Positions 1 through 64,000 of a stretch of DNA of 64,000 nucleotides are shown here, in pieces. Numbering within the stretch: position 1 is the first letter of the stretch; the number at the start of each line of letters is the position of its first letter. Both the position numbers and the translations under genes were made by a program. Source of the stretch: Shewanella sediminis HAW-EB3 (GTDB lineage: Bacteria > Pseudomonadota > Gammaproteobacteria > Enterobacterales > Shewanellaceae); contig NC_009831.1 of NCBI RefSeq assembly GCF_000018025.1, positions 1,054,001 to 1,118,000 of the forward strand. The letters run 5' to 3'. Below the pieces are notes generated by a model. That model had not been told where the DNA came from and did no database searches. It saw nothing but the letters and a program-made list of their open reading frames with translations.

Positions 1-34
1 GAGTTCCTAGTTTCTATTTCCTAGGAACCAGGAA

Positions 35-2251
35 TCAACTCAGTCTCGTAAATGCCTGACAGATCCGCTGTTCGCCCGTTTGTTTCGCGCGTTTGAGCGC
101 CACCTCTGCATTACTCAGGTATTGCTCCAGACTTTGGTTATCCTGATAGGCGGCGATGCCCATACAGATACCTTCGCCTAATCCCATATCGTTGAGACTA
201 CTCATAGATTTTATGGCGAAGTGATGGGCATTATCGGCATCGGTGTCCGGCAGTATGATGATTAACTTGCCCAGTTGCCAATGGGACATCTGGTAGCCTG
301 TCGGTAGCTCTCTGAGAAGTTGTATCTCTACCTCTTTCTGGCGGCTTTCCAATTGACCAATATCACTCATATGGCTGAGCATGCTCTCGGCTGTGATATC
401 GATAAGCAGGAGGCTGGAGTGATCTCTGCTGTATTCAGTCAGAGACTTAAAATAACTGTCGAGATCCCTTAGGTTAACTAGGATGGTTGTGCGGTGAGGC
501 ACTAAGTCGCCGCTGTCATGCATGCTGGCCTTGGGCGTCGCTTGCTCGAAGGTGCAGACGATGTATTCGATATCACCGGACGAGTCTAAATTACCTTTAA
601 GGGTCGCTTGTAAACACGCACTATCGACGCTATTGGGTGAGCAAAGTACCTGCCCCTTCCAACTTCCCTGAAGAATGATCTGCTGTAAAATCTGTGACCA
701 TTTATTGCCTAAATTATGGTCCAATATTTCGGTTAACTTTTTGCTGCTGCACTCTTTAAGTTGGATCTGTTCGTCGAAGGCTGTGTTGGTTCTTTGCAGA
801 GTTCCATCTGCTGTGATCAACGCCGTTGCAACCGCGCTTTCATTGAGAAGTTGATTAAGGTTGGCCTCATCTTGTGCCTTTTTAAGCTCAGTCACATCTT
901 CAAAAGTGATCAACAGATATTGGTTTTTCTTATCCGGAGTATGCTGTGTTTTGATGTGAGCTATCAGTTTTGCCTGACTCTCAGAACCTGCATCGAATTC
1001 ACCCTTCCATTCATTCTCTTGTTGTAGCTGGTTCATTATCAAGGAGTAGTCTTCATCTTCCAGATGCAAGATCCGCTGTAAACTCCGATCCAACAGATCA
1101 TCATTGGGCAGGGCTAATAGTTGAGCCGCCATCTGATTCGCCGAGATAACCCGGTTCTTATCGTTGACTATGATGCTGCCTACATCCCTGTGGAAGAGAC
1201 TGTTTGACAGTTCTATACTGTATTGTCTGGAGCGCTGCTCGAGTCTATAGGAGTGGCTGAGAATGATCAGCATCGAAGCCAGAAAGGTGAGTACCGTAGC
1301 TCCGCCGATAAGGATACTTCGCCATTGAGAGAAGTTTGCAGCAATGTCATCGTTACGAACATAAGAGACCAGAAAATATTCTCTTCGGGTTTCATATTGT
1401 GTTGTCAGTTCAACCTTAAGATAAACAAAGGTGGCATTATCGCCGTGGAATTGGCCGAAGTTACTCATGGCCATTTTTCGCCAAAGGGCAGGATAACTTT
1501 GTTTGAGGCTCCCTCCCATGGTATCCGGGACTCGCTTCAATGAGGGGCGTGAATCGGCGCCCGCATAGACCAGTCCCTGCGTATCTAACATCAGTAGTGG
1601 AGACTCTGTGCTTGAATAGGCGGGCTTGATGCTTTTGAGCATTTTTGACATCGAGTTATAGGTGACTAAGTAGCCCCTGATACTCTGATCGGGATTTTCG
1701 AGCCAGGCTAGTTGATACAGATAGGGTTCAAGCTTGCCATTGATAGGACTAAACTCCAGTGGAGAAGTATAGATTTCGTTCCCCCCCATATTACGGGAGC
1801 CACCGAGCAAAGAGGGGGGCAAGGGATCATGACTAAAATCATCTGTGGTGGCAAATTTAAAGCTGCCTTGGGGGTCAAATAGTGCAATATCCAGTAATTC
1901 GGGAATATTCTTAGTAATAACCTGCCAATTGCTCTTTAACTTATCTTGCCTCTCTATGTTGGGAATATTCAGGTAACGGTTGAGAAGTTCAGATTTGGCA
2001 AACATCTGGGTTCTGAATTGTTGAAACGAGACTTTATCGGCGATCAGTGTCCCTACAGCCTGAAGTTCGCTGTATCTCTGAGTGGCCCAGTCTTCCTGCA
2101 ATCTGCGCTCACCCAGGGTGATGATGACGTTACTGAGTAATACGACGCTAAGCAGCAATAGGCACAGTTGGGTACCAACAGATATTAATCGTTGATTAGA
2201 CCAATGGATCCCTTGGGCGTCGATAAGCAGAGGTAGTTTTCGCGTCAGCAT
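35..2251 (-). CDS. Membrane sensor with PAS domains and degenerate GGDEF domain
   Basis: 738 residues. Two membrane segments (about 22-47 and 311-332) enclose a periplasmic sensing region of about 260 residues, which looks Cache-like but which I cannot assign firmly. PAS-type segments follow at about 345-450 and 468-560. The C-terminal 150 residues resemble a diguanylate cyclase fold, but the active-site loop reads QLGKLIIILP where GGDEF is expected, so catalysis is unlikely. The end (MGIAAYQDN...LSNAEVALKRAKQTG) is typical of GGDEF proteins. No EAL domain is present. It is probably a signal-binding or allosteric relative of c-di-GMP enzymes. It appears monocistronic; the start is an ATG without a strong Shine-Dalgarno sequence. 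Confidence 0.7.
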   Translation of the reverse strand: MLTRKLPLLIDAQGIHWSNQRLISVGTQLCLLLLSVVLLSNVIITLGERRLQEDWATQRYSELQAVGTLIADKVSFQQFRTQMFAKSELLNRYLNIPNIERQDKLKSNWQVITKNIPELLDIALFDPQGSFKFATTDDFSHDPLPPSLLGGSRNMGGNEIYTSPLEFSPINGKLEPYLYQLAWLENPDQSIRGYLVTYNSMSKMLKSIKPAYSSTESPLLMLDTQGLVYAGADSRPSLKRVPDTMGGSLKQSYPALWRKMAMSNFGQFHGDNATFVYLKVELTTQYETRREYFLVSYVRNDDIAANFSQWRSILIGGATVLTFLASMLIILSHSYRLEQRSRQYSIELSNSLFHRDVGSIIVNDKNRVISANQMAAQLLALPNDDLLDRSLQRILHLEDEDYSLIMNQLQQENEWKGEFDAGSESQAKLIAHIKTQHTPDKKNQYLLITFEDVTELKKAQDEANLNQLLNESAVATALITADGTLQRTNTAFDEQIQLKECSSKKLTEILDHNLGNKWSQILQQIILQGSWKGQVLCSPNSVDSACLQATLKGNLDSSGDIEYIVCTFEQATPKASMHDSGDLVPHRTTILVNLRDLDSYFKSLTEYSRDHSSLLLIDITAESMLSHMSDIGQLESRQKEVEIQLLRELPTGYQMSHWQLGKLIIILPDTDADNAHHFAIKSMSSLNDMGLGEGICMGIAAYQDNQSLEQYLSNAEVALKRAKQTGEQRICQAFTRLS

Positions 2252-2403
2252 TTAGAGTTTTAATGTTGTTTATTTTATGGATGCTCATGTTAGCATAAAT
2301 CCACATTTCAGACACTGCCAGTTACACCCTTCTAACCTAGTGATAATTAATGTGATTCAGATCCATTGCATTTGGTTTGACTGGTATTTTGTCTTATCGT
2401 TTA

Positions 2404-3078
2404 CTATCCAACGACGCCGAGCATTCTGTGTTTAAATTCCGCTCCGCTCGTCTCGACAAATTTTCTACACGCTTCTATATCGACACCTTCGAGCCCGTCG
2501 ATGGCAGAGACTTGAACACTCTTAATATAATCGGGGGCAAGACGAATAAACTCACAGACACTTTGATAGGCGTGCTTAAGTTTAGGTCGGCAGTGCTCCA
2601 TATAGGCCTGTTCGGTATCGGCATTAAGTGAGATGGAGAGGGCATCTACACAAATCGCGAGCTCCGGTAAAATGTTACGTCTATGAAAAAGGTTACCTAA
2701 ACCATCTGTATTGACCCTGACATAACCTCCTCTGTTTTTGATCTCTTTGGCTATGGTGAGCAGGGTGTCTAAATTGAGGGTTGGCTCGCCATAACCGCAA
2801 AATACATATTCATCGAAACGCTCAACATCGCCCAGCAATGGGATGATCTCTTCCGCTTTTGGCTGATGGTTCAGATCTAATTGATATTCATGAACCTGCT
2901 TGCTGCCATTATGTTTTGGACAAAATTGGCAGCGCAGGGTGCAGCGCCCCGTGATATTGAGGTAACGGCTGTTTCGAATATCATAAACCAGTGTTGAGCT
3001 TAGCTCATTGGAAGTCGGGCTATTCTCAGCCTCGCTTGTGGGGGCCGTTGTTGAAGCTATTGAGCTGGAGAGAGTCAT
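2404..3078 (-). CDS. Radical SAM protein, TatD-associated type
   Basis: A CxxxCxxC motif (CTLRCQFC) just after an YLNITGRC segment marks a radical SAM 4Fe-4S site. FCGYGEPTL and the VNTDGLGN segment fit the SAM-binding core. The whole resembles the short (about 200 residue) radical SAM family often encoded beside TatD nucleases. No tatD gene is adjacent here, so its partner is unclear. I chose the ATG at 3078; a TTG 12 bases upstream is possible. The first 35 or so residues are Ser/Thr-rich and low in complexity, so the true start may be further in. Substrate unknown. Confidence 0.7.
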   Translation of the reverse strand: MTLSSSIASTTAPTSEAENSPTSNELSSTLVYDIRNSRYLNITGRCTLRCQFCPKHNGSKQVHEYQLDLNHQPKAEEIIPLLGDVERFDEYVFCGYGEPTLNLDTLLTIAKEIKNRGGYVRVNTDGLGNLFHRRNILPELAICVDALSISLNADTEQAYMEHCRPKLKHAYQSVCEFIRLAPDYIKSVQVSAIDGLEGVDIEACRKFVETSGAEFKHRMLGVVG

Positions 3079-3152
3079 TGAGAGGAGCAATACTGATGGA
3101 TAATAGTGATGAGTCTATAGGATCTCCCGCAACTAAACTGTCGGTCAGATCG

Positions 3153-3174
3153 AAAAAGGGAGGCTATGCCTCCC
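3153..3174 (-). terminator. Terminator of the RND efflux operon
   Basis: GGGAGGC, a three-base loop and GCCTCCC, followed on the minus strand by five T. It lies just after the RND permease stop. The plus strand also has four T after the stem. Confidence 0.75.
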
Positions 3175-3204
3175 TTTTATTCTATCTCTATTTTCTTAGA
3201 GAAT

Positions 3205-6200
3205 TTAAGCCATATCATCTTGGCTATGTGCGGGTTTTGGTTGCCACCACCAGATATAGAAACGTCGCAGTGCTCTCCCTATCCATGACAAAAGCCGCTT
3301 AGCATCGTCGAGTACGATATAAAGCAAGGGGATCAAAATCAGCGTCACCACAGTAGAGAACAAGATACCGAAGGCGAGTGAGGTTGCCATCGGGATCACG
3401 ATCTGTGCTTGTAAACTGGTCTCCAAAAGGATGGGGACAAGGCCCACAAAAGTCGTTAATGACGTTAAGATAATCGCGCGGAAACGATGGCATCCAGAGT
3501 CAACGGCTGCTTGGGTTATCGATTGCCCCTGTGCACGCGCCTTATTTACAAAGTCGACCAGGATGAGCGAGTCATTCACGACGACGCCCGCAAGCGCAAC
3601 AATGCCACATAGACTGAGGATATTGAGTGCCAAGCCCTGGATCAGGTGACCAAACAATGCCCCTATGATACCAAATGGGATCACGGCCATGATGATCAAT
3701 GGCTGGCTATAGGATTTAAGCGGTATCGCCATCAAGGCATAGATGGCAAATAGCGCGAACAAGAAACCTTGCACTAAGCTAATTAGTGCACTCTGTTCAT
3801 CTGCACTGCCACCGTCTAACGTTGTCGAAATTTGTGGGTATTGAGCTTCTAAATAGGGTAGAAACTCCTCCTGAATTTCGGCGACGATTTTAGATGGCTC
3901 TACCTTATCTTTATCAGCATTGGCGATAATGGATATAGCACGGCGTCCATCGACACGTGTGATCGATGAGTAGGAGTCCCCCAGTTCAATTTCGGCCACA
4001 GTAGAGAAGGGGACTGAGATCCCACTGGGGGTGCGGATCATCATATTTTCAAGATGACCTACAGAGCGGCGCTGATCGAGCGGATAGCGCACCATCACCT
4101 TCACCTCCTCCTTATTTCTCAATATCCTCTGCGCTTCGAAGCCGTAGAAACCGTAGCGAACCTGGCTGGCTAGATCCGACAGGGTCAGGCCTTGAGCTTC
4201 AGCTTCGGGTTTAATATTGAGGCGGATCTCATGGCTTCCCGATGAATAGTTATCGGAAATGTCATAGATACCTTCATAGGTTTTAAGCTTCTGCTTAAGC
4301 TCGGCGGAGGCTAACGCTAGCTGCTCTAAATTACTGGAAGAGAGCCTGAATGAGATATCGGCGCCTGCATCATTGGTGCTGGCATTGATATTAAGCTTCT
4401 TGACCGAGAGCTGTTCAGGTATGTTTTCACGCCAGAGGTTGGCGATTCTCACCCCATCGACTTCACGATCTTCTCCTTTGGTGAGTTCGGCAAAGATGAA
4501 GGCTGAGGTGCGCGAGCTCATGTCGATAAAGCTGTGCTTAACGACCGGATAGCCCACTTCATCCTCTATCTGTTGATTCATGGTATAGAGCGCATCTTCA
4601 ATCTCTTTCACCACCTTTAACGTATTCTCTTCAGAGCTGCCAGGTTCCATCTCCAGCTGAACTTGAATAAAGTCAGAAGGCAGATCGGGGAAGAAGACCC
4701 AACGCACCGTGCCACTCACAACCAGTGCGATAGAAAGAATGAGCACGCCAATAAAGACGGCTACAACGCTATATCTATTCTTGATACAGGTTTCTAAAAA
4801 ATAGCGATATTTATGGTGGATAAAATGCTGGACCTTATTGTTAAGTGCAATTTTAAAACGCACAAAGACATTAGGGTTAAGGTTCGGTTTTTTCGGCTTC
4901 ATATGAGCCAGGTGCGCGGGTAAGATCAGCTTAGATTCTACCAAGGAGAAGGCCAGACAGAGGATGACAATCATCCCAATAGATTTCCAGATGATCCCCT
5001 GAGGGCCCGATACCATTAACATGGGAATAAAGGCCGCTATGGTGGTTAATACCCCGAAGGTGGCTGGCATGGCGACCTTTTTTGCGCCTTTAATGACATT
5101 ATCGAGGGAATGGCCATGCCGCTCGGTTTCACTATAGGCACTCTCTCCTATCACGATGGCATCATCGACGACGATACCGAGTACCAGAATGAAGGCGAAT
5201 AGGGTTAATAGGTTAATCGACATCGAAAACGGTTCGATAGGCATTAATAATGCGGTGCCTAAAAAGCAGACCGGCAACCCCATCATTACCCAGAAGGCGA
5301 GCTTAACGTCAAGGAAGAGGGCGAGGATCAGAAATACCAACACGGCGCCGTAGAACATGTTGGATAACATCATGTTCAAACGTCCCTTGAGGTAATGAGT
5401 CAGGTCGCCCCAGGTATCAAGTTTGGCAGAGGCGGGCAGAGTCTTACTACGCTCGGCGATATACTCTTTCACCTCAGCTGAGATATCCAGTGCGTTTTGA
5501 TCGTCAATACTGGTGACTTCGATAATCGCCGCGGGTTTTCCGTTAAAGCGGGTGTACTCCAGTCGCTCCTCAAAATCATCCTTAATCGTGGCGACCTGTG
5601 GCAGCATAATTCGGCTACCGTCGGTTCGGGTCGACACCACGATTTTAGAAAAGTCTTCGCCGGTGTACGCCTGACCTTTGGTTCTCAGTAGGATGTCGCC
5701 ATCCTGTGCCCGAATAGAACCACCGGGAAGATCGATTGAGGAGCTTTGCACCGCTTTAGCTACCTGGGCGAAGCTAAGCCCGTACTCTCTGAGTTTATCT
5801 TCCGATACTTCAATGCCTATCTCGTAATCACGGACGCCAGTGACTTTTGCACGAGTTACCGAAGGCAGTGAAGTGATATCTTCTCTGATACTCTTAGCCA
5901 ACTCCTTCATCTCATGCAGGTCGAGATCACCATAGACAGAGACCCAGATAACATTGTTTTCTGGTTTGATACGGAAGATGTTAGGTTTTTCGATATTATC
6001 CGGGAAGGTTGAGATGGCATCGAGTCTGAGTTTTGCTTCATCCAGAATATCTTGAGGATCATAGCTGTCCTGAACCTCAATCGTCACCGACCCCACGCCT
6101 TCACCGGCGACTGAGGTGACTTTTTTTATGCCATCAATATCCTGAATCGATTCCTCAATCTTTATGTTGATCCCCTCTTCGATCTCTTGGGGAGCTGCGC

Positions 6201-6372
6201 CAGGATAGGCAACAGAAATTTGCAGATAGTTCAGTTCAAAAGAGGGAAATATCTCTTTATTGATGACAAAAAAACTACTGAATAGCCCCCCGAATATCAG
6301 GAAAGCCATGAGCAAATTAGCGGCAACCGTATTTCTGGCAAACCAAGCCATTATCCCTGTTTGTGGCGCCAT
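3205..6372 (-). CDS. RND-family efflux transporter, inner-membrane permease
   Basis: 1055 residues, the usual size for AcrB-type (HAE-1 like) proton-driven pumps. An N-terminal membrane helix (about 12-37), a large periplasmic loop, a six-helix block from about 330, a second periplasmic loop and a second helix block from about 860 give the classic duplicated layout. LLTLFAFILVLGIVVDDAIV carries the acidic Asp-Asp pair of helix 4 used for proton relay. Its ATG overlaps the stop codon of the adaptor gene (TAATG), so the two are translationally coupled. No outer-membrane TolC partner or regulator lies in the operon, so substrates cannot be guessed. Confidence 0.9.
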   Translation of the reverse strand: MAPQTGIMAWFARNTVAANLLMAFLIFGGLFSSFFVINKEIFPSFELNYLQISVAYPGAAPQEIEEGINIKIEESIQDIDGIKKVTSVAGEGVGSVTIEVQDSYDPQDILDEAKLRLDAISTFPDNIEKPNIFRIKPENNVIWVSVYGDLDLHEMKELAKSIREDITSLPSVTRAKVTGVRDYEIGIEVSEDKLREYGLSFAQVAKAVQSSSIDLPGGSIRAQDGDILLRTKGQAYTGEDFSKIVVSTRTDGSRIMLPQVATIKDDFEERLEYTRFNGKPAAIIEVTSIDDQNALDISAEVKEYIAERSKTLPASAKLDTWGDLTHYLKGRLNMMLSNMFYGAVLVFLILALFLDVKLAFWVMMGLPVCFLGTALLMPIEPFSMSINLLTLFAFILVLGIVVDDAIVIGESAYSETERHGHSLDNVIKGAKKVAMPATFGVLTTIAAFIPMLMVSGPQGIIWKSIGMIVILCLAFSLVESKLILPAHLAHMKPKKPNLNPNVFVRFKIALNNKVQHFIHHKYRYFLETCIKNRYSVVAVFIGVLILSIALVVSGTVRWVFFPDLPSDFIQVQLEMEPGSSEENTLKVVKEIEDALYTMNQQIEDEVGYPVVKHSFIDMSSRTSAFIFAELTKGEDREVDGVRIANLWRENIPEQLSVKKLNINASTNDAGADISFRLSSSNLEQLALASAELKQKLKTYEGIYDISDNYSSGSHEIRLNIKPEAEAQGLTLSDLASQVRYGFYGFEAQRILRNKEEVKVMVRYPLDQRRSVGHLENMMIRTPSGISVPFSTVAEIELGDSYSSITRVDGRRAISIIANADKDKVEPSKIVAEIQEEFLPYLEAQYPQISTTLDGGSADEQSALISLVQGFLFALFAIYALMAIPLKSYSQPLIIMAVIPFGIIGALFGHLIQGLALNILSLCGIVALAGVVVNDSLILVDFVNKARAQGQSITQAAVDSGCHRFRAIILTSLTTFVGLVPILLETSLQAQIVIPMATSLAFGILFSTVVTLILIPLLYIVLDDAKRLLSWIGRALRRFYIWWWQPKPAHSQDDMA

Positions 6373-7589
6373 TATTGATCACCCGCCGCGGCTAAACGCT
6401 GCTCTTTTGCAATATCGCTTTCGGGAAGATTAGTGCCATTTTTACTCGCTTCACCTAATATTTTGACTAGTTGGCCGGATGAAATATTTGTCAGCTTAGT
6501 TAACGAGACACGCTCGCCGTCTTGCAGGCTATCTTTAATATAAACATTATTGACATCGGTACGCACGACATTGACTTCACGAACCTCAACGATGTTATCG
6601 GCTGAGATCACGGCAACCTGACCATTACGGACAATATGGCGAGGGAGTTGAACGATGCCATCTACGGTGCGGCCTTTAATGATAGCGGTGACAAAACTGC
6701 CATATTTAAGTGGTAGCTGTCCCTCTTTACGCCCCTCTCTCAGGTAAGGGTCTTTAATTTCGGCAACCAGATAAACCATACGGTTTTCGGCATCGATCAC
6801 CCCTTCGCTACGGATGATATCTCCTGTCCAGGTCACGGTTTTTCCGGCAAGAGATGCACTTAAGGTGACTTGAGTATCCGGGTTGTCCACCGATTCGAGA
6901 TAAGCAAGGTCGTTATTGGCGAGTGGCAGACGGATCTCGGCAATACGAGTGTCATAAAGCTCACCCAGGTTAGTGCCTAAAGTCACGTATTGGCCCAGAT
7001 CTACGATTCTTGTCTTGATGATCCCCTCAAAAGGCGCACGAATAACGGTTCTTTCAAGGTTACGCTTAGCGCGTGCGAGTGAGGCTTGGGCAAATTTAAC
7101 GTTTGCCTGCTCTTTCTTGAGTTGAGGCAGGCGTAACCCCAGCTCTGGCGGGAGTCCACCGTCATAGCCTTTCCAATCATTCTTGGCCACTTCACCGCGG
7201 GCTATCTCCTCCTCTAAAGCTGCTTGCGCTTGGGCCAAGCTGGCCTGGGCTTGATTGAGATCTGCTTCATAATCCGATGGTTCAATTGCAGCAAGCTGTT
7301 CGCCCTTTTTCACGACACCACCGGCAACAAAATTGGGAGAGATGGTAAGCAAACGTCCCTTCACTTCTGTGACCAGTTGGGTCTTGTTCTTTGGAGTGAC
7401 GACACCATATGATGGGAGGTTCAGGGAGACTGTTTTCTGCTCCACTTTAACCACATCGACGATTGGGACTGGTTTCTGCTCCTCCTTCTGTTCAGGAGCC
7501 TCCTTGGTACTAATGAGAAGCCAAGCGGCTACGCCAAAAAAGACAAGAATATAGAGGGGAGTTAATCTCCTGAGTATTGTTTTTATCAT
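6372..7589 (-). CDS. RND efflux periplasmic adaptor (membrane fusion protein)
   Basis: First gene of a two-gene efflux operon. After an N-terminal membrane anchor (MIKTILRRLTPLYILVFFG) come a lipoyl-like half motif, a coiled-coil hairpin rich in Ala/Gln/Glu (QASLAQAQAALEEEIARG), the second lipoyl half (VIRAPFEGIIKTRIVDLGQY) and a beta-barrel region, the normal HlyD/AcrA order. It would bridge the permease at 3205-6372 to an outer-membrane channel encoded elsewhere. I prefer the ATG at 7589, which puts the membrane anchor at the N-terminus; an upstream in-frame extension of 32 codons looks non-coding. Confidence 0.88.
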   Translation of the reverse strand: MIKTILRRLTPLYILVFFGVAAWLLISTKEAPEQKEEQKPVPIVDVVKVEQKTVSLNLPSYGVVTPKNKTQLVTEVKGRLLTISPNFVAGGVVKKGEQLAAIEPSDYEADLNQAQASLAQAQAALEEEIARGEVAKNDWKGYDGGLPPELGLRLPQLKKEQANVKFAQASLARAKRNLERTVIRAPFEGIIKTRIVDLGQYVTLGTNLGELYDTRIAEIRLPLANNDLAYLESVDNPDTQVTLSASLAGKTVTWTGDIIRSEGVIDAENRMVYLVAEIKDPYLREGRKEGQLPLKYGSFVTAIIKGRTVDGIVQLPRHIVRNGQVAVISADNIVEVREVNVVRTDVNNVYIKDSLQDGERVSLTKLTNISSGQLVKILGEASKNGTNLPESDIAKEQRLAAAGDQ

Positions 7590-7846
7590 TGTTATCCCGC
7601 TTTTCCATGCTGAAATTCTTCTAAGCCCTAAATTACCAGAGTAGAAGGACGGGATACATCTGTTTTTGTAAATAAAATGTATCATTTGCTACAGGGGAGC
7701 CTGAGGTGAGCCGTAAAATATGAGTTAGAAGTTGTTAAAAGTACTCTCTTTTTTATTTTTAGGCCTCGAAGGGATGAATGTTACGAACTGTAAGCGATGG
7801 CTTATAGGGTAAGAGATCCTTGAGGTTCCTGAATCGCCAATCTCCA

Positions 7847-7873
7847 TGTAGGAGCGGCTTTAGCCGCGAATTG
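7847..7873. repeat. REP-like palindrome
   Basis: TGTAGGAGCGGCTTTAGCCG followed by CGAATTG. The core CGGCTTTAGCCG forms a tight hairpin. It matches the general style of REP sequences of pseudomonads and other gammaproteobacteria. Only one copy was seen in the window. It lies between srmB and the efflux operon. Confidence 0.5.
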
Positions 7874-7892
7874 CCTATGTTTCTTTTCAGGC

Positions 7893-7919
7893 AAAAAAAA
7901 GAGCCGCTGATAGCGGCTC
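7893..7919 (-). terminator. srmB terminator
   Basis: GAGCCGCT, a three-base loop and AGCGGCTC, followed on the minus strand by eight T. It lies about 45 bases past the srmB stop. Confidence 0.85.
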
Positions 7920-7963
7920 TCATAATAAAATTTAATTAGAAACTAAATGCTTACATGTAAGGC

Positions 7964-9190
7964 TTACTTTTTTTTCTTTTTTTTGTTTTTCTTGCTGAAA
8001 GTTTTTTCAGTCGGTTTTACTTTGTTCTTTCCCGGTGGCTTAGCTTCTTTATTTTTAGGTCTGAGATCTTTGATGAATCGACGCTTAAGTGGCTGATCCA
8101 TGTAGCGTTCAATCTTACCAACGACGCGAATGTCATGGGCTTCGACCAAAGATATTGCCGTGCCTTTCGCACCTGCACGACCGGTACGACCGATACGGTG
8201 AACATAAGTATCGGCAGATCTAGGCATATCGAAATTGATCACATGGGTGATGTCATCGACATCGATACCACGTGCGGCGACATCGGTAGCCAATAACACA
8301 TTCACTTCACCTTTAGTGAAACGTCCGAGGGCTTGGAAGCGCTGCTTCTGCTCCATATCGCCACGCATAAAGCTACATGGAATACCGGCTTTCTGCAGTA
8401 AACCCTCCAGGCTAGCGACCGCTTCTCGAGTCTTAACGAAGACGATGGCACGCTTTGTCTCTTCTTGTTGCAATATGCTACATAACAGATTGAATTTATG
8501 GTCTTTATTGTCGGCGATATGGATCCACTGATGTATCTTTGCCTTTTCACTGCGCGGTGCTTCGGCTTCAACTTTTACCGGGTCTGTCAGCAGTTGATGA
8601 GAGAAGCGGCCTACGTCACTGCCCTCTAGCGTGGCTGAGAACAGCATGGTCTGTTTACGGCCCACTGACTCGATAGCTAGGGTTTCGACTGCGGCAGAGA
8701 AGCCCATATCCAACATTCTGTCGGCTTCATCGATGACCAGCATTTCGACCTCTTCGGCATTAAACTGACCCTTGTCGAGGTATTCCATCAGGCGGCCAGG
8801 TGTCGCCACCAGAATATCGACGTTACCTTTCAGTGCATCCTCTTGAGGCCCGTAAGGCACTCCGCCTGTGATGATGACGGTATTGAAATCCAATTCGGAA
8901 GCCAGATGAGAGGCATATCTGTGGATTTGACTCGCGAGTTCACGTGTTGGAGTCAATATCAGGATTCGGGCCTGACCTGAAAAGCGTCTCGGGAAGTCGA
9001 TAAGATGCTGAAGTGCCGGCAACAGGAAGCTGGCAGTTTTACCTGTACCTGTCGGTGCACGCGCAAGAATGTCCCGCTGATCCATGGCCAATGGGATCGC
9101 TTGTTGCTGTATGGTGGTAGGCTTGTGATGGCCCATGGCTTTCAATGACTCTAGTAAAATAGGGTCAAGCAGGAGGTCTTCAAATTGCAT
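7964..9190 (-). CDS. srmB: DEAD-box ATP-dependent RNA helicase, SrmB-like
   Basis: 408 residues with the full DEAD-box set: Q motif, APTGTGKT (Walker A), PTRELA, TPGR, DEAD in LVIDEADRMLDMGF, SAT, ARGID and HRIGRTGRAG. The C-terminal tail is very Lys-rich, as in helicases that bind rRNA. SrmB acts in 50S ribosome assembly; the choice over RhlE or RhlB rests on the N-terminus (MQFEDLLLDPILLESLKAMG) and on its neighbour trmN6 (yfiC), which sits beside srmB in enterobacteria too. Here both genes point the same way instead of diverging. Confidence 0.8.
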   Translation of the reverse strand: MQFEDLLLDPILLESLKAMGHHKPTTIQQQAIPLAMDQRDILARAPTGTGKTASFLLPALQHLIDFPRRFSGQARILILTPTRELASQIHRYASHLASELDFNTVIITGGVPYGPQEDALKGNVDILVATPGRLMEYLDKGQFNAEEVEMLVIDEADRMLDMGFSAAVETLAIESVGRKQTMLFSATLEGSDVGRFSHQLLTDPVKVEAEAPRSEKAKIHQWIHIADNKDHKFNLLCSILQQEETKRAIVFVKTREAVASLEGLLQKAGIPCSFMRGDMEQKQRFQALGRFTKGEVNVLLATDVAARGIDVDDITHVINFDMPRSADTYVHRIGRTGRAGAKGTAISLVEAHDIRVVGKIERYMDQPLKRRFIKDLRPKNKEAKPPGKNKVKPTEKTFSKKNKKKKKK

Positions 9191-9309
9191 GTGCAGCGTC
9201 TCAATAAATAATAGCCGAACATTATAAAGGTTAATCGCACTAACTTAAATCATTAGTTGAGTCCAATGAGGAAAAGGGGCTCAGGGTCGTTAAAGTGCGC
9301 CGATTGGCA

Positions 9310-10044
9310 TTAGTATTTCAGATAAAATCCGGTGATCAACAGCTTCATCTCTTCGGTGTAGCTGCCATCGAGCTCCTTGATACAAAAATGTTCAGTGGCA
9401 CCTTCATTGGGCTTAGCCGACGCATCGGTGCTTTTATGACAAAGGGTGAAGAGATGCCTATGTGGTGTTTTTCGCTGAGAGTCTGAGATATCGGTCACCT
9501 GACTAAACTCAAGCGAGGAGTCTGCAAGTACAAGCCCGAACTCACTCATACTCTGGCTGGGTAAAATCAAGCTGGCCGTGCCGTTTGGCGCAAGCAAGGA
9601 GCCGATAGCTTCGAGTAGCGCACAAAAATCCAATGTATCGGTATGGCGAGCCTGGGCCCTGAGTCTATTTTGCGATTGGGTGCCACCTTTAAAGTAAGGC
9701 GGATTACAGATGATATGGTCGAACAGAGACTCCTCACTCTCTTGATGCTGCTTACTGAACTCCTGCACGCTCGAGTGCTTCACTGTAAGCCGGGAAGTCC
9801 AGGGAGAGGCCTCAAAATTCTTTTGGCAGGCGTTTACCGCGGTATCATCGAGCTCAATCGATGTGACCTTAGCGTTACTGCGCTGAGTCGCCATTAAACT
9901 GAGTAGACCGCTGCCGGCGCCGATATCCAGAATGTTTTGCGCATCGGACAAGGGGGCCCAGGCACCCAAGATCACGGCATCTGTGCTGACGGGCATGCCG
10001 CAGCCAAAATCGTCTATATGAAACTGTTTAAAGGTAAAGGCCAT
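9310..10044 (-). CDS. trmN6: tRNA1(Val) adenine(37)-N6-methyltransferase
   Basis: 244 residues, the usual YfiC/TrmN6 length. SAM-binding motif I is DIGAGSGLLSLMA and the catalytic NPPY motif of N6-adenine methylases is in IICNPPYFKGG. It methylates A37 of valine tRNA1. The start is an ATG at the head of MAFTFKQFHIDDFGCGMPV, a conserved beginning in this family. It lies about 120 bases upstream of srmB in the same direction and is divergent from brnQ. Confidence 0.88.
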   Translation of the reverse strand: MAFTFKQFHIDDFGCGMPVSTDAVILGAWAPLSDAQNILDIGAGSGLLSLMATQRSNAKVTSIELDDTAVNACQKNFEASPWTSRLTVKHSSVQEFSKQHQESEESLFDHIICNPPYFKGGTQSQNRLRAQARHTDTLDFCALLEAIGSLLAPNGTASLILPSQSMSEFGLVLADSSLEFSQVTDISDSQRKTPHRHLFTLCHKSTDASAKPNEGATEHFCIKELDGSYTEEMKLLITGFYLKY

Positions 10045-10224
10045 CAGGATTATTTACTGCTGTATGAAATTGGCGGGAATTGTACTCTATCGCGAGGCTG
10101 ATGAGGAGTAGGCTTCTGCGCTCTTAATTTGTTGCGTCACTGTTAATCTGGTCGTGCAGGGCCCATAAATGCTGGGGCTTAGTGATCTTTGTTGCGCACT
10201 TGTGGTTTTAATGTTTTGTTTTCG

Positions 10225-10269
10225 ATGCTGTTTGTTCCCGTTTTGAGCCGTTTCCTTGTCAAACTCTGA
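10225..10269 (+). CDS. Candidate leader peptide of brnQ
   Basis: A 14-codon ORF, MLFVPVLSRFLVKL, contains four Leu and three Val codons and ends 30 bases before a hairpin with a T-tract. This is the pattern expected for ribosome-mediated attenuation of a branched-chain amino acid gene. The Shine-Dalgarno sequence is weak and the distance to brnQ is 235 bases, so it remains a candidate. Confidence 0.3.
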   Translation: MLFVPVLSRFLVKL

Positions 10270-10298
10270 TGATTTTGGTAATAGTATGCCTCCGGAAC

Positions 10299-10337
10299 CT
10301 GGTTTCTAACCCCGTTTCGGCTAGGTAAACCAGTTTT
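10299..10337 (+). promoter_or_regulatory. Attenuator-like hairpin upstream of brnQ
   Basis: CTGGTTT pairs with AAACCAG; inside it CTA pairs with TAG and CCG with CGG around a TTT loop. Four T follow directly. It stands between the Leu/Val-rich mini-ORF and brnQ. Confidence 0.4.
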
Positions 10338-10412
10338 AAACAATTTTAGCGTCAGATATTCCCGCTTCTGTTCATAAACTCGCCAAGTATCGGCCAAATT
10401 TACCACGGACCC

Positions 10413-10442
10413 GTGTAATTGAAAGTTTACACACAATTTTTT
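10413..10442 (+). terminator. Second terminator-like hairpin before brnQ
   Basis: GTGTAA pairs with TTACAC across an eight-base loop, followed by ACAA and six T. It is 62 bases upstream of brnQ, so it would stop transcripts from further upstream unless antiterminated. The rest of 10045-10503 shows no convincing gene. Confidence 0.4.
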
Positions 10443-10503
10443 ATCTCTATGTTAGTGGTGCCTGTGATGGGCGTAATAATTTGAGATCGTTAAAAAACAC
10501 AAG

Positions 10504-11850
10504 ATGATGGGGCAAAAAGTGCAAAATAAACAGATGACTATGGGTGATACCTTAGGGTTAGGGTTTATGACCTTCGCTTTCTTTTTAGGAGCGGGTAACC
10601 TGATTTTTCCACCTCTGGCCGGCTTCCTGGCTGGTGAGAATATGACACTGGCCATGATTGGCTTCCTGATCACCGCAGTGACCTTACCTCTGATAACGCT
10701 GGTTGCCGTAGCGAAAGCAAACGGTAAAGTGATGGGGCTTTTGCCAGCGTTCGCCGCCACCGCTTTTGCCGTCGCTATCTATATCGTTATAGGTCCTGCT
10801 TTTGCCGCTCCTCGTGCCGGGCTTGTCGCCTACGAGATGGGCTTTAAGCCCTTCCTGGAAGATAGTAGCGCGACCTTTATGGTGGCAGGGATCACTCTGA
10901 ATGTATCTCAACTGATCTATTCGGTGATTTTCTTTGGTGGCGCCATGTTACTCTCGCTCTACCCGGGTAAGTTGCTCGATAGTGTCGGTAAGGTGCTGAC
11001 CCCTATCATGCTGATACTGCTGGTCGGTTTAGCTGCTTCTGTATTCCTCTTACCCGGCGCTGAAGTGGGTCAAGCCGTTGGTGATTATCAGTCGAGCCCG
11101 TTAACCAAAGGGATTCTGGAAGGTTACAACACCATGGATACTCTGGCGTCGCTGATCTTCGGTATGCTGATCATCGATATCCTTCGCAGGAAAGGGGTGA
11201 GTGATAGTAAGCAGCAGACTAAGTATCTGATAAGAGCTGCATTAATTGCCGCGGCCGGACTCGCATTCGTCTATATCTCACTTTTTTATCTTGGTGCGAC
11301 AGCCGGTGATATCGCCGTTGGTGCCGATAATGGTGGTGTGATCTTAACCAATTATGTGAATCATGAGTTTGGCAGCCTGGGGCAGATACTACTGGCTGCC
11401 GTAGTTACTCTGGCTTGTCTGACGACGGTTATCGGCCTGGTTACTGCCTGCTCCGAGTTCTTTAATGAGTTATTTACCAAGATCTCTTACCGTAAATTTG
11501 TCATTATCATCAGTGTGATATGTGCAACCGTTGCTAATGTTGGTTTGTCACAACTGATCAGTATCAGTGTGCCTGTACTCTATACCATCTACCCGGTGGC
11601 TATCGCTTTGGTTGCCGTCACCTTCTTGACCGAGAAGTTCCCAATGCCGGAATTTTCTCATCGTATCGTGTTGAGCGTTGCTCTGTTATTCGGTGTGATC
11701 GATGGTCTGAAGGCTGCGGGTTTCGATATCACTCTGACCGACTTTATGCCTCTGCATAATGAAGGAATGGCCTGGTTACTGCCGACCGCTTTGACTATCC
11801 TGGCTTGTCTGTTCATTAAAAAGCCAAAGTCTGAGCCACTGTTGAACTGA
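10504..11850 (+). CDS. brnQ: Branched-chain amino acid transporter, BrnQ family
   Basis: 448 residues and strongly hydrophobic, with about twelve membrane segments. The N-terminus (LGLGFMTFAFFLGAGNLIFPP) is the signature LIVCS/BrnQ opening with an unwound first helix for sodium and substrate. It imports Leu, Ile and Val by sodium symport. An adjacent second ATG (10507) is also possible. The upstream region carries a Leu/Val-rich mini-ORF and hairpins that suggest amino acid-dependent control. Its probable terminator is displaced by an inserted repeat element. Confidence 0.92.
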   Translation: MMGQKVQNKQMTMGDTLGLGFMTFAFFLGAGNLIFPPLAGFLAGENMTLAMIGFLITAVTLPLITLVAVAKANGKVMGLLPAFAATAFAVAIYIVIGPAFAAPRAGLVAYEMGFKPFLEDSSATFMVAGITLNVSQLIYSVIFFGGAMLLSLYPGKLLDSVGKVLTPIMLILLVGLAASVFLLPGAEVGQAVGDYQSSPLTKGILEGYNTMDTLASLIFGMLIIDILRRKGVSDSKQQTKYLIRAALIAAAGLAFVYISLFYLGATAGDIAVGADNGGVILTNYVNHEFGSLGQILLAAVVTLACLTTVIGLVTACSEFFNELFTKISYRKFVIIISVICATVANVGLSQLISISVPVLYTIYPVAIALVAVTFLTEKFPMPEFSHRIVLSVALLFGVIDGLKAAGFDITLTDFMPLHNEGMAWLLPTALTILACLFIKKPKSEPLLN

Positions 11851-11874
11851 TTTCCTTTCGCCACTAACCTGGCG

Positions 11875-12196
11875 ATATATACCCAAACAACCTCGACATG
11901 CAGGATTCAGCATGTCGAGAAGTGACAGAGTTCAAGGTCGTTAATTGCTCCTGCATTAACGACATTCCCACCATCCGTGGTGGTCTTCATGAAATTGCTG
12001 GACTAGTTATTCTAATTCAATATTTCATAACGCAGAAACATGTTACTTCTCGCCTTGCCCTTCGGGAGCTCCCGTAGAATACCTGCACTGCGTTAGTGAT
12101 ATTGAAAAGGGACTAACCATTCCCTTCTATCACTGCCTTGTTCTGCTATCCTACGGGAGCTCTGAAACGAGCATTTTGAAGTGGCTTGGGTATATA
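11875..12196. mobile_element. MITE-like non-coding element, 322 bp
   Basis: Left end ATATATACCCAAACAACCTC and right end GTGGCTTGGGTATATA form terminal inverted repeats. Just inside the left end lies a palindrome (CTCGACATGC...GCATGTCGAG). A second inverted pair (GGGAGCTCCCGTAG and CTACGGGAGCTC) spans the right half. No ORF of note is present. Shorter copies of the terminal palindrome occur at 43292-43353 and 44755-44804, with a relative at 43448-43501. It has inserted between brnQ and its terminator. Confidence 0.55.
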
Positions 12197-12198
12197 AT

Positions 12199-12230
12199 AA
12201 GGCGTAGCTGTTTTCAGCTACGCCTTTTTT
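12199..12230 (+). terminator. Probable brnQ terminator
   Basis: GGCGTAGCTG, TTTT and CAGCTACGCC followed by six T. It is perfect and strong, and lies directly after the MITE-like element and 43 bases before xerD. Confidence 0.85.
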
Positions 12231-12273
12231 ATTAAAATTTCTGTCAAGTATGTTAAATCACTAAGGAAACAGA

Positions 12274-13188
12274 TTGACCGAGTCAAGAGAAGAAACCTAT
12301 TGCCCCGATCCTCTGATCGAACTCTTTCTCGATGACTTGTGGTCGAGCCGCGGCTTGAGCGATAACACATTGTCGGCCTACCGAACCGACCTCAATCATT
12401 TTGACCGCCATATTCAGCGCTCTGGCCAACAATTGACCGAAGTTTCTCAAGAGGGGATCCGGGGTTATCTGGATATCCGCTTCGAACAGGGTTTTGCCCG
12501 CACCAGCAGTGCCAGATTGGTGAGTAGTCTCAGGCGCTTCTATGGTTTCTTGGTTATCTGTAAGAAGATTGAGATTAACCCTACTGCGCAGATCAAATCG
12601 CCAAAGATTGCCCGTAAGCTCCCGGGATCACTCAGTGAGTTCGATGTCGACAGGTTACTCTCTGAGCCCGATGTTGAGGACTCGATAGAGTGCCGGGATA
12701 AGGCGATGTTAGAGCTACTTTATGCAACAGGATTGCGGGTTACCGAGCTCGTGAGTCTGACAATGGAGCAGCTGAGCCTGCGCCAGGGTTTGGTTCGGGT
12801 GATAGGTAAGGGAGGCAAGGAGAGGTTAGTGCCAATGGGAGAGCTTGCGGTCGATAATATCGAGTACTACCTTCAGGGAGCGAGAGCCGAGCTGTTAAAG
12901 CAGAAGCAAAGCGATGTTCTTTTTCCCTCCAAACGTGGGGTGATGATGACGAGGCAAACATTCTGGCATCGGATTAAACTCTATGCCCTGCGTTCCGGCG
13001 TCTCTACCGAGCTGTCCCCTCACACCTTAAGACATGCATTCGCCACTCATCTGCTGAACCACGGGGCGGATCTTCGTGTCGTACAGTTATTGCTTGGCCA
13101 TAGCGATCTGTCGACGACTCAGATCTATACTCATGTCGCGAAGGCGCGCCTGAGCCAGTTACACTCTGAGCATCATCCACGGGGCTAA
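12274..13188 (+). CDS. xerD: Site-specific tyrosine recombinase XerD
   Basis: 304 residues. An N-terminal SAM-like core-binding domain (about 8-95) is followed by the catalytic domain with the tyrosine recombinase residues Arg in ATGLRVTEL, Lys in GKGGKER, His-x-x-Arg in HTLRHAFATHLL, His in LLGHSDLSTTQ and the nucleophile Tyr in IYTHV. With XerC it resolves chromosome dimers at dif. Order xerD-dsbC-recJ supports XerD over XerC. The start is TTG, nine bases after AAGGAA; no ATG fits as well. Confidence 0.93.
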   Translation: MTESREETYCPDPLIELFLDDLWSSRGLSDNTLSAYRTDLNHFDRHIQRSGQQLTEVSQEGIRGYLDIRFEQGFARTSSARLVSSLRRFYGFLVICKKIEINPTAQIKSPKIARKLPGSLSEFDVDRLLSEPDVEDSIECRDKAMLELLYATGLRVTELVSLTMEQLSLRQGLVRVIGKGGKERLVPMGELAVDNIEYYLQGARAELLKQKQSDVLFPSKRGVMMTRQTFWHRIKLYALRSGVSTELSPHTLRHAFATHLLNHGADLRVVQLLLGHSDLSTTQIYTHVAKARLSQLHSEHHPRG

Positions 13189-13195
13189 GCCATTG

Positions 13196-13234
13196 TTGGG
13201 TTAAGGTATTGGGTTAAGGTACTGGATTAAGTTA
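13196..13234. repeat. Three 13-bp tandem repeats
   Basis: TTGGGTTAAGGTA occurs twice exactly, then once as CTGGATTAAGTTA, directly after the xerD stop. The remainder of the xerD-dsbC gap (to 13489) is AT-rich and probably holds the dsbC promoter. Confidence 0.7.
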
Positions 13235-13489
13235 CCGGGCCGGAATGTGACCCTACTCTCATACAAGAATAATTAATGGGATTTTATCGCAGAGATAGCT
13301 TTCATAGTTTGCTAATACATAGTGTATAGTAAGCACGCACTAATCTGCTTACAGTTATTATTTGCTTTATTTACATTGAAATTGTAACTTTTCAGGCCTT
13401 AATAAGGTCTAATCTTTTATGAACATACCCGAGCAGCAATGACTGAGTAGATTGGGTATAAGTAAACCCTACAAAGAACAGGATATCTA

Positions 13490-14227
13490 ATGAAGTTTAC
13501 CCGAGCATTTTCTTTGATTTTAGCTGTGGTATTAGCCCCTTTTGCTGCTGCCGCACCGAATACTCAATCCAATACTATTGCTAACAGCGCAGAGCTAAAA
13601 CAAAAATTAACTGAGACCTTAAGCGTCGAAGTACATTCGCTTCAGCAGTCACCCATTCCAGGTTTATATGAAGCTTTAACCGACCGCGGTGTGCTTTATA
13701 TCTCTAAAGATGGTTCTAAACTGTTTCACGGCAGCTTATACGATCTAGACAAAGGGATGAAAAACCTGACCGAGGCGGCCATGGCGGGTCCTCGTATGAA
13801 GATGATTAAGCCACTCGAAGATAATATGTTGGTCTATAAGGCTAAAAACGAGAAGCATGTCGTCACCGTATTTACCGATATCAGCTGTGGATATTGCCGT
13901 AAGTTACACAATCAGATGGATGAGTATAACGACTTAGGCATTACCGTGCGCTATCTTGCTTTCCCGCGTCGCGGCGTCCCATCTGCCAATGCCGATGAGA
14001 TGGAAGCGGTATGGTGTGCAGCCGATCCTCTGACTGCCATGACCGAGGCAAAGGCTGGTAAGAGCATTAAGACGGCAAAATGTGATGCAAAAATTGCAGA
14101 GCAATATCATCTTGGACAGAGCCTGGGTATTAACGGTACGCCGGCAATTATCTTAGAAGATGGCAGCATGATCCCGGGCTACCAACCACCTAAAGATCTA
14201 CTGCGAGTATTAGAATCGACCAATTAA
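13490..14227 (+). CDS. dsbC: Thiol:disulfide interchange protein DsbC
   Basis: 245 residues. A signal peptide (about 1-22, ending AAAAP) sends it to the periplasm. An N-terminal dimerisation domain is followed by a thioredoxin fold with the CGYC active site at about 133-136 and a cis-Pro in NGTPAIIL. A second cysteine pair lies at VWCAADP and AKCDAK. It isomerises wrong disulfides and is kept reduced by DsbD. The ATG has AGGA nine bases upstream. The 300-base gap before it suggests its own promoter. Confidence 0.92.
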   Translation: MKFTRAFSLILAVVLAPFAAAAPNTQSNTIANSAELKQKLTETLSVEVHSLQQSPIPGLYEALTDRGVLYISKDGSKLFHGSLYDLDKGMKNLTEAAMAGPRMKMIKPLEDNMLVYKAKNEKHVVTVFTDISCGYCRKLHNQMDEYNDLGITVRYLAFPRRGVPSANADEMEAVWCAADPLTAMTEAKAGKSIKTAKCDAKIAEQYHLGQSLGINGTPAIILEDGSMIPGYQPPKDLLRVLESTN

Positions 14228-14248
14228 TTTTAGTTGCTTCTATTAAAA

Positions 14249-14271
14249 GGCGAGCTTAGCTCGCCTTTTTT
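14249..14271 (+). terminator. dsbC terminator
   Basis: GGCGAGC, TTA and GCTCGCC followed by six T. It separates dsbC from recJ. Confidence 0.85.
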
Positions 14272-14379
14272 GTGTCTTAGCTAAACCAGTTTGATATGCT
14301 ATATCTCTCAGCACTACGCTCTTCGCCACTCTCAGTGAACTGAAGCAATCGATATAACCCGGAATAAGGCAGTAAATTA

Positions 14380-16104
14380 GTGATCCATAAGATTGTTCGC
14401 CGTCCTAAGGTCGATGATAGTCACCTTCCCAGTACTCTTTCGCCGCTCTTAAAACAGATCTACGCCAGTCGTGGTAGTTCAGCCGAAGATTGTGAGTTAA
14501 CACTGGCTCGCTTATTAAGACCCGATACCATGAAAGGGCTTGCCGAGGGCGCAGCCATCATTGCCGATGCTATCAAGGCCCAGCGTTCAATTCTCATCAT
14601 GGGGGATTTCGATGCCGATGGGGCAACCTCGACCAGCGTCTGCATGCTTGCCCTGACTATGATGGGGGCCACTAAGGTCGATTACCTCATTCCTAATCGG
14701 TTCGATTATGGTTATGGCTTGAGCCCCGAGATCGTCGCCGTCGCCCATAGCAAGGGGGCCGAGTTATTGATCACCGTAGATAACGGGATCTCATCGATAG
14801 AGGGCGTTGAAGCGGCAAAAGCCTTAGGTATGCAAGTTGTGATCACCGATCACCATCTGCCGGGTAAAACGGTGCCCGATGCCGATGCCATCGTTAACCC
14901 GAACCAGGTCGATTGCAACTTCGCGAGTAAGTCGATCGCGGGGGTTGGGGTGGCATTTTATCTGATGTCAGCCTTGAGAGCCGAACTGGGAAAGCGTAAT
15001 TGGTATCAGGAGCAAGGCCTGGTGGTGCCCAATCTGGGGCAACTGCTGGATATCGTCGCCCTGGGCACGGTTGCCGATGTGGTCGCCCTAGACAGTAACA
15101 ACAGAATTCTGGTCGAAGCGGGCCTGCAGAGAGTCAGAGCGGGCCGTTGCCGTGCGGGAATCACAGCGTTACTGGAGGTGGCCAAACGCAATCCGGCGCG
15201 TATTGTCGCATCTGATTTTGGTTTCGCTGTCGGGCCCAGGCTCAATGCGGCGGGTAGATTGGACGAGATGGCGCTAGGTGTCGAGACCCTGCTCTGTGAC
15301 GACATGATGACAGCAAGAAGAATGGCGGCCGAGCTCGATGGACTCAACGCCGAGCGGCGCGATCTGGAAGCCGATATGCAGCAGGAGGCGTTAAAGAGCC
15401 TGGCATCGGTAGAGCTCAATGAAGAGGAGCTTCCCTGGGGGATTGCTCTTTTTCAAGAGGACTGGCATCAAGGCGTGATAGGCATTCTGGCCTCGCGCAT
15501 CAAAGACAGGTACCACAGACCAGTGATTGCCTTTGCCGATGCGGGAGAGGGAGAGATAAAAGGTTCGGCCCGCTCGATAAAAGGGCTGCATATGCGAGAT
15601 CTGTTAGAGCTGATTAATACCCGTCACCCGGGAATGATCCTTAAGTTCGGCGGTCACGCCATGGCGGCGGGTTTGTCCCTAAAGGCGAAAGATTTTCCCG
15701 CGTTTGAGCAGGCTTACGACCAGAGTGTCAGAGAGCTGTTAAAACCCGAGCTGTTAACCGGCGAATTAGTCACCGATGGTGAGTTGACCCCGGATGAGAT
15801 GAAACTGGATATAGCGTGGGAGCTCAGAAATGCAGGCCCCTGGGGGCAAGAGTTCCCCGAGCCGCTGTTCGATGGTTATTTCAAGGTGATCCAGCAGCGC
15901 ATTGTGGGTGAGAAACATCTTAAGTTGGTGTTGGAAACCGAGTGTGGCCAGACCATGCTCGATGCTATCGCCTTCAACGTCGATCTGACCACCTGGCCGG
16001 ATGCAACAATCAAACATGCCCGGGTGGTGTACAAGCTGGATGTGAACGAGTTCAGAGGCAATCAGAGCCTGCAGTTGATGGTGGATCAGATTGAGGCAAT
16101 GTAG
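14380..16104 (+). CDS. recJ: Single-stranded-DNA-specific exonuclease RecJ
   Basis: 574 residues, the normal RecJ length. DHH-family motifs are present: GDFDADGATSTS, ITVDNG, VITDHHLPG and a C-terminal DHHA1 part with FGGHAMAAGLSL. It degrades single-stranded DNA 5' to 3' in recombination and mismatch repair and needs Mg or Mn. The start is GTG at 14380, after AAGG. In many gammaproteobacteria recJ is followed by prfB; here the next kilobase is repeat-rich and holds no prfB. Confidence 0.94.
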   Translation: MIHKIVRRPKVDDSHLPSTLSPLLKQIYASRGSSAEDCELTLARLLRPDTMKGLAEGAAIIADAIKAQRSILIMGDFDADGATSTSVCMLALTMMGATKVDYLIPNRFDYGYGLSPEIVAVAHSKGAELLITVDNGISSIEGVEAAKALGMQVVITDHHLPGKTVPDADAIVNPNQVDCNFASKSIAGVGVAFYLMSALRAELGKRNWYQEQGLVVPNLGQLLDIVALGTVADVVALDSNNRILVEAGLQRVRAGRCRAGITALLEVAKRNPARIVASDFGFAVGPRLNAAGRLDEMALGVETLLCDDMMTARRMAAELDGLNAERRDLEADMQQEALKSLASVELNEEELPWGIALFQEDWHQGVIGILASRIKDRYHRPVIAFADAGEGEIKGSARSIKGLHMRDLLELINTRHPGMILKFGGHAMAAGLSLKAKDFPAFEQAYDQSVRELLKPELLTGELVTDGELTPDEMKLDIAWELRNAGPWGQEFPEPLFDGYFKVIQQRIVGEKHLKLVLETECGQTMLDAIAFNVDLTTWPDATIKHARVVYKLDVNEFRGNQSLQLMVDQIEAM

Positions 16105-16110
16105 TTCGTC

Positions 16111-16137
16111 GGTGTAAGGATACACCGTCTTTATCCT
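16111..16137 (+). terminator. Possible recJ terminator
   Basis: GGTGTA, AGGA and TACACC form a short hairpin; the following sequence is T-rich (GTCTTTATCC then six T) but not directly at the stem base. Confidence 0.45.
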
Positions 16138-16210
16138 TTTTTAGTTAGCTCAAAACTTAATTGATGTTCGTGACCTATGTTTGAACTCATAAATTCATCG
16201 TTGTCTATTG

Positions 16211-16575
16211 CTTGCTGCAGGCTTATGCGCAAACACTTCGGTGACTCGGTGAATAGAAACCTATGGTTTCTGTTCTTATGAACGAGCGGCATGGATGCCG
16301 AACTGGTTGTTAGATATGGATATCGTTGCAAGTACAGTCTGACCGCCATGGATGGTGGGAATGCCGTAAAATGTAGGGAACATTTTCGGCCCTGTGGGCT
16401 CTGCCGTGACAAACAACCTCCATGTTTAAATGCCAGTTCGATATCCCTATCTCTCGCTTGGTGAGTTTCACTATGTGAAACCTCGCCCTGTCACGGAAGG
16501 TCACCGCCGCGTTTACGCCTGATTCTGGTTTCGAGAAAGGTATCTCTTCGATTTAGGTTCTCTGTTACAAACACG
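16211..16575. repeat. Dispersed palindromic repeat, copy R1
   Basis: Begins near CTGCAGGC...GCGCAAACACTTC and ends near CTCTTCGATTTAGGTTCTCT. Internal landmarks are GGAATGCCGTAAAATG, GGAACATTTTCGGCCCTG and GCCGCGTTTACGCCTGATTC. The same landmarks recur, partly inverted, in copies at 18131-18432 and 19896-20055. No coding potential was found. The rest of 16138-16909 shows no gene I can support. Confidence 0.55.
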
Positions 16576-16909
16576 TTTTAGGCAGAGACACGTTAGCGCT
16601 TAAGCTCTAAAATCTGCGAGTTGCATTACGATAAGGGATAATTCTATACCAATTTGTACATTCTATTGCCCGGTAGATGATGAGAGAACTAGATAGGTCA
16701 CGACTCAAGCTGACTGATAAGCTGGTATCAGTTGTTTGAGGAGAGGGAAGAAGTTGGTATCTGGCGGGGCCACTGAATTATTTCATATTTTTTGCTGGTA
16801 GCTTTGGCTCTGCATAAAGACTAAATCTTCAACATGCCCCAGAGAATGCCAACAAAAATGTACCAGGCCCTCATTCGAAGGCCCCAGGCATTTTGTCAGG
16901 CGGCAGAGC

Positions 16910-17062
16910 CTACGCAGCAATGGCGTCGATTTTGTCGTTAAGCTTCACCGATCCACTCTTATCTGCACTCTGCTTTTGTGATTGATGAAATGGACTGTCT
17001 TCGGCCAAAGGGGCGGCGGCACTCAATAAAGCACTTACCCACAAACCTTCAAATTTTTTCAT
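16910..17062 (-). CDS. Hypothetical 50-residue secreted peptide
   Basis: Starting at the ATG at 17062, which has GGAG six bases upstream, the product is MKKFEGLWVSALLSAAAPLA followed by a short polar stretch ending DKIDAIAA. The first 20 residues look like a signal peptide. It is divergent from the LysR gene at 17155, the normal place for a LysR target. Either it is a real small exported peptide or the surviving 5' end of a lost target gene. I do not recognise it. Confidence 0.4.
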   Translation of the reverse strand: MKKFEGLWVSALLSAAAPLAEDSPFHQSQKQSADKSGSVKLNDKIDAIAA

Positions 17063-17154
17063 AATGACTCCGGTATTTAAGATCGAAGTCAAAGTACGTG
17101 AGCACGGTTTATAAGTAAAATGAATTTATTCCATCAAGTAAATTTCAAATATGC

Positions 17155-18030
17155 ATGAATGTACCGATTAAGAATCTACAGTGTTTCCTGACGTTAGTGG
17201 AAACCCGCAGTTATACCCGCGCCGCCGAGCAGCTGCATCTTACTCAGCCCACGTTGAGTAAGATGATAAAGCGTCTGGAGGATACTCTTGAGCAACCGCT
17301 ACTCATTCGTAATAATCAGAAGGTGATATTGACCGAAGCCGGCAACCTGCTGGTTAACAGCTCGCGCAAGATAGTGGGCCAGTGGCATCGATTGCAGGAG
17401 GATCTCAATAATCTTAAGGGCCTTAAAACGGGGCAATTGAGACTCGGCGTATGCCCCATGATGGGGGGGATCATCATCTCCTTGCTGTCAGAGTTTCGCA
17501 GTCGCTACCCTGGAATAGAGCTTCAGATACAGGAGCTGGGCGGGTATGGCGCCGAGGAAGCTCTGCTCAATGACAGTTTAGATCTTGCATTCACGGCCCT
17601 GCCGACCACCCATGCCGAGGAGTTTCATTGTCAGCCATTAGAGGAATATCCTCTGCAGGTGTGCCTGCCGATAAAACACCCGCTTGCAGATAAAGAGTCT
17701 ATCACCTGGCCTGATTTGGCGGGCTTGCCTTTCGTGCTCTATAACGACGATTTTTCTCTGGCGAAGTTACTCACCCGTTTGAGCCGGGAGGATGGCGTCG
17801 AGCTCAATATCGCCTCTCAGAGTGGTCAGTGGGACTTTATTGGCGCCATGGTCGAGTCCAACGTCGGCGTCGCCATATTGCCTCAGCCCATCTGTGACAA
17901 AATAGGCTCAACTAAACTGGTTTATAAACCCATGTCCCCCATGCTGACCTGGGATCTGGCGCTGATCTGGCGTAAGAATTTACCCCTGACCCCAGCCGCG
18001 GAAGCGTTTGTAAAGCTGGGAGAGGGATGA
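17155..18030 (+). CDS. LysR-family transcriptional regulator
   Basis: 291 residues with the standard N-terminal winged helix (SYTRAAEQLHLTQPTLSKMIKRLE at about 19-42) and a C-terminal type 2 periplasmic-binding-like effector domain. Its natural target by position is the tiny secreted ORF running the other way at 16910-17062. It stands alone between repeat copies R1 and R2. The effector is unknown; the sequence style is close to CynR/CidR-like members. Confidence 0.85.
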   Translation: MNVPIKNLQCFLTLVETRSYTRAAEQLHLTQPTLSKMIKRLEDTLEQPLLIRNNQKVILTEAGNLLVNSSRKIVGQWHRLQEDLNNLKGLKTGQLRLGVCPMMGGIIISLLSEFRSRYPGIELQIQELGGYGAEEALLNDSLDLAFTALPTTHAEEFHCQPLEEYPLQVCLPIKHPLADKESITWPDLAGLPFVLYNDDFSLAKLLTRLSREDGVELNIASQSGQWDFIGAMVESNVGVAILPQPICDKIGSTKLVYKPMSPMLTWDLALIWRKNLPLTPAAEAFVKLGEG

Positions 18031-18130
18031 TCTTTAGCCTTCGAATGAAGACTGATTACATTTTTTGATTTAGCTTCTGCCTGAGTCGGTATTGGAAACG
18101 TGGTTGAAGGTTTTACCTTCATGATTATCT

Positions 18131-18432
18131 AACGCCTGCCCGGCGAGGGGATGTGCAGATACTTCTGTGACACGACACGAGTATATCCCTATAGTCTCGG
18201 CCGTGACATCCATGTCACGGACGGTCACAGTCGCATCCACACTTGATGATTCACAAGAAGGTGTTCTCCCCGATTGAGCTTTGTTACATCTGCCAAAACA
18301 TCTGACCTACAGGGACGTAGGGAATGCCGAAAAATGTCTGGAACATTTTCGGCCCTGTTTTCGATACCCTCAGACGCATCCACACCTGGATATTCAAAGA
18401 AAAGTTTCTCTCTTAGATTAGGCTTTATCCGC
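18131..18432. repeat. Dispersed palindromic repeat, copy R2 (two parts)
   Basis: Part one (about 18131-18294) runs from AACGCCTGCC through TGTGCAGATACTTCTGTGAC to CGATTGAGCTTTGTTAC and contains the palindrome CCGTGACATCCATGTCACGG. Part two (about 18310-18432) carries GGAATGCCGAAAAATG and GGAACATTTTCGGCCCTG, then GCATCCACACCTGGAT...TTCTCTCTTAGATTAGG. Both match segments of R1 in the same orientation. The remaining gap to 18669 is AT-rich and presumably holds the promoter of the next gene. Confidence 0.55.
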
Positions 18433-18669
18433 TAAATATCAGCTTACTGTGAAATTCAGTAAAGTCTTATGTAGGCCTCATAAACCCCACGCATCTTTAT
18501 ACCGAACAGTTTTGAGTGTTTTTCTCCACGAAGAGCATAATAATCCTTTTGCAGCAATGGGTTGTAGATGATAGTTTTAGCTAACTGAGCAAGCAGCCAA
18601 GAACGTTATCGTGCTGCGATTGAATAAGCTGTTAGAGTTACTTGTCTAATTTAATTAAGGAGTTTAAAC

Positions 18670-19674
18670 GTGGAAAGGAAACATCAAGTTTTTGTGTCAT
18701 CGACCTATAAAGATTTAGTCGAAGAGCGTAAAGAAGTTATTCATGCCTTATTGGAGCTAGATTGTATTCCAGCAGGGATGGAGTTGTTTCCTGCCACTGA
18801 TGAAGATGCATGGTCTTTAATAAAAGAAGTTATTGATGATTGCGATTATTATTTGTTAATCATCGCTGGAAAATATGGTTCAGTAAATGTTGAAGGTATT
18901 GGATATACCGAAATGGAATTCGATTATGCCATTCTTCAAGGCAAACCCGTAATGTGTTTTGTACATGAAAGTATTGAAGAACTTAAAGTAAGTAAAGTAG
19001 AAACCTCAGAGCTAGCTAAAGAACGTTTAAATTTATTTCGGAGTAAAGCACAAGAAAAGCATTGTAAATTTTGGGTGTCCGCTCATGATTTAGGAGGAAA
19101 AGTATCCAGAAGTCTTATCCAGCTAAAGAAGAAACACCCTTCTGATGGTTGGGTGCCAGGTCGATATGCAGCGGATCAAAAAATGTTAGCTGAGATGGAA
19201 AAAATGAGAAGTAAAGTTTCCGAGCTTGAAATGGAGCTGATGATATCTAAAGACCCCAAACCTGCTAACTTTGATGAATTGGAAAGTGGTAGTGATATTT
19301 ATTCTTTTCCATTCGGTTTATTCACGGATAAAACTAGGAAAGAAAGGGAGTCTGTTAATTTAGGAGTTACTTGGGATAAGCTTTTTTCCTATTGTGGTAC
19401 AGTTTTGTCTGGGGAGTGCACGAAAGAAGAATTAGCTGAAAAAATCAAGCTGGCTTATTATCATGCAATCCCTAAAGAACTTAAAGACTTAGTAAAATAT
19501 GAAGATATTGTTTTACCTTTTGTATTAATAGATCAAATTCATGTTCAATTTCAAGCTCTCGGGCTGATGATAACCGGTCAGAAAAAAAGGGCTGTAGCAG
19601 ATAAAAATACTTATTGGGCGCTTACTTCGTTTGGTGAAAAGTACTTAATTCAAATAAGAGCGTTAACAAGGTAA
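18670..19674 (+). CDS. DUF4062 domain protein, possible defence or stress gene
   Basis: 334 residues. The N-terminal 100 residues (QVFVSSTYKDLVEERKEV ... YYLLIIAGKYGSV ... MEFDYAILQGKPV) match the DUF4062 pattern, a Rossmann-like domain also found at the N-terminus of NLR-like and other putative defence proteins. A short coiled coil follows (about 168-190). The C-terminal 130 residues look like a helical effector or winged-helix domain that I do not recognise. The start is GTG with a strong AAGGAG. Base composition is clearly more AT-rich than neighbours, it is alone in a repeat-rich gap, and it is bounded by repeats R2 and R3 in opposite orientation, so transfer is likely. Function is inferred only. 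Confidence 0.7.
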   Translation: MERKHQVFVSSTYKDLVEERKEVIHALLELDCIPAGMELFPATDEDAWSLIKEVIDDCDYYLLIIAGKYGSVNVEGIGYTEMEFDYAILQGKPVMCFVHESIEELKVSKVETSELAKERLNLFRSKAQEKHCKFWVSAHDLGGKVSRSLIQLKKKHPSDGWVPGRYAADQKMLAEMEKMRSKVSELEMELMISKDPKPANFDELESGSDIYSFPFGLFTDKTRKERESVNLGVTWDKLFSYCGTVLSGECTKEELAEKIKLAYYHAIPKELKDLVKYEDIVLPFVLIDQIHVQFQALGLMITGQKKRAVADKNTYWALTSFGEKYLIQIRALTR

Positions 19675-19895
19675 TTCTAATAAAGCAATTAAGAGTGACT
19701 CCCAACGCTTGGCACTTTCAGTTCAAGGTTGGGTTTTGTGTTTACGGTGCAATGGTTTAGGCTAGGTGGCAGCGTTGCTCACACCTTAATGCGGCGTTAC
19801 CTCATATCCGATTGCCATGCTTTCCTGATCAAAACTTCATAAACTAGAGTCAAATCTCTAGCTCATTGGTGTCCTGAAATGAGTTAGCTTGAGAA

Positions 19896-20055
19896 TTCCA
19901 CAAAACCAAATTCGAAGAGAAGAACATTCAGGTGTAAACGCGGCTGTGACCTTCGACATCAGGGATGATGTCGCAGAGCCCACAGGGATTGTGCTTGCGG
20001 CGTGTCGCAGAAGTGTTTGCACATTAGGCGAGCCGCAGGCTATAGATTAAATTGA
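19896..20055. repeat. Dispersed palindromic repeat, copy R3 (inverted)
   Basis: The reverse complement runs GCCTGCGGCTCGCC, GTGCAAACACTTCTGCGACA, CCTGTGGGCTCTGC, GGTCACAGCCGCGTTTACAC, TTCTCTTCGAATTTGG, in the same order as R1 and the first part of R2. It lies downstream of the DUF4062 gene in the opposite orientation. The rest of 19675-20160 holds nothing else I can identify. Confidence 0.55.
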
Positions 20056-20161
20056 AGCCTTGGTTTCAGAGAGCCAACCAAATAGCAAAACCTGCCCAAT
20101 GAACCCAATCTAAAAAGATATTTGAAACTTGTTATCCGACAAGTAAACACAGTCCATGTAC

Positions 20162-20185
20162 AAAAAAGCCACCCGAAAGGGTGGC
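20162..20185 (-). terminator. rpiA terminator
   Basis: GCCACCC, a four-base loop (TTTC on the minus strand) and GGGTGGC, followed by six T on the minus strand. Confidence 0.85.
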
Positions 20186-20253
20186 TTAGCTAAACAAGTT
20201 CCTAGGCTCTAGTACCTAAAAATCTAGTCACTTCTGAGAAGCAATAAAACGGT

Positions 20254-20910
20254 CTATTTAACTGTTTTAACTCCTTCAGGAGAACCCACTAGCAGTACAT
20301 CTGCGCCACGCATGGCAAATAGTCCGTTAGTGACAACACCGACGATGGCGTTGATCTGCTCTTCAAGTTCTTTAGGGTTCATTATCTTCATGTTGTACAC
20401 ATCTAAGATAACGTTGCCGTTATCTGTGACAACACCTTCACGGTAGACAGGATCGCCGCCAAGTTTTACCAATTGACGAGCAACATAAGAGCGCGCCATA
20501 GGGATAACTTCTACCGGCAGTGGGAACTCACCCAGAACATCCACCTCTTTAGTGTTATCGACGATACAGATAAACTTGTCTGCAACTGCTGCGACGATCT
20601 TTTCACGTGTCAATGCAGCTCCGCCACCCTTGATCATATCCATATGAGCGTTGATCTCATCGGCGCCATCGACATAGACAGATAGTTCGTCGACTGAGTT
20701 GAGATCGTAAACCGGGATCCCTAATGCTTTCATCTTCTCGGTAGAAGCTTCAGAGCTTGATACTGCACCATCGATATCGGCTTTCATCGTTGCCAGGGCA
20801 TCGATAAAGTGGTTCACGGTAGAGCCTGTTCCTACACCTACGATACTGTCTTTCTCGACATATTCCAGTGCAGCCCAACCCGCGGCTTTTTTCATCTCAT
20901 CTTGTGTCAT
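20254..20910 (-). CDS. rpiA: Ribose-5-phosphate isomerase A
   Basis: 218 residues, the standard RpiA size. It interconverts ribose 5-phosphate and ribulose 5-phosphate in the pentose phosphate pathway. Conserved segments are [16 protein letters not shown] (phosphate loop), VDGADEI with the catalytic acid, and [15 protein letters not shown] with the catalytic Lys. It appears monocistronic with its own terminator. Confidence 0.95.
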
Positions 20911-21009
20911 GGTAGCGTCCTGTAAGGAGTATATTCAAAAATTCTGACGTTATTATACGCTCACTTGGTTGAAACTGCAGTGCTAATCCCTCATTTTCGA
21001 GCTAACTCG

Positions 21010-21151
21010 GTTAACTAGAGCTACCGGCGGTGCCTGCATGTTTGTAGCCACCAGGTCGGCTTTTTTGAGAAGCGGTATTCCTCAATGGCAAGCTAACTAG
21101 AGCTACCTGCGGTTCCTACCAACTTCTGCCACCAGGTCAGATCCTTTTTAA
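21010..21151. repeat. Degenerate tandem duplication of an HD-GYP gene end
   Basis: The last 60 or so bases of the HD-GYP gene (about 21090-21151: CTAACTAGAGCTACC...GCCACCAGGTC) recur about 80 bases downstream (21010-21072: TTAACTAGAGCTACCGG...GCCACCAGGTC). The copy still encodes a KKPTWW-like stretch but then shifts frame. Confidence 0.65.
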
Positions 21152-21977
21152 GTAGGGGGAGGGCGCGGTGGGCGAGACGACTAATCAGTTTATGATCGGC
21201 TGTCGGCTGTAACTGTTCGGGAGTGGCGACCCCACCTGTTGGCTTGAGGCTTCTGACACCCTGTTCGATAAACAAGCTGAACTCTCCGCCACAATTACGG
21301 CAGCAGGTCATATCGCCTTGCTCCATCTCCTTGTAGACCACGACAACCGGGCCGCAATTAGGGCAGACCTGCATGGGAGTATGGTGATCGCTATGTAACA
21401 CTATGGCATCGATATCGTGCCTATCGATGGAGCAGAAATGTTCAACCACATTGCTATTGAACTGAGATCCACTGTGTTGCTGCAATATGTCGAGAGCCTT
21501 ATCGACCCCCATCCCATTGCGGTAGGGGCGGTAAGAGGTCATGGCATCGAAGGCGTCGGTAACCGAAATAATACTGGCATCTAAATGAATTTGAGTTTCA
21601 CTCAGACCGTTGGGATAACCTTTACCATCGGGTCTTTCATGGTGGGCGAGAGCGCCGTTAATCGCTAAATCTCCCAAGGGGTGATGTTTGAGCACTTCGG
21701 CTGCGATACTCGGATGAGTTTTAATGACCTCATATTCGTCATCGGTGAGTTTTCCTGTCTTATTCAAGATGGCATCGGGAACCCCCACTTTCCCTAAGTC
21801 GTGCAGGAAACCGGCTAAACCTATACGCAGACGGGTTCTTTCATCCAGATTCATCTCAATGGCCACCAGTTCACTGAGTTGAGCGACGCGCCAGCAATGA
21901 CCACCTGTGTAGGCATCTCTTGCTTCAACAACGGATGCCATAGAGTATAAAGAGCGGAGTAAGTCGAGAGATTTCAT
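21093..21977 (-). CDS. HD-GYP domain protein with C-terminal zinc ribbon
   Basis: 294 residues. The HD-GYP core occupies about 15-185: GHCWRVAQLSELVA, the HD pair in FLHDLGKVGVPD and HHERPDGKGYP. All metal-binding and GYP residues are there, so c-di-GMP hydrolysis is likely. Two Cys pairs (CPNC at about 208-211 and CCRNC near 230) form a zinc ribbon, an unusual addition with no receiver or sensor domain at the N-terminus. The ATG at 21977 is preceded by AAGGAT. The 3' end has been partly duplicated downstream. Confidence 0.85.
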   Translation of the reverse strand: MKSLDLLRSLYSMASVVEARDAYTGGHCWRVAQLSELVAIEMNLDERTRLRIGLAGFLHDLGKVGVPDAILNKTGKLTDDEYEVIKTHPSIAAEVLKHHPLGDLAINGALAHHERPDGKGYPNGLSETQIHLDASIISVTDAFDAMTSYRPYRNGMGVDKALDILQQHSGSQFNSNVVEHFCSIDRHDIDAIVLHSDHHTPMQVCPNCGPVVVVYKEMEQGDMTCCRNCGGEFSLFIEQGVRSLKPTGGVATPEQLQPTADHKLISRLAHRALPLLKKDLTWWQKLVGTAGSSS

Positions 21978-22200
21978 TGGTTATCCTTATGATTAACAGT
22001 CCATTTTAATACATCAGTGGGTAATGCTAATTTGCATTCACCTAATAGACCGTGGAAGTAGGAGTAAAATGTCACGCACTCTATAAATTTAACTATAGGC
22101 CAAAGACGGTGGCAAAAAAAAGATTGCAGGAGTAGATTTAGACCCAGTCAGAGTTATTCTGATATGTCTGCTTGTGGGAAAGGGAATCTGGAGAATATTT

Positions 22201-23133
22201 ATGGCTGGAGCTAGCCTGTTGTCATTGTTGGATGATATCGCATCTATCCTGGATGATGTCGCGGTAATGAGTAAGATTGCAGCACGAAAAACGGCCGGTG
22301 TGTTAGGTGATGATCTCGCACTCAATGCCCAGCAGGTGTCGGGCGTTAATGCCGATAGAGAGTTACCCGTTGTCTGGGCCGTCGCCCTAGGCTCGCTACG
22401 TAATAAATGTATCTTAGTACCGGCGGCGCTGCTTATCAGTGCCTTTATCCCCTGGGCTATTATCCCTCTATTGATGTTTGGTGGCCTTTTTCTCTGTTTC
22501 GAAGGGTTCGAGAAGCTGCATCACAGTTATGCAAAGAGGAAAGCTAAGCAGTCAGGAGAGCACTCTGATGAAGAGGTGTTACCCGAAATTGATGACATTA
22601 AGGCTTATGAGCAGCAGAAGATCAAGGGGGCGATTCGGACCGACTTTGTTCTGTCGGCCGAGATAATCGCCATTACCTTGGGGGTCGTTGCCGAGAGTAG
22701 TTTTACGACTCAGGTATTTACCCTCTCTGCTATCGCATTAGTGATGACCATAGGTGTATATGGTTTGGTCGCCGGTATTGTGAAGTTAGATGATGCCGGG
22801 CTTTATCTTAGTCAAAGACAAGGTTCTGGCTTGCTGACCCGTTTCGGTCGCTGGTTCGGCGGTGGGCTTGTGAACGCGGCTCCTCACCTGATGAGAGGCC
22901 TCACCATAGTCGGCACTATCGCCATGTTTATGGTGGGAGGGGGGATTCTTACCCACGGTCTACATGCCGTGAGTGTGCAGATTGAATCGATTGCCCAGTG
23001 GGTCGAGCAGTTAGCCGCAGTGGGGCCGACACTGGCCTTTATCACACCGAGCCTGCTAAATACGGTGTTTGGCGTCATAGCCGGAGCATTGGCCCTGTTG
23101 ATTGTGTCCGGATTCCAGAAGTTCAGAAGCTGA
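22201..23133 (+). CDS. DUF808 inner-membrane protein, YedI-like
   Basis: 310 residues from the ATG at 22201, which has GGAG eight bases upstream; the start [23 protein letters not shown] matches E. coli YedI closely. At least six membrane segments are visible. [20 protein letters not shown] and [16 protein letters not shown] are conserved family blocks. The biochemical role of YedI is unknown. It is convergent with the LysR gene at 23198. Confidence 0.85.
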
Positions 23134-23197
23134 TATCCATCCCGGCATTGGTCAGGCATTTTGCTCGGTCATCTACATTCGGAGCAGCCGATGCTTA

Positions 23198-24106
23198 TCA
23201 GGTTTCAGCGCTTTGTTTGTGGGTACCAAACCGCTCTTTCACCATGTTAAGCATAGCTTGGGCTGCGAATGAGAGCTGCTTTCCTTTTTGCCAGTATAGG
23301 GATAGTTCCCAATACAGCTCGGAGCTTTTCAATGGCACATGGACAACACCGCTTACGCTATGTCGTTCGGCTATCAGCTTGGGAAGCACCATAGTGCCGG
23401 CTCCGGCAGCCACCAAAGCGATACCAAAATCGGGGTGACTCACACGGGTGATATTTTTTGGGGTGAAGCCCGCTTTCTCACAGGCGTCGAATACCTGACC
23501 ATAAAGGGCAAAATCATGTTCGAACATGATCTGGGCTATGTCGGATATTTGGCAAAGCTGAAGGGAGGCTTCGTGAGCCAGGAGATTATTCTTGGGCAGG
23601 ACGACGACCATAGGGTCTTCGTGGATTCTGATCCCGTCGAACTCTTTGTCGAATGAGATTATCCCCGTTGCCAGCTCAATCTCTCCTTTTTGAAGCGCGA
23701 GGGTTTGCTCGACTCCTCCCCGTACGAACAGATTCATCTCAATCTTAGGGTAACTGTCTTTGAACTTGGCTATCACGGGAGCAAAAAGCTCGGCGCTGCC
23801 AAGCGGAGCCAGACCAAGCCTTAGCTCTCCCGAGGTTAAATCCCGTTGAGAGGCCAGCTCATTGAGCATCCTATGTCTTCCAGCTAAGAGCTCGATACCG
23901 TGGCGATAGACCACTTCACCTGCGGATGTCAGCTTGAGTTGGGTGCCGCGTTTACCTCGCTCGATCAAGGTTAAGTCCAACTCATGCTCGAGCCCAATGA
24001 TCGCCTTAGAGAGTGCGGGTTGAGTGATATGGATTTTTTCAGAGGCTTTTGCAAAGCCGCCAGAATCGACGATGTCGATGAAGTAGCCAATCACTCTGAG
24101 ATCCAT
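23198..24106 (-). CDS. LysR-family regulator divergent from cidAB
   Basis: 302 residues. The helix-turn-helix is at the N-terminus (GFAKASEKIHITQPALSKAIIGLEHEL) and the effector-binding domain follows. It diverges from cidA with a 106-base gap, the classic arrangement of CidR with cidAB. In other bacteria CidR responds to acetate or pyruvate overflow; this role is inferred from position. Confidence 0.85.
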   Translation of the reverse strand: MDLRVIGYFIDIVDSGGFAKASEKIHITQPALSKAIIGLEHELDLTLIERGKRGTQLKLTSAGEVVYRHGIELLAGRHRMLNELASQRDLTSGELRLGLAPLGSAELFAPVIAKFKDSYPKIEMNLFVRGGVEQTLALQKGEIELATGIISFDKEFDGIRIHEDPMVVVLPKNNLLAHEASLQLCQISDIAQIMFEHDFALYGQVFDACEKAGFTPKNITRVSHPDFGIALVAAGAGTMVLPKLIAERHSVSGVVHVPLKSSELYWELSLYWQKGKQLSFAAQAMLNMVKERFGTHKQSAET

Positions 24107-24212
24107 TTGTATTACCTTTGGTTATGCTTTCTATTCTTAATATTCATTTTTTTTATCTTTTTAGCAAGCGTAAACTCTGTTTATCGCATAGGTTTCAGGT
24201 TTAGGTTTTACT

Positions 24213-24647
24213 TTGTTGACAGCTGAACGTACTAAAAAGTGTTATGGGGTTCTTCAATTACTGATCCAGATCGGACTATTTTGTCTGTTAGCCTGGGGGA
24301 TGGAGCAGGTCTCGGTTTATTTGGAACTTCCTGTTCCTGGCAGCGTGTTGGGGCTCGCTATCCTGTTATTGTTAATGGGGTTAAAGCTGGTACCTGAGAA
24401 GTCGGTCAAACTTGGCGCGGGATGGTTAACGGGTGAGTTACTGCTATTTTTCATTCCTCCTGTTATCTCAATTATTAAGTATGAAAGCCTATTCGAGCAA
24501 TACTCGGCTCCTTTGATGCTCACATTAGTGATTGGCAGTGTCTGTGTATTACTCGGTACCGGATTTGTGGTCGATAGGGTCTTCAGGTTTGAAACTAAGA
24601 TGAACAGTAAACGCCTTAATGCAGCAAAAGCGATAGAGGTAATATAG
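24213..24647 (+). CDS. cidA: CidA/LrgA family holin-like membrane protein
   Basis: 144 residues with four membrane segments. LPVPGSVLGLAILLLLMGLKLVP is the CidA/LrgA signature. The family has been described as holin-like and linked to murein hydrolase export, and more recently to pyruvate or other weak-acid transport. A TTG start at 24213 (or 24216) is used here; no better start is visible. The stop codon directly abuts the ATG of cidB. Confidence 0.85.
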   Translation: MLTAERTKKCYGVLQLLIQIGLFCLLAWGMEQVSVYLELPVPGSVLGLAILLLLMGLKLVPEKSVKLGAGWLTGELLLFFIPPVISIIKYESLFEQYSAPLMLTLVIGSVCVLLGTGFVVDRVFRFETKMNSKRLNAAKAIEVI

Positions 24648-25337
24648 ATGTCCCAGTCAATGTTAGCGGCGATCAGCTTGGTCTTTACACTCTCTTGCTA
24701 CTTTTTGATTAAACAGCTGTACCTGAAAAAGAGGGTATGGTGGTTAGCCCCCATCTTGATTGTACCTGTGGTTATTGTTCTGTTTGTGGTTAGTCTGAAA
24801 ATCCCTCTGCCTGCCTATTTTGAATATACTCATTGGCTGGTGGCCCTGTTGGCTCCTGCGACCATCGCATTCTCTGTGCCTATATATAGAGAACGAAAAT
24901 TGATTTTCAGCTATCCGTTAACGATTGGCATTGGCGTGGTGACAGGTCTGTTGTTAGGGCTCCTCTCATCATGGGGATTGATGCAGATATTTTCACTGCC
25001 GCCAGAGTTGTCCCAAAGTACCTTAGTGCGCTCGGTGTCGACGCCGTTTGCCATGGAAGCCACGTCTGCATTTGGCGGGGTACCAGAGTTGACCGCCATG
25101 TTGGTACTGCTCACGGGGATTATCGGTATGTTGGTATGCGAGCCTTTGTTTAAGCTGGCGAAAATAAATTCACCTTTAGCTATAGGCGCAGCACTCGGAG
25201 CCGCGGCACATGGCGCGGGAGCCGCAAAAGCCAGTGAGTTTGGTAAAGAGGAGGGGGTGGTTGCCAGTCTGACTATGATCTTTACCGGTATCGCTATGGT
25301 GCTTGGTGCTCCCTTCTTTTCGATTTTCCTGGTCTGA
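24648..25337 (+). CDS. cidB: CidB/LrgB family membrane protein
   Basis: 229 residues and very hydrophobic. LVRSVSTPFAMEATSAFGG and AIGAALGAAAHGAGAAKA are characteristic LrgB blocks. It is translated together with cidA (zero spacing). The pair lies next to the lactate/porin cluster, consistent with a link to overflow metabolites, but this is inference. Confidence 0.87.
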   Translation: MSQSMLAAISLVFTLSCYFLIKQLYLKKRVWWLAPILIVPVVIVLFVVSLKIPLPAYFEYTHWLVALLAPATIAFSVPIYRERKLIFSYPLTIGIGVVTGLLLGLLSSWGLMQIFSLPPELSQSTLVRSVSTPFAMEATSAFGGVPELTAMLVLLTGIIGMLVCEPLFKLAKINSPLAIGAALGAAAHGAGAAKASEFGKEEGVVASLTMIFTGIAMVLGAPFFSIFLV

Positions 25338-25449
25338 TAAATCATTCTATCTATTGCGGTATGAATTTCAGCTTCAGTGTCACTTGGCTATATTGCGGCC
25401 ACCTCTCGGTACTCTTCGATAACAGATTTAACAATTAATCGTTATAAAC

Positions 25450-25463
25450 TTGATCTGCATCAT
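25450..25463. promoter_or_regulatory. FNR/EtrA-like site upstream of the porin
   Basis: TTGATCTGCATCAT fits TTGAT-N4-ATCAA with one mismatch. The surrounding AATCGTTATAAACTTGATCT is nearly identical to the sequence before lctP (29577-29590). Confidence 0.5.
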
Positions 25464-25606
25464 ATTGGTACTCGCCTGAAATTATCATTCGTAACCAGGT
25501 CTGACACATGGGGTTAACCGTTTTGTAACTGCATGTATTTAAATGTTAAAAATAATATCCCTCCAATATATTTTCTGAAAAATCGTAAGGTTGAAGCCGA
25601 CCAAAT

Positions 25607-25735
25607 CGGTATTTCTACGTGCAAACCCTTAGCAGCCTTAGGTGCAAACACCGATAACCCCACCCTCCATAAACCCATATGGTTAGCCGCGGATAAACAA
25701 TAAGTTTGCTGGCACGGATCTTTGGTGACCGTTTC
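25607..25735 (+). promoter_or_regulatory. Conserved leader shared with lctP, copy A
   Basis: A block starting at CGGTATTTCTACGTG, through CAAACCCTTAG, CCTTAGGTGCAAACAC, CATATGGTTAGCC and GATAAACAATAAGTTTGC to GGTGACCG, is repeated with few changes at 29732-29860 upstream of the lactate permease. It holds direct repeats of GTGCAAAC and a later GTTTGC able to pair with them. It lies between the FNR-like site and the start codon, so it is probably transcribed. It matches no riboswitch class that I recognise. Confidence 0.6.
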
Positions 25736-25781
25736 ATGCAAGCAACAACCAAAAAATTAACAGATCCCAAAAGGCAGCTTG

Positions 25782-26852
25782 ATGAACAGAATAACTAAAA
25801 CAGCGTTAGTGGTAGCTACATTTTTCTCAGCACCTTCTTTCGCCGGCTACGAAGTCCAAATTGATGACACCTCGAAGTTAACTTTCGGTGGCTACTTCAA
25901 AGCCGACTTGCGTAATGTCAGCGGCGACCAAGCTTACCGAGACTTCTGGATTGGTTCCAGTACAGGCGTGCCAGATACCAATAAAACCAGCATTCAGGCC
26001 AGAGAGTCGCGCTTCAATGTTAAGTACTCCAATGGCGAGTTAGCGGGATTTCTCGAGTATGATTTCTATGGTAGTGACGGTAACGCATTAGTTTCTAACT
26101 CATACGAGCCGCGTATGCGTCATGCTTTTATCTCTTACAAGAACTGGAAAGTCGGCCAGACTTGGTCAACCTTTATGCCACTGGCCTCTATCGCCGAGGC
26201 GCTGGACTTTGGTGGAGCGCACGTAGGTCAGGTGTTCATTCGTCAAGGCCAGATACGTTACACCAATGGCGGGCTGGAACTGGCGCTGGAAAACCCGGCG
26301 AACGCTACCGATGACAATCAGAGTATCCCCGATGTAGTGGCTCGTTACACTTTCAAAGGCGATTTTGGTCAGGTGGCCGTTGCCGCGCTGGCTCGCACCT
26401 TTGATGACAACGGTGTGGCTGGTCATGCCGATGGCACTCAGTTGGCTTACAGCATAAGCGGTAAAATCAATACCTTTGGTAAAGATGATTTCCGTTTCGC
26501 CTATAACGCGGGCGCTGCGGGTCGTTATATTTCACCAGGTCACAACGCCGGCGACAAGGTTAATGCCGATGGCAGTGGTGATCTGCTGACAACGCAAGCT
26601 TACACCGTTGCCTATCGCCATTTTTGGACTGACGATTTGCGCTCTACCGTTTACTACGGCCACTCTGAAGTAGAAGATTTCAATGGTGTGAGTGCTGACT
26701 CTGATCGTAACCACTACGGCATCAACCTGATCCAGCAGCTTAGCAAGCAGTTAAGCGTGGGCGTTGAATTCGGTAACTATGATGCTGATATATCAGCCAC
26801 TGAAACTGCGGATTCTGATTACATCCAGCTTTCGGCCAAGTACGTACTTTAA
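25782..26852 (+). CDS. Outer-membrane porin, DcaP-like
   Basis: 356 residues after a clear signal peptide (MNRITKTALVVATFFSAPSFA). SKLTFGGYFKADLR at the mature N-terminus and a barrel of alternating strands ending in SAKYVL (hydrophobic C-terminal residue) fit DcaP-type trimeric porins, which pass carboxylates and similar anions. I use the ATG at 25782 with AAGGCAG upstream. The gene shares its leader with lctP, so import of lactate or another organic acid is a reasonable guess. Confidence 0.75.
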   Translation: MNRITKTALVVATFFSAPSFAGYEVQIDDTSKLTFGGYFKADLRNVSGDQAYRDFWIGSSTGVPDTNKTSIQARESRFNVKYSNGELAGFLEYDFYGSDGNALVSNSYEPRMRHAFISYKNWKVGQTWSTFMPLASIAEALDFGGAHVGQVFIRQGQIRYTNGGLELALENPANATDDNQSIPDVVARYTFKGDFGQVAVAALARTFDDNGVAGHADGTQLAYSISGKINTFGKDDFRFAYNAGAAGRYISPGHNAGDKVNADGSGDLLTTQAYTVAYRHFWTDDLRSTVYYGHSEVEDFNGVSADSDRNHYGINLIQQLSKQLSVGVEFGNYDADISATETADSDYIQLSAKYVL

Positions 26853-27055
26853 TAGCGGGCGGCATAATCTAATTTATGTCGCTGGTTTTCCCTGTGAAAG
26901 TCCGCGCACTTGCCCCTATCAATAAGGCAAGCAGGGCAGGAAACAAAGTACTTAAACTGGCTGTCATCCATCAGCCCCCAAGAGAATAACTTCCGAAAGG
27001 TCATCCAGTGGGATGGTTGGCCTTGTTCCTCTGACCATAAATGAGGATAAAACAT
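26849..27055 (-). CDS. Possible small Cys-containing protein
   Basis: A 68-residue ORF fills the long gap between the porin stop and its terminator, on the opposite strand. It has CPACLIDRGKC, a possible metal site, and several Trp. No clear Shine-Dalgarno sequence is visible and I recognise no family; it may be chance. If it is not real, this stretch is an unusually long porin 3' UTR. Confidence 0.25.
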   Translation of the reverse strand: MFYPHLWSEEQGQPSHWMTFRKLFSWGLMDDSQFKYFVSCPACLIDRGKCADFHRENQRHKLDYAARY

Positions 27056-27098
27056 CCCCTACTTAACTCCCACAGCATGGCAGGTTCGCCATGTTTTC

Positions 27099-27131
27099 CC
27101 CGAAGCATGACCCCGCTTCGGGTATTTTTTT
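27099..27131 (+). terminator. Porin terminator
   Basis: CCCGAAGC, an eight-base loop and GCTTCGGG, then TA and seven T. It lies about 245 bases after the porin stop. Confidence 0.75.
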
Positions 27132-27169
27132 CAATAGAGGTTGGCCATGAGAACAGGGCGTGAACCGTG

Positions 27170-27790
27170 TTACCTGTCTAAGCCATGATCTATGGCATAA
27201 CGCACCAGGCCGGCCGTACAGTCTATAGCCAGTTTCTGTTTGATATTACGCTTATGGGTCTCGACCGTGCGTACACTGACATTCATCTCCTGCGCAATGC
27301 GTTTATTATTCATCCCCAGCGATATCAAGCGTAAAACTAACTGTTCCCGCTGGGTTACCAGAACTTGTTTGCCACTGGCGAGCTCCTGTGACAGGGTGTC
27401 TATGACATCTGCACTGAAATAGCGCTTACCGGCGGCAACTTTTTTAATCGCTTCAATGAGTTCCTTACCGGGTACATCCTTGAGAATATAGCCATCGGCA
27501 CCGTGGCGCATTGCCGCCACTATATATTCCTTGTTGTCATGCATGCTCAACATCACCACCTTGCATGACATCTCCTGCTCCTTAATCAGCTCAAGCAGAT
27601 ACATGCCATCCATTTGTGGCATATTAATATCCATCAACACCAGATCGATCTGTGTATCCTTTAGGATCTCCAGAGCCTGGAGGCCATTGTCTGCTTCAGC
27701 TTGTACCTCTATGTCGCAGTCAAGGTCCAGACGATGCCGTAACCCTTCCCGAAACAGGGGATGATCGTCCACCAAAAGTACGCGGATCAT
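27170..27790 (-). CDS. NarL/LuxR-type response regulator
   Basis: 206 residues. The receiver domain has acidic DD at 8-9, the phospho-acceptor Asp at about 54 (LVLMDINMPQ) and a conserved Lys in LKDVPG. The C-terminal LuxR helix-turn-helix is LISLGMNNKRIAQEMNVSVRTVETHKRNI. The start overlaps the kinase stop by four bases, so it is the cognate partner. The likely targets are the porin and lctP that flank the pair. Confidence 0.9.
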   Translation of the reverse strand: MIRVLLVDDHPLFREGLRHRLDLDCDIEVQAEADNGLQALEILKDTQIDLVLMDINMPQMDGMYLLELIKEQEMSCKVVMLSMHDNKEYIVAAMRHGADGYILKDVPGKELIEAIKKVAAGKRYFSADVIDTLSQELASGKQVLVTQREQLVLRLISLGMNNKRIAQEMNVSVRTVETHKRNIKQKLAIDCTAGLVRYAIDHGLDR

Positions 27791-29196
27791 AATGCCACCT
27801 CTGTTGTGCTATCGGCTTGATAACGCAGCTCGCTTTGGGGAATACGCGCTATCAACGTCACTCCTTTGCCGATTGCTGATTCCACCCTAAGCTCACCATT
27901 ATAAAAACTCAGTCTTTCCTTCATATTTCTCAGGCCTATTCCCTCAAAGGGGGTCGATTTTTTCTCATAGCATTCATAGTTAAAGCCCTGGCCATCATCA
28001 TGAACTTCCAGGGTCAGCCATCCCGGGGTGAGGGTCTGCGAAATAAGCACATTTTTTGCCCCCGAGTGACGTTCAATATTGGTCAGTGATTCCTGCACTA
28101 TACGATAAAGTGCGCAACTGAGTTCGGTTGACAAAAGCTTGCGCACCGATAGTAGTTGCACCTTTACTTTGATACCGGTACGCAAGGAAAATTCACTGCC
28201 CAACTCTTTTAGTGCCGCCCCCAGCCCGTAGTCTGCGAGGATGCTAGGGTGTAGTTGGTGCGAGATATTACGGATATCGAGCATGATCTGCCGCGTCATA
28301 GTGATTGCCTTCTCCAGCTCCGGCCCGGAGTCTCCGCCGTATTCTTTTTTCAACTGTGCTGTTTCCATAGCAAAAAGGGCCGCGGCAATAGTTTGGCTAA
28401 CTCCATCGTGCAGCTCTCTGGAAACCCGCTTACATTCCTCTTCCTGAGTCTGATAAATTCGTTCGTTGAGTGTTCTTAGTTTAGCATTTGCCAGCCGTTT
28501 CTCACCCACACGCATAAAGATGCCGCCGATAAATACGGCGCTGACCGCTAAGGTACCGATCACCAGAGTCATGATGGAGGTGTTGCGGATATGATGACTC
28601 ATAGAGGTGCTTAACAGTGCCGCCTCCTCATCGATATCATCAATATAGACGCCGGTACCAAACATCCACTCCCACTGCCCCAATACCTCGGCGTAGGCAA
28701 GTTTTTGTCCCAGTTGACCGTCATTGGAGGGCTGGTTAAACAGGTAGGTGAGGTAACCACCGCCTTTTCTCGCTCCTGAGATTAACTCCTGGATAAAGGG
28801 GACCCCGTTGTCATCGGTTAGGTCCAGCCAGTTTTTGCCGACCCGCCACTCCTGATCGGGTAAGACCAGGCTTTTACCATTCAGATCGTAGGCGAAGAAG
28901 TAACCGTTTTTACCGAAGCGCATATCGGACAGCATAGACTTAACATCTTGCTGGGTTTGTTGAGGCGCTTGGCTGTCATTGTTCTGATTTTGCTTGAAAT
29001 GCTGGATAGCCACGTTGGCGATCGCCAGATAATTTTTAAGCTCCTCTTTGCGGTGATCAATAATACTCTGCCGATAAACGTCGACCACCTGCTGGGAGAG
29101 CTCCCGGTACTGCATTTGAGTCACAAACAGCACCAGTATCAGAGATAGAATGAGTGGAAGTACGGTGATTAGCTGTAACTTATGGTTAATATTCAT
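27787..29196 (-). CDS. Cache-domain histidine kinase, candidate carboxylate sensor
   Basis: 469 residues. The first membrane helix (about 8-26) and second (about 206-228) enclose a single-Cache (Cache_2) periplasmic domain with the typical RFGKNGYFFAYDLNGKSLVLP block. Domains of this type often bind short carboxylates such as lactate, pyruvate or propionate. The kinase part is of the HisKA_3 class, with His263 in SRELHDGVSQT and HATPase boxes near NIERHSGAKN and GQGFN. It lies between the porin and lactate permease genes; a lactate-sensing role is inferred. Confidence 0.85.
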   Translation of the reverse strand: MNINHKLQLITVLPLILSLILVLFVTQMQYRELSQQVVDVYRQSIIDHRKEELKNYLAIANVAIQHFKQNQNNDSQAPQQTQQDVKSMLSDMRFGKNGYFFAYDLNGKSLVLPDQEWRVGKNWLDLTDDNGVPFIQELISGARKGGGYLTYLFNQPSNDGQLGQKLAYAEVLGQWEWMFGTGVYIDDIDEEAALLSTSMSHHIRNTSIMTLVIGTLAVSAVFIGGIFMRVGEKRLANAKLRTLNERIYQTQEEECKRVSRELHDGVSQTIAAALFAMETAQLKKEYGGDSGPELEKAITMTRQIMLDIRNISHQLHPSILADYGLGAALKELGSEFSLRTGIKVKVQLLSVRKLLSTELSCALYRIVQESLTNIERHSGAKNVLISQTLTPGWLTLEVHDDGQGFNYECYEKKSTPFEGIGLRNMKERLSFYNGELRVESAIGKGVTLIARIPQSELRYQADSTTEVAL

Positions 29197-29288
29197 CGCT
29201 GATTACTGCTCCTCTATTCTCTATATTAGGACCTTTGCAAAACTGGGAGGTTATATTAACAGTTAATCAACCACCGAGTAGCAACAAA

Positions 29289-29305
29289 TACCCATATATA
29301 GGGGG
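29289..29305. promoter_or_regulatory. Dyad upstream of the two-component operon
   Basis: TACCCATATATAGGGGG, about 95 bases before the kinase ATG. The CCC-N7-GGG symmetry and the TACCCAT heptamer resemble NarL-family operators. AGGGGTA also occurs at 29668-29674 in the lctP leader. Confidence 0.35.
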
Positions 29306-29435
29306 ATTAAATCAAAGACAGGGTAAATAACTCAACTTGGCCACGGCACCTTAATCAGGCGCTCACAGTCATAAATATTTAAAATATGTAGTCGGACTCA
29401 TCAAAAATCACTAAAAAGGAGAGGGTAATCAAAAA

Positions 29436-29549
29436 ATGTGGAAGATAGTCTGGCTCTGGTCCCACTTTTTGCCCATATGGGATGATGTTAATTTTTCGCT
29501 TCTGGGTAATTTTGTGAACTCTCGACCGCAATTCGACACTCATAAATAA
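29436..29549 (+). CDS. Possible 37-residue Trp-rich ORF
   Basis: ATG 14 bases after AAGGAG; the product starts MWKIVWLWSHFLPIWDDV, with four Trp in the first 15 residues, and ends before the FNR-like site of lctP. It could be a small membrane peptide, a leader peptide or chance. The rest of 29197-29951 is regulatory sequence for the kinase and lctP. Confidence 0.2.
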   Translation: MWKIVWLWSHFLPIWDDVNFSLLGNFVNSRPQFDTHK

Positions 29550-29576
29550 CACACTTCACGGTTAATCGTTACAAAG

Positions 29577-29590
29577 TTGATCTGAATCAT
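29577..29590. promoter_or_regulatory. FNR/EtrA-like site upstream of lctP
   Basis: TTGATCTGAATCAT, one mismatch from TTGAT-N4-ATCAA, in the same context (AATCGTTACAAAGTTGATCT) as the porin site at 25450. Confidence 0.5.
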
Positions 29591-29731
29591 ATTGCCGACC
29601 CTCTAGGGTTACGCTCTGCAACTTGCTATTCACACCTTAGTTGTTTCTTTTCAAGTTATTGTATTGTAGGGGTAAAACTCTAGTTGCTCGGTGCGCTTTC
29701 CTCAAAAGCGCAAGCCTGAACTTGGGGGGAA

Positions 29732-29860
29732 CGGTACTTCTACGTGTAAACCCTTAGTGGCCTTAGGTGCAAACACGGATAAAAAATGCCCTCGCGAAGC
29801 CATATGATTAGCCTCAGATAAACAAGTAAGTTTGCCGGGCATCTGATCTTAGGTCACCGC
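29732..29860 (+). promoter_or_regulatory. Conserved leader shared with the porin, copy B
   Basis: CGGTACTTCTACGTG, AAACCCTTAG, CCTTAGGTGCAAACAC, CATATGATTAGCC, GATAAACAAGTAAGTTTGC and GGTCACCG follow in the same order and spacing as copy A (25607-25735), while the sequence between this block and the FNR-like site is not conserved. It ends about 90 bases before the lctP start. Confidence 0.6.
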
Positions 29861-29951
29861 TCAAGGCAAACGACAATAAAAAACGAGTCAACAAATCCGT
29901 TAGTGTCTGGAAATAACGCTAAGTAACAAAACAGGATAATAAGAGGCAAGC

Positions 29952-31595
29952 ATGACCTTAATTCAACTACTCGCAAGTTTAACGCCGGTGATCAGCGTAA
30001 TGCTATTTTTAGTATTGCTGAAGATGCCCGCATCACGGGCGATGCCCATCTCTGCAATTTTAACCGGCCTGGCGGCCGTGTTTGTCTGGCAGATGGATAC
30101 GACCTTTTTGGCGGCATCCGTCGTCGAAGGATTACTTGCCGCACTGACACCATTGAGTATCATCTTCGGTGCCGTGTTCTTGCTTAATACCCTTAAGTAT
30201 TCAGGCGCGATGGATACCATTCGCGCAGGTTTTACTAATATCAGTGCCGATGCCCGCGTTCAGGTCATCATTATCTGTTGGTTGTTTGGCTCATTTATCG
30301 AAGGTAGTGCCGGCTTTGGTACACCGGCTGCTATCGGCGCTCCTCTGCTGGTACTGCTGGGTATTCCTCCCATTGCCGCAGCGGTTGTTGCCCTGATTGC
30401 CGACTCAGCCTCTGTATCATTCGGTGCCATCGGTCTGCCTGTACTCTTTGGTATGGAGCAGGGACTGACTTCTGGTGGAGTTAACATGGCCGCCGAACAG
30501 ATTGCTCAGCATGGTGGCAACTTTGCCGATTATGCTCAGTTCATCGCTATGCATATGATCACCATTGATATGGTGACCGGCACGCTTATCCCGCTGGTCA
30601 TGGTGTCCTTACTGACCGGCTTCTTCGGTCGTAACAAGTCATTCGCCGAAGGCTTTGCCATCTGGAAGTTTGCCCTGTTTGCGGGTCTGGCATTTACCGT
30701 ACCGGCCTGGATCATCAACTTCGTTGCCGGCCCCGAGTTCCCATCGGTTATCGGTGCATTGGTTGGTATGGCTATCGTTATCCCGGTTGCCAAGAAAGGC
30801 TACCTGTTACCTGAGACTCCCTGGAACGATTTTGCCGAAGCACCATCCTATAGAGCTGGCAAGGTTGAAGGTAAAACACAGTTCTCTCAGCTTGCCGCCT
30901 GGACTCCCTATATCATCATGGCGGCCTTGTTGGTGCTATCTCGTGTTATTGGCCCGCTAAAATCATGGTTGCTGAGTTTCAACGTCAAGTGGACCGGCCT
31001 GCTGGGTACCGAGTTGGGTGCCGGATTCAAGACCCTGTATGCACCAGGCGCCTTCTTCGTCGTCGTGTGTATCTTGGGTTTCTTCCTGTTCAGAATGAAT
31101 AAGAAAGCCATTAAAGAGTCTGTTACGGTATCGTGCCGCTCTATGGTTCCAACCATCATTTCGCTGGGCGCTTCTGTGCCTATGGTTAAGATCTTCCTGA
31201 ACTCGGGCACCAACGGTTCCGGGCTGGCTTCTATGCCAGTCGCCCTAGCCGATACCCTGGCTGGCAGTATGGGCGCGGTATGGTCCTGGGTTGCACCTGT
31301 CGTCGGTATCTTCGGTGCCTTCCTGTCAGGCAGTGCCACCTTCTCCAACATGATGTTCTCCGGCCTGCAGTATAGCGTCGCCGACAGCATTGGCATGAAC
31401 CAAGCTATGGTACTGGCACTACAGGGAATTGGCGCTAACGCCGGTAACATGATGTGTGTGATGAACGTCGTTGCCGCCGCTACCGTAGTAGGTATGGCGG
31501 GAAGAGAATCAGAAATTATCCGTAAGACTATGCCGGTAGCCCTGGCCTACGCCATGATTGCGGGCACCATAGCCTTCCTCTGGGGTGGTTTCTAA
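29952..31595 (+). CDS. lctP: L-lactate permease
   Basis: 547 residues with about 12-14 membrane segments. [22 protein letters not shown] is the signature of the LctP/LldP family. It takes up lactate (and often glycolate) by proton symport. The ATG follows AAGAGGCAAGC. dld-II comes 77 bases downstream with no terminator between, so the two are probably one transcript. The long upstream region with an FNR-like site and a leader shared with the porin suggests redox- and substrate-dependent control. Confidence 0.93.
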
Positions 31596-31672
31596 AAAGT
31601 AATACTCAATCAGTCAGAGCCACACTCCGGCTTTGACTGCTCTTAATCATAGCGAATAAAGAGATGTGTCAA

Positions 31673-34492
31673 ATGTCGATAAATTATAAAGCAGTAGTCA
31701 GTGATCTACGTAAGCAACTGGGTGACAAACCTGTGACGGATGAGTATGTTCGTCGCTTCGCCTGGTCAACCGACGCCAGTTACTTCAGAATTGTTCCAGA
31801 AGTCGTTGTTCATGCCGAGAACATGGATGAAGTTAAGCGTACTCTAGCCGTTGCCCGTGAGCATAATGCACCTGTGACTTTCCGCGCGGCAGGCACCAGC
31901 CTGGCCGGTCAGGCCATTGGTGAAGGTATTTTGCTTATTCTGGGCCATGATGGTTTCAGAAAGATTGAAGTCAGCGACGATGCCAGGCAGATCACCCTTG
32001 GCTCTGCCGTCATAGGCTCCGATGCAAACGCTGTGTTAGCGCCGCTAAACCGTAAAATTGGTCCGGATCCGGCGACGATTGCCTCGGCCATGGTTGGTGG
32101 AATTGTGGCCAACAATGCCTCGGGCATGTGCTGTGGTACCGCGCAAAACAGTTACCAGACCATAGCGTCGGCCAAGTTGCTGTTCGCCGATGGCACCGAG
32201 CTTGATACGGGTTGTAAAAAATCTAAGGTCGCATTCGCCAAGTCCCATCCGAAAATGCTTGAGGAAGTGTATCAACTGGCTCATATTACGCGCCACAATC
32301 TTGTGCTTGCCGACAGAATTCGTAAGAAATTTTCCATCAAAAACACCACAGGTTACGGCATCAATGCCTTAGTCGATTTCAGCGATCCCTTTGATATCAT
32401 CAATCATCTTATGGTTGGCATGGAAGGCACTCTGGCCTTTATCAACGAGGTGACCTACCACACGGTCAATGAAGCCAAATTTAAGGCTTCGGCCCTGGCC
32501 GTTTTCCACAACATGGAAGATGCGGCCCGCTCTATCCCATTGATCAATGGCGAAAGTGTCGCGGCAGCCGAACTACTCGACTGGCCATCCATCAAGGCCG
32601 TTACCGGCAAACCCGGGATGCCTGACTGGTTATCTGAGTTGCCACCTCAGTCAGCTATCCTGTTGATCGAATCCCGTGCCGACGATGCAGATATATTGGA
32701 TGTTTACACCCAGGATGTGATCACCAAGCTCGAAGGATTTGATTTTCTACGTCCGATCAACTTTACCAGCGATGCTGCGGTATACGGCGAGTACTGGGCC
32801 ATGCGCAAGGGTCTGTTCCCAATCGTTGCGGGTGAGCGTCCCAAAGGCACGTCGGTTATTATCGAAGATGTGGCGTTCGAGCTTGAACACCTGGCTACCG
32901 CCGCGAGTGATATTACTGCGCTAATGCACAAATTCGGTTATCCCGAAGGTTGCATCTATGGCCACGCGTTAGCAGGTAACTTCCACTTTATCATCACGCC
33001 AACTTTCTCGACTCAGGGTGATATCGACAATTTCCATGCCTTTATGGACGAAATTGCCAAGATGGTAATTAACAAGTACGACGGCTCGATGAAAGCCGAG
33101 CATGGTACCGGTCGCGCGGTCGCGCCTTATGTTGAGATGGAGTGGGGGGAGGATGCTTATACTCTGATGAAGAGCATCAAGCAGTTATTTGATCCCCAGG
33201 GTATCCTGAACCCGGGTGTCATCTTAAACGATGATCCCAAAATCCACGTTAAAGACATTAAGCCCTGCCCGGTAGTCGATGACTTTGTCGATAAGTGTCT
33301 TGAGTGTGGCTTCTGTGAGAAGACCTGCCCGACCTCGGCGCTTAACTTCACCCCTCGTCAGCGTATTGCCACATTGCGTGAGATTGCTCGTCTGGAGCAA
33401 AGTGGTGATCAACAGGCCGCCGATGAAATGCGCGCTTCCGCCAAATATGATGTTATCGATACCTGTGCGGCATGCCAGCTGTGTACCATAGCCTGTCCTG
33501 TCGATAATAAGATGGGTCAGCTGGTGCGTAAACTCAGAACCCCATCCATCACTAGTGGTCAGCAAAAGTTCCTCGATTTTCAGGCGAATCATTTCGGCGC
33601 GGTAAATGGCGTGATCAGTACCGGTTTCGATATGTTGGGTGTGATCCATAAGATCACCGGTGACGGCATAACAGGAGCCATGATGAAGGCGGGCCGTATG
33701 GTGAGCAGCGAAGTGCCGTACTGGAATCCGGATTTTCCTAAAGGTGGCAAACTTCCTAAGGTTTCTGCAGCTAAGCCCGGACAGGAAACGGTGGTCTACT
33801 TCCCAGCTTGTGGTGGGCGTACCTTCGGGCCTACACCTGTCGATACCGATAAGCGACCGCTGCCGGAAGTCGTGGTGACGCTACTGGAGCGAGCAGGATA
33901 CAACGTGATCACCCCACAGAAGACGCGCGATCTTTGCTGTGGCCAGATGTGGGAATCTAAGGGAGACTTTAAGAATGCCGATGCGAAACGTCTCGAATTG
34001 ATCCAGGCCGTTTCTGCCATGACACAAGGCGGAAAGTTTCCGGTGATCATCGATGCGCTGTCATGTACTAAGCGAACCTTAGGCGGCGATGCAGCGCTGA
34101 CTGAGAAGGTTGAGATATTGGATCTGGTTGAGTTTATGCATGACAAATTGTTGCCTAAACTGACTATTAAAAAGAAGTCTCACGCCGCACTGCATCTTGG
34201 TTGTAGCGCCAGAACCATGAAGGTTGAACCTAAAATGACCGCAATCGCGGATGCCTGTTGTAACCAGGTGATCCGTCCGGCGGGGATCGAATGTTGTGGT
34301 TATGCGGGTGAGAAGGGGCTCTATAAGCCAGAGATCAATGCCAGCGCACTGCGCAACATTAAGAAGTTGATCCCGGTCGATGTGAAAGAGGGGTATTACG
34401 CTAACCGTATGTGTGAAGTCGGCCTGACTCAACATAGCGGCGTCCCTTATCGTCATCTGGCCTACCTGCTCGAAGAGTGTACCCGTGGCTAA
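31673..34492 (+). CDS. FAD- and Fe-S-containing D-lactate dehydrogenase (Dld-II)
   Basis: 939 residues from the ATG at 31673, which has AAAGAG at the better spacing; an ATG nine bases earlier is possible. The N-terminal half is a PCMH-type FAD domain (TFRAAGTSLAGQAIGEG, GGIVANNASGMCCGT) with an FAD-oxidase C-terminal cap (YGHALAGNFHF). Two 4Fe-4S motifs follow near residues 541 (CLECGFCEKTCP) and 597 (CAACQLCTIACP), then CCG domains (CCGQMW, ECCGYAGEKG). The layout equals the respiratory D-lactate dehydrogenase of Shewanella, which passes electrons to quinone. The L-lactate genes lldEFG that I remember following it in S. oneidensis are absent here. Confidence 0.88.
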   Translation: MSINYKAVVSDLRKQLGDKPVTDEYVRRFAWSTDASYFRIVPEVVVHAENMDEVKRTLAVAREHNAPVTFRAAGTSLAGQAIGEGILLILGHDGFRKIEVSDDARQITLGSAVIGSDANAVLAPLNRKIGPDPATIASAMVGGIVANNASGMCCGTAQNSYQTIASAKLLFADGTELDTGCKKSKVAFAKSHPKMLEEVYQLAHITRHNLVLADRIRKKFSIKNTTGYGINALVDFSDPFDIINHLMVGMEGTLAFINEVTYHTVNEAKFKASALAVFHNMEDAARSIPLINGESVAAAELLDWPSIKAVTGKPGMPDWLSELPPQSAILLIESRADDADILDVYTQDVITKLEGFDFLRPINFTSDAAVYGEYWAMRKGLFPIVAGERPKGTSVIIEDVAFELEHLATAASDITALMHKFGYPEGCIYGHALAGNFHFIITPTFSTQGDIDNFHAFMDEIAKMVINKYDGSMKAEHGTGRAVAPYVEMEWGEDAYTLMKSIKQLFDPQGILNPGVILNDDPKIHVKDIKPCPVVDDFVDKCLECGFCEKTCPTSALNFTPRQRIATLREIARLEQSGDQQAADEMRASAKYDVIDTCAACQLCTIACPVDNKMGQLVRKLRTPSITSGQQKFLDFQANHFGAVNGVISTGFDMLGVIHKITGDGITGAMMKAGRMVSSEVPYWNPDFPKGGKLPKVSAAKPGQETVVYFPACGGRTFGPTPVDTDKRPLPEVVVTLLERAGYNVITPQKTRDLCCGQMWESKGDFKNADAKRLELIQAVSAMTQGGKFPVIIDALSCTKRTLGGDAALTEKVEILDLVEFMHDKLLPKLTIKKKSHAALHLGCSARTMKVEPKMTAIADACCNQVIRPAGIECCGYAGEKGLYKPEINASALRNIKKLIPVDVKEGYYANRMCEVGLTQHSGVPYRHLAYLLEECTRG

Positions 34493-34517
34493 CTATGACT
34501 AAGCTACAATAAAAAAA

Positions 34518-34541
34518 GGGGCTGATTTCAGCCCCTTTTTT
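34518..34541 (+). terminator. Terminator after dld-II
   Basis: GGGGCTGA, TT and TCAGCCCC followed by six T. Seven A precede the stem, so it may also serve the CBS gene on the other strand. Confidence 0.85.
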
Positions 34542-34571
34542 GTTGGTGCATTATTTAGTCGTTTGATAATA

Positions 34572-34991
34572 TTAGTTTTTTAACAGGCTTGCACATAGTT
34601 TGACGAAGTCAGATGAGGACACGATACCTTCTACCTTACCTTGAGTGTCAACCACCGGAAGGCAGCCTAGCTTGTTCTCGATAAAGTACTCTACGACGAT
34701 AGAGAGGGGCTCATCTTCGGTGAGTTTTTGAAACTCGGTATCCATTAAGTCTTCAACGAGTTGTCCCCGCTCTTTTCTGTCTAACGCATTCCCGCCATAT
34801 TTATGCATCATGGCCATCACTGTACTAATCATCTTTTTATGAGTAAGAATACCGACGAGCTTCGAATCAAATTCTGATATTACAGGCAGGTGACGTACCC
34901 CTCGGCTCTGCATCAGCTCATGGGCATCCTTCAAACTGGCCTTGTGGCTAATACAGACCACTTGAGTGCTCATAATATCACTTACTTTCAT
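34572..34991 (-). CDS. Tandem CBS-domain protein
   Basis: 139 residues made of two CBS motifs (about 1-60 and 75-136): MSTQVVCISHKASLKDAHELM...RHLPVI and LTEDEPLSIVVEYFIENKLGCLPVVD. Such stand-alone CBS pairs bind adenine nucleotides and regulate partner proteins. GGGAG precedes the ATG. No partner gene is obvious, although respiratory lactate genes lie next to it. Confidence 0.88.
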   Translation of the reverse strand: MKVSDIMSTQVVCISHKASLKDAHELMQSRGVRHLPVISEFDSKLVGILTHKKMISTVMAMMHKYGGNALDRKERGQLVEDLMDTEFQKLTEDEPLSIVVEYFIENKLGCLPVVDTQGKVEGIVSSSDFVKLCASLLKN

Positions 34992-35192
34992 CGTTATTAC
35001 TCCCTTGACCGTTTATCTATTCGCTACTGTCAATATAGCCTTAATTCCACGTATTTATTAGACAATTTTATCGACATTATAATTTTTAAATAATTTTCTT
35101 GTAGCGAAAATGTCATATGGATGTTACAAAATAAAGGCAAGTTAGACCTCTTACCACTACAAGTGATATTAAAAAATAAAGGAATAATAATA

Positions 35193-36962
35193 ATGAAACG
35201 GTCTTTTTCACGTAGGGATTTTCTGGCTATGTCGGCCAAAGGTGTGGGCGCCGCAGTTGTGTCATATGGCTTAATGGGGTGCAGTAGCAGCGATGACGAT
35301 ACCAATGTTAGCCCTGTCAGTTTTGTCCATGGCATCGCCAGTGGCGATCCCAGTCATAGCGCTATCATTCTCTGGACTCGAGTGACACCGGAGGCGGAGG
35401 GTGAGGTAAAAGTTGCCTGGGAGGTGGCTACCGATGAAGGCTTTACCGATCTGGTGACAAACGGTGAAACCACGACCACGGCAGAGCGAGATTATACGGT
35501 TAAGGTTGATGCCATAGGGTTAGCGGCGGGGAGCCGTTATTACTATCGCTTCTCCTCTGGAGAGACTGTCACCGAAACGGGAATGACCCGCACCTTACCT
35601 CAAGGCGCCGTGGACTCGGTTAAGCTGGCGGTGATGTCGTGCGCTAACTTTCCAGCCGGTCACTTCAATGCTTATGAGCTCGCAGCTCAGCAAGAGGAGC
35701 TGGATGCGGTGCTCCACCTTGGCGATTATATCTATGAATATGCCCGTGGTGAGTATGCCAGTGAGAATGCGGCCGAGCTAGGTCGTGAAGTGCTGCCAGA
35801 AGGCGAGCTATTTAGCTTAAGTGATTATCGCACTCGTTATGGCCAGTATCGTGGCGATGGCAGCTTGCAAAAACTCCATGCAAAGGTGCCGTTTATTACC
35901 GTGTGGGACGATCATGAGATTGCTAACGATGCCTGGTCCGATGGCGCCGAGAATCATAACGAAGGCGAAGGGGATTTTGCTGACCGTAAAATTGGGGCGC
36001 TGCAAGCCTATTTCGAGTGGTTACCAATTCGTCCGTGGCGAGAAGGTAATCACGAGGAGATCTACCGTTCGTTCAGTTTTGGCGATCTGGTAGACCTGCA
36101 TATGTTAGACACTCGTGTGTTAGCCAGAGATAAGCCTTTGGACTATGTCGACTATATCGATCCGGCAACTCAGGCCATGGATAGTGCCAGGTTTATGTCC
36201 GATGTGACCAGCAGTGATCGATCTATGTTAGGTCAGGAGCAGTTGCAATGGTTGCAGGGAAGCCTGTTAACCGCAACGGGCAAGTGGCAACTGTTGGGTC
36301 AACAGGTATTGATGGGCAAGATGTTACTGCCGGCGGCGATCGCGATGCAGAAGTTGAGCATTGCCGAGTTTGCCGAGTTAGGGGCGATAGCACAACTCGC
36401 TGCCCGAGCTCAAGCCAGCGATCCAACTCTAACCGCCAGCGAGTACAGTTTCCTTATCGGCAATCAGCATAAGTTAACGCCTGAGGCGATGGCGTTACTA
36501 CAGATGCCAAATGTGCCTTATAACTTAGATGCGTGGGATGGTTATGCCTATGAGCGTGAGGTTATCTTAGCCACGGCTAAGTCTAAGGCGTTAAATCTTG
36601 TTGTGATAGCGGGTGATACCCATAATGCCTGGGCTAATGAGCTTACAGACGCAGCTGGCGATGCCGTTGCTGTCGAATTTGCGACCAGTTCTGTCTCCTC
36701 TCCCGGATTGGAGTTTTACTTAGGGATCCCGGAAGATCAACAGGCGGTAACCGAGGCGGGGATCACCCAGATGGTCGACGGACTTAAGTACACTAACCTG
36801 CGTGATCGCGGTTTTATGGTGCTAACATTTACCGCAGAAGAGGTGCGCAGTGATTGGCATTACGTCGATACCATCTTATCGACGGAGTTCGGTGAAGATA
36901 TGGATAAGCTATTTAGTGCCGTCAGCCAAATTGGCTCACCTCAAATCATGCCAGTCAGCTAA
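35193..36962 (+). CDS. PhoD-like alkaline phosphatase, Tat-exported
   Basis: 589 residues from the ATG at 35193, which has AAAGGAA upstream. SRRDFLAMSAKG is a twin-arginine export motif, and LMGC at the end of the hydrophobic stretch makes it a likely Tat lipoprotein. An N-terminal Fn3-like PhoD domain (FVHGIASGDPSHSAIILWTRV) is followed by the metallophosphatase part with LGDYIYEYARG, VWDDHEIANDAW and AGDTHNAW. It would release phosphate from esters outside the cytoplasm using Ca and Fe. No Pho box was identified. Confidence 0.9.
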   Translation: MKRSFSRRDFLAMSAKGVGAAVVSYGLMGCSSSDDDTNVSPVSFVHGIASGDPSHSAIILWTRVTPEAEGEVKVAWEVATDEGFTDLVTNGETTTTAERDYTVKVDAIGLAAGSRYYYRFSSGETVTETGMTRTLPQGAVDSVKLAVMSCANFPAGHFNAYELAAQQEELDAVLHLGDYIYEYARGEYASENAAELGREVLPEGELFSLSDYRTRYGQYRGDGSLQKLHAKVPFITVWDDHEIANDAWSDGAENHNEGEGDFADRKIGALQAYFEWLPIRPWREGNHEEIYRSFSFGDLVDLHMLDTRVLARDKPLDYVDYIDPATQAMDSARFMSDVTSSDRSMLGQEQLQWLQGSLLTATGKWQLLGQQVLMGKMLLPAAIAMQKLSIAEFAELGAIAQLAARAQASDPTLTASEYSFLIGNQHKLTPEAMALLQMPNVPYNLDAWDGYAYEREVILATAKSKALNLVVIAGDTHNAWANELTDAAGDAVAVEFATSSVSSPGLEFYLGIPEDQQAVTEAGITQMVDGLKYTNLRDRGFMVLTFTAEEVRSDWHYVDTILSTEFGEDMDKLFSAVSQIGSPQIMPVS

Positions 36963-36992
36963 TCGCATCATTACACTAATAAGCTCCTAACC

Positions 36993-37015
36993 AGCCACCC
37001 CTTCGGGTGGCTTTC
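36993..37015 (+). terminator. phoD terminator
   Basis: AGCCACCC, CTTC and GGGTGGCT followed by a short T run (TTTCT). Confidence 0.65.
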
Positions 37016-37192
37016 TATACAGGGACCTGTTTATCCCATCGACTATCTCCATGGATGGAAAGGTGTGGGGGTTGTACAGAGATAATAATAAAGTTAAAAA
37101 TAGCGCCGCGTGTCTAATTTTTCACTTTATTTGCAGCACAAAACTCACTTTTAGTATAAAATTTGCCTCCAAAATCTGGTCGGTGCCTACAC

Positions 37193-37254
37193 TTTAACCT
37201 GTTAATTTTTTAACCGGTTATTTTGCGGTACATTCCTGTCTTTGGAATGTCCGC
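37193..37254 (+). promoter_or_regulatory. Tandem operator-like repeats and 5' hairpin before hpt
   Basis: TTTAACCTGTTAATTT (37193-37208) is followed at once by TTTAACCGGTTATTTT (37209-37224); each is an imperfect TAACCNGTTA palindrome. Directly after comes a hairpin (37225-37254), GCGG-T-ACATTCC pairing with GGAATGTCCGC around a seven-base loop. It ends 46 bases before the start codon. The rest of 36963-37300 is AT-rich. Confidence 0.4.
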
Positions 37255-37300
37255 TCTCACCTGCTAAATTGACCTAATATAACAAGATGGGGACGGTCTG

Positions 37301-37861
37301 ATGTCGGAAAAATGCTTTATTACAGCACAAGAGTTGCTTGAAGATTCATTTCGCTTAGCGGCGCAAGTTTATGAGAGCGGTTTTCGTCCGCAGTTCATTG
37401 TTGGTATCTGGCGCGGCGGCGCTCCGATAGGTATCGCAGTGCAGGAATACTTCGACTTCAAGGAGATTGAAACGGATCATATTGCTGTTCGCACCTCCTC
37501 TTACTACGGTATTAACCAGCAGAGTAAACAGATCAAGGTTCATGGTTTGCACTATATCGTCGAGAATGCGAATGCTGATGATGGGCTCTTGATTGTCGAT
37601 GATGTTTTCGATTCTGGCCGTAGTGTCCATGCGCTTAAAGAGAAACTGGCTGAGTTGATGCGCTTTAATATGCCCAAAGATGTGCGTATTGCCTGCCCGT
37701 ATTACAAGCCGAAAAATACTTCTGTACCGCTAAAACCTGATTACTACATCCATGAGTCCGAAGAGTGGTTGGTCTTCCCTCATGAAGTCTCTGGGCTCTC
37801 AGTGGAAGAGCTGGCGGAAGGTAAGGGCGATCTGAAAAACATTAAGCACCTGTTCGTTTAA
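37301..37861 (+). CDS. Purine-type phosphoribosyltransferase
   Basis: 186 residues. The PRPP-binding motif is GLLIVDDVFDSGRS, and IVGIWRGGAPIGIAVQEYF resembles the hypoxanthine/xanthine PRTase N-terminus. It probably salvages hypoxanthine, guanine or xanthine to the nucleotide. The C-terminal ESEEWLVFPHE segment is shared by Gpt/Hpt-like proteins. The 5' region contains two tandem palindromes and a hairpin, so purine-dependent regulation is possible. Confidence 0.82.
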   Translation: MSEKCFITAQELLEDSFRLAAQVYESGFRPQFIVGIWRGGAPIGIAVQEYFDFKEIETDHIAVRTSSYYGINQQSKQIKVHGLHYIVENANADDGLLIVDDVFDSGRSVHALKEKLAELMRFNMPKDVRIACPYYKPKNTSVPLKPDYYIHESEEWLVFPHEVSGLSVEELAEGKGDLKNIKHLFV

Positions 37862-37898
37862 GGCTGATGTTTACAGCCAGTGTTTAAAGCTTTTGTCA

Positions 37899-37927
37899 GG
37901 CCATCACCTAAGGTGATGGCCTTTTTT
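37899..37927 (+). terminator. Terminator after the phosphoribosyltransferase
   Basis: GGCCATCACC, TAA and GGTGATGGCC followed by six T. Confidence 0.9.
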
Positions 37928-37974
37928 GTGGGCGAAGTGAGCTTTCTCAGTTTAAGACCTAAGACCTTAGACCT

Positions 37975-38187
37975 TTATAATCTGTCTATCTGTTCACCGA
38001 GCTGGTAAGACTTATCTGTGACTATGGTTTCTAAGGTTGCCACTCTTTCCTGCAACTTAACCAGTTCACCTTTTAGTGCATCGACTTCGCTGGTATCGAC
38101 GCTGGTTTTTCTATGATTAAACTCTTTATAAGCCTTAACGCCAAAAACTGCGACAATGGCAATAGCCATGACTTCAAATGGTCCCAT
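37975..38187 (-). CDS. PspB-like small membrane protein
   Basis: 70 residues: one N-terminal membrane helix (about 4-20, EVMAIAIVAVFGVKAY), a charged linker, then a heptad-rich coiled coil (LKGELVKLQERVATLETIV). Size, layout and the LQERVATLETIV...SYQLGEQIDRL tail resemble phage shock protein B. No pspA or pspC is adjacent, so it could be a stand-alone paralogue. Confidence 0.65.
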   Translation of the reverse strand: MGPFEVMAIAIVAVFGVKAYKEFNHRKTSVDTSEVDALKGELVKLQERVATLETIVTDKSYQLGEQIDRL

Positions 38188-38422
38188 AATCCTGATTTCC
38201 TTATTTTTCTGTCTTTGTATTACAAATATAATCTAATAGAAGTAATTGAAGTTACTCAATACAAAGTACAATACAAACTATGTGCCAATAATTAATATTG
38301 TTTTATATCAGTTGATTACACTTTTGTGTAGGTGTATCGATGCTTGTAATCGTAATAATATTGTGAATTTTACGACTTTATCATCATATAAGCTAAACTC
38401 AAGCTCGAAAAACAAACAGGTC

Positions 38423-41062
38423 CTAGTGCAATATTTTTTCCTTGATGATTACGCAGCGTACCTCATTTTGGTGCGCCTCTAACAGTGCCCGCCTGGTCCC
38501 CATCGACAGCTCCGTGTGTTTATCGATAGCTTTCTGTAGCAGGGCGATGCCCGCATGGTCACATTGGATCGGGATAAGATTTGTGGCATAGCTTCGCATA
38601 AAGACAGGGTCTTTGCGCCCGTCTATCTCTGCTAAGTCGGCAAGTCTCTGCTCTGAAGTGGCGGCGCTCAACATTTTCTGCTCTTTAGGGTAAAGATGAG
38701 ACATGGCGGTGCTGAGCTTAGAGAAAGGCAATGCTTGACCATGTTCGATACGGTATAACCAACGGCGCTTAATGCTGGCTTCTGGCCGCGATACCAGCGC
38801 CCCAATGGCAGCCTTCTCCCCGGAATCACTCAAATCGGATTTTTGTTCTTTCTCAAGCAGTTTTCGGCTGCCGTTATGATCATAACGATTGAGCTGAGTA
38901 ATTATTTTCCATCGTGTGTCCTGATCCAGCGTTAACCCCCGGATCGACGCTCGGCCTTGCAACAGCTGTTCAAGATGAGCTAAGGCGCGTGGACTACGTG
39001 AGAACTGGACATACGCATCGAACCAACGGCGCTGAAAGTCACTGTTGCCAGCGTTTGTCATGGTATTTCTGAGGCTCATCTGTGCCAGGCCTTTAAGTAC
39101 TTTACCTGTGTAGCTTCGATGGATCGGAAGCATCTGCTCAAGATAAGACTTACTCTGATAGAGATTGGCTAACACCTGACCTAAGATGATGTAATCTTGC
39201 TCATGAGGGAGATTAATAAATACCGTGCCCAGATACTTATCCAGTGGCAATACACCGCTGGTCACACTATCCCACAGGCTTTGCCATAGCATAGACCTCA
39301 GCATAGGATCTTTCATCATGTTGAGATCTTGTTTGGCGGTTTCGAATGACTTGTCATCGAGGATGACTTTCACATAGCCCCAGTCCTGATAATTGGGATA
39401 GACAAGATCAGGACATCGGGATCCAATAAGACGTTTGACCTCGGTTCTTGCCCCTTTGTAAGTGACGGGAACCGTGACATTTCTATGAAGCTCCCGGCGC
39501 CCCTTGGTAAAGAGGCCAAGCTTTACTCTCTGTTCTCTTAATTTTGGTAGTTCATTGCTTGCGGGAAACTGCAGTAGGGCGAATGAGGTGATGCGGTTCG
39601 CTTCACAGCTATATTCGGCCTTTATTGTGTTTACGCCGCCGTGGTCGAGCCATTCATCGCTCCAGGTGCTGAGATCGCGTTTGGCAGTGTTCCCAAGGCT
39701 GGCAATAAAATCTTGCAACTCCGCATTCTGATAGCTGTACTGTTTCAGGTAGTCTTGTACTCCCTGTTTAAACACCTTAGCACCTAAAAGGTGGTTGAGC
39801 TGTACGAGTACCGAAGACCCTTTTTGATAGGTGATGGCATCGATATTATCGAAGGCACTCTGAGAGGTGGGTACCGGCACTTCGATAGGGTGCGTCGTGA
39901 CCCGGCTATCCTGTTCGTAAGCTTTCTGTTTCCCCTTGGCGTAGAAGCTGCGCCAAGCCTGGGGGAATTCGGTGGCTTCTGCGGTGGCAAGTGTCGCCAT
40001 GAAGGAGGCAAAGCTCTCGTTGAGCCATAAACCATTCCACCACTTCATGGTGACCAGATTACCAAACCACTGATGAGCCATCTCATGCATGATAACCCCG
40101 GCTAAACTCTGTTTTTGAGCTAAGGTCATCTTATTCTTATGCAGGAAATAATTTTCACTGAAGGTCACGGCGGCGGCATTTTCCATGGCGCCGTAGAGAA
40201 AGTCTGGGACCAGCAGCTGATCGTACTTGTTAAAGGGGTAGGGGATCCCGAAATAATCGTCGAAGAAGGTTAGCCCCTGTTGGGTGTAGGTAAACCAATC
40301 TTCGGGAGTGACCTGCTCTGCGACAGATTGACGGGAAAAGAGGCGTAGTGGGTACTTACCACTGTTATCTTGCCATACATGGTAGGGACCGGCATGGAGT
40401 GAAAAATTATAGGGACTCAATTTCGGACTGGCCGGAAAATGCCAGCGATTACTCTCTCCCGTCGCGGTTATGCTCAGTTCTTTCATGGCGCTGATAACGA
40501 CCCAATCTTTGGGTGCGGTGACGGTTAACTGATAGCTCGCTTTCAGGTCGGGTTGATCGAACAGGGCAAACATCTGCTGCGCGGCAGCGGGCTCGAAATG
40601 GGAGTAGAGATAGACCTTTTCATCGATAGGATCGACGAAGCGGTGCAAACCTTCGCCATTAGTGCTGTGCTTTCGTGTGTAAGCGACCTCTATGGTGTTG
40701 CTGCCTGAGATTAGCAGGCCGGGGTTCAAGGTGAAGTAACTGCCATTGTACCTCGGATAGATCTTATGACCGTTGATGATAAAGCTTTTAATTGTGGCCT
40801 GGTTGAGATCTAAGGTCAGGGGGGAGTCTGTATCAGAGAGGGTGAAATTGACGCGTGTTACCCCGCTAAATTCACTCTGACCGGTTAAGGTGAAGTCCAG
40901 CTGATAACTCACCTCGGAGACTCTTTCTGAGCGGGATTGAGCCTGCTGCTGGCTGATATAGGAGTTTGTTTCGCGGTGCTCTGATTGTGATTTTTCTGTG
41001 CTGCTGCAGGAGATGATAGAGAGAGAGAGCATTGAGAGTAAACAGACACGCAGCAGATTCAC
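38423..41062 (-). CDS. M1-family aminopeptidase, lipoprotein
   Basis: 879 residues. The N-terminus has a lipoprotein signal with Cys19 (LSIISC). The M1 peptidase features are GAMEN at about 291-295, the zinc site HEMAH at 326-330 with the third ligand Glu349 (WLNES), and an ERAP/PepN-like helical C-terminal domain. It removes N-terminal residues from peptides. Membrane anchoring differs from cytoplasmic PepN, so it probably works on peptides in the periplasm. It is preceded by a 190-base gap and seems monocistronic. Confidence 0.92.
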   Translation of the reverse strand: MNLLRVCLLSMLSLSIISCSSTEKSQSEHRETNSYISQQQAQSRSERVSEVSYQLDFTLTGQSEFSGVTRVNFTLSDTDSPLTLDLNQATIKSFIINGHKIYPRYNGSYFTLNPGLLISGSNTIEVAYTRKHSTNGEGLHRFVDPIDEKVYLYSHFEPAAAQQMFALFDQPDLKASYQLTVTAPKDWVVISAMKELSITATGESNRWHFPASPKLSPYNFSLHAGPYHVWQDNSGKYPLRLFSRQSVAEQVTPEDWFTYTQQGLTFFDDYFGIPYPFNKYDQLLVPDFLYGAMENAAAVTFSENYFLHKNKMTLAQKQSLAGVIMHEMAHQWFGNLVTMKWWNGLWLNESFASFMATLATAEATEFPQAWRSFYAKGKQKAYEQDSRVTTHPIEVPVPTSQSAFDNIDAITYQKGSSVLVQLNHLLGAKVFKQGVQDYLKQYSYQNAELQDFIASLGNTAKRDLSTWSDEWLDHGGVNTIKAEYSCEANRITSFALLQFPASNELPKLREQRVKLGLFTKGRRELHRNVTVPVTYKGARTEVKRLIGSRCPDLVYPNYQDWGYVKVILDDKSFETAKQDLNMMKDPMLRSMLWQSLWDSVTSGVLPLDKYLGTVFINLPHEQDYIILGQVLANLYQSKSYLEQMLPIHRSYTGKVLKGLAQMSLRNTMTNAGNSDFQRRWFDAYVQFSRSPRALAHLEQLLQGRASIRGLTLDQDTRWKIITQLNRYDHNGSRKLLEKEQKSDLSDSGEKAAIGALVSRPEASIKRRWLYRIEHGQALPFSKLSTAMSHLYPKEQKMLSAATSEQRLADLAEIDGRKDPVFMRSYATNLIPIQCDHAGIALLQKAIDKHTELSMGTRRALLEAHQNEVRCVIIKEKILH

Positions 41063-41167
41063 AGCAAAGATCCTTAGGCTTATTATTTTTATGCCCGATA
41101 CACTAACTTATTTTTGCACTATGTGCGATAGGGATGCCGAGAGTGGGTGCTTGTTAGAGTAAATAGA

Positions 41168-41198
41168 AAGATGCCAGTCAGGGGCTGACTGGCATCTT
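41168..41198. terminator. Strong hairpin downstream of lpoB
   Basis: A perfect 13-bp stem, AAGATGCCAGTCA with TGACTGGCATCTT, loop GGGGC. It lies between the stops and starts of two minus-strand genes. The T tail on the minus strand is short (TCTATTT), so it may be a terminator or an RNA stabiliser. Confidence 0.55.
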
Positions 41199-41253
41199 AA
41201 AAAGAGCTTGTGAGTCATCACGGCGATGAATCCTACCGATTAAACTTTAAAGA

Positions 41254-41847
41254 TTATAAACCTAAGAAAGACTTAGACTTTACTTTACGGATCTCTTTCT
41301 CATCAGACCATTCGATAAGGCCTGTTTCGAGATCCATCAGACGCATTGTCATCTTGTAGTAGACATCTTTAGTGCTACCATCTTGCTTAACTATGCTCGA
41401 TAGGTTGCCGTAAAGCATATATTGGGCACCGATTTGACGGCCGAAGCTAATCGCTGTCGATGGGTCTACCATACCTGCGTTGTTTTGATAATCCAACTGC
41501 TTACGTACCGCATCGACTTTTGTCATATCGATAAAGCGGAACTTACCCGACCGCAGTAGTTTATTGCTGATCGAATCGGTAACCGATTCGGTATCGATAT
41601 GCTCAGAAGTCTTGTTTTTAATCTTATCGACAAACATGATTGGTCGATCGTTGGCTGTCAAAACCATAACCGGTGGGAAGGTCAACATGCTGTCGACCAT
41701 CTTGGCGGTAATGGCCTGAAGATCGCTTGAGCCGAAGTTTTCGTTAACGGTTTCCACTTCTGTGGCATCGCCGTATTCGACTTTAGATTGGCAACCTGCC
41801 AGACCAATGGCTACAGCTAGCATAAAAATTAGTTTGAAATGTTTCAT
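41254..41847 (-). CDS. lpoB: Penicillin-binding protein activator LpoB
   Basis: 197 residues from the ATG at 41847, a start that gives a clean lipoprotein signal MKHFKLIFMLAVAIGLAGCQSK. The body matches the TolB-like LpoB fold (MFVDKIKNKTSEHIDTESVTDSI, FRFIDMTKVDAVRKQL, GAQYMLYGNLSSI). In E. coli outer-membrane LpoB activates the peptidoglycan synthase PBP1b. It follows a lipoprotein gene by 22 bases in one operon. Confidence 0.88.
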   Translation of the reverse strand: MKHFKLIFMLAVAIGLAGCQSKVEYGDATEVETVNENFGSSDLQAITAKMVDSMLTFPPVMVLTANDRPIMFVDKIKNKTSEHIDTESVTDSISNKLLRSGKFRFIDMTKVDAVRKQLDYQNNAGMVDPSTAISFGRQIGAQYMLYGNLSSIVKQDGSTKDVYYKMTMRLMDLETGLIEWSDEKEIRKVKSKSFLGL

Positions 41848-41869
41848 AGTGAATTCCATTAAATGTTTA

Positions 41870-43237
41870 TTAGATGATTATTGAATAAAAACGTGTGTAA
41901 TTTCCAGTGTCTACTGCCCAAACCAGTGTCGTTCTTCCACTTTTTACCTCTACCTGAGCGGGAGTGCCATTGTCCAGTTGAACCGAATAACTGCCATTAT
42001 TGAGATAGGTTCTTGCTATTTGAGCCTGCTTGGGAAGCGTGAGCCAGCTACGTCTATCGGCTTGCTCTGTGACGACATTAAAGATCTGCATCGCAATGAC
42101 TGCGATATCGGTTTCGTTATGACGCTTCTTCGAGTCACTCTCTACACTTCTGGCCATCTCTGACTTTGCATAAACTCGTGCAGCCTGACGAATGAGTGCG
42201 GCGGGTAGCTCCTCTTTGAGTGCCGTAATAGCTAAGGCATCTAAGTTCGCAATGGGTGCCGCAGTCAGGTTCTTGCCTAATCCCTTTATCTTGCCCGGAG
42301 ATACGGGGCGAGAGTTAGAAGTATAGGTGGCAAGTGAGGCTGTTTGCCAGTTACCGTGAATGGTAAATGGTACGGTTAAGCTTTGTTTTTCAGGTACAAA
42401 CCCACGTTCAATTAAGAATATGACCTCACCCTGATCTTTCTTTGCTGTTATCGCTTTACCCCAGCGACGTTCGAACTCACCCGCCTGCGGCATAGATAGC
42501 TGTTTCGCCAGTCTCACCAGATCTTTTTGCAGGTAGGGATTATCCGGCGATATCTGTGCGGCTTTACGGTAATCGATAAATGCATCGTTAGGCTCGCCTA
42601 AGATCTCATGCAATACGCCAGTCGTGTAATAGCTATAGGCGTTAAGAAATGAACTCGTGACAGTGCCAGCCGCCTTTCCGAGTTTGTTGACTTCGGCGTC
42701 TATAGTGCCGTTAGCCATAGCTTGAACCGACTCATTCGATTTTTGGTATCTGGCTTGCTCGGAGCTTTGCAGATCATTACTGCGTCTCACCTCGACTAAT
42801 GCGCCCTGTTGATCGCCACTAAAAATATAGTTTAACGCCTGATATTGGTGAAGCATCACACGCTCGAAGCCTGGTCCACGGTAGGGGATCACATTGTCGT
42901 TAATAAATAGGCTGCTGGCAGTTGCTCCCATATCGGTGACACTCAAGGTGGCCTTGTCGTCAAACTTAAGGTAACCGGTAACGGCTTGCTGGTAGTATTT
43001 TTTACTCGCTTCAAAGTCGCCGCTGATCTGTGCCACCCGCCCGGCTTCCTGCGCGTACAGGAGTCCATCGGCGCCGGAGATATTGGATTCGACCTCGAGT
43101 ACACCTTTGATAGGGGTACTGGTATTGAGCTGTGCTTTAACTGGAGCAATTTGTGAGGGATAGTTAATAAAAATGCTGTTCAGTGCACAGCCACTGACTA
43201 AAAGGCTGAGCAGAGGGAGCAGTAGCCACTTTTTCAT
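41870..43237 (-). CDS. COG3014-type lipoprotein with TPR-like repeats
   Basis: 455 residues from the ATG at 43237 (GAGG upstream), giving the lipoprotein signal MKKWLLLPLLSLLVSGCALN. The middle third is helical with TPR-like units (FEASKKYYQQAVTGYLKF, PNDAFIDYRKAAQISPDNPYLQKDL). The family is usually found directly before lpoB, as here, so a role in the outer-membrane control of peptidoglycan synthesis is likely but not demonstrated. A YcfL-like gene sometimes present between the two is missing. Confidence 0.75.
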   Translation of the reverse strand: MKKWLLLPLLSLLVSGCALNSIFINYPSQIAPVKAQLNTSTPIKGVLEVESNISGADGLLYAQEAGRVAQISGDFEASKKYYQQAVTGYLKFDDKATLSVTDMGATASSLFINDNVIPYRGPGFERVMLHQYQALNYIFSGDQQGALVEVRRSNDLQSSEQARYQKSNESVQAMANGTIDAEVNKLGKAAGTVTSSFLNAYSYYTTGVLHEILGEPNDAFIDYRKAAQISPDNPYLQKDLVRLAKQLSMPQAGEFERRWGKAITAKKDQGEVIFLIERGFVPEKQSLTVPFTIHGNWQTASLATYTSNSRPVSPGKIKGLGKNLTAAPIANLDALAITALKEELPAALIRQAARVYAKSEMARSVESDSKKRHNETDIAVIAMQIFNVVTEQADRRSWLTLPKQAQIARTYLNNGSYSVQLDNGTPAQVEVKSGRTTLVWAVDTGNYTRFYSIII

Positions 43238-43291
43238 TGTGAGGCCTCGCCGACTTGAGCAATGGCTAACATTTTGATCCTTCAATATTCA

Positions 43292-43353
43292 TGTATCCCC
43301 AAACCACCTCAAGATGCAGGATTCAGCATGTCGAGAAGTAGCTTGGGTATATT
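43292..43353. repeat. Palindromic intergenic repeat (TACCCAAAC family)
   Basis: GTATCCCCAAACCACCTC at the left, GTAGCTTGGGTATAT at the right and a stem AAGATGC...GCATGTC between. It matches the ends of the 322 bp element at 11875-12196. Confidence 0.6.
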
Positions 43354-43447
43354 GCATTAAACCACATGACATTCAACCGCATGGCATTCAACCATGATGT
43401 AGCTGAATCCAGCCTGACTCGCTTACCAACTAAAATCAAGAATTATC

Positions 43448-43501
43448 ACCAAACCACTTCACAATGCCCGATTCAGCCACTCGTGAAGTGGTTTGGCTAT
43501 T
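43448..43501. repeat. Palindromic intergenic repeat, diverged copy
   Basis: AAACCACTTCAC pairs with GTGAAGTGGTTT around a GCCCGATTCAGCC centre. It is followed by an alternating TA run that leads into the slyX stop codon. Confidence 0.55.
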
Positions 43502-43513
43502 AATATATATATA

Positions 43514-43726
43514 TTAATAGTGCGGTGGTGGCGACTCTTCTGACTGGTTTGCCATGTTGCTGGGTTCCACCGACTGCAACTTAGTGATGAGTATACGCAG
43601 TTGCTGCTGCTGAGCTGCCATCAGGTCATTGAGCTTGATTACCTGTTGGTCCAGCTCTTCTATGGTGCCTTCTTGAAATGCTAGTTTCATCTCAAGATCT
43701 TCGATTCTTCTTTCTAATTGATCCAT
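43514..43726 (-). CDS. slyX: SlyX family protein
   Basis: 70 residues, mostly one coiled coil ([30 protein letters not shown]), with the usual PPPHY C-terminus. GAGG precedes the ATG. It sits close to fkpA as in E. coli and eight bases after a WD40 gene, so those two share a transcript. Function unknown. Confidence 0.9.
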
Positions 43727-43734
43727 TTTTACCT

Positions 43735-44694
43735 CTAATGGACAGGTACTGGCCAGGTCTCGACAAGGCCATTACTGCTAATGCTGATGATCTGATTCGG
43801 ATCGCTGTTTGCGACAGAGTATACAACGGCTCCCTTAATTTGGGCACGTTTGGTTCGTTGAACTTGCCAGTTGGCGATTTTTCGTCCGGTTTGCACATTC
43901 CATACAATGACCTCTCTCGCAGGCGTTCCCGTGATTAGCAAGGTGTCTTGATTTGAGAATCGAGCCGTTGAAAAGTTCATTTTTCGGCGAAGGATCTTTA
44001 ACTTACTTATCGACTCTCCGCTTTTATTGTCAATAATCTTAGCTATCTTAGTACTGTCGCCGATAAAAGAGAGGGTTCCGGCTTTATTCAACGCAACGCT
44101 GATGATGCGGTTATCGAGATGCCAGTCATGTATCGGTTGGCCTGTGGTGGCATTCCATAAGATAGCGTGCTGATCGTTTGAGCCTGTTAAGGCGAGTCTG
44201 CCATCGGCCGAAAGTGACACGCTGTTAACTTTTTCAGTATGGCCAAGGAATTTTATCAGTGAGCCGCCATTAGGGCGAAGTGACATGACGCTGCCATCGT
44301 TGAGGCCAATGAGTAGTGCACCGTTATTAGCTACGGCCACACTCTGGCCCGAGGAGGGCAATGACCACCAACCTTGAGAACTGCCATCGGAAATTCTCCA
44401 AAGTGCGACTGAGCTTCTACTCAGAGAGGCGGCGAACGCCTGATTTGGCGATATTGAGGTGTCTACGGCGCTATTGTTGGCTTCTCCGTGGATCCAGGTA
44501 AACCTTTGTTGATTGGTTTTCAGATCCCATAATTGCAAGCCGCTGTTGGCGGTACTTACCAGGGCCAGATCACCTTGCTCTGACAAGCTCGCATCGTAGC
44601 TGGGCTCAGTAATTAACTGATGAGTCTGTAAGGCTTTTGGCTGACAGGCGGTGATGAGCAGAGTACAAAAAACAAGCGTAAAGATTTTTTTCAT
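43735..44694 (-). CDS. WD40-repeat lipoprotein
   Basis: 319 residues. The signal [20 protein letters not shown] ends in a lipobox Cys. At least five WD40-type blades are recognisable (for example [26 protein letters not shown] and [17 protein letters not shown]), so a beta-propeller attached to a membrane is expected, probably a protein-binding scaffold. It is cotranscribed with slyX. Confidence 0.85.
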
Positions 44695-44754
44695 GAACTT
44701 GCTCCAAAATCTGTTGTCTTTAGCACCAGTGTAATTACATTTATCGATACCTTA

Positions 44755-44804
44755 GCTACTTCTCGACATGCTGAATCCTGCATTTCGAGGTCGTTTGGGT
44801 ATAT
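44755..44804. repeat. Palindromic intergenic repeat (TACCCAAAC family, inverted)
   Basis: CTCGACATGCTGAATCCTGC, ATTTCGAGGTCG and TTTGGGTATAT, the reverse complement of the left end of the element at 11875-12196. It lies between the WD40 gene and fkpA. Confidence 0.65.
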
Positions 44805-44916
44805 GCTCATGAAACATCGACAATGTAATTGGAATAACGTATTTAACTAGTATAAAGTGGTTCGCCTTATAAGAGTAAGGTTATTGTAACTACAAGAAGA
44901 TGCTGAGGAAGCTTTA

Positions 44917-45696
44917 ATGAAATCAATTTATAAAATCTCGCTGGTTGCGTTGGCCGTTATTGGTCTGTCTGCTTGTAACCAAGAACAAAAAACAGCTGAA
45001 ACTGCTGCCAATGTCGAATTGAAAACAGAAGCACAGAAAGAAGCCTACAGCGTCGGCGCCTCTATCGGTAAGTATATGTCAGGTCATATCAAAGAGCAGG
45101 AAGAGTTAGGTATGGCTGTCGATCGTAGCCTTATCATTACTGGTTTTACTAATGGCCTAAACGATGAGTTAAAGCTCAACGAAGAGGAGATGCAGACCGT
45201 TCTTCAAGGCCTTGATGAGAAGCTTAATGAAAAGCGTCAGGCACAAGCTGCTGCACTTGCAGAGAAAGCCTCATCTGAAAGCAAGGCATTTTTAGATGCG
45301 AATAAGGTTAAAGAGGGAGTGGTTACTACTGAATCAGGCCTTCAGTATGAAGTTATGACACCGGGTACTGGCGACAAGCCTTCGGCTGAAGATACCGTTG
45401 AAGTTCATTATGTTGGTACACTTACTGACGGCACCGAGTTTGATAGCTCAGTTGCACGAGGCGAGCCTGCTAAGTTCCCGCTTAACCGTGTGATCCCTGG
45501 TTGGACCGAAGGCGTTCAATTGATGCCTGTTGGCGCTAAGTACAAATTCGTTATCCCTGCAGAGCTTGCTTATGGTGACCGTGATACCGGTACGATTCCA
45601 GCAAATTCAACATTAGTATTTGAAGTCGAGCTATTGTCTATCGAAAAAGCGACTGCCCCGACTGCAGAAGCAGCAACAGACGGTCACGCTCACTAA
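44917..45696 (+). CDS. fkpA: FKBP-type peptidyl-prolyl isomerase FkpA
   Basis: 259 residues: an exported N-terminus ([20 protein letters not shown]), a helical dimerisation domain (about 35-140) and a C-terminal FKBP domain ([44 protein letters not shown]). LSAC looks like a lipobox, so this version may be lipid-anchored, unlike soluble E. coli FkpA. It assists folding of periplasmic and outer-membrane proteins. Divergent from slyX as in enterobacteria. Confidence 0.9.
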
Positions 45697-45780
45697 ATTA
45701 GGCTGACAAAGATTGAGCGTTATGCCTCGCTATCTTGGTGGGGCTTTAAGATGTTTATATCTGTGAACCCTGAATAATTC

Positions 45781-45811
45781 GGTAGCTGCTTCTGCAGCTG
45801 CCGTTTTTTTT
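45781..45811 (+). terminator. fkpA terminator
   Basis: GGTAGCTGC, TTCT and GCAGCTGCC (one G-T pair), then G and eight T. Confidence 0.85.
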
Positions 45812-45833
45812 ATCAATTTTTGAAAGGTCATTT

Positions 45834-47000
45834 ATGAAAGTTGTTATCGTTGGAACCGGTTATGTCGGTCTCTCTAACGCGATTATTCTGGCTCAGAATA
45901 ATGAAGTGGTTGCCTGTGATATTGACGAAGAGAGGGTCAATGCATTAAACAATCGACGCTCACCGATTGTCGATAAGGAAGCCGACGAGTACCTGGCCAA
46001 CAGAGAGTTGAATTTAACGGCGACGCTGGACAAAGAGTCAGCTTTTAAAGATGCACAATACGTTATTGTTGCTACGCCTACAGATTATGATCCTGAAACA
46101 AACTACTTTAATACCTCGTCTGTCGAGTCAGTAATAAAAGAGGTGATCGGTCTGAACCCTGATGCCACGATCGTGATTAAATCGACAGTGCCGGTTGGGT
46201 ATACCAAGCGTTTAAGTGAAAAGTTGGGTTGTAACAATATCATCTTCTCTCCTGAGTTTTTACGTGAAGGCAGGGCCGTTCATGACAATTTATATCCATC
46301 ACGAATTGTCATTGGTGAACATTCAGAAAGGGCTGAAATCTTTGCTAACATGCTGGTGGAGGGAGCCATTAAGAAAGATATTCCATTGCTCTTTACCGAC
46401 GCTACCGAAGCAGAAGCAATTAAGTTGTTTTCAAATACCTATCTTGCGATGCGAGTGGCTTACTTCAACGAGTTAGATACCTATGCCGAGACACATGGTT
46501 TGTCATCGAGGCAGATTATCGAAGGGGTAGGGCTGGATCCTCGTATCGGCTCCCACTATAACAATCCGTCATTTGGCTATGGTGGTTATTGCCTGCCTAA
46601 AGATACTAAACAGCTGTTGGCGAACTACCAGGATGTGCCTAATAACTTGATTAGTGCGATTGTCGATGCGAACGTGACCCGTAAAGACTTTATCGCCGAT
46701 GCCATCATTAAGCAGAAGCCTGAAACTGTTGGTCTCTACCGCCTGATTATGAAGTCTGGCTCGGATAACTTCCGTGCCTCTTCGATCCTCGGGATCATGA
46801 AACGCATCAAGGCGAAAGGAATTAAGGTCGTGGTTTATGAGCCGGTAATGAAGGAGAAAGAGTTCTTTCATTCTGAAGTGATTGAAGACCTCAATGCGTT
46901 TAAACAGATGTCAGATGTTATCGTCTCTAATCGTATGATGGATGAGCTCTCAGACGTTGAAGATAGAGTTTATACCCGGGATCTCTTCGGCTCCGACTGA
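45834..47000 (+). CDS. ugd: UDP-glucose 6-dehydrogenase
   Basis: 388 residues. The NAD-binding Rossmann motif is [14 protein letters not shown] at the N-terminus and the catalytic Cys is at about 253 in [14 protein letters not shown]. It oxidises UDP-glucose to UDP-glucuronate, the first substrate of the Arn pathway encoded by the operon that converges on it. The short bacterial form (about 390 residues) is the same class as E. coli Ugd. Confidence 0.93.
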
Positions 47001-47022
47001 GTTTTAGGTTTAATCTATGTTT

Positions 47023-47057
47023 AAAAAAATGCAGGATGATTAATCCTGCATTTTTTT
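47023..47057. terminator. ugd terminator, bidirectional
   Basis: Seven A, TGCAGGAT, a five-base loop, ATCCTGCA and seven T. Confidence 0.88.
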
Positions 47058-47077
47058 AAAGTTTTTCTGTGATCTAA

Positions 47078-47391
47078 TACCAATCGGTATAAGAAAGTGA
47101 TCTACTCAGCGTGTTTTTTGGCAACTAATTCAAGGCGAATGGATGATGAAATGGTTGTTCCCTTGCGAGGCCATTCAACGCAGAAGTTGGCAGTCAAAAA
47201 CACGCCTAACAGGCGAGTTTTAGCGCATCCGATGCTGTGTTAACGAGCTTGAACGTAGAACAACTATGCTCTTCACTCGTTGCGAACAACATGGATGTTG
47301 TGAATGCCCTTTATGCAGGAGTAATAAAGGGCCTTGCCTCTGAAGCGCTAAATTCTCGCTGAGTGATCACATTTTTATACTGATTGGTATA
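47078..47391. mobile_element. MITE with about 34-bp terminal inverted repeats
   Basis: Left end TACCAATCGGTATAAGAAAG then TGATCTACTCAGCG; reverse complement of the right end TACCAATCAGTATAAAAATG then TGATCACTCAGCG. The ends agree at nearly every position over about 34 bases. The 245-base interior has no ORF of note. It ends one base before the arnF stop codon. The element fills nearly all of 47001-47392. The amtB terminator reuses the same terminal motif. Confidence 0.7.
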
Positions 47392-47392
47392 A

Positions 47393-47830
47393 CTAGCTTT
47401 TATCACTCGTCTGATTCTTTTTGGGCAGGACAAAGATTAAGCCCAATAGTATCAAAAATATGCCAGTCCCTTTTACCCAGCTCAATGGCTCGTTGAGCCA
47501 GGGAAGATAAACCGCTCCCAGATAAACCAGCACATAACTGAGGCTAAGCAGGGGGTAGGCGATTGAAAGCGGGAGCCGCTTGAGTGCCATCACCCAACAG
47601 GCCATAGACAAAGCGTAACAGAAAAGACCCGCTCCAACGGCCATTACAGGGGCAAGCGCCTGAGAAAACAGGCTCGAGTAATCTTCCCCTTGCCAAAGCA
47701 TGACTAGGTCTGACCATAACTGATTGAGCGTCCCCATTCCCCACTTCATGGACAGTTGTGCTACCGATATCAGTAGTACGCTCATCAGTGCCAGCAGCAG
47801 GCCGCGGATTGATAAGGTTAGATGAGCCAT
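47393..47830 (-). CDS. arnF: ArnF, subunit of the Ara4N-phosphoundecaprenol flippase
   Basis: 145 residues, four membrane helices of the small EamA/SMR type ([41 protein letters not shown]). With ArnE it moves the lipid-linked aminoarabinose across the inner membrane. It overlaps arnE by 13 bases. Its stop codon lies beside a MITE. Confidence 0.88.
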
Positions 47831-48180
47831 TGTTCACCCCCGGCTAAAAAAATAACTCCTAACATGATGAGCGTGATACCTATCCATTGCCTGACGGATA
47901 TGGGCTCATTAAATACATAGTGAGACAGCAGCAACATAATGACGAAGTTAATACTCAGCAGTGGATAGGCCATAGACACATCCCATACACTCAAGACACC
48001 GAGCCAGGTCATGGCCCCCACACCCAGAAAGAAGACACTCAGGATTAAGGGGCGGGAAAACAGCTTCTGCAAGGGGCGAAGATCAGGTTGCATTGCAAAT
48101 AACATGGCAGCTCGTTTCTGCCAGTATTGACTCATGGAGCTGGAAAATACCGACAGAACAAATAGCAGGAAGGTCGTCAT
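47818..48180 (-). CDS. arnE: ArnE, subunit of the Ara4N-phosphoundecaprenol flippase
   Basis: 120 residues with four membrane helices ([45 protein letters not shown]). Partner of ArnF. It overlaps arnF at its 3' end, and its ATG overlaps the arnT stop by one base. Confidence 0.88.
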
Positions 48181-49820
48181 TAGCGCTTTACTCGATCGTA
48201 ATAGACCAGGGTGAACTTGCCTCTCTCTATACGTTTATCAGGCTCAGGTAGGCTTTGTGGCACATCCATCTCTCTGAACAGGATAACCACGGGGACACTC
48301 TGTTTCCGGATAAATTCGCCGAGTAGCGATGGGGCGACATACTTGTGCTTGGCGTCATCGTAGCCGATACCATAGCTGACCTCACCGGTGTTGCCTGTCA
48401 GGTAGACATCGCGACGTTTAAAGTACCAGTTAAATGCAGACATGGTACTCGGGTAGTCAGCAATCAGTATGGCATCATCACTGACTAAAGGGCTGACCTG
48501 CTCCAAAAAACGACCGGGCATCTTAGAGTCGATACTGATGTTGGGAATTATGGCCCAAGCCAGCAAGAAGAGGCTGAGTGGCATCAACATATAGCTGGCT
48601 ATTTTTCCCTCTAAGCTCTTGGCCTTAATTGATATGTAAGCCAGCACCGCCCAGCTGCCACAGACCACCACCAATAACCAGGGGCGGTAGAACTCTTCGG
48701 CTTCCAGAGGCAAACGTCCCATATAGAAGAGGACAATGACGGCAACAGATATCAAGCTAAAGAAGGCACAGTTGATGACAGAACCTATTTTCAGTCCTTT
48801 CGCTCTGTTCTCAAAGGCGCTGATGATGCCCTGAGCCAAGATAATCGCCAAAGGTGCCATACATGGCAAGATATAGGTGACCAGCTTGCCCTTTGCAGCC
48901 GAGAAGAAAATAAAGGGGATCAGCGCCCAAAGCAGTGCATATCTCAGCAGAGGGGATTGCCAGTGGCCTTTGAGATGTTTAATCGCACTCGGAGCCAGAA
49001 ATAACCATGGCAGAGTCCCGAGCAGCAGGTAAGGCAGATAATACCAGGCGGGAGAGGTATGTTGGGCATCCTCGGCGGCGAAGCGTTGAATATGTTCAAC
49101 CCAGAAGAAGTAATGCCAGTAATCGGGCTCAGCGGCGTGTATTGCCAAGGCCCAGGGGAGAGTGACGATAAGGGCGACCAACATCACCCACCAACCCCAA
49201 CGTAATATATCGACCAGCTGTCGCTGCCAGATCATAAACGGTACAACGACAATCACGGGCAGGGCTAATGCCAGAAAACCTTTGGTGAGCAGTGCGCAGG
49301 CACAAAAGAGTCCGGCCAGGCCGTAGAAGCGGCATCGCTGTGAGGTTGTCGGTGAATCCGCGGCATAGAAAAATGCGGTAAATGCGGCGGTGAGCCAGAG
49401 GTTTAGCATGCCATCCAGAACACTGTATGTGCCTAAATTGGAGACTAAGAAGAGGCTGAGAAATACAGATACGGTGACCCAGGCCTGCTTTCGGTTAGCG
49501 AAGCGGCCGACGAGCAGGAACAAACAAAACGCAGCCCCAAGAGTGCTGAAAGCCGAGGCGGCGCGTACCGAAAAGTTATTCTCACCGAAGAGCACCTGAG
49601 AGATGGCATTCATCCAGTGGCCCATCACAGGTTTCTCAAAGTACCTTATGTCATTGAATGTCGGTACTATCCAGTTACCACTATCCACCATCTCACGGGC
49701 TATTTCTGCATACCTTAATTCATCCGGTGACCAGAGATCACGCAATCCGAGTGGTAGCAGATAAAGCATTATAAAAAAAAGCGGTACAATGACCGCTAGA
49801 TTAATTTTTGACTTATCCAT
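48180..49820 (-). CDS. arnT: ArnT, lipid A Ara4N transferase
   Basis: 546 residues. The N-terminus ([23 protein letters not shown]) carries the conserved acidic residues of the GT83 periplasmic loop; a dozen membrane helices and a periplasmic C-terminal domain follow. It transfers 4-amino-4-deoxy-L-arabinose from undecaprenyl phosphate to lipid A phosphates in the periplasm, which lowers binding of cationic peptides. Confidence 0.92.
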
Positions 49821-49831
49821 TCTTCATCCAA

Positions 49832-50749
49832 TTAAGCACTTTTTTGTTTATTTATCATCGAAGCTTGATGGCTTAACCAGCCTTCACGTCCATCGATCTC
49901 AATATTGAGGATCTCATCCAGAGGCCAGTCAATATCTTCATGATCCAAGAGCTCTATCATGGGGACGAACTCGATATTATTTTCTTTAGCCTGGATAATA
50001 AGCTCTTCAAATAGCTGAGCGCAAACAATGCCTTCAACCTCTGCATGTATGGTATAGACATTTAAACCATCGGGATTGACCAGTTTGATTATCTCTGCAT
50101 TGTAATTAGAGTGATCTATGTTGTCTTTACCAACCAGCTCATCATAGGTAGGCAAAGTCACCGGGATTTGAGGTGCCATTCCCAGCTGTGGGATAAATAT
50201 CGACTCCCCTCTGCAATCGCTGTTATAACGAAATCCAAAGCGTTGCTTCTGCTCTAAGGTGGCATCGGTACAGCGCCAGCCAGCGACTGCACTGCAGGGA
50301 ATAGGCTTGCCGGTGAGCGTAGATAACAGCTGATAACCTTTGTCGATTTCGCTGTGAAGCTCTGCAGGGGTCATCACATCTGTTTTCATCTGCCACTTGT
50401 GGTGATCCCAGGCATGAAGTCCGATTTCATGGCCTGCATCATCGGCTTGTTTGATGATATGGGCTAGCTTCTTACCTATGATGGGACCGGGCCACAGAGT
50501 GCCACGAATTAATATATCCCATCCATATAAGCTTGCCGCTTTAGAACGCAGCATCTTTTTTAGGAATGCCGGGCGCAGAAGACGCCAGATATGACGCCCC
50601 ATGTTGTCGGGGCCGACGGTGAAGAAGAAAGACGCCGAGATATCGTGCCGCTGGAAAATTTCCAGCAGCTTAGGCACTCCTAAACGAGTGCCTCGATAGG
50701 TATCAACGTCGATCCTAAGACCGACCTTAGTTACGTTTTGTTGGCTCAT
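49832..50749 (-). CDS. arnD: ArnD, Ara4FN-phosphoundecaprenol deformylase
   Basis: 305 residues, NodB-type polysaccharide deacetylase fold. [17 protein letters not shown] has the catalytic Asp pair and HAWDHHKWQ the metal-binding His residues. It removes the formyl group after transfer to the lipid carrier. Its start overlaps the arnA stop by four bases. Confidence 0.92.
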
Positions 50750-52728
50750 TTAGTCTCTTCAACAGCCGTTTTCAGGAAGAAGTCTAACGTATCTTCGATG
50801 GTTTGATCCATCATGATAGTCGGTTCCCAATTCAGCAGTTTCTTAGCATTTTTGATACTAGGGCGACGATGTTGAACATCCTGATAGCCATCACCGTAGA
50901 AAGACTGGCTTTCAACTAAGTTGTAGCCGGCAAACGGTGGGAACTGATCGCGTAGTGGATGCTCTTCGAACTTCTCGACTAAGGTTTCGGCCATCACTTT
51001 AATGCTGGCTTCATTGTCAGGTGAACCTATGTTGATGATCTGACCATCGCAGAGTCCATCTTTGTTTTCGATCACTCTAAACAAGGCTTCGATCGCCTCT
51101 GAGATATCGGTGAAACAACGCTTCTGCTCACCACCGTCAATCAATTTGATTGGGGTACCTTCGACGAGGTTCAGAATGAGCTGAGTGATCGCACGGCTAG
51201 AGCCGACGCGAGCAGAGTTCAAGCTGTCCAGGCGTGGACCCATCCAGTTAAATGGACGGAACAGGGTGAACTTAAGGTTATCTTTCTTACCGTAGGCCCA
51301 AATTACACGATCCAGCAACTGCTTAGAGGTCGAGTAGATCCAACGTTGGCGGTTGATAGGACCGGTGATGAGCGGTGATGTATCTTCGTCAAACTCCTCA
51401 TCGGTACACATGCCATAAACTTCAGAGGTCGATGGGAAGATGATACGTTTATCGTATTTAACACAGGCACGCACAATCTTGAGGTTTTCCTCGAAGTCGA
51501 GCTCGAAGACACGAAGCGGATTACGTGTATATTCGATTGGCGTTGCGATAGCCACGAGCGGCAGTACTATGTCGCACTTCTTGATGTGGTATTCGATCCA
51601 CTCGTTGTGTATGGTGATATCACCCTCGACGAAATGGAAGTCGGGATGAGACAGATGCTGCTCAATCTGGCTGGAGCTCATGTCCATCGCGTAAATTTCA
51701 TACTTACCATCGTCGAGCAGACGCTTGGTTAAGTGATTACCGATAAAGCCGTTAGCGCCCATGATAAGCACTTTCTGGCGTCGGGTGGCGGCGATAACGG
51801 CACTGGCTTGTGGGCCAAAACGCATCCCTTCAACCAGATACATTTCGGCGGCGAGTTGGTCACCACTCAGATATAAGCCGTTTTCAGCTTGACCAGAATG
51901 AAGCACTATCGAACCTTGTGCACAGGCTACGGTGAGCGGCTTAGTCTCGACTATTGTACCCGGTGTCACATCATAGGTTTTCTCACTCGCAGTGGCGCCC
52001 CAGATGGTGACCCTACGTTCACCGAGATAAGAGAATGCACCCGGGAAAGGCTCGGTTACGGCTCTGATCAGGTTGAAGATGGTACGAGAGTCATTGGCCC
52101 ATTTTATTTCACCATCTGCCGGTGTACGGCGACCGAAGTAACTGGCTTTTGTTGTATCTTGCTCTGTCAGAGAGTGAGTGCCGGCGACGATCTGTGGGAT
52201 AACCTTATTCAGTAGCTCACCTGCCAAATGGGTCATACGACTGTGCAAGGTGGCTGCCGTATCGGCGTCGGTGATAGCCAGCGCTTCCTGAGCGACTATT
52301 GCGCCCGCATCCGGCTTGACCGTCATGGTGTGCAGAGTCATACCTGTCTCTGTTTCACCATTAACAAGTACCCAGTTGATCGGTGCACGACCACGGTAGT
52401 TAGGTAGAAGAGAACCATGTAGGTTGAAGCCGCCTTTAGGGGCGATATCCAGGATCTCCTGGCTCAACATATGACGGTAGTAGAAAGAGAAAATTGAGTC
52501 GGGTTGCATCTGACGGATTTTTTCAACCCATAGAGGGTGATTAACATCCTCTGGTGCAAATACCGGAATACCGTTACGGGCTGCTAACTTGGCCACTGAC
52601 TCGAAGAACACATTCTCATTGCTGTCATCGACATGGGTAAATACCGCTGCGATCTCCACACCCGCCTCGAGTAGGCTTCGAACGGCCGCACAGCCGATGT
52701 TATGGTAAGCAAAAACTACTGCTTTCAT
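50746..52728 (-). CDS. arnA: ArnA, bifunctional decarboxylase and formyltransferase
   Basis: 660 residues, the E. coli ArnA length. The N-terminal formyltransferase domain (1-300) has [18 protein letters not shown] with the catalytic His. The C-terminal dehydrogenase domain (from about 315) has the NAD motif [16 protein letters not shown] and the STSEVYG and YSTSKQ active-site segments. It decarboxylates UDP-glucuronate and later formylates UDP-Ara4N. Confidence 0.94.
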
Positions 52729-52769
52729 GAAATAATCCTCTAAAAATCTAAATAAGTAACAATCGAAAA

Positions 52770-53765
52770 TTAATTGTTTTTGTTCTCGTCAGATATACGA
52801 GCGCCTTTTGTGGCTTCGCCTACCAATATGTCTTGTACGTAGTATCTGGGCCTTGCACGAACATCGGAATAGATTCGGCCTATGTATTCACCCAGTAATC
52901 CCAGGCCGACAAACTGTGCACCGATAAAGATGAACAATATTGAAAAGAGTGGGAACACACCATCTACCCCCCATTCTGCGCCGTAAATCAATCGTAATAA
53001 GATCAAAAACAGGCCAAATAGAATACCGAAAGATGCAATGCCGCCACCCACGATGCTCAACATACGCAGTGGGGCTGTTGTCATGCTGGTCAGCAGATCA
53101 AACATGAGATTAATCAAATTCATAAAGCCATACTTTGACTCACCCTGGGATCTTTCACTGTGATGCACATCGATCTCTGCTGTGTGGCGCGCGAAGCCGT
53201 TAGCTAGAATAGGGATAAAGGTACTTCTCTCATGGCATTCGAGCATTGCCTTGACGACATGACGTCGATAGGCTCGTAACATACAACCATAGTCATTCAT
53301 CTCAACGCCGGTCGAACGTTTAACCAGCTTATTGATAAGCTTTGAAGGGTAACGTCGTAGTGCACTATCTTGGCGATGACGTCTGACCGTACCGACAGAA
53401 TCGTAACCCTCTTCGGCTTTAGCGACTAAGTTAGGGATCTCTTCAGGTGGATTTTGAAGATCGGCATCTAAGGTGATGATGAGGTCGCCGCGAACATGTT
53501 CGAACCCTGCCATGATGGCGTTATGTTGACCATAGTTACGGTTTAAGATGATCCCTACTACATGGCTGTCAGGCTCTGCAGCTGCGGCTTCAATGATATT
53601 GGCGCTATTGTCACGGCTACCATCATCTATGAGCACTAATTCATAATGCTTTCCCATACTATCTGCCGCGGCAAGGGTACGGCTGAGGAGTTCGGGTAAA
53701 CTCGCTTCTTCGTTATAAACAGGTATTACGATTGAGACGAAGTCGATATTTTGATTGTGCTTCAT
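52770..53765 (-). CDS. arnC: ArnC, undecaprenyl-phosphate Ara4FN transferase
   Basis: 331 residues. GT2 family: [18 protein letters not shown], the DDGSRDNS motif and [13 protein letters not shown]. Two C-terminal membrane helices (about 235-300) anchor it. It attaches Ara4-formyl-N to undecaprenyl phosphate. The start overlaps arnB by one base. Confidence 0.93.
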
Positions 53766-54931
53766 TATTTATTTCCAACAATTTCAGAGATCGCAGCGAC
53801 GACGCGTTCAACATCGCTAAAGTTCATGTCTGGGAACAGAGGTAAAGAGCAGATCTGCTCACTATTATGTTCGGTGTTCGTTAATGATTTAGTTATTTCA
53901 CCAAACTTTGCAGTGTAATTTTCTCGATAATATTTCTGAGTGTGGCAGGCTTTAAAGTGGATCCCCGCACCGATGTTGCACTCTTTCAAGCGTGCAATGA
54001 GCTGGTCTCGATTGAGTCCGCAGATAAGAGGATCGACTCGAATTATCATCAAGTGCCAGCAGTGACGGTGCTCATAGGAGGGGATGCTTAAAGGCGTTAT
54101 GCCACCGACTGCTGTTAACAAATCGCGGTAGTGCAGAGCGAGTTCGGTGCGTTTTTGGGTGATCTCACCGATGCGCTTCATCTGTCCTAATGCAAGTACG
54201 GCGCAGATATCAGGCATGTTGTACTTATAGCCGGGTTCGATGACCTCAGCCTGCGGGGCTCGCCCCTGAGTCTCTCGGTCAAAGGCATCGACACCCAGAC
54301 CATGAAACTTAAGACGACGAATACGCGCCGCGAGTTCGGCGTCTTGGGTGGTAAAGATACCGCCCTCTGCTGTGGTCACATTTTTGATGGCGTGCAAGGA
54401 AAAGAGGCAGGTTCCTGTCTTGCCAATCGGGTGCCCCTTGTACTCACAACCTAAGGCATGGGCAGCATCTTCGATAACGGGGATCTTATAGCGCTCACCT
54501 AAGTCATAGATGGCATCGAGATCAAGAGATGCACCGGCATAATGTACCGGAATAATTAGCTTGGTGCGTTCGGTGATCAGAGGTTCAATCAGGGCCACAT
54601 CTGTCATCAGGTTATCGGCATCGACGTCGACAAACACCGGCTTAGCCCCCAAAAGCGTGATCATATTGACTGTGGATACCCAAGTCATCGAGGGGGTGAT
54701 GACTTCATCACCCGGGCCGATACCTAGTACCAGTAGAACTAAATGCATGCCAGCGGTCGCGCTACTTAAGGATACGGCATGCTGGGCGCCGGTGTGTCTT
54801 AAGATCGACTCTTCGAGCTCAGCGCTCTTCGGGCCGGTAGTGATCCAACCCGAGCGTAAAACATCGGCCACAGCACTGATATCCTGTTCGTCGATAGCTG
54901 GACGGCACAGGGGTAAAAATTCATTACTCAT
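53765..54931 (-). CDS. arnB: ArnB, UDP-Ara4O aminotransferase
   Basis: 388 residues from the ATG at 54931 (a TTG six bases upstream also opens the frame). PLP enzyme of the DegT/DnrJ/EryC1 family: [14 protein letters not shown], the aldimine Lys in [13 protein letters not shown], and [14 protein letters not shown]. It aminates UDP-4-keto-pentose using glutamate. It heads the operon arnBCADTEF, identical in order to E. coli. Confidence 0.94.
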
Positions 54932-55328
54932 AAACAACCTATAACACTGAAGAGACGCTCCGATAAGAAGTCGTCAATAGCTAATTCACTTAGTTGCTAT
55001 TTGCAGCTAAAACATTTCTTTAATAACGACTTTAAGGACTTGCACTGTTCAATTGAAACAACAGCCTAAGCCTAAATATTGAGCTAATCAAGAGAGAAGC
55101 TAATATAAGGTGAACTCATTTATTACAGCCAGGGCAAGTCATTCATCTCTGATAGAGGTACTCAAATTTAAACTTTCAATGTATAGATTGAAAAAGGTGT
55201 AATTAGTTTCATTTTCATGAACTCAATTGTTATTCATCTTTGCTTATAACATCGGTGAAAGTGTCTTTTTACCTGCCTTGTTTAATCATTGTTTGAACGA
55301 AACCAAAGTTAAGTTCCATCTGTTATAA

Positions 55329-55381
55329 ACACAAGCCTTAAATAATTCAGCATGTTCCAGATCACCCTTTCAGGCTTGTGT
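55329..55381. promoter_or_regulatory. Long-looped hairpin in the arnB-wbuC gap
   Basis: ACACAAGCCT and AGGCTTGTGT form a perfect 10-bp stem around a 33-base loop. It lies in an AT-rich, gene-free stretch of about 810 bases (54932-55746) between the divergent arnB and wbuC; nothing else there is identifiable. Confidence 0.35.
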
Positions 55382-55746
55382 GTTGACAGGTTTAAGCTCA
55401 CGCCGTGTTTTTTGAGTTGCGCCTATGTTTTTATTTTGTTTGCTTAGGTCTTCTTTTGTGAGCTTTTGTAACTTAAGTAACGGCCGTTTTTGTTGTGATA
55501 AATTATTTTTTACTTATTAAACAGGCGGTAAAAGTGTTTTGATTCCTGTTTTGTTATTGTGGTTGGATACAGTTTTCGAATAAATTGCATCTTGTAAGTC
55601 GATTCCGATAATTTTTCAGGCTTACTCTTGTATGTTGTCATCAACACTCTAGAATCTTATCTCTGACTCCCTATTACCCTGAACATTAACCCGAGAGCTG
55701 TATGCAAGTTTATGTTCAACAGAGCAAATCAGAAAAGGTCATCAAG

Positions 55747-56217
55747 ATGACGAAAATAATCACACAAGCCGATCTTGAACAGATCAAAGTGAATGCCGCA
55801 AATGCTCCACGAAAAAGAGCGAATTTAAATCTTCATGACAGCCTGGATGCGAACGTTCAGCGCCTGTTTATCGCCACAGAACCGGAGACCTATATCCGTC
55901 CTCATCGTCATAGCGAGAGCCATAAATGGGAGATGTTTCTTGTTCTTGAAGGGGAGATCGATCTGTTAATATTTAATGACAATGGCGAGTTGACCTTGCG
56001 CACAAAGATGAGCCCGACCGACACTCGTGTGGCGGAGATCCCTTCAAATACCTGGCACACCTACGTTGTTCAAAAGCCCGGAACCTTAGCCATTGAAGTC
56101 AAAGAGGGTGGATATGAACCCACACCTGAAAAAGACTTTGCTTCCTGGTCTCCTGCCGAGAACACAGCTCAAGCCCCCGCCTTCCTGGAAAAGTTACGAC
56201 ACCTTAAGCCAGCTTAG
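55747..56217 (+). CDS. wbuC: WbuC-family cupin protein
   Basis: 156 residues from the ATG at 55747 with AAAAGG upstream. NLHDSLDANVQRLFIATEPETY followed by RPHRHSESHKWEMFLVLEG gives a cupin metal site (His-x-His and Glu). The family often occurs in polysaccharide or LPS clusters, which fits the divergent arn operon. Reaction unknown. Confidence 0.82.
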   Translation: MTKIITQADLEQIKVNAANAPRKRANLNLHDSLDANVQRLFIATEPETYIRPHRHSESHKWEMFLVLEGEIDLLIFNDNGELTLRTKMSPTDTRVAEIPSNTWHTYVVQKPGTLAIEVKEGGYEPTPEKDFASWSPAENTAQAPAFLEKLRHLKPA

Positions 56218-56345
56218 CTGTGACTCAGGATCATAGGCGATGGTTTTCAATTATGATGGTCAATCAGCTTAATTTGTGCAGTTATGGCACATCTCACTGC
56301 GCATTGGGTTAGAATTAGATTAGATAAGTTTTCAGGTTTAAGATT

Positions 56346-56720
56346 ATGGAATATGAATTTCGGCGCAATACCTTAACGGGAACCGTGCTTGCCACTTTTA
56401 GTATGGATCATGAGGCGTTGGGCTTTTGGTTTGCAGAGGAACTCGGTGAAGATACTGATAAATACGTCGAAATTTGTCAGGTAATAGCACAGCTGCAGTC
56501 TAGTCGCCTTCCTCAATGGAGATGGGTTGGCAAAGCGTTATCGATAGAACTCGACGGTGAGCAAGCCAGAGTATTTGCCAATGAACTCGAAAATGGTGAA
56601 GAGCTTGAGTTCGAGGAATCACTGTCACTCTATGATGGCGAATCGGAAGCATTTTGTGGCTTAGAGGATTTTTATGACGTCTTGGTGAAATGGCGAGAGT
56701 TTTTAGACGAGACTCGTTAA
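56346..56720 (+). CDS. yacL: YacL (UPF0231) family protein
   Basis: 124 residues, the normal family size, acidic. MEYEFRRNTLTGTVLATFSMDHEALGFWFAEELG matches E. coli YacL at its start, and LEDFYDVLVKWREFL at its end. Function unknown. Confidence 0.88.
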   Translation: MEYEFRRNTLTGTVLATFSMDHEALGFWFAEELGEDTDKYVEICQVIAQLQSSRLPQWRWVGKALSIELDGEQARVFANELENGEELEFEESLSLYDGESEAFCGLEDFYDVLVKWREFLDETR

Positions 56721-56740
56721 TAATCGGATGTAATAAAAAA

Positions 56741-56762
56741 GGCAGCCACTGGCTGCCTTTTT
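56741..56762. terminator. yacL terminator, probably bidirectional
   Basis: GGCAGCC, ACT and GGCTGCC, with six T after and six A before, between convergent yacL and narP. Confidence 0.88.
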
Positions 56763-56781
56763 TATATAAATCAATAGCATG

Positions 56782-57411
56782 TTATTGATTTAAGTATCTT
56801 ACCGCCATCTCAGTTCTAGATTTCGCATTGGCTTTTCTCAGCAGGTTCTTTACATGAACCTTTACCGTTCCTTCGCTAATGTGCAGTAGCTCTGAGATCA
56901 CTCGATTACTCTTCCCTTCGGCTACCTGCTGTAAAATCTGCAGCTCTCTTGGAGTCAGGTTATTCAGCCACTCCTCCTCTTCGGCAGCATCTTTTAACTC
57001 ATAAAGAAAATCTTCGACCGATTCGCTGATCACCCTGTGGCCCTGCATCGCATTCTTAAGCTTTTCCAGTAACAGATCCGGCTCAGTATCCTTTAACAGA
57101 TAGCCATCGGCTCCAGCCCTTACCAAACGGATAACATCTTGTTTTGCATCGGATACAGTTAGAATGACAATGCGTGATGTCACGCCCTCTTGGCGTAAAC
57201 CATTGAGTGTATCGAGACCCGTCATGCCTTTCATATTAAGATCTAAGAGGACAATATCGGGTTCATTTTCTTCGGTGGCAGAAAGCGCGTCTAAACCACT
57301 ACCAGCCTCACCAAAGAGGGTAAAATCTGAATCAGAGGTGATTAGTTGGCATATCCCACGGCGTAACAGTGGGTGATCATCGACAACGAGAACGGAATAT
57401 GGCTTACCCAT
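56782..57411 (-). CDS. narP: Nitrate/nitrite response regulator NarP
   Basis: 209 residues from the ATG at 57411 (MGKPYSVLVVDDHPLLRRGI). The receiver has phospho-acceptor Asp57 (IVLLDLNM) and the C-terminal LuxR-type HTH is LTPRELQILQQVAEGKSNRVISELLHISEGTVKVHVKNLL. It pairs with the sensor gene 88 bases upstream. A NarP-type 7-2-7 palindrome stands before nrfA. Confidence 0.88.
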   Translation of the reverse strand: MGKPYSVLVVDDHPLLRRGICQLITSDSDFTLFGEAGSGLDALSATEENEPDIVLLDLNMKGMTGLDTLNGLRQEGVTSRIVILTVSDAKQDVIRLVRAGADGYLLKDTEPDLLLEKLKNAMQGHRVISESVEDFLYELKDAAEEEEWLNNLTPRELQILQQVAEGKSNRVISELLHISEGTVKVHVKNLLRKANAKSRTEMAVRYLNQ

Positions 57412-57499
57412 TTTATATACTTCCTCCTGCTGAGGTGTGAACATCAGAGTCGTTATTAGTCTTATAAATCCAAAGCAAAGCTTTGATTGTATTTTTCAT

Positions 57500-59203
57500 C
57501 TAAGATGGTTCCTGCTGAGGTGGGAAGGTGAGCGTGACCGTTGTTCCCCCCTCAGGGTTACTGCTGAACTCTACTATACCCGATAAGCGGCTGGCGCGCT
57601 CATGCATAATGCCTATTCCAAAATGTTGGTCCCTCTCTCTTAACTGTTCGATACCCACCCCGTCATCGCTGATACTGATTGTGACATCGGTCGGTGAGCT
57701 CAGAAAGCAACGGATATGAATATGTTTTGCATCGGCATGCTTGATAGCGTTAAGAGTGGCCTCGCGTGTTAGTTGCAGTACATGAATATGTTGATGTGCG
57801 CCCAACAGCTGAAGGGGCAATTTGTAGTCGAGTGAAATATTTACATCAGATTGGCTACGCAATTGCTCCAGCATAGCTTCGATAGCATGACTTAAATTTG
57901 GATCTTTGATGGTCAATCTGAATGTAGACAGTAGCTCTCTGAGCTGCACATAGGCGGTATTCACTCCTTCGTTTATCTCAGATAACTGCTGCTCAACTTG
58001 AGGGCTTCTGCAGGCACTGTCTAACCCCTTAGATAACAGGTTTACCTGAATCTTAAGAAATGAAAGTAGTTGGCCTAACGAATCATGCAGCTCCCTTGCA
58101 ATCACCCCACGCTCCTCCATTAAGGCAAGCTGTTGTTTCTGCTCCCCCGCGCTGTAGATCACTATGGATCGCGCGAGCATGATGGCAAAGTTCTCAAACA
58201 GAGGATGGTTTGGCTGTTGAGTGGAGATGACCTCCAGATAGCCAAGTTCATTGTCTTCGAATTTCAGGGGGAAATTGAGTTGGTTTGACGCCGCGAGTGG
58301 CCAACCGCCATCGGCTTCAATGACCTGCTTCTCTTCTTCGTCCTGACAGATGACTAAGCGCAAAAAAGAGTGGGGTTCATGGGCCCTTAATTGATTCAAC
58401 GCTTGTTTTAAGGTGTCAATATCGAGTGTGCCCGAGTGCAGCATGACCAGGTTATCGTAAAGCAGGGTGAGCTCGTCATTGGCACGTGTTAGCGCATGTG
58501 TTTTCTCTTTTACCTGTGATTCAAGATCTTTATACAGGGTCGAAAGCTCTTTGGCGGTGCTCTCTAAGGCATTACTCAGTGCGCTAAGTTCAACATAGTC
58601 GGTTGGTGGCATCTTTATGTCGAAGTTACCTTTAGAGATAGTGTTTGCCGACTCCATCAGTTTATGGAGAGGAGTCACGACTTTTTTCTTGGTAAAACGA
58701 ACAGCCAGAAAAGCGATAAACAGCATTAAACCGAGCCCAAAAATCTGACTGGCTGCCAGGAGTTTTATTTTGAATGCGGCGTGGTGCTCCATCTCCAGAA
58801 CCAAGAGATCTATGGTATCGACGAAATCCTTCAGCGCCGCCGCATAGAGACGCGAGTTTTCCTGTTGGATATAATATTTCATCACTTTCCACTTTTCGAT
58901 AACCAGCAGGTATTGATCGGTGGATTCTTTCGAGCTGTACCAGGCTTGTGAACGCTTGAGCGCATCTGAGTAGAGGGTGTTTTCAAACTCCTCAATTTTC
59001 TCATCCGCCTCATCACTGCCTGAATTGGCGTAGAACATCAGGCGATAGCTTTGCATACGCAAAGAGCCTGAGGCGTTGATGGCTTTCGCATCTCCGAGAC
59101 TATACGACAAATTGATTATGGAAAATGTTGCTAACCCGCTCGATAAGAGAATTAAAGTTAACATTAAACCTAAAATAGTCGATGTTAAGCTGCCTTTTTT
59201 CAT
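57500..59203 (-). CDS. narQ: Nitrate/nitrite sensor kinase NarQ
   Basis: 567 residues from the ATG at 59203. Two membrane helices (about 8-35 and 150-170) flank a periplasmic domain that begins with the ligand-binding P-box (INASGSLRMQSYRL). HAMP, a signalling helix, a GAF-like segment and a HisKA_3 kinase with His at about 373 (RELHDSLGQL) follow, ending in an HATPase (DDGVGIEQL). It is divergent from nrfA by 245 bases. Confidence 0.9.
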   Translation of the reverse strand: MKKGSLTSTILGLMLTLILLSSGLATFSIINLSYSLGDAKAINASGSLRMQSYRLMFYANSGSDEADEKIEEFENTLYSDALKRSQAWYSSKESTDQYLLVIEKWKVMKYYIQQENSRLYAAALKDFVDTIDLLVLEMEHHAAFKIKLLAASQIFGLGLMLFIAFLAVRFTKKKVVTPLHKLMESANTISKGNFDIKMPPTDYVELSALSNALESTAKELSTLYKDLESQVKEKTHALTRANDELTLLYDNLVMLHSGTLDIDTLKQALNQLRAHEPHSFLRLVICQDEEEKQVIEADGGWPLAASNQLNFPLKFEDNELGYLEVISTQQPNHPLFENFAIMLARSIVIYSAGEQKQQLALMEERGVIARELHDSLGQLLSFLKIQVNLLSKGLDSACRSPQVEQQLSEINEGVNTAYVQLRELLSTFRLTIKDPNLSHAIEAMLEQLRSQSDVNISLDYKLPLQLLGAHQHIHVLQLTREATLNAIKHADAKHIHIRCFLSSPTDVTISISDDGVGIEQLRERDQHFGIGIMHERASRLSGIVEFSSNPEGGTTVTLTFPPQQEPS

Positions 59204-59348
59204 TATATAAAAACTCACTAAATTAGTGTTGTTATGCTACTTTTTATGAGAGATCTAAATTAGTTAACTCTTGAGCTTGTTAACAAATACGTAAAAGTGT
59301 GAGCAACACCACATTTACATTTTGATCTACCGCATACTTTGCAACGGA

Positions 59349-59364
59349 TACCCCCTTAGGGGTA
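59349..59364. promoter_or_regulatory. NarP-type 7-2-7 site upstream of nrfA
   Basis: TACCCCCTTAGGGGTA: two inverted heptamers (TACCCCC, AGGGGTA) separated by two bases, the arrangement bound by phosphorylated NarP. It is 85 bases before the nrfA ATG. Confidence 0.7.
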
Positions 59365-59448
59365 TATTTAAATTGTCATTAAGGGACTAACTTTGGCCTT
59401 GGAGATGATGTGGTTTTTAAGACTACTATAAAATAACACGGAGATGAG

Positions 59449-60849
59449 ATGGTGAGAAATTTAACTAAAAAATCCTTTGCATTAAGTGCATTGGTCGCTG
59501 CGAGCTTAATGGCTTCTGGTGTGATGGCAAGCGATAAGACTGAGCCACGTAATGAAGAATATAAAGATAAGTTTTCTAAGCAATATAACAGCTGGCATGA
59601 TACTGCAGAAAGTAAAGAAGTTGTTGATATGCTTGAAGAAGTGCCTAGCCTAGTCGTGTTGTGGGCAGGTTATGGCTTCGCCAAAGATTATAATGCTCCA
59701 CGTGGTCACATGTATGCAGTGACTGACGTACGTAACACATTACGTACCGGCGCACCTAAGGCTGCTACAGATGGTCCAATGCCAATGGCATGTTGGTCTT
59801 GTAAGAGCCCTGATGTACCGCGTGTTATCGAAGAGCAAGGTGAAGATGGTTACTTCACTGGTAAGTGGTATAAAGGCGGCGCTGAAATCGTTAACACTAT
59901 CGGTTGTGGCGATTGTCATGAAAAAGGTAAGTCTAAGTTACGTGTCTCTCGTCCATTCGCCGAGCGCGCATTTGAAACACTAGACACTCCATTTGCTAAG
60001 GCGTCTAAGAAAGACAAGCAGTCAATGGTTTGTGCTCAGTGTCACGTAGAGTACTACTTCGAGAAGACTAAAGATAAGAAAGGTTTCGTTAAGTTCCCTT
60101 GGGATCAGGGCGTTACTGTTGAAGCGATGGAAACTTACTACGATAACCTTGAGTTTAAAGACTGGACTCATAAGGTATCTAAGACGCCTATGCTAAAAGC
60201 ACAGCATCCTGGTTATGAAACTTGGAAGCTGGGTGTACACGGTCAGAACAACGTAAGCTGTACTGATTGTCACATGCCTAAAGTTAAGAATGATAAAGGT
60301 CGTAAGTATACCGATCATAAAGTGGGTAACCCATTCGATCGTTTCGAAGAGACCTGTGGTACTTGTCATGAGCAGAGCAAAGAGTTCATGGTTAACCTAA
60401 CTAAAGAGCGTAAAGTTAAAGTTGCTGACCTGAAAGCACGTGCTGAAACTCAGTTAGTTAAAGCTCACTTCGAAGCGAAAGCTGCTTGGGATGCCGGTGC
60501 AACTGAAGCTGAAATGAAGCCTATTCTGACTGATATCCGTCATTCACAGTGGCGCTGGGATTATGCGACAGCCTCTCATGGTGTTGCTGCTCACGCTCCT
60601 GATGAAGCGCTACGTGTATTAGGTACTTCAGTAGATAAAGCGGCCGATGCTCGCATCAAGCTAGCTCAACTACTTGCTGTTAAAGGTGTTAAGCAACCAA
60701 TTGCTTACCCTGATACTTCTACCAAGGCTAAAGCACAAGCTGCCCTAGGTATGGATATGAAGAAGATGAACGCTGACAAGGCTGACTTCAAGAAGAATAC
60801 TCTTCCTAAGTGGGAAGCCGAAGCTAAGAAGCGTGAAGCGACTTACTAA
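59449..60849 (+). CDS. nrfA: Ammonia-forming cytochrome c nitrite reductase
   Basis: 466 residues with a signal peptide cleaved near 27 (SGVMA). Five haem c motifs: the catalytic CWSCK at 115-119, CGDCH 153-157, CAQCH 195-199, CTDCH 271-275 and CGTCH 303-307. Lys in CWSCK replaces the usual His as haem ligand, the hallmark of NrfA. It reduces nitrite to ammonium with six electrons in the periplasm, probably fed by a quinol dehydrogenase such as CymA encoded elsewhere, since no nrfB-D or nrfH follows. GGAG precedes the ATG. Confidence 0.97.
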
Positions 60850-60891
60850 GCGAGTTTGCTCTGTATAGAGCAATTGAAAGACCTGCATAGC

Positions 60892-60923
60892 AAAAGCCCT
60901 CGTCATACGACGAGGGCTTTTTT
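60892..60923 (+). terminator. nrfA terminator
   Basis: GCCCTCGTC, a four-base loop and GACGAGGGC followed by six T. Confidence 0.9.
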
Positions 60924-61032
60924 ATTGGTATTATCCTGAGATATGTCGTTCGAACTCTTTTACTGACGGTCAAAAATAATACCCGGATTAGCTACGCCTG
61001 ATTCTTTGACTCCTAAGCAGTATGCTAAGACG

Positions 61033-61575
61033 CTATTTGATTAATCTCAGTAGCTGTTTAAACCTCTCCCCAACAGCTTCATGTTGTAGCTCAAATAGCA
61101 GTGACTCCATATTGGTGATATGAGCTCCTCTCGTTTGCATCATCTCAATGCCTATCTGTTTGTTCTCGGCGGTTCTGGATGACAATGCGTCTATCACTAA
61201 GTGAACACCAAAATCGTTATCAAGCAAATCTCTGCAGGTTTGATAGACACAAACATGGGTTTCAATGCCGACTAATATGATCTGCTTGCGATTCAAGTTC
61301 ATCAACTTTGCTCTGAACTCCTGGCTGTTCCAGCCGCTGAAATGCTGCTTGCTGATGGGATGGGAAGTTTCGATCAGCTGTTCATACAGTATTGGACTGG
61401 TCTTGCCTAATTTATCCGGAAGCTGCTCCAGCCATAAGGTCGGAATATCGAAGAGCCTTAACCCCTGAATGAGCTTGAGTACCGTTTGGTGTAACGGCTC
61501 ACTTCTCTCCATGACGTTTGCCAGCGTTCCCTGAATATCGACGACAACGAATACACACTCTTCAGGTTTTAACAT
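61033..61575 (-). CDS. Isochorismatase-family cysteine hydrolase
   Basis: 180 residues from the ATG at 61575, which has a strong GGAGG; longer frames upstream lack conserved sequence. Catalytic Asp is in VFVVVDIQGTLA, Lys in LEQLPDKLGKT and the nucleophile Cys in GIETHVCVYQT, the triad of YcaC/nicotinamidase-like enzymes. Substrate unknown. It is divergent from glnK and its promoter region overlaps the NtrC-type boxes, so nitrogen control is possible. Confidence 0.85.
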   Translation of the reverse strand: MLKPEECVFVVVDIQGTLANVMERSEPLHQTVLKLIQGLRLFDIPTLWLEQLPDKLGKTSPILYEQLIETSHPISKQHFSGWNSQEFRAKLMNLNRKQIILVGIETHVCVYQTCRDLLDNDFGVHLVIDALSSRTAENKQIGIEMMQTRGAHITNMESLLFELQHEAVGERFKQLLRLIK

Positions 61576-61668
61576 AGGGGGTCCCTCCAAATTAACGATG
61601 AATTCATCATAGCTTCTACGGCGCACAGTCCAATTGTCTTTTGGTCTAACAAGCATGTAATTTTTACT

Positions 61669-61713
61669 GCGCTAACTTTGTGCGCCTGCTGAATAAACGC
61701 ACTTGTTTGGTGC
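61669..61713. promoter_or_regulatory. Two NtrC-type enhancer boxes
   Basis: GCGCTAACTTTGTGC (61669-61683) and GCACTTGTTTGGTGC (61699-61713) fit the GCAC-N7-GTGC consensus, with one change in the first. Centres are 30 bases apart, about three helical turns, and roughly 80-110 bases before the sigma-54-like promoter. Confidence 0.7.
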
Positions 61714-61776
61714 ATAAAAAACCATAGAAAGGTCATGGGGTTTAGGTAACACATTAAAAGTTATAGTTTTGTTAAC

Positions 61777-61793
61777 TTGGCCTGATGATTGAA
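61777..61793 (+). promoter_or_regulatory. Sigma-54-like promoter of glnK-amtB
   Basis: TTGGCCTGATGATTGAA: GG and GA separated by ten bases, close to the TTGGCAC-N4-TTGCA consensus. The match is imperfect at the -12 GC but the paired NtrC boxes support it. Confidence 0.6.
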
Positions 61794-61848
61794 TTAGTCA
61801 TCTGTAGAAGTGCGTAGAAACTAAGAATAATTTTATTTTGGAGGTCGT

Positions 61849-62187
61849 ATGAAACTGGTCAGTGCAATCATTAAACCATTCAAGTTGGATGATGTCCGCG
61901 AAGCCATCGCGGGGGTAGGGATTGAAGGAATGACGGTAACAGAGGTTAAAGGTTTCGGTCGCCAGAAGGGACATACTGAGCTGTATAGAGGTGCCGAATA
62001 TCAGGTGGACTTTCTGCCAAAAGTTAAACTTGATATAGCGACTAAAGCTGAAAATCTCGAGTTGTTAATTGAGTCCATTATCAATGCCGCACGTACCGGA
62101 AAAATTGGAGATGGCAAAATTTTTGTCACCGATCTTGAGCAGGTTATCCGTATTCGTACGGGTGAGTCTGATAGCGAAGCACTTTAG
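61849..62187 (+). CDS. glnK: Nitrogen regulatory protein P-II (GlnK type)
   Basis: 112 residues. The T-loop has Tyr51 in TELYRGAEYQVDFLPKVK for uridylylation; the B-loop is TGKIGDGKIFV. It senses 2-oxoglutarate, ATP/ADP and glutamine status and blocks AmtB when nitrogen is plentiful. GGAGG precedes the ATG. amtB follows at 12 bases, which marks it as GlnK and not GlnB. Confidence 0.93.
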   Translation: MKLVSAIIKPFKLDDVREAIAGVGIEGMTVTEVKGFGRQKGHTELYRGAEYQVDFLPKVKLDIATKAENLELLIESIINAARTGKIGDGKIFVTDLEQVIRIRTGESDSEAL

Positions 62188-62199
62188 AGGAGAAACGTG

Positions 62200-63450
62200 A
62201 TGGAAGATTTAGTCAAACTAGGTGTGACGGTTTCAGAATTACGATTTGCGTTAGATACTTTTTACTTTTTAATTTCTGGTGCTTTAGTGATGTGGATGGC
62301 GGCTGGGTTTGCCATGCTTGAGGCTGGCCTTGTCAGGTCTAAAAACACGACCGAGATCTTAACTAAGAACGTCTGCCTCTACTCCATCGCCTGCGTGATG
62401 TATCTGATAGTCGGGTATAACATCATGTATGTAGATAATGGCGAAGGCGGCTGGTTACCATCTATCAGTACCTTAATTGGAATTCAGGCGAGTGATGCCG
62501 ACCATGCTCTGGAGTCGGATTTCTTCTTTCAAGTTGTCTTCGTCGCCACGGCGATGTCAATCGTGTCTGGTGCAGTTGCCGAGCGTATGAAGCTCTGGGC
62601 ATTCTTGGCTTTTTCCGTCGTAATGACGGGTTTTATCTATCCGGTAGAAGGTTATTGGACCTGGGGAGGAGGCTTTCTCTCTGAAGCTGGATTTGTCGAT
62701 TTTGCCGGTAGTGGTATCGTGCATATGGCTGGTGCGGCTGCAGCCATTGCCGGTGTACTCCTACTGGGTGCACGTAAAGGTAAATACAGTGCTAACGGTC
62801 AGGTGAATCCTATTCCGGGTTCAAACTTACCCATGGCGACATTAGGCATGTTTATTCTATGGATGGGCTGGTTCGGTTTCAATGGTGGCTCGCAATTGCT
62901 GTTATCAGACGCTGAGAACGCAACGGCTGTCGCTAAGATATTCCTGAATACTAATTCTGCAGCGGCATTCGGGGCGGTATCTGCGTTAGTCGTATGTAAG
63001 GTGGTTTGGGGAAAGGCTGATCTGACCATGATACTAAACGGCGCGTTAGCCGGACTGGTTGCTATTACGGCGGACCCATTGTCACCTTCTATCGCCTTTG
63101 CCGGCGTCATAGGCCTTGCTGCTGGTGGTCTGGTTATCTTCTCTATTGTGGCGTTAGATAGGGTTAAAATTGATGATCCGGTGGGCGCTATTTCAGTTCA
63201 CGGCGTTGCAGGTTTCTTCGGTTTGATCTTGGTTCCTTTCTCAAATGCTGATGCCACGATTCTGGGGCAACTTTATGGCGCAGGTGTTATTTTTGCCTGG
63301 GTATTTGCGGCCTCATTTGCAGCCTGGTATCTGTTAAAGCTGACTATGGGGATCCGCGTTAGCGAAGAGGAGGAGTATAAGGGAATGGATGCCTCAGATT
63401 GTGGTATCGACGCTTATCCTGAATTTGTTTCGGTGAAAAGCGCACGCTAA
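62200..63450 (+). CDS. amtB: Ammonium transporter AmtB
   Basis: 416 residues with eleven membrane helices expected. AGFAMLEAGLVRSKN, DFAGSGIVHMAGAAAAIAG and SVHGVAGFFGLILVPF carry conserved pore residues including the twin His. ATG at 62200 has AGGAG at seven bases; a GTG three bases earlier is less likely. It is cotranscribed with glnK under probable NtrC control. Confidence 0.95.
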   Translation: MEDLVKLGVTVSELRFALDTFYFLISGALVMWMAAGFAMLEAGLVRSKNTTEILTKNVCLYSIACVMYLIVGYNIMYVDNGEGGWLPSISTLIGIQASDADHALESDFFFQVVFVATAMSIVSGAVAERMKLWAFLAFSVVMTGFIYPVEGYWTWGGGFLSEAGFVDFAGSGIVHMAGAAAAIAGVLLLGARKGKYSANGQVNPIPGSNLPMATLGMFILWMGWFGFNGGSQLLLSDAENATAVAKIFLNTNSAAAFGAVSALVVCKVVWGKADLTMILNGALAGLVAITADPLSPSIAFAGVIGLAAGGLVIFSIVALDRVKIDDPVGAISVHGVAGFFGLILVPFSNADATILGQLYGAGVIFAWVFAASFAAWYLLKLTMGIRVSEEEEYKGMDASDCGIDAYPEFVSVKSAR

Positions 63451-63471
63451 ATACAGACTCTTGGTGGCTGA

Positions 63472-63511
63472 AAACAGGGCTTATACCGATTGGTATAAAC
63501 CCTGTTTTTTT
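63472..63511 (+). terminator. amtB terminator built on a MITE end motif
   Basis: AAACAGGG and CCCTGTTT enclose TTATACC-GATT-GGTATAA, then seven T in total. The inner TATACCGATTGGTATA equals the terminal motif of the MITE at 47078-47391. Confidence 0.8.
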
Positions 63512-63567
63512 GTATGATGAACAAAGTGGGTGCTTTTCGTACTGGTTCGGAATCAGGAGCAAAGGGT

Positions 63568-63924
63568 ATGTTTGATCTTTTAAGGCAGAAGCAAGTGATG
63601 CTTATCTTAGCCGTGGCAGTGGTGGCTGGCGTTTCTGTGCCCATTGAGGCGGGGCAGGTCGTGGTACGAAAATCGAGTGAGCCTTTCGATGCTTTCGCGG
63701 TAAGAGATCAGGTATTGCGTGAGGATGAATGGCGCCAAGCACTGAGGATGCAGCAGCAAATTAACATCCTGCAGTCACTGCCTATAGGCTGCATACCTAT
63801 GGTGCGTCCCTATGCCTACTACTCCTGTGGTGGCAATTTCTTCAGGCCCTATCAGTATCAGAATAAAGAACTCTATATTCAGATCGATCCGCTTGACTCT
63901 GAATCACCGTCATTGAACAAGTGA
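63568..63924 (+). CDS. Hypothetical secreted protein
   Basis: 118 residues from the ATG at 63568, which follows AGGAG at good distance; an earlier ATG is less convincing. MFDLLRQKQVMLILAVAVVAGVSVPIEA is a signal peptide. The mature part is short, with two Cys (IGCIPMV and YSCGGNFF) that could form a disulfide. I do not recognise a family. It comes after the amtB terminator and so is probably transcribed alone. Confidence 0.6.
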   Translation: MFDLLRQKQVMLILAVAVVAGVSVPIEAGQVVVRKSSEPFDAFAVRDQVLREDEWRQALRMQQQINILQSLPIGCIPMVRPYAYYSCGGNFFRPYQYQNKELYIQIDPLDSESPSLNK

Positions 63925-64000
63925 TAAGTCTTATTTATAGTGAAAAAGATGAGCCTGTTAACGTTTTGTAACCTTTCACAGTTGCTTGTTCTTTGCTCAA

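Follow-up and report, generated by a model that had tools for sequence, protein, structure and literature searches.

Two-component systems of the kind considered here are already known, and CrbR and RpuR are the members with which the present one may be compared. In Sinorhizobium fredii, RpuS/RpuR regulates a pyruvate transporter through the mctP promoter; the available part of PMC9100948 describes an imperfect direct repeat spanning -80 to -43, a box resembling a -10 for which no -35 was found, and a predicted start ~100 bp ahead of the operon's first gene, all of which resemble the arrangement reported below. The two differ in that RpuS is an SLC5/STAC kinase (PMC9100948), whereas the kinase here is of the sCache_2 type, and in that the present operator combines an 18-bp dyad with another site and occurs twice, once at a porin gene and once at a permease gene. 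CrbS/CrbR, associated with the ACTU motif and acetate utilisation in Gammaproteobacteria, likewise has a LuxR-family regulator and an imperfect inverted repeat, at -52 to -36, although in the portion of PMC5715377 at hand the half-sites of ACTU sites such as TACGACTAAAGTCTAAA differ from those of the dyad here, as do the kinase and the target genes. StyS/StyR offers a further parallel at PstyA, where a response-regulator site at about -40 and a weaker upstream site are bound cooperatively, but this system serves styrene catabolism, and the regulator has activating and repressing roles together with IHF (PMC2442086, in the part available). The lldP-dld operon of S. oneidensis MR-1 also encodes a permease and a D-lactate dehydrogenase behind a 192-nt leader, but it is CRP-activated, with equal lldP expression on D- and L-lactate, and the available text of PMC5432575 names no two-component system for it.

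Duplicated control regions at the porin and permease genes

The window, a 64,000-nucleotide stretch of Shewanella sediminis HAW-EB3, contains these genes at the locus:

23198-24106, LysR-type protein
25782..26852, + strand, DcaP-like porin (PF19577)
27170..27790, - strand, NarL/LuxR-type response regulator, the proposed activator
27787..29196, - strand, sCache_2 sensor histidine kinase
29952..31595, + strand, LctP-family lactate permease (PF02652)
31664..34492, + strand, FAD/FeS D-lactate dehydrogenase-like protein downstream of lctP, so named from its domains

A sequence-only reading had claimed two nearly identical blocks, at 25607-25735 and 29732-29860, each with an FNR-like 14-mer upstream (25450-25463 and 29577-29590), and all four are present at these coordinates. 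The duplication of the block is confirmed as genuine, although at 79% identity (query bases 1-125 of 129, E 7e-22) "nearly identical" was slightly too strong. No further copy exists in the genome of 5,517,674 bp, where the six remaining matches are 14-22 bases long (E 0.6-7.5). When the search was extended to other Shewanella, as had been proposed, a model search recovered 24 strong copies in 13 of 129 genomes; 14 of its 38 rows (at most 27.2 bits, E 0.007 to 0.9) were discarded as chance, as were three short hits from the initial search of the genus (L022, L023 and L035; 24 of 27 rows kept). Two weak model matches lay outside the genus. The DNA between the FNR-like site and the block had been described as unconserved, and porin and permease copies are indeed only ~50% identical there (44 of 132 possible porin-permease pairs compared). 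The near-constant length of this DNA, 149-153 bp in the 23 copies having the site, had been overlooked.

Our preferred reading, to which we assign a probability of roughly 75%, is that two regulator-activated promoters make up a single lactate-uptake regulon, and that both mRNAs start a short way upstream of a conserved hairpin. The paired control regions are most likely docking sites and starts for the neighbouring two-component system, rather than a new riboswitch. The sCache_2 kinase would detect a monocarboxylate outside the cell, with lactate or pyruvate the likeliest ligands, and phosphorylate the NarL-type regulator; the regulator would bind two sites in tandem, the 18-bp dyad and, 23 bp further downstream, a weaker one, centred by our own placement near -65 and -42; and the bound sites would recruit RNA polymerase to a promoter with CATATG as its -10 and no clear -35. 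The mRNAs would begin near 25688 and 29813, with the conserved hairpin ~16 nt from the 5' end, where it would probably protect the message or set its translation. If the neighbouring system activates both blocks as promoters, porin and permease would therefore constitute one uptake regulon, in support of the single lactate regulon proposed earlier for the DcaP-like porin and LctP.

The dyad and the kinase-regulator pair

The putative operator, its link to the two-component system and the predicted RNA hairpin were each established by comparison. The 5' two thirds of the block are best read as DNA, comprising the dyad, the second site and the -10-like CATATG:

25615..25632, + strand, operator site 1 of the porin copy, CTACGTGCAAACCCTTAG (putative, from dyad tests)
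25638..25655, + strand, operator site 2 of the porin copy, TTAGGTGCAAACACCGAT, 23 bp downstream of site 1
29740..29757, + strand, operator site 1 of the lctP copy, CTACGTGTAAACCCTTAG (putative, from dyad tests)
29763..29780, + strand, operator site 2 of the lctP copy, TTAGGTGCAAACACGGAT

Operators of NarL/LuxR-type response regulators are inverted repeats of ~17-20 bp in target promoters. Site 1 has this form, an 18-bp dyad CTAnGTr-N4-yACnTAG, and its arms change symmetrically at position 4 (CTAAGTG/CACTTAG, CTACGTG/TACGTAG, CTAGGTA/TACCTAG); the second site, 23 bp downstream, is degenerate. GTG-N6-CGGAT follows site 1 at the same distance in the lctP block as it does in G217, G136, G181, G161 and G246. 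Scrambled-arm palindromes gave up to 14 matches (mean 2.65) in the same 279 kb in which the dyad gave 11, and given these counts the case for the dyad rests on its location.

That location follows the two-component system. The 13 block-bearing genomes are the same 13, among 129, that carry an ortholog of the 27787-29196 kinase at 62% identity or more. With at most 1 mismatch allowed, the dyad was sought within 350 bp upstream of TRAP binding-protein genes. It precedes 23 of the 28 genes (27 loci) that are linked to the system and 0 of the 36 that are not; of the linked genes left out when the pattern was written, 11 of 13 have it. Two of the five linked genes without it (L122 and L175) have a 2-mismatch form. 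The response regulator at 27170-27790, earlier put forward as the protein to test, is supported as a candidate. The dyad-bearing TRAP binding-protein genes are of the pyruvate/lactate type, occur in other families, and have a related kinase and a NarL-type regulator adjacent. In favour of the preferred reading, the best PDB sequence matches of the TRAP binding protein were 4pet and 5cm6; the others include proteins named as keto-acid and lactate binders, and one named for sorbitol/mannitol.

Five more Shewanella genomes have a diverged system (kinase 37-39% over the longest match, regulator 48-50%), and in these the operator core lies 101 bp upstream of a TRAP binding-protein gene, with none of the remainder of the block seen there. 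One genome, G133, counts against the operator occurring with its cognate regulator pair: although its regulator (76%) and kinase (58%) are close, the locus has no dyad at up to 1 mismatch, the genome has no 37-bp core with 3 mismatches allowed, and none was seen upstream of its alpha-hydroxy-acid dehydrogenase-like gene. At all 7 of the 7 loci where a more distant kinase-regulator pair sits next to a TRAP system of another type, or to no TRAP system, the dyad was likewise missing, so not all relatives of the pair are accompanied by it. Both sets of cases are contrary to the same co-occurrence.

An operator for the lactate/pyruvate-uptake sensor system of Shewanella and related families was not found in the literature searched, and the dyad would name one. 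It would also tie an outer-membrane porin and a permease into one regulon, provide a usable motif for annotating TRAP-transporter promoters, and supplant a riboswitch guess with a testable protein-DNA hypothesis.

Promoter elements and the FNR-like site

The candidate promoter features of the two copies are as follows:

25450..25463, + strand, FNR/CRP-like site upstream of the porin, TTGATCTGCATCAT
25534..25539, + strand, TGTATT, possible P1 -10 of the porin copy
25676..25681, + strand, -10-like CATATG of the porin copy, predicted start ~25688
29577..29590, + strand, FNR/CRP-like site upstream of lctP, TTGATCTGAATCAT
29660..29665, + strand, TGTATT, possible P1 -10 of the lctP copy
29801..29806, + strand, -10-like CATATG of the lctP copy, predicted start ~29813

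Counted from the start of site 1, CATATG falls at position 62-67, and eight TRAP promoters have TAACAT, TAACTT or TAGCTT at 63 or 64, so that CATATG appears to occupy the position expected of a -10 element. Against the preferred reading, the same spacing was not found in the Vibrio-like promoters compared. No start-site map for S. sediminis or S. piezotolerans was found among the papers that literature searches listed. A short leader peptide beginning in CATATG (ATG ATT AGC ... TAA) was rejected: its ATG is absent in L021 and L032-L034, and its frame is shifted in L013-L014 in an alignment read by eye.

FNR-type sites have the consensus TTGAT-N4-ATCAA. TTGATCTGCATCAT and TTGATCTGAATCAT match 9 of its 10 defined bases, a match that fits FNR and CRP alike, and TTGATNNNNATCA lies upstream of 23 of the 24 related copies, the exception being L021. 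Its distance is rigid, at 156-160 bp, and this fixed distance counts against the preferred reading, which does not account for it. A tentative alternative is that two promoters are stacked: an FNR/CRP-activated P1, with its site near -91 and TGTATT as -10, would give basal expression and a long leader, and the operator inside that leader would drive P2. TGTATT indeed occurs in 19 of 24 copies at near-fixed spacing, 76-78 bp past the FNR centre and 80-82 bp ahead of the operator, and lldP-dld of S. oneidensis is activated by CRP (PMC5432575, in the part available). Against this, and against the preferred reading as well, a sigma-70 consensus scan of both regions found no plus-strand promoter; TTGATNNNNATCA, moreover, is missing both from L021 and from the 260 bp that precede the operator in each of the five diverged TRAP promoters. 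Stacked promoters are compatible with the preferred reading, and the operator may then also obstruct P1 as a roadblock.

The leader hairpin and the remaining alternatives

On covariation, the 3' third of the block is RNA, with a predicted conserved hairpin, P3:

25704..25743, + strand, 5' leader RNA hairpin P3, porin copy
29830..29871, + strand, 5' leader RNA hairpin P3, lctP copy

In an alignment fitted to the structure, 12 of the 17 P3 pairs show changes on both sides, with 25 double-changed cells against 7.7 (sd 2.3) in shuffles. With P3 and site 1 counted, a 14-row seed gave 4 pairs and 7 cells, and two of five measures were within the shuffles' reach. De novo RNAalifold on the 24-row alignment recovered only part of P3 (-3.2 kcal/mol), a point against the preferred reading; the hairpin is weakened in L032 and L034, and single-block folding against shuffles gave no signal (z -0.15 and 0.69). 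Because this helix covaries within the expected transcript, part of the block is probably a structured leader, and to that extent the earlier claim of a 5' UTR stands. A second, post-transcriptional control, in which P3 adjusts the porin and permease mRNAs jointly through, for example, an RNA-binding protein, an sRNA or a ligand, is unlikely; if it existed, one lactate signal would act on promoter and message alike.

The other part of that claim, a riboswitch-like fold built on the GTGCAAAC repeats, is not supported. The repeats, GTTTGC and CATATG are all present as described, but GTTTGC pairs instead with a downstream GGCAAAC. Pairing of either repeat with GTTTGC showed 0 compensatory changes, no better than shuffles, and a switch between the two was rejected; the proposed covariance check thus upheld P3 and not these pairings. 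Neither a family match nor a covarying core was found, where the core was judged by the GTTTGC pairings of both repeats and other core folds by the 14-row and RNAalifold analyses. As the sequence-only reading had held, no known riboswitch class is evident: Rfam gave no match in the window at gathering score, a single chance match outside the block in the loci holding both blocks (E up to 1), and, over three loci (E up to 1), only two sub-gathering matches, both outside the blocks.

That the entire block is nonetheless a cis-regulatory RNA, transcribed from an upstream FNR/CRP-type promoter with the repeats in its fold, we regard as improbable. Strong conservation across ~120 nt, the covarying 3' hairpin, a 5' helix given by RNAalifold on 14 rows, and a TGTATT whose fixed position relative to the FNR-like site would fit a -91 class I promoter all speak for it, as does the S. 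oneidensis lldP start 192 bp ahead of the ATG (PMC5432575, in the part available). At TRAP promoters, however, the core occurs where the remainder of the block is missing, and there it goes with the two-component system; the repeat pairings lack compensatory change; and site 1 drawn as a hairpin has one pair open in 14 of 14 rows and another in 10 of 14. The repeats would instead be parts of the dyad operator, which recurs without the block beside like two-component systems in other families.

Least probable of all is an operator for another regulator, such as the LysR-type protein, the two-component link reflecting shared synteny only: inheritance of the cluster as one unit could by itself produce the 13-genome overlap, and G133 has the pair without the operator, but the dyad accompanies the pair at TRAP loci of other families for which no match to the window's LysR protein was reported (L152-L160, L161-L180) and is lacking at unlinked TRAP genes.

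Distribution and gene context of the duplicated block

The sequence-only reading had proposed a block duplicated ahead of a porin gene and a lactate permease gene, and this was borne out: the two window blocks are 79% identical, and there is no third copy in the 5,517,674-bp genome. A DcaP-family porin gene lies downstream of one block, and an L-lactate permease gene followed by a FAD/FeS D-lactate dehydrogenase-like gene downstream of the other; genes for a histidine kinase and a response regulator are found between porin and permease.

25464-25614, spacer between FNR-like site and operator, porin copy
25607-25735, block, porin copy
25782-26852, plus strand, DcaP-family porin
27170-27790, minus strand, NarL/LuxR-type response regulator
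27787-29196, minus strand, sCache_2 histidine kinase
29591-29739, spacer between FNR-like site and operator, permease copy
29732-29860, block, permease copy
29952-31595, plus strand, L-lactate permease (LctP)
31664-34492, plus strand, FAD/FeS D-lactate dehydrogenase-like gene

Searching the genus by BLAST with the block found 27 matches, spread over 15 of the 129 Shewanella genomes; 24 of the matches were kept as block copies. With 14 of these 24 as its seed, a covariance model recovered all 24 at 86 bits or more, in 13/129 genomes, with the remaining 14 rows at or below 27.2 bits; the kinase, at 62% identity or more, was present in exactly the 13 genomes that carry the block. In an order-wide sample of 295 genomes, strong block matches were confined to two (G000 and G034), and two further genomes matched weakly (E 0.036 and 0.097). 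Searching a contig collection, which may not include the window's own genome, for exact matches to a degenerate pattern returned 11 stretches, each Shewanella by title (S. canadensis, S. atlantica, S. kaireitica, S. abyssi, S. gelidimarina and Shewanella sp. c952, with one uncultured isolate and one MAG). One genome (G117) retains the permease copy of the block, and an ortholog of the window porin was not found there in the genus search or at the locus; in the 16 kb examined of another (G033), the porin copy of the block, one regulator and two kinases were present and an LctP match was absent. In locus L121 (5318-8612) a single regulator accompanies two kinase genes in tandem, whose identities to the window kinase are about 71% and 62%; the tandem is a kinase duplication.

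An operator dyad at the 5' end of the block

The comparisons identify the 5' part of the block as an operator, to which a protein would presumably bind. In the alignment of 24 copies the block starts sharply, at CTACG. Related kinases occur in 35/295 genomes of the order (E up to 1e-60), often adjoining the same type of TRAP transporter and a related regulator, and promoters at such loci repeatedly contain an 18-bp dyad, CTAnGTr-N4-yACnTAG (CTACGTGGATCTACGTAG, CTAGGTATAAATACCTAG and CTACGTAGATATACGTAG, among others). Arm position 4 may be A, C or G, and the opposite arm changes to match; in the G033 porin copy the arms form a perfect dyad, CTAAGTGTAAACACTTAG.

A diverged system (kinase 37-39% over the longest match, regulator 48-50%) was found in five other Shewanella genomes. 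All five loci (L122-L126) have a binding protein, porin, kinase and regulator, and therefore the porin-regulator partnership outlasts a change of transporter. A homolog of the block's initial 41 bases lies in each of the five intergenic regions; in the four regions where it passes at one mismatch, it is 101 bp ahead of the gene for the binding protein. None of the rest of the block was seen in these five regions. In L123 (6145-10194), the only one of the five for which a gene list was made, a TRAP transporter operon whose last gene encodes a DcaP-like porin is divergent from the kinase-regulator pair.

As a control, 64 genes for pyruvate/lactate-type binding proteins (at least 50% identity to the L123 protein) were scored for the dyad at no more than one mismatch and within 350 bp upstream, and were termed linked when kinase and regulator lay within 6.5 kb. 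The dyad preceded 23/28 linked genes (27 loci) and 0/36 unlinked genes, the latter chosen from 70 rows as not adjoining a related kinase of the order-wide search and including one with only ~113 bp of upstream DNA (L239) and two cut by contig ends, whose linkage is less certain (L237 and L238). The pattern was derived from the Shewanella copies and ten further loci. Of the 28 linked genes, 15 come from that material, and 12 of these have the dyad; among the remaining 13, taken from 20 places chosen among 40 rows of the order-wide kinase search and added afterwards, 11 have it. For 11/13 versus 0/36 the one-sided Fisher probability is 2.7e-9, a value that overstates the significance since shared ancestry is ignored. 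Across the 279 kb of the 20 later loci the pattern matched 11 times, compared with 2.8 predicted by base shuffles and an average of 2.65 for about 200 scrambled-arm palindromes, whose maximum was 14; all 11 dyad matches fall in binding-protein promoters. Seven of the 20 loci lack this binding protein; in them a related kinase and regulator are present but the dyad is absent, which argues that the dyad belongs to this branch of systems and not to every relative.

Predicted promoter elements and leader hairpin

With positions numbered from the first base of the dyad (site 1), both window copies have the -10-like hexamer CATATG, at 62; in G125, G041 and G020 the hexamer is TAACTT or TAGCTT, at 63, and in G217, G136, G181, G161 and G246 it is TAACAT, at 63 or 64. 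From this spacing, transcription would start near 25688 and 29813, and site 1 and the weaker site 2, 23 bp downstream, would be centred near -65 and -42. By eye, this -10 spacing was not seen in the promoters of family f21, which are Vibrio-like at a guess. For comparison, RpuR at mctP is reported with an imperfect direct repeat from -80 to -43 and a -10-like box without a -35 (PMC9100948), and CrbR with an inverted repeat spanning -52 to -36 (PMC5715377).

The FNR-like site TTGATNNNNATCA is upstream of the block in 23/24 copies, its centre 156-160 bp before it, and an exact TGTATT lies between the two in 19/24 copies, 76-78 bp past the FNR centre and 80-82 bp ahead of the block. The spacer had been described as not conserved, which held for its sequence (~50% identity between porin and permease copies versus 87% in the operator core, over 44 of 132 pairs compared), yet its length is fixed at 149-153 bp in 23 copies. 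The constancy of this length suggests a constraint of geometry; the distance from block to start codon is more variable (~161-181 in porin copies, 208-222 in permease copies). The FNR-like site and TGTATT could form a CRP/FNR class I promoter, with the site near -91, and could either be a separate promoter or act jointly with the operator; in S. oneidensis, CRP activates an lldP start located 192 bp ahead of the ATG (PMC5432575). In TRAP promoters of another family (L156 5500-5790, L158 7150-7430), a GTGATCTGTGT stretch upstream of the operator resembles a CRP half-site.

The 3' part of the block is, as judged from its pairing pattern, RNA. A hairpin, GTTTGCC...GGCAAAC with inner stems (P3), comprises 17 pairs; in an alignment fitted to this structure, and so biased in its favour, 12 of them are changed on both sides versus 5.5 in shuffles, double-changed cells number 25 versus 7.7, and 86% of cells paired versus 16-42% when slid. 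Single-sequence folds contained P3 in most of the 24 copies; in L032 and L034 it is weak or missing, and L027 and L033 have an altered form. On the 14-row seed, site-1 helix included, 4 pairs and 7 cells had double changes and two of five measures were within shuffle reach; de novo, RNAalifold recovered most of outer P3 on the seed and only part on the 24 rows. The pairing of GTGCAAAC repeats with GTTTGC, proposed from the sequence, showed no double changes and was not sustained.

Candidate ligand

Lactate or pyruvate is suggested as the ligand by three gene contexts: LctP with the D-lactate dehydrogenase-like gene in the window; the TRAP binding protein, which in the PDB matches best to 4pet and 5cm6, both calcium-pyruvate complexes (further matches are keto-acid or lactate by name, and sorbitol/mannitol once); and, in G133 (L151 5235-8580), a gene read from its sequence as FMN-dependent alpha-hydroxy-acid dehydrogenase-like, upstream of kinase (58%) and regulator (76%). 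Despite its close kinase and regulator, L151 has no recognisable operator and is a main exception. No description of such a two-component system at lactate/pyruvate TRAP or LctP loci was found in the literature searched, which left out most subscription papers.

Directly upstream of the window porin, lrgA and lrgB homologs occupy 24213-25337, accompanied by a divergent LysR gene. LrgAB relatives elsewhere are pyruvate facilitators, so the region as a whole may form an island of monocarboxylate transport.
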